IMG/VR virus record: IMGVR_UViG_3300008266_000401
Span: 1-26,480 of that record
From: a virus
Direction: 5' to 3' (one strand)
DNA: 26,480 bases
The translations under genes were made by a program, and so were the position numbers. Below the pieces are notes generated by a model. That model made no database searches. It saw only the letters and a program-made list of their open reading frames with translations, and was not told the DNA's origin. Positions within the stretch are counted from its first letter, which is position 1. Every line of letters starts with the position of its first letter. This document shows, one piece after another, positions 1-26,480 of the stretch.

Positions 1-353
1 CCTGCATGGTGATGAAAGTAGCCATTCTCGCACCATACCAAATCCCTTCAAGGGTGCAAGGGGGGATATGAATTCTTTGGAAAAAATCTCAAAATCGTCT
101 CATCATGCTACGCATGATAGTCCTCTGTGACCTGTGTTTGGTCACGCTTGCATACCCCGTCACAGGACAGTGATTTGTGAATTTGGGTTCCCATGGCAGA
201 CAATCGCTAGCGATTTCAACACCCCCCTACCCTTTTCTATACATTACTTCAAGGAACCCCCCAGACCCTCAAAATTTTTTTGGGTAAAAAAAGCTCTATT
301 AGTCTTTTTTGATAATATTGACTTTTATATTCTTTCGTGATATAATATTCACA
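1..353. other. Gene-poor, palindrome-rich stretch
   Basis: No convincing gene is seen here. The composition is less AT-rich than the neighbouring genes and inverted repeats are dense: ATCATGC/GCATGAT around a 3-nt loop (102-118), CTGTGAC/GTCACAG (125-131 and 159-165) competing with GTGACC/GGTCAC (127-132 and 140-145), and the 14-base palindrome AATCGCTAGCGATT (202-215). An open frame from base 2 to a stop at about 127 could be the tail of an upstream gene, but it resembles nothing I know. The stretch could be a structured RNA, a regulatory region or an intergenic relic. Confidence 0.4.
318..346 (+). promoter_or_regulatory. Sigma70-type promoter for the 354-980 gene
   Basis: TTGACT (318-323) and TATAAT (341-346) are separated by 17 bases, close to the bacterial sigma70 consensus. 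The ATG at 354 lies 7 bases after the -10 box, so transcription would start at or next to the start codon. Confidence 0.8.
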
Positions 354-980
354 ATGTTTAATATTAATATTCCACCGATTGAGTGTATGGTCCGTGGAGA
401 ATATCTGAGAAATATGGAAGATTCTTTTGATAAGAAGTTTCCATGTCTTGTCTTTGGAATGTCAAGTATTCCTTCTAGGACACCCTTGTTTCATTTTCTG
501 ATGGAGGATGGTGGTATATGGTGGAGAATGCCTATATCGGCTTTCTGTTGGAAGAATGATGCAACTGCACAGGAATTGGATGAGTTGGTTCTCTGGGATT
601 CTTTTTCTTATTATTGTGGTGTTGCTGTTTTTGATGTTTTGAAGAATAAAAAAATCTCTTTTATTTCCCGTAGGGGAAAGAAGTATGTCGGAGATTATAT
701 GTTTACTCTGGATTGGGCTTCTGGACCTTCAAATCATCTTGATACTGGCTTTTCGGAAGCGGCTGGACAGCATAAATGTGGGCATGTGATAAGAATGGAT
801 AATGGCAATTATGGAATTCAGCCGAATAATAGAATTCTGGTATGCGATCCTTCGTTTACTGTGAAGAAGAATCTGGTAATTGAAAGAAAAATAAATTCAA
901 GAATATGGACGACTGAGCAGTCTCCGAAATGGGTGACCGAGGATACTGACAATTATTATTATGGTATGAATGAGATGTGA
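354..980 (+). CDS. Conserved phage protein of unknown function (208 aa)
   Basis: The start at ATG 354 is chosen because it sits directly after a strong promoter; an upstream extension of the frame would run into the -10 box. The protein is soluble, with no signal peptide or membrane segment, and is rich in Trp, Phe and Tyr. Striking patches are the MEDGGIWWRMPISAFC region, LVLWDSFSYY, YMFTLDW and a Cys/His patch QHKCGHVIRMDNGNYG followed by PNNR. These give me the impression of a conserved family found in other phages, but I know no function for it. It is transcribed alone: its own sigma70 promoter precedes it and a strong terminator begins at its stop codon. An early role is inferred from the promoter type only. 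Confidence 0.75.
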   Translation: MFNINIPPIECMVRGEYLRNMEDSFDKKFPCLVFGMSSIPSRTPLFHFLMEDGGIWWRMPISAFCWKNDATAQELDELVLWDSFSYYCGVAVFDVLKNKKISFISRRGKKYVGDYMFTLDWASGPSNHLDTGFSEAAGQHKCGHVIRMDNGNYGIQPNNRILVCDPSFTVKKNLVIERKINSRIWTTEQSPKWVTEDTDNYYYGMNEM

Positions 981-1009
981 TAAAACCCCCAGTTAAGGGG
1001 GTTTTATCA
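978..1009. terminator. Bidirectional intrinsic terminator
   Basis: A perfect 13-bp stem, TGATAAAACCCCC (978-990) and its complement (997-1009), encloses the loop AGTTAA. The A/T flanks give a U-tract in both directions. It begins on the stop codon of the plus-strand gene and also lies downstream of the minus-strand gene ending at 1036. Confidence 0.9.
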
Positions 1010-1035
1010 TAAAATAATTTATAAATTATTTTTAA

Positions 1036-1473
1036 TTATCCTCGACCTAATCTCATTGCTCGCATTTGGTTGGCTGCCAATCCAGATAAATTTGCACCAA
1101 ATTGCTGCATGGTTTTAGATGTATCACCAACTTTTAATTCTGGATTTCCTATATCTGATACACCAGCTGCTCTATTTGTTGACGAAAATTGTCTTGGAAC
1201 TGATGCTCCTAGAGCAGCTACCATACCCTCTGCTCTTTCTCGTCTCGCTTTCAAGTATGCTTGTTCACCACCAATACCAACTCTTGGTGGTATATTTACT
1301 GGTCTGGACATTATGTTTCCAATTCTTTCAAGTCCTCTCCGTGCAATACCCTGAGTTTGCTGTTGTGGATTTACATAATTTCTTCCCGAAACCATACTTG
1401 ATAATTGACCATATGTTGTTTCTGACAAAGAATTTCTGAGATGTTCTTTATAGATTTCTTTTAGATTTTTCAT
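1036..1473 (-). CDS. Putative internal head protein with capsid-targeting-like leader (145 aa)
   Basis: The N-terminus MKNLKEIYKEHLRNSLSE resembles the leaders of the divergently transcribed genes from 1499 onward. The candidate prohead-protease site L16-S17-E18, followed by T, lies later than the usual position 10. The rest is basic and rich in Gly, Ala, Arg and Gln, without membrane segments or a fold I recognise; it ends MRAMRLGRG. The ATG is six bases downstream of a TATAAATA late box on the minus strand. A packaged head protein is inferred from the leader and neighbours. The weaker leader match makes this less certain than for the plus-strand genes. Confidence 0.6.
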   Translation of the reverse strand: MKNLKEIYKEHLRNSLSETTYGQLSSMVSGRNYVNPQQQTQGIARRGLERIGNIMSRPVNIPPRVGIGGEQAYLKARRERAEGMVAALGASVPRQFSSTNRAAGVSDIGNPELKVGDTSKTMQQFGANLSGLAANQMRAMRLGRG

Positions 1474-1479
1474 ATATTA

Positions 1480-1491
1480 TATTTATAAATA
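1480..1491. promoter_or_regulatory. Palindromic divergent late promoter
   Basis: TATTTATAAATA is a perfect 12-bp palindrome. Read on the plus strand it contains TATAAATA (1484-1491), 7 bases before ATG 1499. Read on the minus strand it contains TATAAATA (1487 to 1480), 6 bases before ATG 1473. TATAAATA is the T4 late promoter -10 element, which needs no -35 box. One element therefore appears to drive two diverging operons. Confidence 0.8.
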
Positions 1492-1498
1492 ATTAAAT

Positions 1499-1828
1499 AT
1501 GAAATCTTTTAAACAATACATTATTGAAGAAGATGAAGAGAAGCCCAGTAGAATGGGCCACTTGATTAAAATTGGAACCAAGATGCAAGATGCAGATTTT
1601 TGGATCACTCGCAGAGGTTCGATTGACAAAATTGGGCATCCATCGAAAGAATATAATCCAGAACACTTTGGTGTGAAAGTGACAAGAACAGATGTTCTAG
1701 ATCCTCGCTATGCTTATTACATGTTTCAACATTTGGCAACCTCTGGTCATTTTCGTCAATTCGCCAAAGGTGCTACAAATTTGGTGAATATAAAAGCAAA
1801 TCATATTACGGATATACCAATCAAATGA
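1499..1828 (+). CDS. Capsid-targeted protein with HsdS-like target-recognition half-domain (109 aa)
   Basis: Residues 1-10, MKSFKQYIIE, fit the T4 internal-protein targeting peptide with cleavage predicted after I8-I9-E10. The body has the pattern of a type I restriction specificity-subunit recognition domain: WITRRGSIDKIG (35-46), a DPRYAYYMFQHL stretch (68-79) like the HsdS YLYYYL segment, and KGATNLVNIKANHITDIPI (90-108), matching the usual ending in G-[ST]-x(n)-I-x(3)-[DN]-[IL]-x(2)-[IL]-P-[IL]. At 109 residues it is only about half of one HsdS repeat. It is first in the plus-strand cargo operon and overlaps the next gene by 4 nt. An anti-restriction role by mimicking the S subunit is inferred. 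The S-subunit match was made by eye. Confidence 0.6.
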   Translation: MKSFKQYIIEEDEEKPSRMGHLIKIGTKMQDADFWITRRGSIDKIGHPSKEYNPEHFGVKVTRTDVLDPRYAYYMFQHLATSGHFRQFAKGATNLVNIKANHITDIPIK

Positions 1829-2256
1829 AATCTTTTAAGAAATATATTTTTGAAAATTCTAAACCGAATTATAGTGGTGTTGTACTGACACCAAAAAGTA
1901 GAGAATTGTTACTCTCCCATCCAGAAATATCATCAAGATTATCAAAGCAGGGTCTTGAGAAAATTGGTCATCATATGACAATCAAAATGGGTGGTTTAGC
2001 AGGCACTGAGCATAAAACAGGAACTGCTGCCACTCTAACAGCCACACACATTGGTCATCTCGGTGATTCTGACAATCCTTCAGTCGTTGCGGTGAGAGTA
2101 TCAGGGCATCCATCTGAAAATAAAACACCACACATTACTCTTGGTGTGAATCGTGAACTTGGTGGAAAACCATTCCATTCAAACAAAATAGAAAATTGGC
2201 AAGCTTTATCAGAACCAATTGAGTTGTCTGGAGAAGTTCAGGAGATTTTTAAATGA
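1825..2256 (+). CDS. Capsid-targeted 2H phosphoesterase-like protein (143 aa)
   Basis: Leader MKSFKKYIFE (1-10) predicts prohead-protease cleavage before N11. The body carries two HxT motifs, H50-M51-T52 in GHHMTIKMG and H103-I104-T105 in PHITLGVN, each in a beta-strand-like setting. This is the signature of 2H phosphoesterases, which act on 2',3'-cyclic or 2'-5' phosphodiester bonds. The length matches small members of the superfamily. T4 Acb1, which destroys the cyclic nucleotides of CBASS defence, belongs to the same superfamily and has about 150 residues. The following stretch GGKPFHSNKIENWQ is typical of some 2H relatives. An injected enzyme that degrades a signalling nucleotide or repairs or cleaves RNA is inferred; the substrate cannot be read from sequence. 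Confidence 0.7.
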   Translation: MKSFKKYIFENSKPNYSGVVLTPKSRELLLSHPEISSRLSKQGLEKIGHHMTIKMGGLAGTEHKTGTAATLTATHIGHLGDSDNPSVVAVRVSGHPSENKTPHITLGVNRELGGKPFHSNKIENWQALSEPIELSGEVQEIFK

Positions 2257-2588
2257 AATCATTTAAAGAACATTTAAATAAACAATTGATAAATGAAATT
2301 GGAGATACTCCAATGGGTCGGCAAATGCTGGCAAGGTATGCTGGTAAAGCGCAAAAGTTCATAGATCAGGCGGCATCAAGAGCCTTTAAAATGTATGACA
2401 GAGCACAGATCATGCAAGATGCTAAAAGAAAAGAGGGATTGCTAAATATAGGTGCTGGTGAGATTAGAAGTAATAGGTATGGGAATAGAGTGCGTGGATT
2501 GTTTGCAGCAAAAAAAATTCTAAAAGGCGCACCTCCAGAAGAGGTTCCAGAATTAAATAAATTGTACAGACAAGAAAGAGGAGAATGA
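2253..2588 (+). CDS. Putative capsid-targeted basic protein (111 aa)
   Basis: It starts MKSFKEHLNKQLINEIG, with a candidate cleavage site after I13-N14-E15, five residues later than in most neighbours. The phrase QLINEIG followed by D/E-T recurs in the 4334-4684 protein, so the two leaders are related. The body is helical and basic (GRQMLARYAGKAQKFID, then a long Lys/Arg-rich stretch), with no Cys and no membrane segment. I do not recognise a fold. DNA association inside the head is plausible from the charge and from the T4 internal-protein precedent. Both ends overlap neighbouring genes by 4 nt. Confidence 0.65.
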   Translation: MKSFKEHLNKQLINEIGDTPMGRQMLARYAGKAQKFIDQAASRAFKMYDRAQIMQDAKRKEGLLNIGAGEIRSNRYGNRVRGLFAAKKILKGAPPEEVPELNKLYRQERGE

Positions 2589-3376
2589 AATCATTTAAGC
2601 AATACATCTCCGAGGATATAATTGGTGGATATGATCCAAATTATATCTACAGAGAAAATTTAGGTCCAAAAAAAATAAAATCTTTAGACCAGTTGGTTAA
2701 GAAGATTGGTGTAAACTATGATCTTGATAATTTGAACAGCACCCGTGTTGATTTAAATGATCAATATCATATTCGTTATGTGAAATACAAGTCGAAGGGT
2801 GATGACAGAACACCACCTAGAGATTTATTGGCGGTTCATGTTTTCTCCAGTGCCCCAGGGCATGAAAGAACTGCTCTGGCAGAATATAAACTGTCCCACG
2901 ATCCAAATAATGTTGTGAAGACTTCCGATGGTAGAGAGATAAAAATGTTTAGTGGAAGTCCTGAGAAAGTAAGAAGAGATACCAAGCGTGGAGTTTTTTC
3001 TTTACCAAAAAATATATTACACACCATAGCAAACTCAACTGGATATGGAATCATGAGCGGATTCAGTCAAACAAAGGGTGGAACAGAACTTTGGAGAAAG
3101 GCCGTGAGACATGGACATGAGTCTGGACATCATGTGAGTAGAATGTATCAATTTAGCAAAAGAAATCCAGAAACCAGAAAAATTTCCAGTGAATGGAAAG
3201 TTGTTGGAAAATCGACACCAAGAACATTCCAAGATGCATATACTGGTGATGTTTCTTTAAGAAAAACTGGAAATAAATCAAGAATTCCAAAAAGAGATTT
3301 CGATCTTCCACCAGAGAAAAATGTTTATGATACCGTTACTAGACTTTATACACACCTTGGAATTTTACCAAAATGA
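2585..3376 (+). CDS. Putative capsid-targeted protein, largest of the island (263 aa)
   Basis: Leader MKSFKQYISE (1-10) predicts cleavage before D11. This is the largest cargo candidate and the most likely to be an enzyme. Residues 79-102 (RDLLAVHVFSSAPGHERTALAEYK) look like beta strands of a folded domain. The GFSQTKGGTELWRK stretch (159-172) resembles a motif I associate with phage proteins sometimes labelled acetyltransferase-like. HESGH at 178-182 formally fits the HExxH metalloprotease pattern, but its surroundings are polar and Gly-rich, so I do not rely on it. The C-terminus is basic. The function is unknown; the leader and operon position suggest packaging and injection. Confidence 0.65.
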   Translation: MKSFKQYISEDIIGGYDPNYIYRENLGPKKIKSLDQLVKKIGVNYDLDNLNSTRVDLNDQYHIRYVKYKSKGDDRTPPRDLLAVHVFSSAPGHERTALAEYKLSHDPNNVVKTSDGREIKMFSGSPEKVRRDTKRGVFSLPKNILHTIANSTGYGIMSGFSQTKGGTELWRKAVRHGHESGHHVSRMYQFSKRNPETRKISSEWKVVGKSTPRTFQDAYTGDVSLRKTGNKSRIPKRDFDLPPEKNVYDTVTRLYTHLGILPK

Positions 3377-3843
3377 AATCTTTCAAACAGATCATATCAG
3401 AAGCAAGACCAACTGGTCAAAAAAGATATTCTAGAGATACTGAAAAACTAGAAAAACTTTTAGATAAATTGTATTCCTCTGGAGTCAGTCAGAAAAAAAT
3501 AGACAGGGCAGAAATGCGCTTGGCTCGTAGAACAAATGACAATGAATACGATGTTGAGGATGAGTTGAGAAAACTTCCGTCGAATCTTGCACATGATGAC
3601 CATTCACCACCAGCAGAATCAGTTGAAGAATTGATGAGAAATGCTGCTAGAAAAATGTATACTGATGGTCATTCACATGAAATGGTTGGACAAAGTATAC
3701 GAGCAAGTATGGGAGATTTTTTACATTATCCAGTAGACATTCAACCAAATGTCACAAATAAAGAATTAGGTATGGAAGCTGAAAAAATGCTAGGTTCAAG
3801 AATAAATTTAATCAATAAAATAAAAGGGAAGAAAAATAAATGA
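3373..3843 (+). CDS. Putative capsid-targeted protein (156 aa)
   Basis: MKSFKQIISE (1-10) followed by A11 is the closest match in the island to the T4 leader MKTYQEFIAEA, including Ala after the cut. The body begins basic (RPTGQKRYSRDTEKLEKLLDKL), then has an acidic/His stretch (AHDDHSPPAESVEELM), a predicted helical segment around ARKMYTDGHSHEMVGQSI and a Lys-rich end. No catalytic motif is recognised. It overlaps both neighbours by 4 nt, so its translation is probably coupled to theirs. Confidence 0.65.
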   Translation: MKSFKQIISEARPTGQKRYSRDTEKLEKLLDKLYSSGVSQKKIDRAEMRLARRTNDNEYDVEDELRKLPSNLAHDDHSPPAESVEELMRNAARKMYTDGHSHEMVGQSIRASMGDFLHYPVDIQPNVTNKELGMEAEKMLGSRINLINKIKGKKNK

Positions 3844-4337
3844 ATTTATTTGAATCTGGTGGTAAAAAAATTCTTGGAGTTAATGCTCTCCAAACCAACG
3901 ACAGGGATGTTGTCAGAGCAATACGAAGATATCGCAATCATCTACATTTGGTAGCTGGAATGAAACATTGGAAAGTTCTAGATCAAAATAGAAATATTAT
4001 TCAAATTTTTCCAATGGGTTCAATTGGACCAAAAGCTGCAATCGGCACTTTGACTAAAGTTAGAAATTATCTTGAAAGTATTGGTCAATACACAAGACAA
4101 AAAGGCGAGTCTGGGGGAGTTACTGACTACAGACAAAATCAACAAGTTGAAAAACAACCACAAAAGCAAACAGTAAGTCCATTAAAAAGAACCGAAGAAA
4201 AAATAAAAAAATATGTGGAGTTGGTTAGAAAACCAACGATGGGAGCTGCAAAAAGGGCAAGACTTTCAAAAGCAATAGATAGATTAAAAGAAAATATAAG
4301 AACAAATTTAATAAATAAAGAAAAGAAGACTCAATGA
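3840..4337 (+). CDS. Basic protein of the cargo operon with atypical N-terminus (165 aa)
   Basis: The N-terminus MNLFESGGKK lacks the usual leader, although L3-F4-E5 followed by S is a minimal I/L-x-E site. Residues about 24-60 (VVRAIRRYRNHLHLVAGMKHWKVLDQNRNIIQIFPMG) look like a small alpha/beta domain, distantly reminiscent of HicA-type double-stranded-RNA-binding folds; this is only an impression. The C-terminal half is Gln-rich, then strongly Lys/Arg-rich and helical. Start and stop overlap neighbours by 4 nt. It may be packaged like its neighbours, but the evidence is operon position and charge rather than a clear leader. Confidence 0.55.
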   Translation: MNLFESGGKKILGVNALQTNDRDVVRAIRRYRNHLHLVAGMKHWKVLDQNRNIIQIFPMGSIGPKAAIGTLTKVRNYLESIGQYTRQKGESGGVTDYRQNQQVEKQPQKQTVSPLKRTEEKIKKYVELVRKPTMGAAKRARLSKAIDRLKENIRTNLINKEKKTQ

Positions 4338-4684
4338 AAAACTTTAAAAATTTCATAACCGAAAATCAATTAATAAATGAAATTGGTGAAACATCTGCTG
4401 GATTAGAAAAACTTCAAAAATTAAATAAAAGGTTATACGATAGGGCAACTTTTTACAATAAAAGAATTGGTAAAATAAAAAATCAAATTTCTGATATTTC
4501 TTCTGAAGTTCCAATGGTTGCCTCAGTATCACCATCTGAAGCTTTGGGTATGGTAGAAAAAATGAAAAGACTTAGAGATATAATGTCTGGTGATGAGGAA
4601 AGTTTTGATAGAGCAGCATCTAGATTTAAAAGATTTGAAAAAAATATAAATTTAATGATCAAAAGAAGAAAAGAATCAACTTAA
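4334..4684 (+). CDS. Putative capsid-targeted helical protein (116 aa)
   Basis: Leader MKNFKNFITE (1-10) gives a predicted cut before N11. A second site, I14-N15-E16, lies in the QLINEIGET phrase shared with the 2253-2588 protein. The rest is almost entirely predicted helix with heptad-like hydrophobic spacing (LEKLQKLNKRLYDRATFYNKRIGKIKNQI) and a basic end (FKRFEKNINLMIKRRK). No enzyme motif is present. It overlaps the preceding gene by 4 nt and is followed by a 17-nt gap, one of the few non-overlapping junctions in the island. Confidence 0.65.
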   Translation: MKNFKNFITENQLINEIGETSAGLEKLQKLNKRLYDRATFYNKRIGKIKNQISDISSEVPMVASVSPSEALGMVEKMKRLRDIMSGDEESFDRAASRFKRFEKNINLMIKRRKEST

Positions 4685-4701
4685 TTTAAAAGAGAATTAA
4701 A

Positions 4702-4908
4702 ATGAATGATAAAGTAAAAATGTATAAAAACATACTAACCAATAGAATTTTACAAAATGAAAGCAACATTGAAGATCTGGCAAGAGCAAATAGAAAGGCA
4801 ACTGGCAAACCAGATACTGGTCCATCAAAAAGAGCAGCGGCACTTGCAAGATTAAAATCTGAAATAGAAGCAGCAAAAAATAAAGAAGAACAAAAAGATA
4901 AAAAATGA
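4702..4908 (+). CDS. Small basic protein of the cargo operon (68 aa)
   Basis: The protein reads MNDKVKMYKNILTNRILQNES and continues as a Lys/Ala/Glu-rich helix ending in KNKEEQKDKK. It has no exact leader: the LQNE stretch places Gln rather than Leu three residues before the cut. The upstream AGAGAATTAAAATG has a weak purine run as a possible ribosome site. Its stop overlaps the next ATG by 4 nt, which supports real translation. The function is unknown. It may be packaged by piggybacking or act as a nucleic-acid-binding peptide; both are inferences from charge and neighbours. Confidence 0.5.
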   Translation: MNDKVKMYKNILTNRILQNESNIEDLARANRKATGKPDTGPSKRAAALARLKSEIEAAKNKEEQKDKK

Positions 4909-5444
4909 AATCTTTTTTAAATTTTATTCTTGAAGGTGAAGCAAAACTGAATAGGCTTTACATTGCTAAAGATTATGGTCGTAATCGTAGTAAAGAAGCT
5001 ACTGCTAAATTATTGTCAAGAATAGATAAAGAAGAAAAAAAAGTATTAGCAAAGCAATTGCTGCGTGGTGCTAAATACGGCAGAATAAGAAAAATAAATC
5101 CAGAAATTTTTAAAAATGTTCAAAAATCTAATATAGATTTTTGGAAATTTGGTCCTAGAACCAGAGAGCAGGAATCTTGGGAAAAAAGAAAAGAAATCTC
5201 AAGGGGAATTCGGGCTGGACAAATACAAATTGAAATGGAAAGACTTTATCCGTCATTGGTAAGTGCAGAGCAAGAAGCCCATAGAATCAGCACATCAAAT
5301 CCAAGATTTTCATACTCCAAGCAACCAAGGCTTAGAGTAATTAGAAGTATGTACAATAAATATTCTAAGGCTCTAATGAATCTTGGTATTGCAAAAAGAG
5401 AAGATCCACCAAGTATTGATCCACCAGAAGAGCAATTTTCATGA
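4905..5444 (+). CDS. Putative capsid-targeted basic protein (179 aa)
   Basis: Leader MKSFLNFILE (1-10) fits the targeting pattern, with cleavage predicted before G11. The body is strongly basic and helical in the first half (LSRIDKEEKKVLAKQLLRGAKYGRIRK). An aromatic patch follows (IDFWKFGPRTREQESWEKR), and the end is Pro/acidic (EDPPSIDPPEEQFS). No catalytic motif or known domain is seen. The body resembles a DNA-binding internal head protein more than an enzyme. Both ends overlap their neighbours by 4 nt. Confidence 0.6.
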   Translation: MKSFLNFILEGEAKLNRLYIAKDYGRNRSKEATAKLLSRIDKEEKKVLAKQLLRGAKYGRIRKINPEIFKNVQKSNIDFWKFGPRTREQESWEKRKEISRGIRAGQIQIEMERLYPSLVSAEQEAHRISTSNPRFSYSKQPRLRVIRSMYNKYSKALMNLGIAKREDPPSIDPPEEQFS

Positions 5445-5680
5445 ACAACATAAAAACTTTTTCTCAGTTTATAAAAGAACAAATGCAGAATCAACCATCT
5501 CCATTCTTTAATCCTGTTGGAATGGCTGGAAGATTGCCATCAAATACTCAACCACATAATAGAGCTGGTAGAGCTGGTAAAGATTTATATGGAAGACCAA
5601 AAAGTATTGGCCCTGGATATAACCTAATGGCTACTCGTCTTGGTCATACTGATTATACTAGTCCAGTTTCTGGAATGTGA
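5441..5680 (+). CDS. Putative capsid-targeted Gly/Pro-rich protein (79 aa)
   Basis: The leader is shifted by three residues: MNNIKTFSQFIKE, with the site I11-K12-E13 before Q14. The remainder is rich in Pro, Gly, Asn and Arg (SPFFNPVGMAGRLPSNTQ, then HNRAGRAGKDLYGRPKSIGPGYN) and looks disordered. With the leader removed only about 66 residues remain, similar to small T4 head peptides. The function is unknown. One base separates its stop from the next ATG. Confidence 0.55.
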   Translation: MNNIKTFSQFIKEQMQNQPSPFFNPVGMAGRLPSNTQPHNRAGRAGKDLYGRPKSIGPGYNLMATRLGHTDYTSPVSGM

Positions 5681-5681
5681 T

Positions 5682-6272
5682 ATGAAAACTTTCAAAAGCT
5701 ATCTTTTAGAATATTTATTAAAAAATACACAAGATGATTTTGATCCAGGTGCTTATACTGCCGATCAAATTTTAAAAGCTTATTCTAAACCTTTTGAATA
5801 TAAAACAGAAAAACACAAATACACATTCAAAAATTTCGGTCATGCCATGTCTTCGTATGTTGGTGCTGATCATGTTAGAAAATATTTAACATTTGTTGAT
5901 GAAAATTCAACCGACAGTCATGATCAGATCGACAGAGAACATTCTGATTTTGAAAAAGCACTACGAGAACATCATGATTCAATTATTGACAATTTAAGTA
6001 AAACTGATCCTATTGTTAATAAAACTATAAAAAAAATAAATGATTCTGGTATAAACTTTAAAAGTAATAATTTTAAAGGTTCAAAAGAAGACGCATCAAA
6101 GTTTATGATTAAAAAACTTGAGGCAAAGTATATGAAGAATCCAGAAACTTACGATGAAACTTTAATGCATTTTTCAAGAAAAGCAAGAGAAAATCATGAA
6201 AGTCATCCATTAAGTCACATATTTTCTGGAGTTGCAGATCCAGAATATGCTGCAATAAAGACAAAAATTTAA
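5682..6272 (+). CDS. Putative capsid-targeted protein, last gene of the first cargo block (196 aa)
   Basis: The start at ATG 5682 is chosen because it gives the leader MKTFKSYLLE, with a predicted cut before Y11, and follows the previous stop by one base; the frame extends upstream only inside the preceding gene. The body is rich in His, Asp, Lys and Ser, with repeated HxxxH-like spacing (DSHDQIDREHSDFEKALREHHDSIIDN and ENHESHPLSHIFSG), predicted to be mainly helical. The His-rich helices could bind metal, but no family is recognised. It converges with the HNH gene, overlapping its end by 4 nt. Confidence 0.6.
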   Translation: MKTFKSYLLEYLLKNTQDDFDPGAYTADQILKAYSKPFEYKTEKHKYTFKNFGHAMSSYVGADHVRKYLTFVDENSTDSHDQIDREHSDFEKALREHHDSIIDNLSKTDPIVNKTIKKINDSGINFKSNNFKGSKEDASKFMIKKLEAKYMKNPETYDETLMHFSRKARENHESHPLSHIFSGVADPEYAAIKTKI

Positions 6273-6712
6273 TATTTTAGTGGAACTGGCTGATTCAGAA
6301 GAAACATCTTTGCCTCTTCTGGTGTTCTGTTGCCCTTTTTTCGATTACATCTTAAGCAACAAGATGTGACATTCTTCCATTCATGCTTACCACCCCTAGA
6401 TCTTGGAATTATATGATCTATCGTGCAATTTTCCTTTGTCAATTCACAGCCACAGTATTGGCACATGTAATCGTCTCTTCTTAGAATATTTTTTCTAGAA
6501 GGACTAAATTCTTTATATGGAATATAAACATATTTCTTTAATACAATATGTTTTGGCAATTTGAATATTCCACTGGTAGTTTGGATATCGATAAATTCTT
6601 CTTCGGTGCATGGACTCACTTTACCATTGAGTACCAAACACACCGCTTTTTTCCAATCAATTTCGAATATCTTCTCGTAAGATACATTATAAAGATTAAC
6701 TACTAAATTCAT
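6269..6712 (-). CDS. HNH endonuclease (147 aa)
   Basis: The classic free-standing HNH architecture is present: an N-terminal strand-rich half (residues 1-65), then C84-x-x-C87, D99-H100 in CTIDHIIPRSRGG, N114 and C119-x-x-C122-N123, ending NRKKGNRTPEEAKM. The paired Cys bind structural zinc and the D-H/N residues form the metal-dependent nicking or cutting site. The start at 6712 is chosen because the family begins at this point (MNLVVNLYNVSYEK) and a TAAATA box lies 5 nt upstream on this strand; a 9-residue longer frame exists. The gene is inserted head-on against the cargo genes, as expected for a homing-type mobile gene. A role in DNA packaging or host-DNA degradation is also possible. Confidence 0.9.
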   Translation of the reverse strand: MNLVVNLYNVSYEKIFEIDWKKAVCLVLNGKVSPCTEEEFIDIQTTSGIFKLPKHIVLKKYVYIPYKEFSPSRKNILRRDDYMCQYCGCELTKENCTIDHIIPRSRGGKHEWKNVTSCCLRCNRKKGNRTPEEAKMFLLNQPVPLKY

Positions 6713-6788
6713 AATAATATTTAGGCTTGACAACCACACAAAGATTATATGTATTTTTTCAAAGTTGTCAAGGCTTTTATATTATTTT

Positions 6789-6796
6789 TATAAATA
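6789..6796 (+). promoter_or_regulatory. T4-type late promoter for the second cargo block
   Basis: An exact TATAAATA box ends 5 bases before ATG 6802. There is no -35 box, as expected for T4 late promoters. The transcript would start at or inside the start codon, so it would be leaderless or nearly so. Confidence 0.75.
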
Positions 6797-6801
6797 TAAT
6801 T

Positions 6802-7014
6802 ATGGGCATAATAGAAAATACAAATAAAAAATTCAATGAAAATGAAAAATATTATTTTGCCTCTTATATAAATTCTGAAGGATATGTTTTTGAATTGTTA
6901 TTAACTGAAAAAGAATTTGACAAAGCAGTCAAAAGGGCTGAAAAGAATCCAGAAGATATTCCGAACGAATATATAGTACTACAAGGATATAAAGGAAAAA
7001 AGGTAGAAAAATGA
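6802..7014 (+). CDS. Small conserved phage protein, paralogue of the 10935 gene (70 aa)
   Basis: The start at ATG 6802 is chosen because it follows the late box directly; the longer frame would begin upstream of the promoter. Residues about 17-45 read YYFASYINSEGYVFELLLTEKE and continue FDKAVKRAEKNPEDIP. This matches the 10935-11147 protein (LYF...LLFTEKEIVKASKRI), so the two are paralogues. The LTEKE-x(2)-KA-x-KRA-x-x-NPED ending is common in small phage proteins of unknown function. It overlaps the following leader-bearing gene by 4 nt. Confidence 0.65.
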   Translation: MGIIENTNKKFNENEKYYFASYINSEGYVFELLLTEKEFDKAVKRAEKNPEDIPNEYIVLQGYKGKKVEK

Positions 7015-7232
7015 AAAATTTCAAAGAACTATTTGAAGAAATAATGTCCAAAAGCGGAAGGGAAGTTTCCGATACCGAAAGAACTAGAGATAGAACAAGA
7101 AGATCTATTGGAATCAGGGTCACTAAAGGCTCCCGTGGAAATGTTCAGGATCTCTTAAAAAGTGGTAGAAAGAAATCAATAAAGGGTAAGTCAGTACATA
7201 AGCGTAAGAAGAATGTATTCAAGAAAAGATAA
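7011..7232 (+). CDS. Putative capsid-targeted very basic protein (73 aa)
   Basis: The leader MKNFKELFE places L7-F8-E9 before E10, one residue earlier than usual. The body is strongly basic and probably disordered, with an Arg-rich stretch (TERTRDRTRRSIGIRVTKG) and a Lys-rich end. This composition is expected of a DNA-condensing or DNA-bound internal head peptide. No domain is recognised. It overlaps the preceding gene by 4 nt and the next by 20 nt in another frame. Confidence 0.55.
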   Translation: MKNFKELFEEIMSKSGREVSDTERTRDRTRRSIGIRVTKGSRGNVQDLLKSGRKKSIKGKSVHKRKKNVFKKR

Positions 7233-7530
7233 TCAAAATATAGTTCAAGAACTTTCCAAAGGTATCTGTAAGGTAGTATTCAAGAAAAGAACCAATGGAA
7301 GGTTTAGAAGTATATTTGGAACTTTAGATAAAAGATTAATACCTGGTAAATATCAAAAAACTTTACAAGTTATATTTGAAAATTATCAAAATTTAGATAT
7401 AATACCAATATACGACATAAAAGAAAAAGCTTGGAAAAGTTTTTATCTAGTCAACCTTTTAAACTTTATACCAGAAGAAAAATTTAAAGCAAACAGTAGA
7501 AAAAAAGAAATTGAAGATGAAAGTGAGTGA
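7213..7530 (+). CDS. SH3-like small phage protein, DUF2693-like (105 aa)
   Basis: Residues 12-45 (VQELSKGICKVVFKKRTNGRFRSIFGTLDKRLIPG) and the later IIPIYDIKEKAWKSFYLVNLLNFI follow the pattern of a small family in T4-like phages: a G-x-C/x-V-x-F-x-K-x-x-G strand pair, a TLD/LIP loop, and a final strand of the form V/I-x-D-x-x-x-x-x-W-R/K-S-F. I know this as DUF2693 and take it to be a small beta barrel of unknown function. The first ATG is inside the upstream gene (20-nt overlap), with AAGAAG as a weak ribosome site. There is no targeting leader, so it is probably not packaged. Confidence 0.6.
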   Translation: MYSRKDNQNIVQELSKGICKVVFKKRTNGRFRSIFGTLDKRLIPGKYQKTLQVIFENYQNLDIIPIYDIKEKAWKSFYLVNLLNFIPEEKFKANSRKKEIEDESE

Positions 7531-7532
7531 TT

Positions 7533-7697
7533 ATGCCAAATTCAAAACAAATTATTGTTAAAAGAAAACACAAGAAAAGAAAACTTAGAATTAAGAAGAG
7601 AAACCAAGAACAAATTTTAAAGAATGCAAAAAAGAAAACAATAGAAAAACTCAGCAGGGAAGGCAGATTACCTAAAATCGCACTTGGAAGACTTTAA
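7533..7697 (+). CDS. Very basic 54-residue protein
   Basis: An open frame begins ATGCCAAATTC two bases after the previous stop and ends at TAA 7695-7697, inside the terminator stem. It encodes 54 residues, 21 of them Lys or Arg and only 3 acidic, with the core KRKHKKRKLRIKKRNQEQIL. Binding to DNA or RNA is very likely from charge alone. It lacks the targeting leader. The size and position resemble those of small phage nucleic-acid-binding peptides, but I recognise no family. The tight spacing to its neighbour and its end at a terminator support it as real. Confidence 0.5.
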   Translation: MPNSKQIIVKRKHKKRKLRIKKRNQEQILKNAKKKTIEKLSREGRLPKIALGRL

Positions 7698-7712
7698 AGT
7701 CTTCCTTTTTTT
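7686..7712 (+). terminator. Intrinsic terminator overlapping a stop codon
   Basis: GGAAGACTTTAAAGTCTTCC (7686-7705) is a perfect 20-base palindrome, forming an 8-bp stem with loop TTAA, followed by seven T. The stem includes the TAA stop of the 54-residue gene. The last T of the run is the first base of the next late promoter. Confidence 0.9.
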
Positions 7713-7719
7713 ATAAATA
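7712..7719 (+). promoter_or_regulatory. T4-type late promoter abutting a terminator
   Basis: An exact TATAAATA lies immediately after the terminator U-tract and 5 bases before ATG 7725. It restarts late transcription for the last two leader-bearing genes, with a predicted leaderless message. Confidence 0.75.
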
Positions 7720-7724
7720 TTTCT

Positions 7725-8213
7725 ATGTTACATTTTAAAGAATATATTTTAGAGCAAAGAAAAAATCTAATAGCTTTATCGCCAGGGGCTTTGAGGGCTG
7801 GTGTTAAATCTGCTGTAACTGGAAAAGATCCAAGACTAGAAAGACTTATATACAGTAGAGCTAGTAAAAGTAATCCAAAGGGTTGGATTAGACTTATAAC
7901 GAAAAAACCATCTGGTGAAGTTGAAAACCTAGGTGATACCCCTAGAGTTAAATCGGAACAGCCGAGAGCAGAGAAAACGATTGCATCAACTGAAAGATTG
8001 ACACCAGAACAAGAAATTTTACAAACTCCAGGGTTCCAAGTAGTAGAACCATCAGCAGAACAATTGGCTAAAGATGAGGAGAGGGGAATAGTAGATTTAA
8101 ATAAAATTGTAGATAGAAGAAAATTTAATTATCTACTTCATAAACAAGGTATAGATCCCTATTTTGCACGATTAAGAGTTAGAATAGCAAAGCAAAGATT
8201 GGGTAAAAAATGA
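7725..8213 (+). CDS. Putative capsid-targeted protein (162 aa)
   Basis: Leader MLHFKEYILE (1-10) gives a predicted cut before Q11. Position 2 departs from the usual Lys but the F-K-x-Y-I-L-E core is intact. The body starts with a Gly/Ala-rich stretch (LSPGALRAGVKSAVTGKD) and continues basic. A Pro/Glu-rich linker follows at about 65-115, and the end is Arg/Lys-rich and helical (DRRKFNYLLHKQ, RLRVRIAKQRLGKK). The arrangement of two basic ends around an acidic linker suggests two nucleic-acid-contacting parts. No known family is recognised. It overlaps the next gene by 4 nt. Confidence 0.6.
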   Translation: MLHFKEYILEQRKNLIALSPGALRAGVKSAVTGKDPRLERLIYSRASKSNPKGWIRLITKKPSGEVENLGDTPRVKSEQPRAEKTIASTERLTPEQEILQTPGFQVVEPSAEQLAKDEERGIVDLNKIVDRRKFNYLLHKQGIDPYFARLRVRIAKQRLGKK

Positions 8214-8368
8214 AAAACTTTAAAGTGTTGCTAGAAACTATAGTTAAGAGAAATGGAAGTTTTTTATTGATGAGTAAAAAGGGAAAAGTTTTAGGAAAGC
8301 ATGAATCAGAAGCAAAGGCTAGAAAACAAGAAGCCGCCATCAAGATAAGTACTGGTGAGTGGAAGTAA
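8210..8368 (+). CDS. Very short capsid-targeted protein (52 aa)
   Basis: The gene starts in the ATGA overlap with the previous stop and ends at TAA 8366-8368. The leader MKNFKVLLE has L7-L8-E9 before T10. The body, about 43 residues, reads GSFLLMSKKGKVLGKHESEA followed by KARKQEAAIK. This is like a small beta-hairpin-plus-helix unit that I have seen repeated in other phage proteins (a G-R/K-V-L-G-K-x-x-S motif). It is the shortest leader-bearing gene in the island and is easily missed by length cut-offs. The function is unknown. Confidence 0.6.
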   Translation: MKNFKVLLETIVKRNGSFLLMSKKGKVLGKHESEAKARKQEAAIKISTGEWK

Positions 8369-8375
8369 GATTGAT

Positions 8376-8404
8376 TTGACTGTTCGTTCACTTTTTGGTA
8401 TACT
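8376..8404 (+). promoter_or_regulatory. Sigma70-type promoter for the 8413 gene
   Basis: TTGACT (8376-8381) and TATACT (8399-8404) have 17-base spacing. ATG 8413 lies 8 bases beyond the -10 box, so the message would be nearly leaderless. It marks the switch from late-type to early-type control. Confidence 0.75.
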
Positions 8405-8412
8405 AGTTGCCT

Positions 8413-8937
8413 ATGAACATCTTTGTAGTTGATTCAGACCCAGAAATTGCAGCAACCAATCTATGCGATAAGCATGTTGTTAAAATGATTGTGGAAGGTT
8501 GTCAGATGCTCTCCACGATCCATAGAATGGGAGCTAGTCATATTGTGTTTGCTGGTCAAGTTGATTTGTACAAGATGGCGTTCGAAAACCATCCTTGTAC
8601 AATTTGGGCAAGAGAGACAACTGCAAATTACATGTGGTTGGCTAGACACACACTTGAACTGTGTATGCAGTATGAATTGCGTTATAAGAAAATTCACAAG
8701 TGTTACGATATGGCATTTTGGTTTACTATACATCTTCCTGCCCGTGTTCCTTACGGAAAGTTGACTCCATTTGCTCAGGCTATGCCAGACATCTATAAGA
8801 ATGAGAATGCAGTGGTGGCATATAGAAACTATTATATTTTCGAAAAGTCTAGATTTGCCAAGTGGAAGTTCACGGATTGTCCAAATTGGTATACGGAAGG
8901 GATCAAGAATGTGCGTGTGCCAGTACTGCAATCGTGA
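8413..8937 (+). CDS. Conserved phage protein of unknown function (174 aa)
   Basis: ATG 8413 (MNIFVVDSDPEIAATNLCDK) is preferred over the in-frame TTG 6 bases upstream because the family begins MNIFV-x-D-x-D-P. The pattern continues CDKHVVKMIVEGCQMLST, ENHPCTIWARET, NYMWLARH, LTPFAQAMPD and YRNYYIFEKSRFAKWK. I recognise this as a family found in many phages and some bacteria, sometimes labelled as a DNA-repair glycosylase, but I know no firm function. The many conserved His, Cys, Trp and Asp/Glu suggest an enzyme. Its 3' end overlaps the following HNH gene by 29 nt in another frame. Confidence 0.8.
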   Translation: MNIFVVDSDPEIAATNLCDKHVVKMIVEGCQMLSTIHRMGASHIVFAGQVDLYKMAFENHPCTIWARETTANYMWLARHTLELCMQYELRYKKIHKCYDMAFWFTIHLPARVPYGKLTPFAQAMPDIYKNENAVVAYRNYYIFEKSRFAKWKFTDCPNWYTEGIKNVRVPVLQS

Positions 8938-9253
8938 ATTTCAAAAGAAACATAAAAGAGGTTGCACAGTATGTCAATCGTGTGATACCACAAGACGAAG
9001 ATGGAAATCAAGAATAGAATTGATCGAAATGCTTGGTGGTAAATGTACTAAATGTGGATTCAGTGAAAATCCAGCATCAATACAGTTTCATCATGTAGAT
9101 CCATCAACAAAGAAATATTCTTTATTTTCTAAAAACTTACTGAGAAAAGATCGATATGAAGAAGCACAGAAGTGTATACTACTTTGCGCGAATTGCCACC
9201 TTCAAGAACATACGAATAAAGAACTATTGAAGAAGTTTGGCTTGATGCCTTGA
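8909..9253 (+). CDS. HNH endonuclease-like protein with N-terminal zinc ribbon (114 aa)
   Basis: The start at ATG 8909 gives the N-terminus MCVCQYCNREF. Two zinc modules are visible: an N-terminal cluster (C4-x-x-C7 with C19-x-x-C22-x-x-C25), and the HNH-type core GGKCTKCGF (C46, C49), FHHVD (H61-H62), a KCILLCANCHLQEH block (C93-x-x-C96-H97, H101). This is the usual arrangement of short phage and bacterial HNH nucleases, in which the HH pair and the CxNCH His bind the catalytic metal. The start lies within the 3' end of the upstream gene, so translation is coupled or the gene has invaded it. Whether it homes or serves the phage cannot be told. Confidence 0.8.
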   Translation: MCVCQYCNREFQKKHKRGCTVCQSCDTTRRRWKSRIELIEMLGGKCTKCGFSENPASIQFHHVDPSTKKYSLFSKNLLRKDRYEEAQKCILLCANCHLQEHTNKELLKKFGLMP

Positions 9254-9277
9254 CAGTAAAAAAAAATCGGATATAAT
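9250..9277 (+). promoter_or_regulatory. Sigma70-type promoter for the tRNA-Lys-like element
   Basis: TTGACA (9250-9255) and TATAAT (9272-9277) are both exact consensus with 16-base spacing. The folded RNA begins 11 bases after the -10 box, leaving a 5' extension of only about 4-5 nt. Confidence 0.85.
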
Positions 9278-9288
9278 GTGCGTATCAA

Positions 9289-9360
9289 GCTTCGGTGGCA
9301 GACTAGCAATGCAGCACCCTTTTAAGGTGAAGAATGTGGGGGCAGTACCCACCCGAAGCA
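9289..9360 (+). tRNA. tRNA-Lys(UUU)-like element with abnormal D and T loops
   Basis: The cloverleaf closes with exact tRNA dimensions: acceptor GCTTCGG/CCGAAGC (9289-9295, 9353-9359), U8 and A14 present, a 3-bp D stem GCA/TGC, an anticodon stem CACC/GGTG with a G-A mismatch at its base, and the loop CTTTTAA with anticodon TTT (9321-9323). A 5-nt variable loop, T stem GTGGG/CCCAC and discriminator A complete it. The T loop is GGCAGTA instead of the TTCRANY form, and the D loop has GC where G18-G19 belong. The elbow contacts 54-58, 18-55 and 19-56 would all be altered. It may be a degenerate, atypical or decoy tRNA. A consensus promoter supports expression. Confidence 0.6.
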
Positions 9361-9459
9361 CTCAATTGTTGTTCAGGTATTATAAGGTCTAATCGTTTGT
9401 TGGTGAAAGTGACTCGACTCACCAATCAAAAACTTGAGAGTTATAGAAAGCGTGTATAT

Positions 9460-9729
9460 ATGACAAATACTAATTCGAAGAAGCGTCGTGTTCTAAATTA
9501 TCTTTCAAATGGTCGCGGTATCACCGCAGCCGAGGCTCGTAGTCGTTTTGGCGTGAAGAATCTTCGCGCTATGATGAGCGACATTCGTGAGACTGTTGAG
9601 CGTTATGGCAACTTTGAGGTTGCTACCGAGGAAACTCGTAATGGAAATTATCGTTATTACATTCGTAATACGAACACTCGTTCGCGTTCGCGCAACCTGA
9701 ACGAGATGCTTGATCTTGTTGATGCGTGA
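9460..9729 (+). CDS. Winged-helix DNA-binding protein (89 aa)
   Basis: ATG 9460 (MTNTNSKKRRVLNYLSNG) is chosen; the frame is open further upstream only across the tRNA-like element. Residues 7-60 follow a compact phage winged-helix pattern: K-x-x-V-L-x-x-L-x-x-G-x-x-I-T-x-x-E-A-x-x-x-F-G-V-x-N-L-R-A-x-x-S-D-I-R, then a wing NYRYYI (HTH_39-like). It probably binds DNA as a small regulator. Every Arg codon is CGN and none is AGA/AGG, unlike the late genes, suggesting either adaptation for high early expression or a separate origin. It shares the upstream promoter with the tRNA-like element; a hairpin (9400-9425) lies in its leader and a strong terminator follows. Confidence 0.8.
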   Translation: MTNTNSKKRRVLNYLSNGRGITAAEARSRFGVKNLRAMMSDIRETVERYGNFEVATEETRNGNYRYYIRNTNTRSRSRNLNEMLDLVDA

Positions 9730-9734
9730 TCGGA

Positions 9735-9766
9735 GATTGGGTGATTAAGTTCACCCAATCTTATTT
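9735..9766 (+). terminator. Intrinsic terminator
   Basis: A perfect 10-bp stem, GATTGGGTGA (9735-9744) and TCACCCAATC (9751-9760) with loop TTAAGT, is followed by TTATTTT. It ends the unit formed by the tRNA-like element and the winged-helix gene. Confidence 0.85.
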
Positions 9767-9767
9767 T

Positions 9768-10130
9768 ATGGTTCTGTCTGATATTATCAATTTTGCATAT
9801 CCACTTTGCCTTGAAATTCCTAGGCAAAAGAAGCATGTTTCTTTGATCTTTTCTAAGAATAGATTGATTTCTATTGGAAGAAATTATTTTAAGACTCATC
9901 CGAAGGCGCAGAAGCTTGGATATCTATATAATGAGATGCATTCTGAATTGGATGCTTATCGTAAGATTCCAAGATGCCATCGTCACAAGAAGTTGACTCT
10001 TGTGAACATCAGAATGAATGCTGATGGACAACTTAGAATGTCTAGACCATGTGAAGTTTGCACTGAATGGTGTGTTGAAATTTTTGATAAGATCTATTAT
10101 ACTGATAATGAAGGATTGAAGAGACTATGA
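9768..10130 (+). CDS. Cytidine deaminase-fold protein (120 aa)
   Basis: ATG 9768 is preferred because the upstream part of the frame is the terminator hairpin. The zinc-deaminase signature is visible: H58-S59-E60 in NEMHSELDAYRKI (zinc ligand and catalytic Glu) and P94-C95-E96-V97-C98 in SRPCEVCTEWC (two Cys ligands), 35 residues apart. A preceding strand pair (KKHVSLIFSKNRLISIGRN) fits the fold's beta hairpin. It is shorter than T4 dCMP deaminase (about 190 aa), so it may act on another free nucleotide or base, on RNA, or be a divergent member. The next gene overlaps by 4 nt. Substrate is not inferred. Confidence 0.7.
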   Translation: MVLSDIINFAYPLCLEIPRQKKHVSLIFSKNRLISIGRNYFKTHPKAQKLGYLYNEMHSELDAYRKIPRCHRHKKLTLVNIRMNADGQLRMSRPCEVCTEWCVEIFDKIYYTDNEGLKRL

Positions 10131-10381
10131 GTCAATATCGTCTACACATTGATATTCCTATGCCTTTCTCTGAGCAAGATGCATTGAAGAATGCTGAACT
10201 TATCGTGTCATATCTAAACAATATGACTCTCATTGAAAAGGTTAATATTTCTGAAATTAATTACCGTCTAGGTCATGACGATGACCGCCAGAAGAGTAAT
10301 TACTTCATGAAGAATGAGAACGGTCATGTGAACAATAAAAAGTGCAAGATCTCCTTGACAGACAATAATAACATGGTATAA
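10127..10381 (+). CDS. Unknown small protein downstream of the deaminase (84 aa)
   Basis: The protein begins MSQYRLHIDIPMPFSEQDAL and continues with a predicted helix (KNAELIVSYLNNMTLIEKV), then an Asp-rich stretch (GHDDDRQKSNYFMKNENGHV) and a polar tail. No family is recognised; the length and N-terminal strand suggest a small alpha/beta partner protein. It is coupled to the deaminase gene by a 4-nt ATGA overlap, so the two may act together. Its last codons and stop coincide with the -10 box of the following tRNA promoter. Confidence 0.65.
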   Translation: MSQYRLHIDIPMPFSEQDALKNAELIVSYLNNMTLIEKVNISEINYRLGHDDDRQKSNYFMKNENGHVNNKKCKISLTDNNNMV

Positions 10382-10382
10382 T
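10355..10382 (+). promoter_or_regulatory. Sigma70-type promoter for tRNA-Ile
   Basis: Exact TTGACA (10355-10360) and TATAAT (10377-10382) have 16-base spacing, inside the 3' end of the preceding gene. The tRNA starts 9 bases after the -10 box. Confidence 0.85.
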
Positions 10383-10391
10383 GTGCACAAC

Positions 10392-10466
10392 GCGCCGTGG
10401 GAGGTCTTGGTTACCTCAGCCCGACTTATAATCGGGTAAGACTAGGTTCGAATCCTAGACGGCGTA
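10392..10466 (+). tRNA. tRNA-Ile(UAU)
   Basis: Acceptor GCGCCGT pairs with ACGGCGT (one G-U at the end). The D stem is GAGG/CCTC, the loop contains GG, and the anticodon stem CCCGA/TCGGG has loop CTTATAA, giving anticodon TAT (10427-10429), which reads AUA. The T arm CTAGG-TTCGAAT-CCTAG is canonical and the discriminator is A; CCA is not encoded. One extra base lies between the D and anticodon stems and can form a G-U pair extending the anticodon stem. AUA is frequent in the late genes of this AT-rich phage, so a decoding-supplement role fits. Confidence 0.85.
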
Positions 10467-10475
10467 TTTTAATAT

Positions 10476-10784
10476 ATGACTTTAGAAGAAATTATTGAAT
10501 CTAAAAAATTCATAATCAATACTAAATCTGAATTTGATGATGATCGTCTTTACTATGAAGACGAAGAAAAAAATATATTGTATATTTTTGGTCCATCAGC
10601 CTTTATAAGAAAAGGATATTCTGATTCAGAACAAGAAAATCTTTTTATAGTAGAATTTGAAGGTGGTCCTAAAATATTTGTAGGACAGGAAGTATTAAAA
10701 AATAAATTTGCTAAGAATATAATTGTCCATAATATTAATGATATACCATTAGTTGAGATTTTTTACGAAATACAAGATAAATAG
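10476..10784 (+). CDS. Acidic protein of unknown function (102 aa)
   Basis: The gene starts 9 bases after the tRNA-Ile 3' end and is probably on the same transcript. The protein, beginning MTLEEIIESKKFIINTKSEF, is acidic (DDDRLYYEDEEKNILYIFG) and mostly predicted beta strand, with the later strands NLFIVEFEGGPKIFVGQEVL and NIIVHNINDIPLVEIFYEI. No catalytic motif, membrane segment or family is recognised. A weak hairpin AGTAT/ATACT lies just downstream. The tRNA-then-small-gene layout is shared with two other units in this region. Confidence 0.65.
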   Translation: MTLEEIIESKKFIINTKSEFDDDRLYYEDEEKNILYIFGPSAFIRKGYSDSEQENLFIVEFEGGPKIFVGQEVLKNKFAKNIIVHNINDIPLVEIFYEIQDK

Positions 10785-10896
10785 TAGTGGGAGTATGGGT
10801 TTAATACTATTATTGATTTCAGATCCACCGAGCGTAGATTACGCTATAATGCGAAAAAATATTTCACACTTAGGATCGTCATAGAATAGAAATCAA

Positions 10897-10904
10897 TATA
10901 AATA
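10897..10904 (+). promoter_or_regulatory. T4-type late promoter box
   Basis: An exact TATAAATA lies 30 bases before ATG 10935. Unlike other late boxes in the window it leaves a normal-length leader. A hairpin AGCGTA-GAT-TACGCT lies upstream in the same intergenic region. Confidence 0.6.
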
Positions 10905-10934
10905 TTAGAAAGTTCAACTCTTTCTACTCCTATT

Positions 10935-11147
10935 ATGGATAATAAAAAATTATATTTTACAAAAATTGAAGTTGATGGTAGATGTATTGATTTATTGTTT
11001 ACAGAAAAAGAAATCGTGAAAGCATCAAAAAGAATATTTGATGAAGAAAATTTAAAGTTTATTCCAGAAAATAATACAACTTGTTGGCCCCTAGAGCATC
11101 CGCCAAAATGCTCATTTTGGGATAAAATAATTGGCAATTGTAAGTGA
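10935..11147 (+). CDS. Small conserved phage protein, paralogue of the 6802 gene (70 aa)
   Basis: Residues 1-35 (MDNKKLYFTKIEVDGRCIDL, then LFTEKEIVKASKRIFDEE) match the core of the 6802-7014 protein: a YF strand, a short insert, LL-x-TEKE, KA-x-KR. The C-terminal part differs, with a Cys/Trp/Pro-rich tail (TTCWPLEHPPKCSFWDKIIG) that could bind metal. The function of the family is not known to me. It has a late promoter but no obvious ribosome-binding site. Confidence 0.6.
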   Translation: MDNKKLYFTKIEVDGRCIDLLFTEKEIVKASKRIFDEENLKFIPENNTTCWPLEHPPKCSFWDKIIGNCK

Positions 11148-11159
11148 GAAAATAAAAAA

Positions 11160-11483
11160 ATGAGTGAAATTAATATTTTGCGTTTGAATTCGGGTGAAGA
11201 GATTATTTGTTCGTTTGAAACTGTAGAAAATTCAGATGGAGTTTTCTATAAGATTAAGAATCCTGCTATTCTTATTCCTGGACCAGAGGGAAAGCTAATG
11301 TTTGCTCGTTGGCTACCATATGCTGACATCAAGGAAGGTTTGCTGATTTCAAAGAATAATTTTGTTTTTGTTTGCACTCCAATGGATGATCTGAAGAATC
11401 ATTATCTTTCTGTCGTTGTGAATAATCTCTTTATTCCACAGAATAAGATCGAAACTCCAGATCTCAAGTTAGCACTTGACTGA
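11160..11483 (+). CDS. LSm-like small phage protein (107 aa)
   Basis: The N-terminal half, MSEINILRLNSGEEIICSFE, followed by FYKIKNPAILIPGPEGKLMFARWLPYAD, follows the pattern of the phage Sm-like family: a strand ending L-x-SGE-E/D-I, a kinked second strand, a YxIxNPA-x-L segment and a final W-L/M-P stretch. Such proteins are Hfq/LSm-fold rings or monomers in many T4-like and marine phages, with unproven RNA-linked roles. The start is ATG 11160 after an A-rich run without a clear ribosome site. Codon choice favours CGT and AAG. Its last codons contain the -35 box of the tRNA-Arg promoter. Confidence 0.7.
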   Translation: MSEINILRLNSGEEIICSFETVENSDGVFYKIKNPAILIPGPEGKLMFARWLPYADIKEGLLISKNNFVFVCTPMDDLKNHYLSVVVNNLFIPQNKIETPDLKLALD

Positions 11484-11504
11484 GATATGGAGACATGCTA
11501 TAAT
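11476..11504 (+). promoter_or_regulatory. Sigma70-type promoter for tRNA-Arg
   Basis: TTGACT (11476-11481) and TATAAT (11499-11504) have 17-base spacing. The tRNA starts 10 bases beyond the -10 box. Confidence 0.85.
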
Positions 11505-11514
11505 AGCGTGTCAT

Positions 11515-11588
11515 ATCCCTGTAGCTCAGTTGGATAGAGCACTTGCCTTCTAAGCAAGTGGTCAGAGGTTCGAATCCTCTCAGGGATG
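11515..11588 (+). tRNA. tRNA-Arg(UCU)
   Basis: A fully canonical 74-nt cloverleaf: acceptor ATCCCTG/CAGGGAT, D stem GCTC/GAGC with GG in the loop, anticodon stem CTTGC/GCAAG with loop CTTCTAA and anticodon TCT (11549-11551). The variable loop is TGGTC, the T arm AGAGG-TTCGAAT-CCTCT and the discriminator G. CCA is not encoded. It reads AGA, the main Arg codon of the late and cargo genes here, whereas several early genes use CGN. Confidence 0.95.
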
Positions 11589-11603
11589 TTTTTAAGGAGA
11601 ACT

Positions 11604-11984
11604 ATGAATAATTTTAAGTACATGTTTATTACTGTTGGCTTTTCAGCCTTTGTTTTTTCCGCAATTTGTGATGCATCTGGAGTAGAAACATTCCCTCAGA
11701 AGTTTGCATTCTACACTGCCATCTCATGCCTTTTTAGTGCCCTATTCTTCGATGAATGGAATAAGAAGGATCAAAAGGTAAATGAATATTTACTAGATGA
11801 CCGATTCCGAGATGTATATGATAGTATTGATCGTACCGAGCGTAGAATTGATGAGAATTACGACGATCTAGATTCTAAAATTTATTCAAGGATCAATGAT
11901 GTAACTCTTTCACTTGATCAAGTTGAAAGAAACCTACATGAACGAATCGAAGATGTGGCAAATCCACGAAAGAACAATAAGTAA
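11604..11984 (+). CDS. Membrane protein with C-terminal coiled coil (126 aa)
   Basis: ATG 11604 is chosen because AAGGAG lies 6 bases upstream; a start 18 bases earlier would overlap the tRNA. Two hydrophobic segments, about 6-23 (YMFITVGFSAFVFSAIC) and 34-50 (FAFYTAISCLFSALFF), are separated by a short polar loop. A long charged heptad region of about 75 residues follows (FRDVYDSIDRTERRIDENYD onward). The topology suggests a hairpin in the inner membrane with a cytoplasmic coiled coil. Candidates are a holin, an exclusion factor or a membrane-anchored scaffold; none is proven. It is cotranscribed with tRNA-Arg and ends at a terminator. Confidence 0.7.
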   Translation: MNNFKYMFITVGFSAFVFSAICDASGVETFPQKFAFYTAISCLFSALFFDEWNKKDQKVNEYLLDDRFRDVYDSIDRTERRIDENYDDLDSKIYSRINDVTLSLDQVERNLHERIEDVANPRKNNK

Positions 11985-12014
11985 AAAAAAGGCTGGAGAA
12001 ATCCAGCCTTTTTT
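11985..12014. terminator. Bidirectional intrinsic terminator with GAAA tetraloop
   Basis: A 13-bp stem, AAAAAAGGCTGGA (11985-11997) and its complement (12002-12014), encloses a GAAA loop. The A and T runs give U-tracts in both directions. It serves the gene ending at 11984 and, on the minus strand, the gene ending at 12248. Confidence 0.9.
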
Positions 12015-12030
12015 GTTTTTCTAAATAATA

Positions 12031-12255
12031 ATGATGTATGAATTAAGTTTCAACTACGACTTCAAAGTTTTTGGTGGAAAACCTAAAATTGATATTGGAA
12101 AAATCGATGATGTAAAAATAGGATATTATCAAGTAGAAAATGATAATGTCCTATTATGCGTTATTTGTACAGATTTAGTTATTGCTGAAAAACTAAAACA
12201 CTATTTTGCGATAAGATACGAATTATTCCCAACTAAGGAAAGAAATCTTATCTAA
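12031..12255 (+). CDS. Unknown small protein (74 aa)
   Basis: Two adjacent ATG codons (12031 and 12034) are possible starts. A TCTAAATA box (12020-12027) lies 6 bases before the second, matching the leaderless late arrangement seen elsewhere. The protein is mostly predicted beta strand (ELSFNYDFKVFGGKPKIDIG, VKIGYYQVENDNVLLCVICT), then a helix and a basic end. No family is recognised. Its 3' end overlaps the converging minus-strand gene by 8 nt. Confidence 0.55.
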   Translation: MMYELSFNYDFKVFGGKPKIDIGKIDDVKIGYYQVENDNVLLCVICTDLVIAEKLKHYFAIRYELFPTKERNLI

Positions 12256-13252
12256 AGAAATTAGTCTTAGAGATAACTTGCGTTAATATTTCGTTTGTGC
12301 TTCTACTAATTTCAGTCAACTGCTCAACTGCTGTTGTTCTCTGGACAACAGCAGTTTCTTCTTCACAGAAATCACCTTGGACAAACGATGAAATTGCTTT
12401 TGTTTTAGAGTTATTTCTCAAAGCACATTGATATTGTGTGTTTGAGTCAAAACATTGAGAGACTCCATTGACTAGAACATTACATCTACCTATTTTTTCA
12501 TTGTCGTAATTTGCTTTTTGAATTCTATCGGGATTGTGAAGGTAAAGTGAAACATCTGTTATCGATGTTACTCTATCTTCGGCAGTTAACGATCCCTTTA
12601 TGATTAATATTTCTTTTCCTTCTTCATCTTTAAACAAATCATAAATTTCGTACTTATTATTTGATTTGTTTATCTTTATATAATCTCCAGGAACAGCACC
12701 CAAATAGTTGAAAGAATTTTTAGAATTTTCTCCAAGATAATTAACGATACTGAATAATTTAGTATCCCCCTGAGACGCTGAGACTGAAAATACTAAATCT
12801 GGTGTTGTCTTGAAGAAGCTTTTATCGTATCTGTTTAGATCTGTGTCGATGGAATCCACAGATGAGACATTTGCAAATAATATATTATTTTTAAATGAAT
12901 CAAATGTATATGTTCCATTTAGGTTTATCTTTTTGTTTGTTAAATCTGGATTCAACCATTCAGCGTTTTTGAGTTCAAATGTATTTCCAGTTAAATTCAA
13001 AGCAAAGAAATCTTTGACTAAAACATCTTCTATTACATTTTTAAAATCTGAAAAATCGACCATAACCTTTGATTGATTGTCGTAAAAATAAAAATTAGGA
13101 GTTGATATTATTCCTCTCTTGAGAGTGGAATTTTCCAACCTAACTCCTTCTATTTTTAGACCATAAAAAGAACCAGTTCGGACAAGTGCAGTTTCCTTCT
13201 CTTGCCCGAGCGGTAAATTTTTATTTCGGGTATATGATGATTTGGAAATCAT
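12248..13252 (-). CDS. Probable virion structural protein of unknown type (334 aa)
   Basis: The protein is predicted to be beta-rich and low in charge, with many Asn, Ser, Phe and Tyr (STPNFYFYDNQSKVMVDFSD; TFDSFKNNILFANVSSVDSI), typical of phage tail or fibre proteins. Four Cys cluster near residues 258-296 (KIGRCNVLVNGVSQCFDS, YQCALR, DFCEEE). The last 40 residues are helical (TAVEQLTEISRSTNEILTQV). It starts one base after the stop of the 424-residue protein, so the two are cotranscribed and may be partners in one fibre or decoration structure. A perfect 12-bp inverted repeat (12326-12356) lies in its 3' coding part. No family is recognised. Confidence 0.65.
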   Translation of the reverse strand: MISKSSYTRNKNLPLGQEKETALVRTGSFYGLKIEGVRLENSTLKRGIISTPNFYFYDNQSKVMVDFSDFKNVIEDVLVKDFFALNLTGNTFELKNAEWLNPDLTNKKINLNGTYTFDSFKNNILFANVSSVDSIDTDLNRYDKSFFKTTPDLVFSVSASQGDTKLFSIVNYLGENSKNSFNYLGAVPGDYIKINKSNNKYEIYDLFKDEEGKEILIIKGSLTAEDRVTSITDVSLYLHNPDRIQKANYDNEKIGRCNVLVNGVSQCFDSNTQYQCALRNNSKTKAISSFVQGDFCEEETAVVQRTTAVEQLTEISRSTNEILTQVISKTNFFR

Positions 13253-13253
13253 A

Positions 13254-14528
13254 TTACGATGTTATGAAATGTACATTTTGTGTACCTGATGCTGCGAGAA
13301 CATATATTTTATTGATGTTGTCTATTTCTAGGAATATAGATTCTCCTGGTTCTAGTGGATATCCATTTATAGTGCTAGATGATAAATTGCTAGTTCCAAT
13401 GTAAACTGTTTCGGTGTTTGTAACTGGAGACTTGATATGAATACCTGTCTTGATTGCAAAATTTCCAGTATATAGAAGTGATGCTGTAGATGTAGCCGCT
13501 TTGACACCACTCAACATTTTAGTTGGTTTTAAGATTTCGGAAATCTTAGCATTTACACCAACACCAGACAATTTTTCATTTATTGTTGTTATTATTGATG
13601 TGTTTGTTTTAATACTTGCTAGATTTGAAACTATTGGTTTAGATGTTGATTCTAGAGAAGTAATAATATCAGCATCATCGATTACTACAGTTCCAGTAAC
13701 TCCAACTGGCAATGATGATGTGGCTGTTACTTCTATAGCACCAGAACCAATCATACCCTTTACGATGATTGGGTAATCGCTCGTTACACCGCTTCCAATG
13801 ACCTTTAGAGGCAATCCGTTTCCGTTAGTGACTCCGACTACTGGATTGATGGTGACCGTTGCGCTAATTCCTGCGCCGATTACATTGACATTGAGAGCGT
13901 CCCCAGAGTAGCCTAAAGTTGTTCCATCGGAGGCAAACAATCTAATCGGTGGTTTTTGGGAACCATCATGTCCATAAACTCTAACGCTATCTGTTGCGGA
14001 AGATAAACCAAATCCACCACAGATTCCAACATATCCAGTTACAGTTACCGAATCAGTTCCACTCTTTAGATGTCTTCCACCAGTGACTCCAACAGCATAT
14101 CCACCACTAACTCCTTGTATCGTTGTTGTGTCTAGTATCTTGACATTTCCAGTAACACCTAGTAAAATACCGTTTGTAGCACCTTGAACATAGCCAGTTA
14201 CTGGTATAGCCTTATAATTTGTTGGTATCGTTCCAGATGGACCACCAACTACTAGGAAACCATTTGTAGTGTTTGATACATTTACAGAACCAGTGATTGG
14301 TCCGAATGTTACCCCCAAATAATTAGAAGTTACACCCAAAATTTGTACAGGAAGTGGATATGTTTCAGATACTCTTTTACCTTCTCCCGAACTACCCCAA
14401 GCAATTTTATAAAGAGGTAAATGTGCGAGTGAGAGTCCTTCTCCACTGGTTGCATATTCAGTTGCAAGTACTGCTGTGGAATTGTAGGTTGTAATAATAA
14501 TATTATTATTCGTATCTGCTGTTGACAT
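13254..14528 (-). CDS. Probable virion fibre/decoration protein with Gly-Val-Thr-Gly repeats (424 aa)
   Basis: The protein is Gly/Thr/Val/Ser-rich with recurrent GVTG/VTGYV motifs between residues about 60 and 290 (VTGYVQGATNGILLGVTGNV; GYAVGVTGGRHLKSGTDSVT), consistent with a beta-solenoid or repeated beta fold of a fibre. A short hydrophilic helix segment (KTNTSIITTINEKL) separates this from a C-terminal domain with TVYIGTSNLSSSTINGYPLE, PGESIFLEIDNINKIYVLAA and SGTQNVHFIT. Such endings recur in phage virion proteins of marine viruses as I recall them. AAGGA lies 8 bases before the ATG. It heads a two-gene minus-strand operon. Its location on the virion cannot be read from sequence. Confidence 0.7.
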   Translation of the reverse strand: MSTADTNNNIIITTYNSTAVLATEYATSGEGLSLAHLPLYKIAWGSSGEGKRVSETYPLPVQILGVTSNYLGVTFGPITGSVNVSNTTNGFLVVGGPSGTIPTNYKAIPVTGYVQGATNGILLGVTGNVKILDTTTIQGVSGGYAVGVTGGRHLKSGTDSVTVTGYVGICGGFGLSSATDSVRVYGHDGSQKPPIRLFASDGTTLGYSGDALNVNVIGAGISATVTINPVVGVTNGNGLPLKVIGSGVTSDYPIIVKGMIGSGAIEVTATSSLPVGVTGTVVIDDADIITSLESTSKPIVSNLASIKTNTSIITTINEKLSGVGVNAKISEILKPTKMLSGVKAATSTASLLYTGNFAIKTGIHIKSPVTNTETVYIGTSNLSSSTINGYPLEPGESIFLEIDNINKIYVLAASGTQNVHFITS

Positions 14529-14563
14529 ATCTAATCCTTATAAAATATATATAAACTATACAA

Positions 14564-14791
14564 ATGATTTTTCATATAACTAAAGAAGAGTTCTCCAAAA
14601 GCGTTGAGGAGTATGTTAAAAATAAAAATTACTGCTATATAGATGCTGTAGACCAGGTATTAACAGACCACTCTATGGACCACTCTATTGTAAAAAAGCT
14701 TCTGACAAGACCCATAATTGAAAAATTGGAAGAAGAATTTACTGATAAAAATTTTATCAGGGGAAAAAAGAACAAACTACCTTTCTCTTGA
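14564..14791 (+). CDS. 33: gp33-like late transcription coactivator (75 aa)
   Basis: In T4, gp33 bridges host RNA polymerase and the sliding clamp so that gp55-polymerase can fire TATAAATA late promoters. The protein here is short but follows gp33: ITKEEFSKSVEEYVKNKNYC (5-24), YIDAVDQVL matching T4 SYLEATTAFL, then RPIIEKLEEEFTDKNFI matching T4 SGIIEKIQSEAIDENLL, and a hydrophobic end LPFS where T4 has the clamp-binding DFLL. T4 gp33 has 112 residues, so the N-terminal part is absent, as I recall for cyanophage forms. It lies directly before gene 32, the same neighbourhood as in T4. The late promoters in this window fit its presence. Confidence 0.75.
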   Translation: MIFHITKEEFSKSVEEYVKNKNYCYIDAVDQVLTDHSMDHSIVKKLLTRPIIEKLEEEFTDKNFIRGKKNKLPFS

Positions 14792-14816
14792 CAAACCTAT
14801 ATATTTATAGTATAAT
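14788..14816 (+). promoter_or_regulatory. Consensus sigma70 promoter for gene 32
   Basis: TTGACA (14788-14793) and TATAAT (14811-14816), both exact, have 17-base spacing. The -35 box begins on the last codon of gp33. It allows early, strong expression of gp32 apart from late transcription. Confidence 0.9.
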
Positions 14817-14821
14817 TACGG

Positions 14822-14869
14822 AGCGGGGAGTTCCCGCTGTTTCAGGCTGAAGTAGTTCTTCAGGAAGGA
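14822..14869 (+). promoter_or_regulatory. Structured leader of gene 32, candidate autoregulatory operator
   Basis: Two consecutive hairpins are seen: AGCGGG-GAGTT-CCCGCT (14822-14838) and CTGAAG-TAGTT-CTTCAG (14847-14863), each a 6-bp stem with a 5-nt loop ending AGTT or TAGTT. The second stem takes the first two bases of the strong ribosome site AGGAAGGA (14862-14869). In T4, gp32 represses its own translation by binding a leader pseudoknot and the unstructured start region. A similar role is inferred here. Confidence 0.6.
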
Positions 14870-14875
14870 AAAAAT

Positions 14876-15766
14876 ATGGAATTTAATGATTTTATCAACA
14901 ACTCAAAAAACAGTATTCAAAATCTAATTAAGAAGCTAGACGAATCATCCAAGAAAGATTACAAGGATGATCGGTTCTGGCGACCAGAACAGGACAAGAT
15001 GGGTAATGGTTTTGCCATTATTCGTTTCCTCCCAAATGCGAAGGGTCAAAACGATTCTTATGTTAAGTTATTTTCCCATGCATTTCAAGGTCCAGGTGGC
15101 TGGTATATCGAAAATTCACTAACAACAATTGGTGAAAAAGATCCAGTAAGTGAACTAAATACACAACTTTGGAATACTGGTTCTGAAGAAGATAAGAATA
15201 TTGCTCGTTTGCGTAAGCGTAAGGCAAATTACATCTCAAATATTCTTGTAATCAAGGATGAGGCAAATCCACAGAATGAAGGAAAGGTATTCCTTTTCAA
15301 GTATGGTCAAAAGATTTTTGACAAGATTCAGGAAAAGGCAAAGCCAGAATTCAAGGATGAAGATCCATTCGATCCATTTAATTTTATCACTGGTGCTAAC
15401 TTTAAGTTGAAGATTCGTAAGGTCGGTGGTTATACAAACTACGACAAGTCGGAATTCGACTCTCAGTCAGTGCTACTCAATGGTGATAAGGCAAAGATGA
15501 AGGATGTATACGATTCTCTTTATAATCTTTCGGAATTCATCGATTTGAAGAATTTCAAGTCATACGATGAACTCAAGAAGCGTCTACAGGATGTTCTTGG
15601 TGGAGATATCCGAGGTGTAGCCTCAGATACTGCCAAGACTGCTGAAGATTATTCGGAGTCTGATTTTTCTGAAAAGAAATCAAATTTGAAGGAAAAGGCA
15701 TCAAAGAATGAACCAGAAGAGGAAATTGATGCACTGGAATACTTTGAGCAGTTTAAGAACGCTTAA
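14876..15766 (+). CDS. 32: gp32-like single-stranded DNA-binding protein (296 aa)
   Basis: gp32 coats single-stranded DNA in replication, recombination and repair. Clear matches to T4 gp32 are GFAIIRFLPN (45-54), the GGWYIEN segment, RKRKANYISNILVIKDEANP, NEGKVFLFKYGQKIFDKI, and DPFDPFNFITGANFKLKIRK; the C-terminus is acidic (EPEEEIDALEYFEQF) as in T4, where it contacts partner proteins. T4 binds zinc through one His and three Cys. Here the His remains (H68 in LFSHAFQG) but the protein contains no Cys, so the zinc site is lost. The length is close to T4 (301). It has its own promoter, structured leader, strong ribosome site and terminator. Confidence 0.95.
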   Translation: MEFNDFINNSKNSIQNLIKKLDESSKKDYKDDRFWRPEQDKMGNGFAIIRFLPNAKGQNDSYVKLFSHAFQGPGGWYIENSLTTIGEKDPVSELNTQLWNTGSEEDKNIARLRKRKANYISNILVIKDEANPQNEGKVFLFKYGQKIFDKIQEKAKPEFKDEDPFDPFNFITGANFKLKIRKVGGYTNYDKSEFDSQSVLLNGDKAKMKDVYDSLYNLSEFIDLKNFKSYDELKKRLQDVLGGDIRGVASDTAKTAEDYSESDFSEKKSNLKEKASKNEPEEEIDALEYFEQFKNA

Positions 15767-15780
15767 GTTAAATAGTTAAA

Positions 15781-17229
15781 TTAACCGTGGGATGCCCTCC
15801 ATTTGGGGGGCATTCTGCTTTTTTCAACCTTTCTATAGTACAAAGGTTGTCTTCTATTTTGTGTAATGTCGTGCTGTGGCAAATTAATAAAATTAAACAT
15901 GTTTCTTAATTTGTTTATATCTTCTTTTTGGTTTTGTTTATTTTTTTGCTCGACCTCTTTGGCTTTTTCTTGTTCGGACTTTTTTTCTTGTTCGTTATTT
16001 TTTTCTGATGTTTTCGAGTGCTCATCGTATGATTTTGTCTGTGGTTCTGGAGCTTTTATATCTTTATACTTGTCATTTTTGTTGAACTTTCCTTCAACGA
16101 TATTTGATTGTTTTGCTGGAACTACAGTTTCTCCTGCGTGAATTTTTCCTATGATGCTTTCCTCTAATGGGGTAGTTGTACCACCCATGAATGCTGGAAG
16201 AACAAACACTGGTTTTCTTTTAATAAAAATTGGTTTACTTTCAAGTAAATTTTCATCACTTTCAACATTACCAATTGGTGATTTGTTTGTTTTTACAACA
16301 TTATAAGAACGATCTAGTTCGCTGCTTGCTTTGTTAGATCTCTTAGTTGAATTAATTTTTGTATTTGTTTTCAACTTAATATTTTTATCAGTTCTTATAT
16401 TTGTTTGAGATTTTAAACTATTCCGAGATTGTATCTCTGGTAGTTTATTTGATAAGATATATTTTTTAATATTGATAAGTTGCTCTTTGGTTGGAGCAAC
16501 TATATCATTTAAATCTATTTCTTCCGATAAATTTCCTATATTATTTTCATCTACAAATTTTAGATCTTTTGGTTTTTCAATATATTTCAACTCAATGTGA
16601 TTTGTTTTATCAAGATTTTTTTGTTTATTTGTTTGTCTATAAACAGTATTTGATTTTTTATCAGATATTATAAAATCTTTATATTGTGTTTCCAAACTAT
16701 TATTTTTATTTAAATTTACACTATTAACCTTTGATTTAAAATCTATTGGTTTTAGAGATACTATATTTGTTGATATTTTATTATTTTTATTTGAAATTAT
16801 ATAATTTTTATAATTACCACTTAAATTATTTTCTTCTAAATTTACAGTTTTTGTATTTTCAAGTTTATTAGATTTAAGCAATTTTTTATAATTTATATTA
16901 TTTTTTGAAGATTCTAAATTATTTTGAACATTATTTTGTGGTAAATTTGGTTTGCTATTTGAAGAATATTCATAGTAAGATAAAGGTTTGAAATCTATCT
17001 TATTTTTCTTGATTATATTATTTGATAATTTAAATTTATTTTTTCTAGTTTTGATAATACTTGGGGATTTATCAAAAACTTTGTTTATGTTTAAGTTATC
17101 AATTTCTGGATAAGACGGCTGGATAAGATTTATCTTTAATTTTTTAGGTACTATAGTTATAGATTTCTTGAAAAATATTCTTTCAAGTTTATCCTTTAGT
17201 TTAAAAAACTTTTCTTTTCTTTTACTCAT
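15781..17229 (-). CDS. Tape-measure-like or hub-associated tail protein, low complexity (482 aa)
   Basis: The first 330 residues are Asn/Lys/Ser/Ile-rich and look disordered, with an imperfect internal repeat (GNYKNYIISNKNNK and TQYKDFIISDKKSN, about 45 residues apart). Near residues 345-380 a compact segment, LPAFMGGTTTPLEESIIGKI followed by HAGETVVPAKQ, resembles the G-x-x-H-x-G-E-x-V-V-P stretch near the end of many tape-measure proteins. A Glu/Lys/Gln helix and a basic end follow. The place directly after gp26 and gp51 is where a tape-measure or hub gene is expected (T4 gp29 has 590 residues). It lacks the long helices usual for a tape measure, so the call is tentative. It overlaps gp51 by 4 nt. 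Confidence 0.55.
   Translation of the reverse strand: MSKRKEKFFKLKDKLERIFFKKSITIVPKKLKINLIQPSYPEIDNLNINKVFDKSPSIIKTRKNKFKLSNNIIKKNKIDFKPLSYYEYSSNSKPNLPQNNVQNNLESSKNNINYKKLLKSNKLENTKTVNLEENNLSGNYKNYIISNKNNKISTNIVSLKPIDFKSKVNSVNLNKNNSLETQYKDFIISDKKSNTVYRQTNKQKNLDKTNHIELKYIEKPKDLKFVDENNIGNLSEEIDLNDIVAPTKEQLINIKKYILSNKLPEIQSRNSLKSQTNIRTDKNIKLKTNTKINSTKRSNKASSELDRSYNVVKTNKSPIGNVESDENLLESKPIFIKRKPVFVLPAFMGGTTTPLEESIIGKIHAGETVVPAKQSNIVEGKFNKNDKYKDIKAPEPQTKSYDEHSKTSEKNNEQEKKSEQEKAKEVEQKNKQNQKEDINKLRNMFNFINLPQHDITQNRRQPLYYRKVEKSRMPPKWRASHG
15792..15824 (+). terminator. Terminator of gene 32, inside the converging gene
   Basis: A 9-bp stem, ATGCCCTCC and GGGGGGCAT with one G-T pair around loop ATTT (15792-15813), is followed by TCTGC and six T. 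It lies on the plus strand opposite the last codons of the minus-strand gene ending at 15781, so this DNA both codes and terminates. Confidence 0.7.
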
Positions 17230-17408
17230 CTTCTTCTGGTGCTAGTTATGTTAATCTTATCTTGCATCATCTTCAAATTCTCTTCTTCTAGATATTGCCT
17301 CAGCTGATCTACATAAATGTCTCTTTCCCATGGCAGCATACTTTCAATATCAGACAAAGAATATTTATGGTGCTGCATCAATTGAAAGTTCAGTTGCATA
17401 TGTGACAT
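17226..17408 (-). CDS. 51: gp51-like baseplate hub assembly or tail chaperone protein (60 aa)
   Basis: Residues 9-45 (LMQHHKYSLSDIESMLPWER, then DIYVDQLRQYLEEEN) match the core of T4-type gp51 and of the T half of G/T tail chaperones as I recall them: a Tyr-Ser-x-x-D/E-I/L-E-x-M-L/I-P-W/F-E-R-x-I-Y pattern. T4 gp51 is larger (about 249 residues). The ATG has no ribosome-binding site and lies 5 bases after the gp26 stop. Its frame is -1 to gp26 and stays open back to a T-TTT-TTC slippery heptamer (17441 to 17435), so it may be made partly as a gp26-gp51 frameshift fusion. Confidence 0.65.
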   Translation of the reverse strand: MSHMQLNFQLMQHHKYSLSDIESMLPWERDIYVDQLRQYLEEENLKMMQDKINITSTRRR

Positions 17409-17413
17409 TAAGC

Positions 17414-18127
17414 TTATATCGCTGAGGCAAATATGAAAAAATCTTCTATCCCTGAAATTACTATGTTTCTGTCAGTACCATCTGATGTTGTATAACTGTA
17501 TTCATACTCATAAGTTGGTATATTTTCAAAGAATTTAATTATATGATTGAATTCCTTTGTCGTCAGGTTCAAAATCATGTCTTTAATTTGTTCATGCTTG
17601 GAATGATCCATATCGATTACTTCACTCTCAGTTGTTATTTTAGTCAAGCATTTGACTGAAAGGTCGATTAAGTAATCGTAATCGATTTGTTTTTCACCTA
17701 TTTCCGAGATATCTGAATATGAAGGACATCTAAAGTTTAAAATAATTTTGTCATTAATTTTGACTTTATTTGAAAAGTTTTCCAGACCCTTTATCTTGAT
17801 ATTGTTCAAATCAAAATTTAGGTCAATTTGCTCCCCAGTAAACGGACACACAAATTTTGCCCTAACGGTTTCACCGATTGATTTAATTCTTATCTGATTG
17901 AACAAATAATCCAATTCAAATGTAGAAAGATTGCTTGATCTTATATTATCGTAACATTCTTCGACAATTTCTTTCGCACAGTTTATTAGTTCTTCTTTAG
18001 AACCAAACTCCTGCACAGTTAACATTTTTTTTTCTTCTTTTACTAGAAATGGTCTAAACCATAAAGTTTGTTTTGTTATTGGATGTTGTATTGAGAACTT
18101 AGGTATTGAATTTTCTAAAATAGCCAT
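17414..18127 (-). CDS. 26: gp26-like baseplate hub protein or tail assembly chaperone (237 aa)
   Basis: The N-terminus (PKFSIQHPITKQTLWFRPFL, then VKEEKKMLTVQE) follows T4 gp26 and the T4 baseplate-protein family: a short strand pair with H-P, then KEEK and a helix. Later comes a paired-Cys segment (FVCPFTGEQIDLNFDL and NFRCPSYSDISEIG) that could bind zinc. The C-terminal third is helical. The length agrees with T4 (208). In T4, genes 26 and 51 are adjacent and act together in hub assembly, as here. Near the 3' end the coding strand contains T-TTT-TTC in the right phase for -1 slippage into the gp51 frame. Confidence 0.7.
   Translation of the reverse strand: MAILENSIPKFSIQHPITKQTLWFRPFLVKEEKKMLTVQEFGSKEELINCAKEIVEECYDNIRSSNLSTFELDYLFNQIRIKSIGETVRAKFVCPFTGEQIDLNFDLNNIKIKGLENFSNKVKINDKIILNFRCPSYSDISEIGEKQIDYDYLIDLSVKCLTKITTESEVIDMDHSKHEQIKDMILNLTTKEFNHIIKFFENIPTYEYEYSYTTSDGTDRNIVISGIEDFFIFASAI
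17435..17441 (-). promoter_or_regulatory. Candidate -1 ribosomal frameshift site
   Basis: On the minus strand, the heptamer T-TTT-TTC is in the X-XXY-YYZ phase of gp26 codons (GAT TTT TTC), seven codons before the gp26 stop. A -1 shift enters the gp51 frame with no stop before the gp51 ATG, 27 bases on. The fusion would end with the gp51 core. No clear downstream stimulatory hairpin was found. Confidence 0.5.
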
Positions 18128-18139
18128 TCATTTTCCTTA

Positions 18140-18745
18140 TTAAAAATTTAAAGACGGTACATCTCCAGTGTTATAACTGGTATATGTGGTTTCATAACGA
18201 ATTCTTCTTATAGCAAAATTTACAGTGAATACAGTATATCCAGAATTATCAGCCGCAAAATTTGTTGGGGTAATTAATAATGGATAGGTTTTTTCAAGTA
18301 TTATAACTTGATTATTTTTGTAATTATTTGCGGTTTTTCCGACACCACCACGCTCAACAAATTCAATTTTTATATCTTTTAAGTAATCTAAAAAATTGTT
18401 GGCGTGTGAAGAAGCTGGTCTTCTGTCTGTTCTAGCTTCTGTTGTATTAATCATTTCAGACATCCATTGCTCAAATATTCTTCTTTCTTTCCAATCTTGA
18501 TAAACTATAAAATTGGCAGAAAGTTCATTATATTCTCTTCTGAGTGGAAATGTAAACTCTTCACCGACATAAGAAAATGGAGTGTTTGTGAAATTAGTTC
18601 CTGGCAATAATATTGAATCTGGATAGCAAACAAATGGAGAACATACTCTAGTTATCTCTGGAACAATCATCCTATAGTGGGATGGATTTTGGGTAAAATT
18701 TCTTTTCTTTATATAATCTCTATATTCGTTTATACTTAGAGCCAT
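18140..18745 (-). CDS. Tail-tube-fold baseplate protein, gp54-like (201 aa)
   Basis: The protein has the features of the T4 gp19/gp54/gp48 tube fold: SHYRMIVPEI near the N-terminus, a loop EEFTFPLRREYNELSANFIV, the helix WKERRIFEQWMSEMINT, and the final strand pair TYPLLITPTNFAADNSGYTV and FTVNFAIRRIRYETT. In T4 gp54, the tail-tube initiator, the closing strand is similar (FNVTFAYRVMSV). At 201 residues it is shorter than gp54 (320) and longer than gp19 (163). Its place between gp4 and gp26, not with the sheath, favours a baseplate tube protein over the main tube. It overlaps gp4 by one base. Confidence 0.6.
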   Translation of the reverse strand: MALSINEYRDYIKKRNFTQNPSHYRMIVPEITRVCSPFVCYPDSILLPGTNFTNTPFSYVGEEFTFPLRREYNELSANFIVYQDWKERRIFEQWMSEMINTTEARTDRRPASSHANNFLDYLKDIKIEFVERGGVGKTANNYKNNQVIILEKTYPLLITPTNFAADNSGYTVFTVNFAIRRIRYETTYTSYNTGDVPSLNF

Positions 18746-19176
18746 TAAAATATTTCCTTTTCTGTCAATATTTTGAATTTTATATTATGTTTTTTACAAA
18801 AATCTTGAGCAGATCTCCACTTTTGTGCATTAATTTCATAAGTCAAAGACTCATTTAGAAAATTCTTTTTGCTCTTTTTTCCCTTTTCTGGTGGTTTTGT
18901 TTGTTTTTCTGGCTTTATTTCAACTAGCATTGTTTCAATCGTTCCATCTTTGTTCTTTTTTTCGATTATGAAGTCTGGTATATAATGATGTAATTGATTG
19001 TCAACTGGAGAAATATAAGGTATTTTAAATGGCTCAAAACTCCATCTTATAATATTCTTACTGGTATCCAAAAACTTACAAAATTTTCTTTCCCACAAAG
19101 ATCTACAATTGATTTTTGTAGGATCTCCTTCGTATTTTGACAAATTTTGTGGAAAAAATTTATTCTTATAAGCCAT
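18745..19176 (-). CDS. 4: gp4-like head completion protein, PD-(D/E)xK nuclease-like fold (143 aa)
   Basis: It is a close match by eye to T4 gp4, the head completion protein: MAYKNKFFPQNLSKYEGDPT (T4 MAYSGKWVPKNISKYRGDPK), RSLWERKFCKFLD, MLVEIKPEKQTKPP, LTYEINAQKWRSAQDF and FKILTE. Length equals T4 (about 150). The arrangement E29, D68 and E86-x-K88 follows the PD-(D/E)xK nuclease fold, as noted for gp4 relatives, and suggests a role in trimming or sealing packaged DNA at the head vertex. It is the first gene of the minus-strand tail operon. An AATAAATA box lies 6 bases upstream of the ATG, giving a leaderless-type late start. Confidence 0.9.
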   Translation of the reverse strand: MAYKNKFFPQNLSKYEGDPTKINCRSLWERKFCKFLDTSKNIIRWSFEPFKIPYISPVDNQLHHYIPDFIIEKKNKDGTIETMLVEIKPEKQTKPPEKGKKSKKNFLNESLTYEINAQKWRSAQDFCKKHNIKFKILTEKEIF

Positions 19177-19190
19177 TATATATATTTATT
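19177..19190. promoter_or_regulatory. Compact divergent late promoter pair
   Basis: The 16-base gap between ATG 19176 (minus) and ATG 19193 (plus) contains TATATATA (19177-19184, 8 bases before the plus ATG) and, on the minus strand, AATAAATA (19190 to 19183, 6 bases before the minus ATG). Each differs from TATAAATA at one position. The two boxes overlap by 2 bases. Confidence 0.6.
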
Positions 19191-19192
19191 AG

Positions 19193-20047
19193 ATGTCAGA
19201 AACACTATTCTCCCAACGAGGAAAATCCCCTAAAAATTTTTCTTTTGTCCCAAATCCTGTACTAAATTATGGAGGATCGGACAGAAATAGGGGTTTAGCA
19301 TTAAAACTCGCCTGTAGCAACTTTGATGTAGTTGGTGAGGGTGCTGGTAGCAATTACGCCCAAATTGTTTCAACAAATCCATATTTTTGCACAACTGGTG
19401 CTCCTCTATTAGCTTCTTTTTCTATTCCAGCTCCAAAGGAAATATCTTATGGTGTTAATGTTGGATTTAAAGAAGAGAGCCATTTAGGTCAAAGCTGGTC
19501 AAACTGGTGGACAGGTTGGACAATTGGTGAACCAGATTCAACTTCTGGTAGAAGAGAATTAGATGCCAAAGAAAGTATGTTTGGTGGTGTTGAAAAGAGA
19601 AGAATGACATTTATAGTTACGATGGTAGCTGTAAATGAGGAAGAATCACAAAAAATAGCAACAATTGCAAATGCTCTAAATGGATACAGTTTACCTTATT
19701 ATTCAGATGCTGGAGAGTGGAGTTTGGCTTTTGGACAACAAACTAGAGGGTGGTCGCCACCATTATGGAGAGTTGGAATTGGTCCAGAAAATTCAAACGA
19801 TATGACAATATATCCAGAATGGACAGGACAAACTGTTTTAAGTGTTTTAAGTTCGGTATCAATCAATACTACAGCAGCAGGCTTTCCATATTCAATACAA
19901 AGTAATAAAGGTAAAGCTATTAGCAATCCCCTCTTTACAAGTATTAGCATGACATTCACGGATTACGAAGCGGTATACAGAAGTGAAAACGGTTACAACA
20001 TCGTAATGAGAAGTGGAGCAATTGAAGGGCAGGGATATGGTGCATGA
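19193..20047 (+). CDS. Baseplate tail-tube-cap-like protein, gp48/gp54 type (284 aa)
   Basis: The protein combines a polar N-terminal arm (SETLFSQRGKSPKNFSFVPN) with a tube-type fold: KRRMTFIVTMVAVNEEESQK (131-150), IATIANALNGYSLPYY, the WRVGIGP strand, a WTGQTVLSVLSSVSINTTAAGFPYS region and the closing SISMTFTDYEAVYRSENG. Cyanophage-type gp48 and gp54 proteins show this layout as I remember them. T4 gp48 is the tail-tube cap (364 aa) and gp54 the initiator. Since the minus-strand protein at 18140 looks more like gp54, gp48 is the better guess here. It is the first gene of the baseplate operon and overlaps gp53 by 4 nt. Confidence 0.6.
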   Translation: MSETLFSQRGKSPKNFSFVPNPVLNYGGSDRNRGLALKLACSNFDVVGEGAGSNYAQIVSTNPYFCTTGAPLLASFSIPAPKEISYGVNVGFKEESHLGQSWSNWWTGWTIGEPDSTSGRRELDAKESMFGGVEKRRMTFIVTMVAVNEEESQKIATIANALNGYSLPYYSDAGEWSLAFGQQTRGWSPPLWRVGIGPENSNDMTIYPEWTGQTVLSVLSSVSINTTAAGFPYSIQSNKGKAISNPLFTSISMTFTDYEAVYRSENGYNIVMRSGAIEGQGYGA

Positions 20048-21012
20048 TATATTTTAATAAATTTCCAAAATTATCATACAATTTTAACAATTCAGAAAAA
20101 GAAATAGTAGATATCTTTAGAAGAGTTGTTTTTAGCACAAAGACATTAAACAATAAAAAAATATTTTCAGACTATTATGTCACATCTGGTGAAACTTTAG
20201 ATAGCATTGCTTATAATTTATACAATTCTTCAAATTATACCTGGATACTGATGTCTGCGAATAATCTTGCAAATCCACTAGAATTTCCACAAGGTGAAGA
20301 ATATCTGCTAAAAAGCATAAGTGAGACATATACTGGTAAGGCTATTTACAGTAAAGTAAATTTAAAAGACATAGTAAAAGCTGGAGATGTTGTAGCAAAA
20401 GTTACTTTAAATGGTTCATATACAAATGCAAATACCATAATATCAACAACTGATGAACAAAATTATGCAATTGTCAGATCATATGACCCAATAATGAGAG
20501 TTTTATGGGTTGATAATATAGTTGGAACTCTTTCAGCTGACGATATACTTGGAATTTATAGATTGGGTTCTGATGGAGTTGTTGGTGATGTTAATTTTTC
20601 AATTATTTTAAATGAAGATGAAGCAATAACTCAAAGAAATTTTCTAAAAATAGAAAAAATATCAGATTATTCTAAAAGCGTTGTGCAGTTTACAGATGCA
20701 ACTGGAAATTATTTTTCACCATATTATTACAACTCGACAAAAGAAGTTCCATCCAACGCTTTAGGAATTTATTCCAGTGCTGAATTTGATAAATTGACAA
20801 TAAATGGAACAGCTCTTCAAAAATTTGTAGACGATGATACTCCATTACATTCAGGAACAATAACTCTTGAACAAAAAGTAATTCAAGATAACTCTAAATT
20901 TAGAATAATTAAAGTTCTAAATGGACAATATCTTAGTGTGGTTACTAGTAGATTATTCGAATTGCTCAGTAGCAATGAAAGAAAAACTTTAGTATTGGAT
21001 TTAGAGGTTTGA
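20044..21012 (+). CDS. 53: gp53-like baseplate wedge protein (322 aa)
   Basis: T4 gp53 joins wedge complexes through a LysM-like domain. Here the N-terminus IVDIFRRVVF (21-30) resembles the T4 segment MTDIFRNY, and residues 44-80 form the LysM-type unit: YYVTSGETLDSIAYNLYNSS followed by YTWILMSANNLANPLEFP, compared with T4 LANAIYGNPQLYWVLLMCND. The C-terminus (KFRIIKVLNGQYLSVVTSRL) corresponds to the T4 end (LRQIKIIAKSDINSFMNDL). T4 gp53 has 196 residues, so about 120 extra residues, mostly beta-like (100-250), are inserted between these parts. It is coupled to its neighbours by a 4-nt overlap upstream and a 1-nt gap downstream. Confidence 0.8.
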   Translation: MIYFNKFPKLSYNFNNSEKEIVDIFRRVVFSTKTLNNKKIFSDYYVTSGETLDSIAYNLYNSSNYTWILMSANNLANPLEFPQGEEYLLKSISETYTGKAIYSKVNLKDIVKAGDVVAKVTLNGSYTNANTIISTTDEQNYAIVRSYDPIMRVLWVDNIVGTLSADDILGIYRLGSDGVVGDVNFSIILNEDEAITQRNFLKIEKISDYSKSVVQFTDATGNYFSPYYYNSTKEVPSNALGIYSSAEFDKLTINGTALQKFVDDDTPLHSGTITLEQKVIQDNSKFRIIKVLNGQYLSVVTSRLFELLSSNERKTLVLDLEV

Positions 21013-21013
21013 T

Positions 21014-24000
21014 ATGGCAAAAGTTAGTACAAGATTTTCAGAATCATCAAGATTAAAAAGTGTAGTGATTGTTAAAAATGGTATTGAATTTGAAATATAT
21101 CCATGGAAAAATAAAAAAGGAACTTCATCACTTAGACTTTTAAATATTCACGAATCGATACACTCAACTTTAATGGGTGGTTATATTGAGCTTAAAGATC
21201 ATTATGATTGGTCTGGGGAATTGAATGTACATTCTTTTGAAAAACTAATAGTTTCTTTTTATACTAAATTTCCAAAAGTTCCTTTTTTATTAGACACAAA
21301 AACAATCGAATTCAATATTATAAGTGTTTCTCAAATTTCTGATAAACCTTCAAACTACACTGTTGATGGAAAGCAGGAATATAATGTAATTAGAATAGAT
21401 TTTACAACAGATGATCCTCTTATCACATTGGATGAAGAAGATATTTTAAATTTTGAGGGAGATTTCGTCGGATATATTTCATTAGATCCAGAGAAGGCAG
21501 AAGAAAGTGAAATAAAGGGTTTAGTAAATGAAATATTCAATAAACTTCAAATAGAAGAATACGAAATTGAACCAACATTTAATGGAATATGGATTAAATC
21601 CAATGAGATTGCCTATCCTTGGTCTAAATCAAAAGGACAGTTAGATTTAGAAACTCTCTTCAATTACATAAAAAATTATGCAGTCTCTCAGAAAAATCCA
21701 AATGCTGTAAATTTCTTTCTATGGAGAGATACTGAAGGTTATCATTTCAGATCAGTTGAAGGTCTTATAGACGATCAAAAAGATGTAGAAAATGAAAAAA
21801 TTTACTTCTTAAGAGAACCAACAATCGAAAATGCAGTTAGACAAGTTCTAGGAATGAATGAGGCTGATGTTTTACAATTAGCCACAAATAATACATTTCA
21901 ATCCTATTACGAAAAAATTAGTCCAAACTATGACGACTATTATCTAGATTTTATTGATACATCTCTTGCATTCAAAACTGAGATAGTTGATTTTGATTAC
22001 CATAGAGATTTTGGATTGTGGTCTAGTTTGAATGAGTATAAGATAATTCCAGATTCTCAAGAAACATCGATTCTCTCAAAAACAAAAAACAAACCAATTC
22101 AAACATTAAAAACTGATGATGAAATCTATGGATATTATACAGAAGGAAAGTTAAATACTCCCTATTATCAGTGGTGGGATTATATTGGAGCTTCGGCAAA
22201 TTCTAAGTGGAATAATGTAAATTACATTCCGCAATATGACATGACTGAATTGGATCTTCCTACATTTCACACAATTCATAAAAAAATCAGAGAACCTCTA
22301 AAAGAAAAAAGATCTAAATTTTCTTATTTGAAAAATCTAAAAAGAAAATGGGAAGTTTATCGTTGTTCGGTTTGCTGTTTGGCGGATAGATTTGGTGGAA
22401 TAAAAGATCAACAGGATATAGAAAGATTTCAATCAATCAGAAATCCAGGAAATGATCCAGAATTTAAAATTTTATTTGGTCCAACTGGAGTATTTGGTGA
22501 TTTGGGTCAAGAGTATAGAATTGGTGCTGCTGGATCATTTACAGATGTTTATAATTATGACCCAGATGTTATAGAAAATAAAGGAATAACATTATCATAT
22601 AATCTCAACTCTGCGCCATATAATCAGACAATAAAGCAATTCTACAATTTTGCAGATACATTTGATAATTATGAAAAACATATATTTGAAAATGGTTTCA
22701 AAACATATGATCTACTGATTGAAAAAAATAATAAAACTATAGCTGATTTGAATGAGTTTATAAATTCTTCAAATGGTTATATCTCTTTAAATGTAAATTA
22801 TCATACATCTATATTATATGAAATAGAGGTTGGTGCTAATAATCCTCCAGATTTTCCACTCAATATACCAAATACTACACACGGCGTTCCAATGAATCCG
22901 CCATTTAGATTTGGATTTAATACAGATATACACCCCTGTGGATATAATAGCTATCCATCTTGGGTAGCACTTTGTTCAAAAATAAAATTTAATGTTTATA
23001 GCGTACAGGCAACTGGTGGTAGAGTATTTTTTAGAAGTCCATATGATTTTTATCGATATACAAATCATTTAGAAAATCCAATAGTAAATTTTTTAGAAAG
23101 TAAAAATGCTACAGAAAAACTATCCCAGGCTCTTGATGCTTCAACTCAGGATGGGTGCACCACTATATGGTGCACTGATTGTTTATCTGCAAATACATTA
23201 ATAGTTAAAAGAAGAAAAGCTTTTAAAATAAGAGCAACATTATTAGAACAAAATAAATTAATAACTCACCTAAGAGATACACTGAGATCTAAATTCTACG
23301 AAAAGTGGAAATTGGCGAAAGAAGAGTATTTAAATAGAAAAGCTTTCTTTATCTCTAAAAGAGAAGATAAAATCGATAATGCTAAAAATATTGTTAATAG
23401 TAACAGTTTATACAATATTAAAAGTATAAAAAGAAAATCTATTCGTGGTTCTAGATATGAAATACTAGCCAGGAATAAAGGAATAACTGGAGCTGAAATT
23501 GGTCCATATTTATATCAAATATTTTTTGACGATGATTCCGATAGAGAATTAATTCCAGGACTTTTTAATCATCCCTATTATGATAAAAAATATAAAACAA
23601 ATATTGGAACTTCAAGTTATAAGTCCGAAAGTGATGATAAAACATTAGGTTTGATTGATGACATTATTCCAGAAAATGATCCACCATTTACTGGAGTTTA
23701 TGATCCTATAGTTGGATACGATTATAGCGGAAGTGATGAAGTTAATTCAGAATTGCTTGGTGGTGTATCTGAGCCTAATAAATTAAAAGGATTTATATCA
23801 GTATCGGATAAAGCAAGAAGATCAAACTATACAGATACAGCTATAAAAAGTGATTTTATTCAAAGAAGTTTAGAATTAACAAATAATACTTCTGGTTATG
23901 ATGAAAGATATAATCTATATCACGAAAATTTAACTAATTTAAAACCACCAAGTATAATAAGAGAAGAAATATCATCTTATGTTAGAATAGAGTTTAAGGA

Positions 24001-25852
24001 ACCTATAGGTCTTGAATCTATTGTAGATTTTCCAAATGGTTTTGTTAGAAATGCTGGATATGAATATTTTCTACCATATCTGGTTTCTTTAACATCTGGA
24101 CCCAATGGTAGACAAACAATCAATCAAAATATTGTTGTAATTGGAATGGACCCATATGGTTTTGATGTTGCAATGAAAAGAATACCAGATGTAAAGCAAA
24201 ATGGCGAATATTATTGGTGGTGGTCTGGTATAGAATCACCGCAGATGGATCTTTGGCCTGAAGTGGCTTTTGAAACTGAATATAATTATTATTCATGTCA
24301 TAAAGAATCTGATGTTTCTGTTGGTGCAAAATATAATTCATCCCTAGATGGATCTCCATTAAGATTTTCTATAGAATTTGATTATAAAAGTCAAGACGAT
24401 TATAAAGATTTTGCAAAACAAACAGTAAATGAAAATTTTACAATTTATGGTTCGATGGATGAAGCTTTAAAAAATAATAAAAAAGCTTCAGACTACTCAC
24501 AAACTTTAGATAATCTTAATTACGCTTCCAATTATCTTTTAGATGTTAATAAATCGTTGAAGGCTTTTAGAAATTGGTGGTCATTTCATATACCATCAAA
24601 TATAATAACAGTTCCATATTTTGATTCAGCAATATTTGATCCAGATGCAAGTTCACCTTATAGTAAGTTAAATCAAGGCATTTCTGTTATTACAAATAAC
24701 ACAACAAGTATGCCATCAGAAATTTCTTACAATACTCAATACAATTCTTATCTTTATTCAAATAAAAACTATTTAAGAAATATATCATCTTTAAGATCAG
24801 ACATCAATAGATTTAAATCATATGAAGAAGTTGATACTAATAATTTTTATGAAAATTATATTGATTTAGATTACAGTTATCAAGATTCCGCCGAAATTAT
24901 AACAAATATGGAAGCTCAGGGTGTTGTTTATATAATCCCAAACAGCTACTATGAGGAAAAAATAAGCGTATTTAAATCAAATGATATTTTTAGAGAACTT
25001 CATCCAGATATAAAAGCTTATTTTGGACGAATTACAAATTGGTGGTTATCTGGAGATCATATAATCTACAGACCTGGACTTATGAGTCAGGATGTTTGGA
25101 AATACGATCTTTCTGGATATTCTGAGTATGGAATGATTTTCCCACCAACTACAAAGAATCATCCTGATATTTTTGATAATAACTTTGCTGGTCAATTTGT
25201 AGTCTTTACAAGATCCACCAATTTCTGCGATAGACTTGATTTTAAGTGTTTGAATCCAAAGGCTCCTGTTACTACTGCTGGATGTACAGCTGGTGATCCA
25301 TATTGCAACTGTCCAGCAAGAAATCGACAACCAAATGAACCAGAACCGTCATATATTGAACTCTATAAAGCAGAGCAAGAGATCAAAGAATGTGTTTTGA
25401 TTGAAGAAAATCTTGGCCCAGAATGGTTGGGTTGTGTCTGGTCGGATTCAGAAAATACAGCAAGTTGCAATTGCCCAGAAATAGGGGATAGATTTATGGA
25501 TTATCTCGAATACTCAAGAACCTATGCAACTTTCTGGAATACTCCAAAAATGACTCCGTTGATGAGAAATTCTCAGATGAATTTATTATTTGGGCAATAT
25601 ATTCAGCTAATAATAGGAAGAAATGACAATATTAAGATAGGTTCGATTGTTGAATTAATGGATGTAAACGACACCCAGCTATTTGTGAGTCCTTATAGAA
25701 GGTATTATGGAAAATGGCTAGTAACTGAAATATTCTTCAATTTCCAAGAAGGTATCAAAGAATATATGACGGTAGTTCTCCATAGAGATAGTTTTGCAAA
25801 AGATCCAAATGTTTCATCTCAACCATTTTATGTAAGAAAACTATTAATTTAA
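21014..25852 (+). CDS. Giant gp27-like baseplate hub protein (1612 aa)
   Basis: The first 280 residues follow gp27-like hub proteins of T4-type marine phages: IHESIHSTLMGGYIELKDHY, a SFEKLIVSFYTKFP strand, IAYPWSKSKGQLDLETLFNY and NAVNFFLWRDTEGYHFRSVE. The last 90 residues (LLFGQYIQLIIGRNDNIKIG; YYGKWLVTEIFFNFQEGIKE; VVLHRDSF) close the hub domain. Between them lie about 1200 residues of Asn/Tyr/Ser-rich insert. T4 gp27 has only 391. Cys pairs occur near residues 452-456 (RCSVCC), 714-723 (GCTTIWCTDC), 1420-1433 and 1473-1488 (CNCP twice), suggesting disulfides or metal sites. No lysozyme domain like that of T4 gp5 was seen. The insert may form a needle, receptor-binding or peripheral structure. 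Confidence 0.65.
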   Translation: MAKVSTRFSESSRLKSVVIVKNGIEFEIYPWKNKKGTSSLRLLNIHESIHSTLMGGYIELKDHYDWSGELNVHSFEKLIVSFYTKFPKVPFLLDTKTIEFNIISVSQISDKPSNYTVDGKQEYNVIRIDFTTDDPLITLDEEDILNFEGDFVGYISLDPEKAEESEIKGLVNEIFNKLQIEEYEIEPTFNGIWIKSNEIAYPWSKSKGQLDLETLFNYIKNYAVSQKNPNAVNFFLWRDTEGYHFRSVEGLIDDQKDVENEKIYFLREPTIENAVRQVLGMNEADVLQLATNNTFQSYYEKISPNYDDYYLDFIDTSLAFKTEIVDFDYHRDFGLWSSLNEYKIIPDSQETSILSKTKNKPIQTLKTDDEIYGYYTEGKLNTPYYQWWDYIGASANSKWNNVNYIPQYDMTELDLPTFHTIHKKIREPLKEKRSKFSYLKNLKRKWEVYRCSVCCLADRFGGIKDQQDIERFQSIRNPGNDPEFKILFGPTGVFGDLGQEYRIGAAGSFTDVYNYDPDVIENKGITLSYNLNSAPYNQTIKQFYNFADTFDNYEKHIFENGFKTYDLLIEKNNKTIADLNEFINSSNGYISLNVNYHTSILYEIEVGANNPPDFPLNIPNTTHGVPMNPPFRFGFNTDIHPCGYNSYPSWVALCSKIKFNVYSVQATGGRVFFRSPYDFYRYTNHLENPIVNFLESKNATEKLSQALDASTQDGCTTIWCTDCLSANTLIVKRRKAFKIRATLLEQNKLITHLRDTLRSKFYEKWKLAKEEYLNRKAFFISKREDKIDNAKNIVNSNSLYNIKSIKRKSIRGSRYEILARNKGITGAEIGPYLYQIFFDDDSDRELIPGLFNHPYYDKKYKTNIGTSSYKSESDDKTLGLIDDIIPENDPPFTGVYDPIVGYDYSGSDEVNSELLGGVSEPNKLKGFISVSDKARRSNYTDTAIKSDFIQRSLELTNNTSGYDERYNLYHENLTNLKPPSIIREEISSYVRIEFKEPIGLESIVDFPNGFVRNAGYEYFLPYLVSLTSGPNGRQTINQNIVVIGMDPYGFDVAMKRIPDVKQNGEYYWWWSGIESPQMDLWPEVAFETEYNYYSCHKESDVSVGAKYNSSLDGSPLRFSIEFDYKSQDDYKDFAKQTVNENFTIYGSMDEALKNNKKASDYSQTLDNLNYASNYLLDVNKSLKAFRNWWSFHIPSNIITVPYFDSAIFDPDASSPYSKLNQGISVITNNTTSMPSEISYNTQYNSYLYSNKNYLRNISSLRSDINRFKSYEEVDTNNFYENYIDLDYSYQDSAEIITNMEAQGVVYIIPNSYYEEKISVFKSNDIFRELHPDIKAYFGRITNWWLSGDHIIYRPGLMSQDVWKYDLSGYSEYGMIFPPTTKNHPDIFDNNFAGQFVVFTRSTNFCDRLDFKCLNPKAPVTTAGCTAGDPYCNCPARNRQPNEPEPSYIELYKAEQEIKECVLIEENLGPEWLGCVWSDSENTASCNCPEIGDRFMDYLEYSRTYATFWNTPKMTPLMRNSQMNLLFGQYIQLIIGRNDNIKIGSIVELMDVNDTQLFVSPYRRYYGKWLVTEIFFNFQEGIKEYMTVVLHRDSFAKDPNVSSQPFYVRKLLI

Positions 25853-25854
25853 TT

Positions 25855-25862
25855 AATAAATA
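25855..25862 (+). promoter_or_regulatory. T4-type late promoter box for gp25
   Basis: AATAAATA, one change from TATAAATA, lies just after the hub stop codon and 5 bases before ATG 25868. The spacing is that of the other leaderless late starts in the window. Confidence 0.55.
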
Positions 25863-25867
25863 AAAAT

Positions 25868-26251
25868 ATGAAACTAGTAAAAAATGTTTACTCAGACATT
25901 CCAATGTTTATCGAACCAAATCCGTTCGATAAGGATATGCCTCTAAAAAAGGATGGCAATGCTATACAGGAGTCTATTAGAAACATTATATTGACAAATA
26001 ATGGAGAAAGACCTTTTGAATTTAATTTTGGAACTCCAACTTCCTCAAATATATTTGAAAATCCAGACAGCGATGAATTTAATCTCGGAGTAAATATTAC
26101 ATACAATGTAGTATTATTTGAACCAAGAGCCAGAGATGTAGTAATAAAATACGAATATAAAGACAAAACACTAGATGTGGATATAAATTATTTTATTCCA
26201 AATATCAATCAACCTGGTAGAATAACCATGGTATTAGAAAGAACCAGATAA
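25868..26251 (+). CDS. 25: gp25-like baseplate wedge protein (127 aa)
   Basis: gp25 is a small wedge protein at the sheath-baseplate junction. The family core is clear: GNAIQESIRNIILTNNGERP (31-50), FEFNFGTPTSSNIFENP, a central helix-strand unit and FEPRARDVVIKYEYKDKTLD, in which EPR is a hallmark of gp25/TssE proteins. The start of the family (YSDIPMFIEPNPFDKD) is present. Length equals T4 gp25 (132). Its stop overlaps the gp6 start by one base, the gene order of T4-like baseplate clusters. Confidence 0.95.
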   Translation: MKLVKNVYSDIPMFIEPNPFDKDMPLKKDGNAIQESIRNIILTNNGERPFEFNFGTPTSSNIFENPDSDEFNLGVNITYNVVLFEPRARDVVIKYEYKDKTLDVDINYFIPNINQPGRITMVLERTR

Positions 26252-26480
26252 TGGCAAATAATAACGAAATCAATTTGGGTAGTTTAGATTATATTGAAAT
26301 AAAAAGAAATCTACTAAATTATCTACAAAATCAAGATGAGATAAAAGATTTTAATTATGCTGGTTCAGTCATGAACAGTGTTGTTAGCTTACTGGCATAC
26401 AATACTCTTTATTATGCTATGTATTCAAATGTCTTAGCAAATGAAATGTTTTTAGATTCAGCACAGAGAGAAGAATCTGT
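26251..26480 (+). CDS. 6: gp6-like baseplate wedge protein, N-terminal part
   Basis: The reading frame starts at ATG 26251 (TAATG overlap with gp25) and runs off the window after 76 complete codons. Visible residues include LGSLDYIEIKRNLLNYLQNQ, DFNYAGSVMNSVVSLLAYNT and ANEMFLDSAQREESV. This matches the N-terminal domain of T4 gp6 and its relatives, where an L-L-x-Y-L-x-x-Q helix is followed by G-S-x-M-x-x-x-x-x-L-L-A-Y-N-T and E-x-F-L-D-S-A-Q-R. gp6 forms the wedge ring that holds the baseplate together. The rest of the gene is outside the window. Confidence 0.9.
   Translation, partial: MANNNEINLGSLDYIEIKRNLLNYLQNQDEIKDFNYAGSVMNSVVSLLAYNTLYYAMYSNVLANEMFLDSAQREES

What the first reader, a model, noticed from the sequence alone, without database searches (positions are those of the whole stretch)
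1036..8368. Island of about thirteen genes sharing a T4 capsid-targeting-like leader: a candidate injected effector cargo
Thirteen small proteins start with variants of MK-S/N/T-F-K-x-x-I/L-x-E. In eight, I/L is at position 8 and E at position 10 (starts at 1499, 1825, 2585, 3373, 4334, 4905, 5682, 7725). The others have the site between residues 7 and 18 (1036, 2253, 5441, 7011, 8210). T4 internal proteins begin MKTYQEFIAEA and are cut after I-A-E by gp21; T4 IPI then acts in the host against the GmrSD restriction enzyme. The bodies here are unrelated to one another, and late promoters precede the blocks. A shared leader on unrelated bodies points to one packaging route for many proteins.
Basis: partly seen in the sequence, partly recalled or inferred. 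Interest (0 to 1): 0.92.

Follow-up and report, generated by a model that had tools for sequence, protein, structure and literature searches.

The report
Head-packaging tag on varied phage cargo
An uncultured T4-like phage carries a block of about thirteen small genes whose otherwise unrelated proteins start with the short tag that phage T4 uses to load proteins into its head for injection, so it probably brings a swappable kit of proteins into each cell it infects.

Summary
Eight of 19 island genes have I/L at residue 8 and E at residue 10, against 0 of 24 other window genes (shuffle mean 0.27; 0 of 20,000 shuffles reach 8). Five more carry a displaced [IL]-x-E site. The tag is conserved as protein, has sharp 30-nt borders and sits on essentially unrelated bodies. 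It matches T4's capsid-targeting sequence at the residues mapped for targeting (4, 7) and cutting (8, 10). All 10 tagged contigs of at least 58 kb tested encode gp21 protease, as does a colinear relative of the window phage. Body homologues without the tag exist. Tagged NMNAT-like enzymes were found by mass spectrometry in virions of three cyanophages, but one other tagged gene was not labelled a virion protein. Best reading: a T4-type internal-protein cargo system. New is its scope: a fast-turnover island, recognisable cargo (HsdS-type recognition domain, 2H-like phosphoesterase; Nudix, HD, NMNAT in relatives) and fused ORFs with internal tags. Packaging, cleavage and injection in this phage are inferred. 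Known kind, new variant.

The parts
1036..1473 (-). tagged protein, 145 aa, variant tag MKNLKEIYKEHLRNSLSE, site at E18
   Evidence: TATAAATA on the minus strand 14 nt upstream
1484..1491 (+). late-promoter-like TATAAATA, 15 nt before ATG 1499; an overlapping copy on the minus strand (5' end 1487) serves 1473
1499..1828 (+). tag MKSFKQYIIE + single HsdS-type target recognition domain
   Evidence: PADLOC type I specificity models, best 3.4e-5; AF2 and fold comparison
1825..2256 (+). tag MKSFKKYIFE + 2H-phosphoesterase-like body (HMT ... HIT)
   Evidence: motifs invariant in three homologues; Pfam tRNA_lig_CPD E 0.02, below cut-off
2253..2588 (+). tag variant MKSFKEHLNKQLINE, site at E15
2585..3376 (+). 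tag MKSFKQYISE + 263-aa protein, fold unknown
   Evidence: conserved in G001 and G003; no isolate homologue
3373..3843 (+). tag MKSFKQIISE + body of unknown function
4334..4684 (+). tag MKNFKNFITE followed by a second site LINE
4905..5444 (+). tag MKSFLNFILE + body of unknown function
5441..5680 (+). tag shifted by three residues, MNNIKTFSQFIKE
5682..6272 (+). tag MKTFKSYLLE + body of unknown function
6269..6739 (-). HNH endonuclease gene inside the island, no tag
   Evidence: PHROGs 1.2e-29; same gene in G001 and G003
7011..7232 (+). tag variant MKNFKELFEE, site at E9
7712..7719 (+). late-promoter-like TATAAATA, 13 nt before ATG 7725, just after a hairpin and T-run
7725..8213 (+). tag MLHFKEYILE + body of unknown function
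8210..8368 (+). tag variant MKNFKVLLE, site at E9

Best explanation
The island is a T4-type internal-protein cargo locus. Each protein is made late with a roughly 10-residue N-terminal capsid-targeting tag (M-K-[ST]-F-K-x-[YF]-[IL]-x-E). The aromatic residues at 4 and 7 dock the protein into the prohead core, the phage's gp21 protease cuts after the E, and the mature protein stays in the head with the DNA and is injected at the next infection, before any phage gene is expressed. Because only the tag is constrained, bodies are swapped freely, giving a fast-turnover kit of host- or defence-directed proteins; here one is an HsdS-type recognition domain and one looks like a 2H phosphoesterase. Shown: the tag, its protein-level conservation, its modularity, island turnover, gp21 in relatives, and (from papers) tagged enzymes in virions of three cyanophages. 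Inferred: packaging, cleavage, injection and host-directed action in this phage.
For: 8 of 19 vs 0 of 24, 0 of 20,000 shuffles. DNA identity 0.63 in the tag, 0.30-0.33 on either side, with many synonymous differences. Agreement with mapped T4 CTS residues; the same scan of T4 finds ipII and ipIII. gp21 in colinear relative G003 and in 11 of 15 tagged contigs, 10 of 10 of at least 58 kb. Body homologues without the tag. Tagged NMNAT in virions of S-SM1, S-SCSM1 and S-SZBM1. TATAAATA 13-15 nt before four island starts.
Against: No proteomics for this uncultured phage; the 26-kb fragment holds no gp21. Of 20 records chosen by gp21, 4 matched the tag pattern (many are fragments) and the isolate Mosig has none. 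In S-SCSM1 one of two tagged genes has no virion label. NMNAT of P-HM2 and HTVC008M lacks the tag. Most window bodies have no known fold. The T4-like basic character holds in the window (11 of 13) but not in G003 (3 of 10).
Confidence: 0.8

Rival explanations
1. The tag does send proteins into the prohead core, but most of them are core, scaffold or head-assembly components, not injected effectors.
For: T4 IPIII also affects head assembly. Two tagged families are widespread: 19 and 16 of 89 bodies. T4 gp61.1 is tagged and matched in 1,386 isolate records.
Against: Recognised bodies are enzymes or DNA-recognition folds. Island content turns over: 5 of 15 and 2 of 15 island genes found in G001 and G003, against 14 of 15 other genes in each.
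Confidence: 0.25
2. The tag packages the proteins but is not cut; they stay bound inside the head.
For: In T4 targeting and cutting are separable: Asp at position 10 blocks cutting, not targeting. Five of 13 window tags have displaced sites.
Against: E10 is kept in 8 of 13 and a displaced [IL]xE in the other five. gp23 of these phages shows the same [IL]xE logic near its expected cut.
Confidence: 0.1
3. The shared starts are a DNA-level repeat, a translation signal or recent gene duplicates rather than a protein signal.
For: Three G003 tags are identical over 30 nt, so short-tract copying may happen.
Against: Window tags: 94 same-residue comparisons with different codons against 153 with the same codon; identity falls to background on both sides. 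One body pair of 78 below E 0.01.
Confidence: 0.03

Closest known systems
T4 internal proteins IPI, IPII, IPIII with capsid targeting sequence, processed by gp21
   Same: 10-residue N-terminal tag with aromatics at 4 and 7, I/L at 8, E at 10; unrelated bodies; several per phage; gp21 lineage.
   Different: T4 has three, inhibitors of different GmrSD type IV restriction enzymes (passages of PMC12373910). Here 13 lie in 7.3 kb, none recognisably GmrSD inhibitors, and some bodies look like enzymes or restriction-specificity domains.
T4 Alt ADP-ribosyltransferase
   Same: An enzyme packaged in the head, cut by gp21 and injected (passages).
   Different: Alt starts MELITELFDE, not this tag; no Alt-like protein was recognised here.
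NMNAT-like virion enzymes of cyanophages (GC190)
   Same: Tagged in 8 of 11 N-termini I looked at and found in virions.
   Different: The window island has no NMNAT; the papers' passages that I saw name no tag.
Polyvalent proteins (PMC5512222, passages)
   Same: Idea of phage-packaged, injected conflict proteins, including fusions.
   Different: Defined by multidomain fusion, not by a short cleavable tag; here mostly one body per tag, though two G003 ORFs hold internal tags.

Membership tests
T4-type CTS internal proteins | N-terminal tag with aromatic residues at 4 and 7 | tested here: met
   F4 in all 8 strict window tags; Y or F at 7 in 7 of 8, I in 3373; five variants looser
T4-type CTS internal proteins | gp21 cut site [IL]-x-E at 8-10 | tested here: met
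   8 of 13 at 8/10, 5 of 13 displaced
T4-type CTS internal proteins | gp21 protease in the same phage | tested here: inconclusive
   window is a fragment without it; colinear relative G003 has it; 11 of 15 tagged contigs have it
T4-type CTS internal proteins | Bodies share no homology beyond the tag | tested here: met
   1 of 78 pairs below E 0.01, over 18 residues
T4-type CTS internal proteins | Late expression | tested here: inconclusive
   TATAAATA 13-15 nt before four island starts; 7 sites vs 4.3 expected in all; no expression data
T4-type CTS internal proteins | Present in virion, cut, and injected | not testable with these tools
   only proxies: tagged NMNAT in cyanophage virions
Type I restriction specificity subunit (HsdS), for 1499 | Target-recognition-domain fold | tested here: met
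   PADLOC 3.4e-5; VIA Z 9.0, 97 aligned, rmsd 4.0; Foldseek top hits only E 0.02-0.04
Type I restriction specificity subunit (HsdS), for 1499 | Two recognition domains plus conserved helices in a chain of about 400 residues | tested here: not met
   109 aa, one domain; HsdS models matched are 392 aa or longer
2H phosphoesterase superfamily, for 1825 | Two H-x-[ST] motifs | tested here: met
   HMT at 50-52 and HIT at 103-105, invariant in three sequences
2H phosphoesterase superfamily, for 1825 | Profile match above the curated cut-off | tested here: not met
   tRNA_lig_CPD 14.8 bits vs 23; no PDB sequence match

The most novel reading that the evidence does not exclude
A portable, cleavable head-packaging tag defines a large hidden class of injected phage proteins across uncultured T4-like viruses, findable by the tag alone. 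It would deliver restriction-specificity decoys, nucleotide-signal hydrolases and NAD-related enzymes at time zero. In some lineages tags sit inside fused ORFs, so gp21 would release several proteins from one precursor.
Probability: 0.45. Interest if true: 0.85.

Novelty: new variant of a known kind. Interest (0 to 1): 0.68.

Why it matters
If right, a 10-residue tag predicts which phage proteins of unknown function enter the cell with the DNA, before defences can act. That is a direct route to new anti-defence and takeover proteins in abundant aquatic phages, gives a delivery mechanism for enzymes already seen in cyanophage virions (NMNAT), and makes the question of which unknown phage proteins act at time zero testable with one fusion or one mass-spectrometry experiment.

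Tried and rejected
Chance resemblance: rejected. DNA repeat or translation signal as main cause: rejected. Fold of 2585: AF2 on three sequences gave mean pLDDT 46 and Foldseek nothing usable, so no fold is claimed. 2H-like body versus T4 57B: hhalign probability 22%, not established. PDB sequence searches with the 2H and recognition-domain profiles gave nothing and one chance-level hit. Pfam, PHROGs, NCBIfam and PADLOC gave no convincing family for most window bodies. The body-only search for 5682 found only a near-identical contig. The 210-aa tagged family has one weak isolate hit. A looser tag pattern gave 5 matches in 7 records, 3 of them not tag-like. A first thought that T4 gp61.1 is an accessory internal protein was weakened by its wide conservation and the lack of TATAAATA within 150 nt (ipI-ipIII lack it too in that stretch). 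Paper searches listed no paper that reports this tag in marine T4-like phages, and no held paper prints the five tag strings; most subscription papers and all bioRxiv are missing, and Repoila 1994 is not held.
Full report
WHAT IS THERE. The window is a 26,480-base IMG/VR virus fragment of a T4-like phage: PHROGs names gp32-type ssDNA-binding protein (14876), baseplate hub (17414, minus), tail tube (18140, minus), head closure (18745, minus), tail tube cap (19193) and baseplate wedge (20044) proteins. By gp32 the best isolate matches are marine cyanophages, all below 60% identity. A second record, 99.9% identical over 5,059 bases, covers 4211-9269 of the window.

OBSERVATION. All 13 ORFs are at the stated places. 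Eight have I/L at residue 8 and E at 10; five have [IL]xE with E at 9, 9, 13, 15 or 18. Among my 43 window genes the 8/10 rule holds in 8 of 19 island genes and 0 of 24 others; residue shuffles average 0.27 and never reach 8 in 20,000. One of 78 body pairs is below E 0.01, through 18 residues shared by 2253 and 4334. TATAAATA starts 13-15 nt before the starts at 1473(-), 1499(+), 6802(+) and 7725(+); the total of 7 sites is only modestly above the 4.3 expected.

THE TAG IS A PROTEIN SIGNAL. Over 11 window genes, mean pairwise DNA identity is 0.63 in the 30-nt tag and 0.30-0.33 on either side; relatives G003 and G001 give 0.74 and 0.71 in the tag and 0.25-0.33 outside. Over codons 2-10 of all window pairs, 153 comparisons have the same codon, 94 the same residue with another codon, 248 another residue. 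Three G003 tags are identical over 30 nt, so some short-tract copying is possible. Tags are slightly more alike within a genome than between genomes (0.649 vs 0.575; 48 tags, 12 genomes; 0 of 2,000 label shuffles), which would fit matching to each phage's own head core; relatedness of some bodies was not controlled.

MATCH TO THE T4 SIGNAL. PMC9026906 (passages) says that in T4 IPIII targeting depends mainly on residues 4 and 7 and processing on 8 and 10, and that fusions of the tag alone carry foreign proteins into heads and then into cells. The tag here has F4, mostly Y/F7, I/L8 and E10. A scan of T4 gave 6 matches, 3 of them at annotated starts: ipII, ipIII and 61.1. ipI is missed because its site lies later. 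At the gp23 site T4 reads FLTE|A; Mosig has FLSE|A, S-SM1 ILTE|T, and near the aligned place S-SCSM1 has FLAE|A and G003 SLFE|N (that T4 is cut there is recalled).

BEYOND THE WINDOW. Of the 80 loci returned, 75 hold a tagged ORF; 89 bodies, a few of them loose matches, form 47 clusters at E 1e-3. Of ten bodies scanned against Pfam, four pass a cut-off: cytidylyltransferase-like (L165), HD_4 (L178, 3.6e-16), DPBB (L218, 3.1e-12) and DUF6267 (L160); cytidylyltransferase-like L164, methyltransferase-like L213, HAD-like L188 and a glycosidase-like L215 stay below, L173 and L148 have nothing convincing. One of ten further bodies from G003 and G001 passes: Nudix (1.4e-14). Tag pattern versus its reversed control in whole records: 10 to 1 over 11 isolate records (not every match was checked to be a gene start), 23 to 0 over 21 records, 18 to 0 over 10 contigs that had been chosen for the tag.

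PROTEASE. G003 (117,772 bases) keeps 14 of 15 non-cargo window genes tested, in the same order, and carries gp21 Peptidase_S77 (E 2e-33). Of 15 tagged contigs tested 11 carry gp21, including all 10 of at least 58 kb. A rough baseline: a gp21 search matched 2,505 of 50,697 isolate records of all sizes. The converse does not hold: 4 of 20 records chosen by gp21 matched the tag pattern, and the isolate Mosig, the top row of the gp21 search, has no match.

MODULARITY AND TURNOVER. The 2H-like body occurs without the tag in both relatives found (L265, L266). The recognition-domain body lacks it in L267 and L269-L271, which are near-copies of one another, and has a shorter tag-like start in L268. 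Of 11 NMNAT N-termini I looked at (11 of the 532 records matching S-SM1's), 8 have the tag or a form shifted by one or two residues: S-SM1, S-ShM2, S-SSM6b, S-SCSM1, ACG-2014f, P-RSM6, S-B68, S-SZBM1; P-HM2 starts at the enzyme domain, HTVC008M has no site, and DLP6 has only a loose MKNIKDILEA. G001 keeps 5 of 15 and G003 2 of 15 island genes, while 14 of 15 other genes are kept in each (G003's contig begins inside its island, and short proteins are easier to miss). In G003 one ORF has a second tag-like site, LRSFSSFIQE at residue 289, just before a domain homologous to 1499, and another has an in-frame MKSFKDFLSE at 247: fused cargo with an internal gp21 site, or for the latter an internal start.

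VIRION EVIDENCE FROM PAPERS (passages only). S-SM1: SSM1_190 (MKKFSAFLNEA; GC190); GC190 was detected in purified S-SM1 virions (PMC3037559). S-SCSM1: NMNAT (MKSFLQFLKEA) is among 45 proteins found by MS, though its authors allow that such proteins might be carry-over (PMC9602691). The other tagged S-SCSM1 gene, gp030, has no virion label. S-SZBM1: the 362-aa cytidylyltransferase was found by MS (PMC9146016); the in-frame ATG that gives 362 aa reads MRFRQFIIEA. S-CREM2 also has a cytidylyltransferase in its virion list (PMC10665884); I did not see its N-terminus, but S-B68, which that paper puts in the same cluster, starts MKNFNSFLTEA. None of the passages I saw in these four papers mentions an N-terminal tag.

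CARGO IN THE WINDOW. 1499: 16 of 17 PADLOC matches are type I specificity subunits (best 3.4e-5). The best AF2 model has pLDDT 80, the other four 51-62. Foldseek's first four hits are restriction-modification chains, but none is below E 0.001; VIA gives Z 9.0 to an HsdS over 97 residues, and 30 of 32 rows are restriction or adenine-methyltransferase entries, most of them below Z 8. As a lone domain it might mask sites or poison HsdM-HsdS assembly: a guess, about 0.25. 1825: two H-x-T motifs invariant in three homologues, other support weak. The remaining bodies have no secure assignment. Window tagged proteins are basic after removal of ten residues (11 of 13 at pI 9 or more, against 10 of 30 others), as T4's are said to be, but only 3 of 10 in G003 are.

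KNOWN OR NEW. T4 Ip1-3 share only an N-terminal packaging leader and each blocks a different GmrSD enzyme; at least 10 such proteins were known in T-even relatives (PMC12373910, passages). So the principle is known. In the library held I found no paper that applies it to these phages, which is a limited search. New here are the size and turnover of the island, restriction-related and enzyme-like cargo, the tag on 47 body clusters, and fused ORFs with internal tags.

VERDICT. Observation confirmed. The packaging route is very likely right (0.8); effector function for most members is likely but less sure (about 0.6). Known kind, new variant.

Noticed in passing
L133 18966-19130 (T4 gene 61.1, minus): T4 gp61.1 starts MKTFKEFIKED, a tag-like leader, and its body resembles by eye the stretch of gp23 after the cut site; the 54-aa query matched 1,386 isolate records, some perhaps gp23 itself. 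A candidate further head-targeted T4 protein.
   Followed up: partly
L009 4584-5771 and 7935-8894 (G003): Fused ORFs with an internal tag-like sequence before a second domain, possibly gp21-processed precursors.
   Followed up: partly
window 6269-6739 (-) and 8903-9253 (+): Two HNH endonuclease genes in or beside the island; the first is kept in G001 and G003 at 63-66% identity.
   Followed up: partly
window 7660-7725; G001 just upstream of 21252 (-): Hairpin plus T-run directly followed by TATAAATA 13 nt before the start codon: the same terminator/late-promoter layout in both phages.
   Followed up: no
L137 7677-7716 and 7972-8011 (G017): Identical 40-nt upstream stretches, with GATAAATA, before two different tagged genes.
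   Followed up: no
L045 5328-6251 (G003): Ala/Gly/Arg-rich repeat protein between gp21 and gp22, starting MNNNKKLLSEE.
   Followed up: no
window 2253 and 4334 starts: Two tagged proteins share QLINEIG[DE]T right after the tag, with a second [IL]xE site.
   Followed up: no
window 309-980: Matches PHROG 3704 (labelled ferredoxin) at 5.5e-53, just outside the island.
   Followed up: no

Follow-up and report, generated by a model that had tools for sequence, protein, structure and literature searches.

Among the proteins that phage T4 is known to inject, Alt modifies the host RNA polymerase and IPI blocks restriction of DNA. These two, together with IPII and IPIII, carry a short N-terminal capsid-targeting leader with an L/I-x-E cut site on otherwise unrelated cargo; residues 4 and 7 of the leader matter most for targeting and residues 8 and 10 for processing, and the prohead protease gp21 cuts after L/I-x-E (PMC9026906). 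None of the T4 internal proteins named in the cited review is a 2H phosphodiesterase.

Enzymes of the 2H superfamily have been described in other settings. The small phage protein Acb1 (57B of T4) has an HxT/HxT tetrad (H44, T46, H113, T115; PMC9117128). In the sections of a jumbo-phage review drawn on here, 2H phosphoesterases have a predicted part in RNA repair, the removal of 2',3'-cyclic ends, and are not described as capsid-targeted (PMC7824862). Outside phages, fungal tRNA ligase (Trl1) contains a 2H CPDase domain (PF08302, structure 6u05), while vertebrate CNPase, an animal membrane-associated enzyme whose catalytic domain of about 210 residues lies behind a PNK-like domain, is thought to descend from RNA healing enzymes (PMC5434554).

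Here we analyzed a stretch of 26,480 nt (the window) from a virus read as marine T4-like, in which a 2H gene lies within a cassette of leader-bearing genes larger than the T4 set (11 leader genes). We consider it probable that this gene encodes a capsid-packaged 2',3'-cyclic phosphodiesterase of the CNPase/fungal tRNA ligase type, healing RNA ends after injection. In a literature search with thin coverage of subscription journals and preprints, none of the titles and abstracts returned described a 2H enzyme targeted to the capsid.

The 2H gene and its conserved active site

The gene (1825-2256, + strand) has an ATG start and encodes 143 aa; overlaps of 4 nt (ATGA) join it to the preceding ORF (1499-1828) and to the next one (2253-2588). 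Its 2H phosphoesterase domain, of the CNPase/tRNA-ligase-CPDase type, spans residues 16-143 (1870-2253, +) and includes a first catalytic motif H50-M-T52 (1972-1980, +), a second one H103-I-T105 (2131-2139, +) and a family-specific motif K-P-F-H-S-N-K-I at residues 115-122 (2167-2190, +). A scan of public viral contigs yielded more than 80 loci of this family, a number that includes repeats of the same contig. When 65 distinct family domains were aligned, H50 and T52 of the first motif, T105 of the second, S119 and N120 were invariant (65/65), with H103, K115 and P116 each present in 64/65, so that the KPxxSNK motif is nearly invariant as well. Such conservation indicates that the HxT pair is a conserved active site and not a chance occurrence, and it bears out, together with the modeled fold described below, the view of the earlier note that the two motifs mark a 2H phosphoesterase. 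A scan of genome contigs with one degenerate pattern, a weak test, gave a single weak bacterial locus; the family thus looks mainly viral.

Fold and position among 2H enzymes

An AlphaFold2 model built with 51 aligned relatives displayed a 2H fold with high confidence (mean pLDDT 95.1, pTM 0.87), the leader forming a helix of lower confidence. The earlier note had staked its assignment on a two-lobed 2H barrel; the model has the 2H fold, and its top structural matches are 2H enzymes. The best 38 PDB matches found by Foldseek were all CNPase catalytic domains or equivalents, and with a second structural aligner the closest solved fold was that of CNPase, whose catalytic domain superimposes on 124 residues of the model at an rmsd of 2.0 A (Z about 13, about 19% identity); the fungal tRNA-ligase kinase-CPDase 6u05 came next (Z 10.9), while among the matches listed all other 2H enzymes, Acb1 included, scored Z <=7.0. 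By its model, therefore, the window protein has a fold nearest to CNPase and Trl1 CPDase among 2H enzymes. Among viral structure models, the top matches include a giant-virus RNA ligase.

These relationships were found by fold comparison alone, since searches of PDB sequences with phmmer and with the family profile returned no true relative of the window protein; NCBIfam and PADLOC searches gave nothing useful for it. At the family level, PF08302 (tRNA_lig_CPD) was matched by 49 of 52 members (E up to 0.1; best 1.7e-10), and some relatives exceed the gathering score (up to 1.3e-7), whereas the window protein alone stays under the cut-off (E 0.02). It thus shares with Trl1 CPDase the 2H fold, the HxT pair, the Pfam match of its family and, in its relatives, the kinase-CPDase order, but it consists of one minimal domain (~130 residues) behind a capsid leader, stands alone and has no ligase seen alongside; from CNPase it differs in domain size, in domain arrangement and in the membrane association of the animal enzyme.

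The earlier note had referred the protein to the superfamily of T4 Acb1 and suggested a pre-loaded anti-CBASS function. Membership of that superfamily stands, given the fold and the shared HxT/HxT tetrad, and Acb1 appears among the weaker structural matches to the model; moreover, in T4 itself acb1 (57B) directly adjoins the internal-protein gene ipI (L115, 92-911; NC_000866.4, 73591-74410). Acb1 as the closest functional relative did not withstand the comparison, however: Acb1 (7t26) superimposes with Z 6.9 and an rmsd of 4.7 A over 112 residues, far behind CNPase and 6u05, profile comparison with T4 Acb1 (hhalign) reaches a probability of 19.8%, BLASTP aligns only 15 residues around HIT, T4 Acb1 contains nothing that corresponds to the KPxxSNK motif, and the gene context is different, the fusions and operons of the relatives pointing to RNA end healing. 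That the capsid is pre-loaded with an Acb1-like enzyme for the cleavage of cyclic di- and trinucleotides therefore seems quite unlikely to us.

Fusions and operons of the relatives

Domain architecture appears to be the strongest clue as to which 2H family is involved. In eight tree representatives the 2H domain is C-terminal to a P-loop kinase domain, which was AAA_33 in the four that were scanned (4/4); one such fusion, searched against PDB sequences, had T4 polynucleotide kinase as its sole match, a weak one (E 0.013). In some other relatives the 2H domain follows a PolyA_pol/tRNA nucleotidyltransferase domain of the CCA-adding type. Five of seven kinase-fusion contigs encode an Rnl1 RNA ligase on the strand of the fusion, 0.5-2.3 kb downstream of it, and in two of these loci (L085 and L089) a single small ORF separates the ligase from the kinase-2H fusion. 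Kinase, CPDase and ligase make up the healing-and-sealing set of yeast tRNA ligase.

Of note, the fusions of CCA-adding-enzyme-like and 2H domains, seen in phage loci L072, L077, L080, L058 and L055 (the 2H domain being N-terminal in L055), represent an unusual tRNA end-processing combination. A 185-kb contig (G015, locus L049) holds three RNA_ligase (PF09414) matches and a 2H relative.

Neither an Rnl1- nor an Rnl2-type RNA ligase turned up in contigs that encode leader-bearing relatives (up to 186 kb in length, possibly incomplete), RtcB was not found in 12 contigs, including six of leader-bearing relatives, and no AAA_33 kinase was found in the window. In the leader-bearing loci, phage proteins alone may therefore not suffice for complete repair; healing may need host enzymes or phage genes beyond the contig ends, or the enzyme may instead act on small cyclic nucleotides. 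Moreover, since the RNA-repair context comes from leaderless homologues, the function of the leader-bearing proteins may have shifted.

An alternative to the healing of RNA ends, in which the injected enzyme removes small nucleotides (2',3'-cyclic or ADP-ribose cyclic-phosphate ones) that serve as signals or arise from RNA decay, would agree with the lack of an RNA ligase in those contigs and with the Nudix hydrolases found among other leader-bearing cargo. In the portions of the literature drawn on here, 2',3'-cyclic mononucleotides and 2',3'-cNADP+ are in vitro substrates of CNPase-type enzymes (PMC4643303, PMC5434554), and for jumbo-phage 2H enzymes a role against signals with a 2',3'-cyclic phosphate has been put forward besides their part in repair (PMC7824862). 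We nevertheless regard this reading as somewhat unlikely, because the recurrent partners of the family (polynucleotide-kinase-like, CCA-adding and RNA ligase proteins) act on RNA.

The predicted capsid-targeting leader and its cassette

The window protein starts with a predicted capsid-targeting sequence, MKSFKKYIFE (residues 1-10; 1825-1854, +), with a predicted prohead-protease cut after E10 (I-F-E). It agrees with the key positions of IPIII, having aromatic residues at 4 and 7, I at 8 and E at 10; the N-terminus of T4 IPI is MKTFKEF. The earlier note had also proposed a capsid-targeting leader, and this prediction gains from the fact that the leader follows the T4 rules and recurs on other ORFs of the cassette.

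We scored a leader when an ORF had both the head M[KLN][STNHL]F[KL] and an L/I-x-E site ending at residues 8-16. Head and site were both present in 10 of the 20 cassette ORFs located before 8.4 kb, while within-protein shuffles gave a mean of 0.003 and none of 5000 reached 10; none of the 21 ORFs in the rest of the window had both. A scan from every ATG of the window raised the count to 11, the additional one being a 52-aa ORF starting at 8210. Once the leader is removed the cassette proteins show no significant mutual similarity (best pair 14 residues, E 0.095), which means that a common leader is carried by unrelated cargo.

All of these ORFs lie on the + strand. The 2H gene is preceded by MKSFKQYIIE (1499-1828), conserved in sister cassettes, and followed by MKSFKEHLNKQLINE (2253-2588), by MKSFKQYISE (2585-3376), which displays 44-57% identity in four sister contigs and whose AlphaFold2 model reached a pLDDT of 46, and by MKSFKQIISE (3373-3843). 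Further downstream are MKNFKNFITE (4334-4684), MKSFLNFILE (4905-5444), MKTFKSYLLE (5682-6272), MKNFKELFE (7011-7232), MLHFKEYILE (7725-8213) and the small 52-aa ORF with MKNFKVLLE (8210-8368), similar to a small ORF at 9611 in sister contig L101.

A gene for an HNH endonuclease (6269-6712, -) interrupts the cassette on the opposite strand, and similar ORFs occur at matching places in L101 and L103. Genes for tRNA-Ile (anticodon tat, 10392-10466) and tRNA-Arg (anticodon tct, 11514-11589) are located near the cassette. The gp32 of the window phage is closest to cyanophage gp32 (about 50% identity).

Late-promoter-like elements

A predicted T4-type late promoter element, TATAAATA, is located at 1484-1491 (+), separated by 7 nt from the start codon of the first cassette gene (ATG at 1499), and its mirror at 1480-1487 (-) would serve the divergent ORF 1036-1473. 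Overall, TATAAATA is found 5-7 nt ahead of the ATG in four window ORFs (1484-1499, 1473-1487, 6789-6802 and 7712-7725), two of which carry the full leader; the one at 7712 belongs to the MLHFKEYILE gene. In sister phage L101, two leader genes have the same arrangement, TATAAATA-5 nt-ATG, at their start. Seven sites were counted in the window against 4.1 expected, with no clear overall enrichment, so that the case for late promoters rests on their spacing to the ATGs. This spacing to leader genes fits late expression and suggests that the elements may be T4-type late promoters whose transcripts would have little or no 5' leader.

Sister cassettes and recurrence of predicted packaging

In four sister contigs (L101-L104) the cassette recurs, but part of its cargo differs and includes one leader-bearing Nudix hydrolase, and the 2H gene is absent from all sister contigs examined that bear this cassette, indicating that cargo is swapped and that the 2H gene is a dispensable part of it. 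No gp21-type prohead protease was found in the 26 kb window; a Peptidase_S77 of this type is encoded in sister contig G024 and in G007, the contig of the leader-bearing 2H locus L043.

A different leader, MKLLxENWRxYLxE, is shared by the genes of tandem cassettes that include a 2H gene in five other loci: L034 (4578-9054), L042 (5076-11865), L043 (2644-10321), L048 (396-6150) and L051 (2847-8639). In L036 a similar leader is found on the 2H gene, and in L042 a leader-bearing AAA_33 kinase comes directly after the leader-bearing 2H gene. Pfam matches among the unrelated cargo of these cassettes are to Nudix hydrolases, to a guanylate-kinase-like protein and, weakly, to a protein kinase; inspection by eye added HAD-like and ADP-ribosyltransferase-like sequences. 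The cassette proteins are candidates for injection and for action on the bacterial host.

The tree of the 2H family, in which L006 is labelled as leader-bearing, needs three leader changes, and its starred branches force two of them; hence the 2H domain was put behind capsid leaders more than once. Predicted packaging of 2H enzymes would accordingly have been acquired at least twice, with different leaders, as far as can be judged from sequence. The N-terminus of L006, MNFKQFCE, was not counted as a leader, having no L/I-x-E near residue 10 and neighbours without leaders.

Most relatives have no leader and are presumably cytoplasmic, and the window protein could likewise be an ordinary cytoplasmic 2H enzyme, either unpackaged or with a leader that acts in assembly or scaffold binding and has nothing to do with injection. 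This we hold to be very unlikely, given that the leader agrees with the targeting and processing positions of IPIII (PMC9026906), that it is common to unrelated proteins of one cassette and that 2H genes joined such cassettes, marked by different leaders, on at least two occasions.

Proposed role and implications

If the window protein is indeed a packaged RNA-end-healing phosphodiesterase, it would be made late in infection and drawn by the MKSFKKYIFE leader into the prohead core, where a gp21-like protease would probably cut after E10 and free the enzyme. Present in the virion, it would then be injected together with the phage DNA, and it may open the 2',3'-cyclic phosphate ends left on tRNA or other RNA cut by defence ribonucleases, such as anticodon nucleases. 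The end-healing step of RNA repair would thus be on hand ahead of any phage gene expression, to the possible benefit of the phage.

More tentatively, several T4-like phage lineages might independently package RNA-end-healing enzymes, namely the 2H phosphodiesterase and, in L042, the adjacent leader-bearing polynucleotide-kinase-like protein, such that RNA that fast-acting ribonuclease defences have cut could be healed by the injected enzymes before phage genes are expressed.

An injected RNA-repair enzyme, if true, would widen the idea of injected proteins to RNA-cleaving defences that halt translation early, and would explain how such defences may be countered prior to any phage protein synthesis. 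Moreover, the leader module, which several lineages carry on dozens of ORFs that are for the most part unrelated, makes it possible to search marine T4-like phages directly by sequence for proteins that may be injected.

What the first reader, a model, noticed from the sequence alone, without database searches (positions are those of the whole stretch)
1499..1828. Packaged half-domain resembling a type I restriction S subunit
Residues 35-108 follow the HsdS recognition-domain pattern (RRGSIDKIG, YAYYMFQHL, GATNLVNIKANHITDIPI) but no S-subunit spacer helix and no second domain are present. A delivered decoy that competes for HsdM or redirects specificity would be a new kind of anti-restriction device.
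Basis: partly seen in the sequence, partly recalled or inferred. Interest (0 to 1): 0.75.

Follow-up and report, generated by a model that had tools for sequence, protein, structure and literature searches.

The report
Capsid-targeted mini DNA-recognition domain (HsdS-type)
A virus of the T4 kind appears to pack into its head, for injection with its DNA, a stripped-down copy of the part bacteria use to recognise DNA in type I restriction enzymes; the same mini-domain is widespread but undescribed in plasmids and other phages, and what it does in the cell is still untested.

Summary
ORF 1499-1828 (109 aa) is a T4-type capsid-targeting peptide (residues 1-10) followed by a ~90-aa globule whose confident model (core pLDDT ~95) matches only target-recognition domains (TRDs) of HsdS subunits and related adenine methyltransferases; family profiles agree (hhalign E 1.7e-8; best of 30 shuffled controls 0.019). 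There is no spacer helix and no second TRD; the ORF stops where the helix would begin. It is not half a domain but a compact TRD lacking a ~40-residue segment with two of five DNA-contact loops; the three retained loops are strongly conserved.

It heads a same-strand run of small, mostly basic proteins with the same leader. Relatives occur in other capsid-targeted proteins, giant multidomain phage proteins, and as stand-alone genes in temperate phages and 268 plasmids, where a helix-turn-helix partner gene follows. I found no published description.

The HsdM-decoy idea is not supported: the helices that anchor HsdS to HsdM are absent, and the domain is far better conserved (median 51% identity) than specificity domains (20%). 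Most likely it is a fixed-specificity DNA-binding module delivered with the genome. Delivery and function are inferred. New variant of a known kind; interest 0.6.

The parts
1499..1828 (+). ORF of 109 aa: capsid-targeting leader + mini-TRD (the finding)
   Evidence: relatives
1499..1528 (+). Residues 1-10, MKSFKQYIIE: capsid-targeting sequence; F4, Y7, I8, E10 fall on the positions shown to matter in T4 IPIII (4 and 7 for targeting, 8 and 10 for processing); predicted prohead-protease cut after E10 or E11
   Evidence: leader strict in 8 of 168 ATG ORFs, all in this + strand run; PMC9026906
1550..1825 (+). Residues 18-109: mini-TRD globule; last strand (DIPIK) ends where the HsdS spacer helix (PLPPLxEQ...) would begin
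1610..1621 (+). R38-S41 loop, equivalent of the TTE-HsdS DNA-contact loop R280-A281 (R39-G40)
   Evidence: loop assignment in PMC3047542; conservation
1664..1672 (+). H56-G58, equivalent of the TTE-HsdS DNA-contact loop R297-G298 (register +/-1)
1769..1789 (+). G91-N97 (GATNLVN), equivalent of the TTE-HsdS DNA-contact loop T332-N334
   Evidence: near-invariant in family
1484..1491 (+). TATAAATA, T4-late-promoter-like element 7 nt before the ATG; another lies back to back at 1480-1487 (-)
   Evidence: motif count in window 7 against 4.1 expected, so suggestive only
1825..2256 (+). Next gene (4-nt ATGA overlap): same leader + 2H phosphoesterase fold with HxT motifs (HHMTI, PHITL)
2253..2588 (+). 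Array gene, leader-like MKSFKEHLNK, basic
2585..3376 (+). Array gene, leader MKSFKQYISE, basic; homologues in the arrays of L001 and L003
3373..3843 (+). Array gene, leader MKSFKQIISE, basic
3840..4337 (+). Array gene without the strict leader (MNLFESGG), very basic (pI 10.5)
4334..4684 (+). Array gene, leader MKNFKNFITE, basic
4905..5444 (+). Array gene, leader MKSFLNFILE, basic
5682..6272 (+). Array gene, leader MKTFKSYLLE, near-neutral
7011..7232 (+). Array gene, leader MKNFKELFEE, very basic (pI 11.5)
7725..8213 (+). Array gene, leader-like MLHFKEYILE, basic, with TATAAATA at 7712-7719 just upstream

Best explanation
The gene encodes an internal head protein of a T4-like phage: a capsid-targeting leader carries a minimal HsdS-type target-recognition globule into the prohead, the prohead protease removes the leader after E10/E11, and the ~98-residue basic domain enters the host together with the phage DNA. 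There it most likely works as a fixed-specificity DNA-binding module, using the three retained recognition loops (R38-S41, H56-G58, G91-N97), acting in the first minutes of infection on DNA transactions such as masking sites from host enzymes or regulating early events. Shown here: TRD fold and homology, leader, array, missing spacer helix, missing central segment, conservation of the retained loops, spread of the domain. Inferred: packaging, cleavage, injection, DNA binding and the biological effect.
For: Fold and homology. Leader and phage type: T4-type leader positions (with PMC9026906), gp32-like ssDNA-binding protein and T4-type baseplate, tube and head-completion families in the window, S77 prohead protease in 8 of 30 relative-bearing records, including the record of L003, which has the same kind of array. 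In L003 a second, internal leader (LRSFSSFIQE) directly precedes the domain. DNA binding: the three retained contact loops are strongly conserved; mature protein pI 9.3-9.5 and 32 of 40 relatives above pI 8; median pairwise identity 51% against 20% among HsdS TRDs, as expected if the ligand does not vary; in temperate phages and plasmids the stand-alone version is followed by a partner with a regulator-like, HTH-type C-terminal region.
Against: Two of five DNA-contact loops are missing; for EcoKI neither S nor M binds DNA alone (PMC3874165), so a lone TRD may bind DNA weakly or not at all. Conserved glycines may be structural. The HTH reading of the partner is by eye and weak PHROG matches to regulators. 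No virion proteomics, no binding data, no proof of cleavage. Host unknown.
Confidence: 0.42

Rival explanations
1. Anti-restriction decoy: the injected mini-TRD binds HsdM (or another gamma-class adenine MTase such as a BREX or type IIG enzyme) in place of HsdS, blocks assembly, or redirects specificity.
For: True TRD homology; the partner gene in temperate phages and plasmids begins with an HsdS-like I-x-(I)-x-LP-x-x-x-x-Q stretch that continues as the HsdS helix would, as if a TRD-helix unit had been split into two genes; T4 IPI and P1 Dar set precedents for injected anti-restriction proteins (PMC9026906, PMC9024508); one partner-bearing plasmid has an annotated antirestriction gene nearby.
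Against: The CR helices that make the four-helix-bundle anchor to HsdM are absent; TRD-HsdM contacts are few hydrogen bonds (PMC9613975, PMC3047542). The partner is not found in the window or in the T4-like loci. Conservation across very different elements is not what competition for diverse HsdM subunits predicts. No co-located type I genes.
Confidence: 0.18
2. TRD fold reused as a protein- or RNA-binding adaptor: the domain recognises a conserved host factor (transcription, replication or recombination machinery) and TRD ancestry says little about function.
For: It sits in multidomain proteins with ADP-ribosyltransferase, nucleotidyltransferase, GNAT and ParB-like domains, i.e. a general take-over setting; family conserved beyond the loops. 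Esub1, an HsdS-like half protein, is in the PDB bound to another protein, Prx (8vsr).
Against: The best-conserved positions include those equivalent to DNA-contact loops.
Confidence: 0.3
3. Passive head protein or DNA condenser: basic cargo that helps assembly or packaging, with no specific function in the host.
For: Array proteins are mostly basic; T4 IPIII affects head assembly (PMC9026906).
Against: The domain also exists outside phages, on plasmids, and in phage copies without a leader, so its role is not tied to heads.
Confidence: 0.07
4. Decayed fragment of an HsdS gene without function.
For: HsdS ancestry and truncated form.
Against: Intact ORF in a tightly overlapping array; at least 29 distinct versions below ~88% similarity with conserved ends and invariant residues.
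Confidence: 0.02

Closest known systems
HsdS, type I restriction-modification specificity subunit (TRD of PF01420 type)
   Same: TRD fold; Z 9.4 to 1yf2, 8.1 to 7vru (PacII), 6.6 to 3okg (TTE), 6.5 to 2y7c (EcoKI); same strand/loop order from the DxLIxRxG hairpin to the IP(L/I) end
   Different: One TRD instead of two, no spacer (CR) helices, ~40-residue central segment missing, no HsdM/HsdR partner, far more conserved, capsid-targeting leader
Single-TRD S proteins ('type 1 1/2' MTases; EcoR124I(delta50), EcoDXXI and NgoAV half-S; Esub1 8vsq/8vsr)
   Same: A single TRD as a separate chain
   Different: The characterised half-S proteins keep the dimerisation helix and work with HsdM (PMC3874165); this one ends before the helix. 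Esub1 chain is 196-206 residues
T4 internal proteins (IPI, IPII, IPIII, Alt) and their capsid-targeting sequence
   Same: Ten-residue leader with aromatic residues at 4 and 7, hydrophobic at 8 and E at 10; small basic proteins in a T4-like phage; IPI is an injected inhibitor of a type IV restriction enzyme (PMC9026906)
   Different: Cargo fold is a TRD, unrelated to IPI; packaging not shown experimentally
Phage P1 Dar system (DarB, DdrA)
   Same: Virion-delivered, N-terminally targeted proteins that counter type I restriction (PMC9024508)
   Different: No sequence relation: DdrA, DarA, DdrB and Hdf do not match the family HMM
Polyvalent proteins of phages and conjugative elements (Iyer et al. 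2017)
   Same: Relatives of the domain are built into large multidomain phage proteins, one with the ART-PolyVal domain
   Different: Search of the main text found no mention of HsdS, S subunit or target recognition among the domains (PMC5512222); the window version is a single-domain protein
Pfam DUF6943 (PF22105)
   Same: Weak matches in 15 of 40 family members, best E 4.5e-7 for one; P0001 itself 0.019
   Different: P0001 is below the curated cut-off (15.6 against 27 bits); relation not resolved

Membership tests
HsdS type I specificity subunit | TRD globular fold | tested here: met
HsdS type I specificity subunit | Two TRDs in one chain (or a half-S that pairs) | tested here: not met
   one globule of ~90 aa, no second TRD in the ORF
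HsdS type I specificity subunit | Conserved-region (spacer/dimerisation) helix after the TRD | tested here: not met
   ORF ends at the closing strand; DSSP shows no long helix
HsdS type I specificity subunit | Pfam PF01420 above curated cut-off | tested here: not met
   no PF01420 match for P0001; best relative E 0.042, 14.5 against 22 bits
HsdS type I specificity subunit | Co-encoded HsdM | tested here: not met
   none recognised in the window ORFs by PHROGs/Pfam scans made here; N6_Mtase (PF02384) in only 2 of 30 relative-bearing records, many of them fragments
HsdS type I specificity subunit | Sequence-specific DNA recognition | not testable with these tools
   three of five contact loops retained; binding needs an experiment
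T4-type internal head protein (CTS cargo) | N-terminal capsid-targeting sequence with key residues 4, 7, 8, 10 | tested here: met
   F4, Y7, I8, E10; 8 strict leaders among 168 ATG ORFs, all in the 1499-7232 run; key positions from PMC9026906
T4-type internal head protein (CTS cargo) | T4-like phage | tested here: met
   gp32-like ssDNA-binding protein E 5e-103, head closure E 3e-51, baseplate hub E 1e-44, baseplate wedge subunits
T4-type internal head protein (CTS cargo) | gp21-type prohead protease in the same phage | tested here: inconclusive
   window is a 26-kb fragment without it; present in the L003 record (E 2e-33) with the same array and in 7 others
T4-type internal head protein (CTS cargo) | Presence of the processed protein in virions | not testable with these tools
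   needs virion proteomics
Single-TRD S proteins (type 1 1/2, half-S) | One TRD plus dimerisation helix, working with an M subunit | tested here: not met
   no helix
P1 Dar proteins | Sequence homology to DdrA, DarA, DdrB or Hdf | tested here: not met
   best score -0.7 bits; DarB itself not tested
Polyvalent proteins | Several unrelated effector domains in one chain | tested here: not met
   P0001 carries a single domain; relatives L019, L053, L129 are multidomain

The most novel reading that the evidence does not exclude
A previously undescribed family of stand-alone mini-TRDs, carried by plasmids, temperate phages (with an HTH partner that takes over the start of the HsdS helix) and T4-like phages (with a capsid-targeting leader instead), is a counter-defence system against adenine-methyltransferase-based immunity; T4-like phages have moved it into the capsid so that it acts before any phage gene is expressed.
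Probability: 0.2. Interest if true: 0.82.

Novelty: new variant of a known kind. Interest (0 to 1): 0.6.

Why it matters
HsdS TRDs are known as parts of methyltransferases. Here one has been cut loose, shortened, fixed in sequence and apparently turned into injected cargo, and the same domain is present on hundreds of plasmids, including plasmids of Klebsiella, Enterobacter, Salmonella and Pseudomonas, as 'hypothetical protein' with a conserved partner gene. Because laboratory-tractable plasmid versions exist, its DNA specificity and any effect on restriction can be tested directly. It also adds a fold to the set of proteins that T4-like phages deliver with their DNA, and the adjacent gene suggests that such arrays are a general route by which ready-made domains acquire a capsid leader.

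Tried and rejected
Single-sequence searches gave nothing decisive: Pfam (only DUF6943, 0.019), NCBIfam none, PDB phmmer none meaningful, tblastn on 50,697 GenBank phages none for P0001, L003, L007 and L116 queries. The weak Pantoea phage AAS21 hit aligns over 33 residues only (11 bits) and Phaeobacter phage MD18 is not a relative. Two scans of genome contigs found no chromosomal relative, but the patterns used were narrow, so this is not evidence of absence from chromosomes. P1 DdrA (13 kDa, reported as an EcoA antagonist) was considered as a possible relative and rejected. The idea that the phages carry their own HsdM partner was rejected for most (2 of 30 records). PHROG 2668 (554 positions) is matched in register by several relatives and also at a second place by the partner's leading motif, and rings in 9 of 14 control genomes; I read it as a phage HsdS-like family but could not inspect it. 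A pairwise profile match to TTE-HsdS alone failed; only the family-to-family alignment gave the mapping. Literature searches for Esub1/paratox, single-TRD orphans and HsdS in polyvalent proteins returned nothing on a mini-TRD family; the library holds open-licence papers only.

Full report
What is there. The window is a 26,480-base virus record. Its structural genes belong to a T4-like myovirus: a gp32-type ssDNA-binding protein (E 5e-103), a T4-type head-closure protein (E 3e-51), baseplate hub (E 1e-44), tail tube, tube cap and baseplate wedge families. At 1499 begins a same-strand run of small genes; successive genes from 1499 to 4684 overlap by four bases (ATGA), as the coordinates show. 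Eight of them start with the strict pattern M[KR]x[FY]xx[FYILH][ILMFV]xE, and these eight are the only ones among 168 ATG-initiated frames of 50 codons or more on both strands. Further members have near variants (2253, 5441, 7725). Most are basic, pI 9.2-11.5.

The leader. Black and colleagues showed for T4 IPIII that the first ten residues suffice for capsid targeting, with positions 4 and 7 important for targeting and 8 and 10 for processing (PMC9026906). P0001 has F4, Y7, I8, E10. A TATAAATA element lies 7 nt before the ATG at 1499 and another just before the CTS-like gene at 7725; the total of seven in the window against 4.1 expected is not significant by itself. The S77 prohead protease (gp21 type) is present in 8 of 30 records that bear relatives, among them the record of L003 (E 2e-33), whose array closely resembles this one.

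The domain. Scans of IMG/VR with growing alignments produced more than 80 loci and at least 29 distinct versions. AlphaFold2 on a 40-row alignment gave mean pLDDT 86.5, with blocks of 94-97 over residues 21-80 and disorder only in the leader. Foldseek against the PDB: ranks 1-25 are BsaXI S, MG438 S, a Vibrio MTase, CamA, PacII S, MjaXI S, TTE HsdS-type TRDs and Esub1; unrelated proteins start at rank 26 with probability 0.02. VIA-align: Z 9.4 (1yf2), 9.0 (7eew), 8.1 (7vru, 8cxt), 7.8 (8w0p), 6.6 (3okg), 6.5 (EcoKI 2y7c), and nothing but TRDs among the 31 rows shown. Sequence agrees: the family HMM finds HsdS TRDs in the right place, just before the IPLPPLxEQ motif, at up to 18.4 bits per domain against a maximum of 2.2 bits in 300 shuffles; hhalign gives E 1.7e-8 against a best of 0.019 in 30 column-shuffled controls. 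Homology to the HsdS TRD is therefore well supported, although no single member passes the Pfam Methylase_S cut-off.

What is missing. In the family alignment P0001 29-108 corresponds to TTE-HsdS 270-346, while residues 18-28 (RMGHLIKIGTK) resemble the first TRD strand (RLGEVCDII, TTE 218-226); the stretch between, about 40 residues, has no counterpart (the structural alignment to 3okg_B spans 211-347 with 84 aligned residues). The authors of the TTE structure list five TRD2 DNA-contact segments by comparison with M.TaqI: S230-S233, G248-K249, R280-A281, R297-G298, T332-N334 (PMC3047542). The first two fall in the missing stretch; the other three map to R39-G40, H56-F57 and T93-V96. Around them lie positions among the best conserved in the family: R38 97%, G40 92%, G58 100%, G91 97%, L95 97%, I98 100%. 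The ORF stops at the strand that closes the TRD, one or two residues before the spacer helix would begin.

Spread and architecture. The domain occurs (a) behind capsid leaders: the window, L001 (MKSFKIYLQE), L003 (an internal leader LRSFSSFIQE inside a 395-residue protein that also has a normal leader at its start), the L047 group (MRFTEIISE) and L020 (MRYKELITE); (b) inside large phage proteins of up to 1,726 residues that also carry ADP-ribosyltransferase (ART-PolyVal), nucleotidyltransferase-like, ParB_N-like, GNAT and cytidine-deaminase domains; (c) as stand-alone genes of about 95 codons in temperate-type phages and in 268 plasmid records. In class (c) a second gene follows: in 12 viral loci (45-53 nt downstream where measured) and, by an independent search, in 261 plasmids with an almost identical list of genera. 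It starts with an HsdS-like stretch (for example MKISIPLPSLSEQKKIAYEEG) and ends in a region that looks like an HTH regulator. This looks like an HsdS TRD-helix unit split into two genes with a new domain added. The HTH assignment is by eye with weak PHROG support. The partner is not found in the window or in the T4-like loci.

How it may work. Two facts speak against the decoy idea. First, HsdS is held by HsdM mainly through a four-helix bundle made of the HsdS conserved regions and the HsdM C-terminal tails; TRD-HsdM contacts are limited to several hydrogen bonds (PMC9613975; PMC3047542). That bundle cannot form here. Second, the domain is conserved at a median of 51% identity across very different elements, against 20% among HsdS TRDs in my set (the sets differ in sampling, so this is indicative). 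A constant ligand fits better: a common DNA motif or DNA in general, or a conserved host factor. With the retained contact loops, the basic charge and a regulator-like partner in other elements, I favour DNA binding (about 0.42), a protein- or RNA-binding adaptor next (0.3), the decoy third (0.18). The caveat is serious: for EcoKI neither S nor M binds DNA alone (PMC3874165), so a lone mini-TRD may need a partner.

Neighbour. The next gene (1825-2256) has the same leader in front of a 2H phosphoesterase: HHMTI and PHITL are invariant in two leaderless phage relatives, and a moderate model (pLDDT 66.7) matches CNPase at Z 11.1 and E 1.7e-4, fungal RNA kinase/ligase at Z 8.8 and anti-CBASS Acb1 at Z 6.8. 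So at least two array members are domains that exist elsewhere in phages without a leader and have acquired one here.

Verdict. Observation confirmed; interpretation partly supported (TRD, no helix, no second domain, packaged by inference; decoy not supported). It is not a member of HsdS, since defining features were tested and not met; it works, if at all, as a TRD. It fits the T4 internal-protein class by every feature testable here. I call it a new variant of a known kind, interest 0.6.

Noticed in passing
1825-2256 (+): Capsid-leader protein with a 2H phosphoesterase fold (CNPase-like, Z 11.1; Acb1 Z 6.8): possibly an injected enzyme acting on cyclic nucleotides or 2',3'-cyclic RNA ends. 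Leaderless relatives in L164 and L165.
   Followed up: partly
L116:8389-8820, L110:8309-8725, L140:6334-6756, L139:6675-7118: Undescribed partner gene of stand-alone mini-TRDs: HsdS-like LPxxxxQ start plus regulator-like HTH region; follows the mini-TRD in 12 viral loci and occurs in 261 plasmids.
   Followed up: partly
L003:4137-5324: 395-residue protein with a normal N-terminal leader and a second internal leader-like LRSFSSFIQE directly before the mini-TRD; the prohead protease could cut it into two cargoes.
   Followed up: no
1480-1491 and 7712-7719: TATAAATA elements 5-7 nt before head-type genes, on both strands at 1480-1491 (divergent ORFs 1473- and 1499+); T4-late-like and possibly leaderless transcripts.
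   Followed up: partly
1036-1473 (-): Divergent ORF starting MKNLKEIYKEHL, with a leader-like start; may be a further head protein.
   Followed up: no
L019:3795-7361: 1,189-residue phage protein combining a nucleotidyltransferase-like region, mini-TRD, ART-PolyVal (E 5e-40) and a sigma-70 region 1.1 match.
   Followed up: no
L169 (Klebsiella pneumoniae pCAV1344-40): Mini-TRD and partner lie about 1.7 kb downstream of an annotated antirestriction gene on the same strand.
   Followed up: no
6269-6739 (-) and 8771-9253 (+): HNH-type zinc-finger motifs (by eye: CxxC...HxxPxxxGG...CxxC-like) next to or inside the array; a similar ORF flanks the arrays of L001 and L003, suggesting homing-endonuclease traffic in this region.
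   Followed up: no
Pfam PF22105 (DUF6943): 15 of 40 mini-TRDs match this uncharacterised family weakly, one at E 4.5e-7; it may be a further branch of stand-alone TRDs.
   Followed up: no
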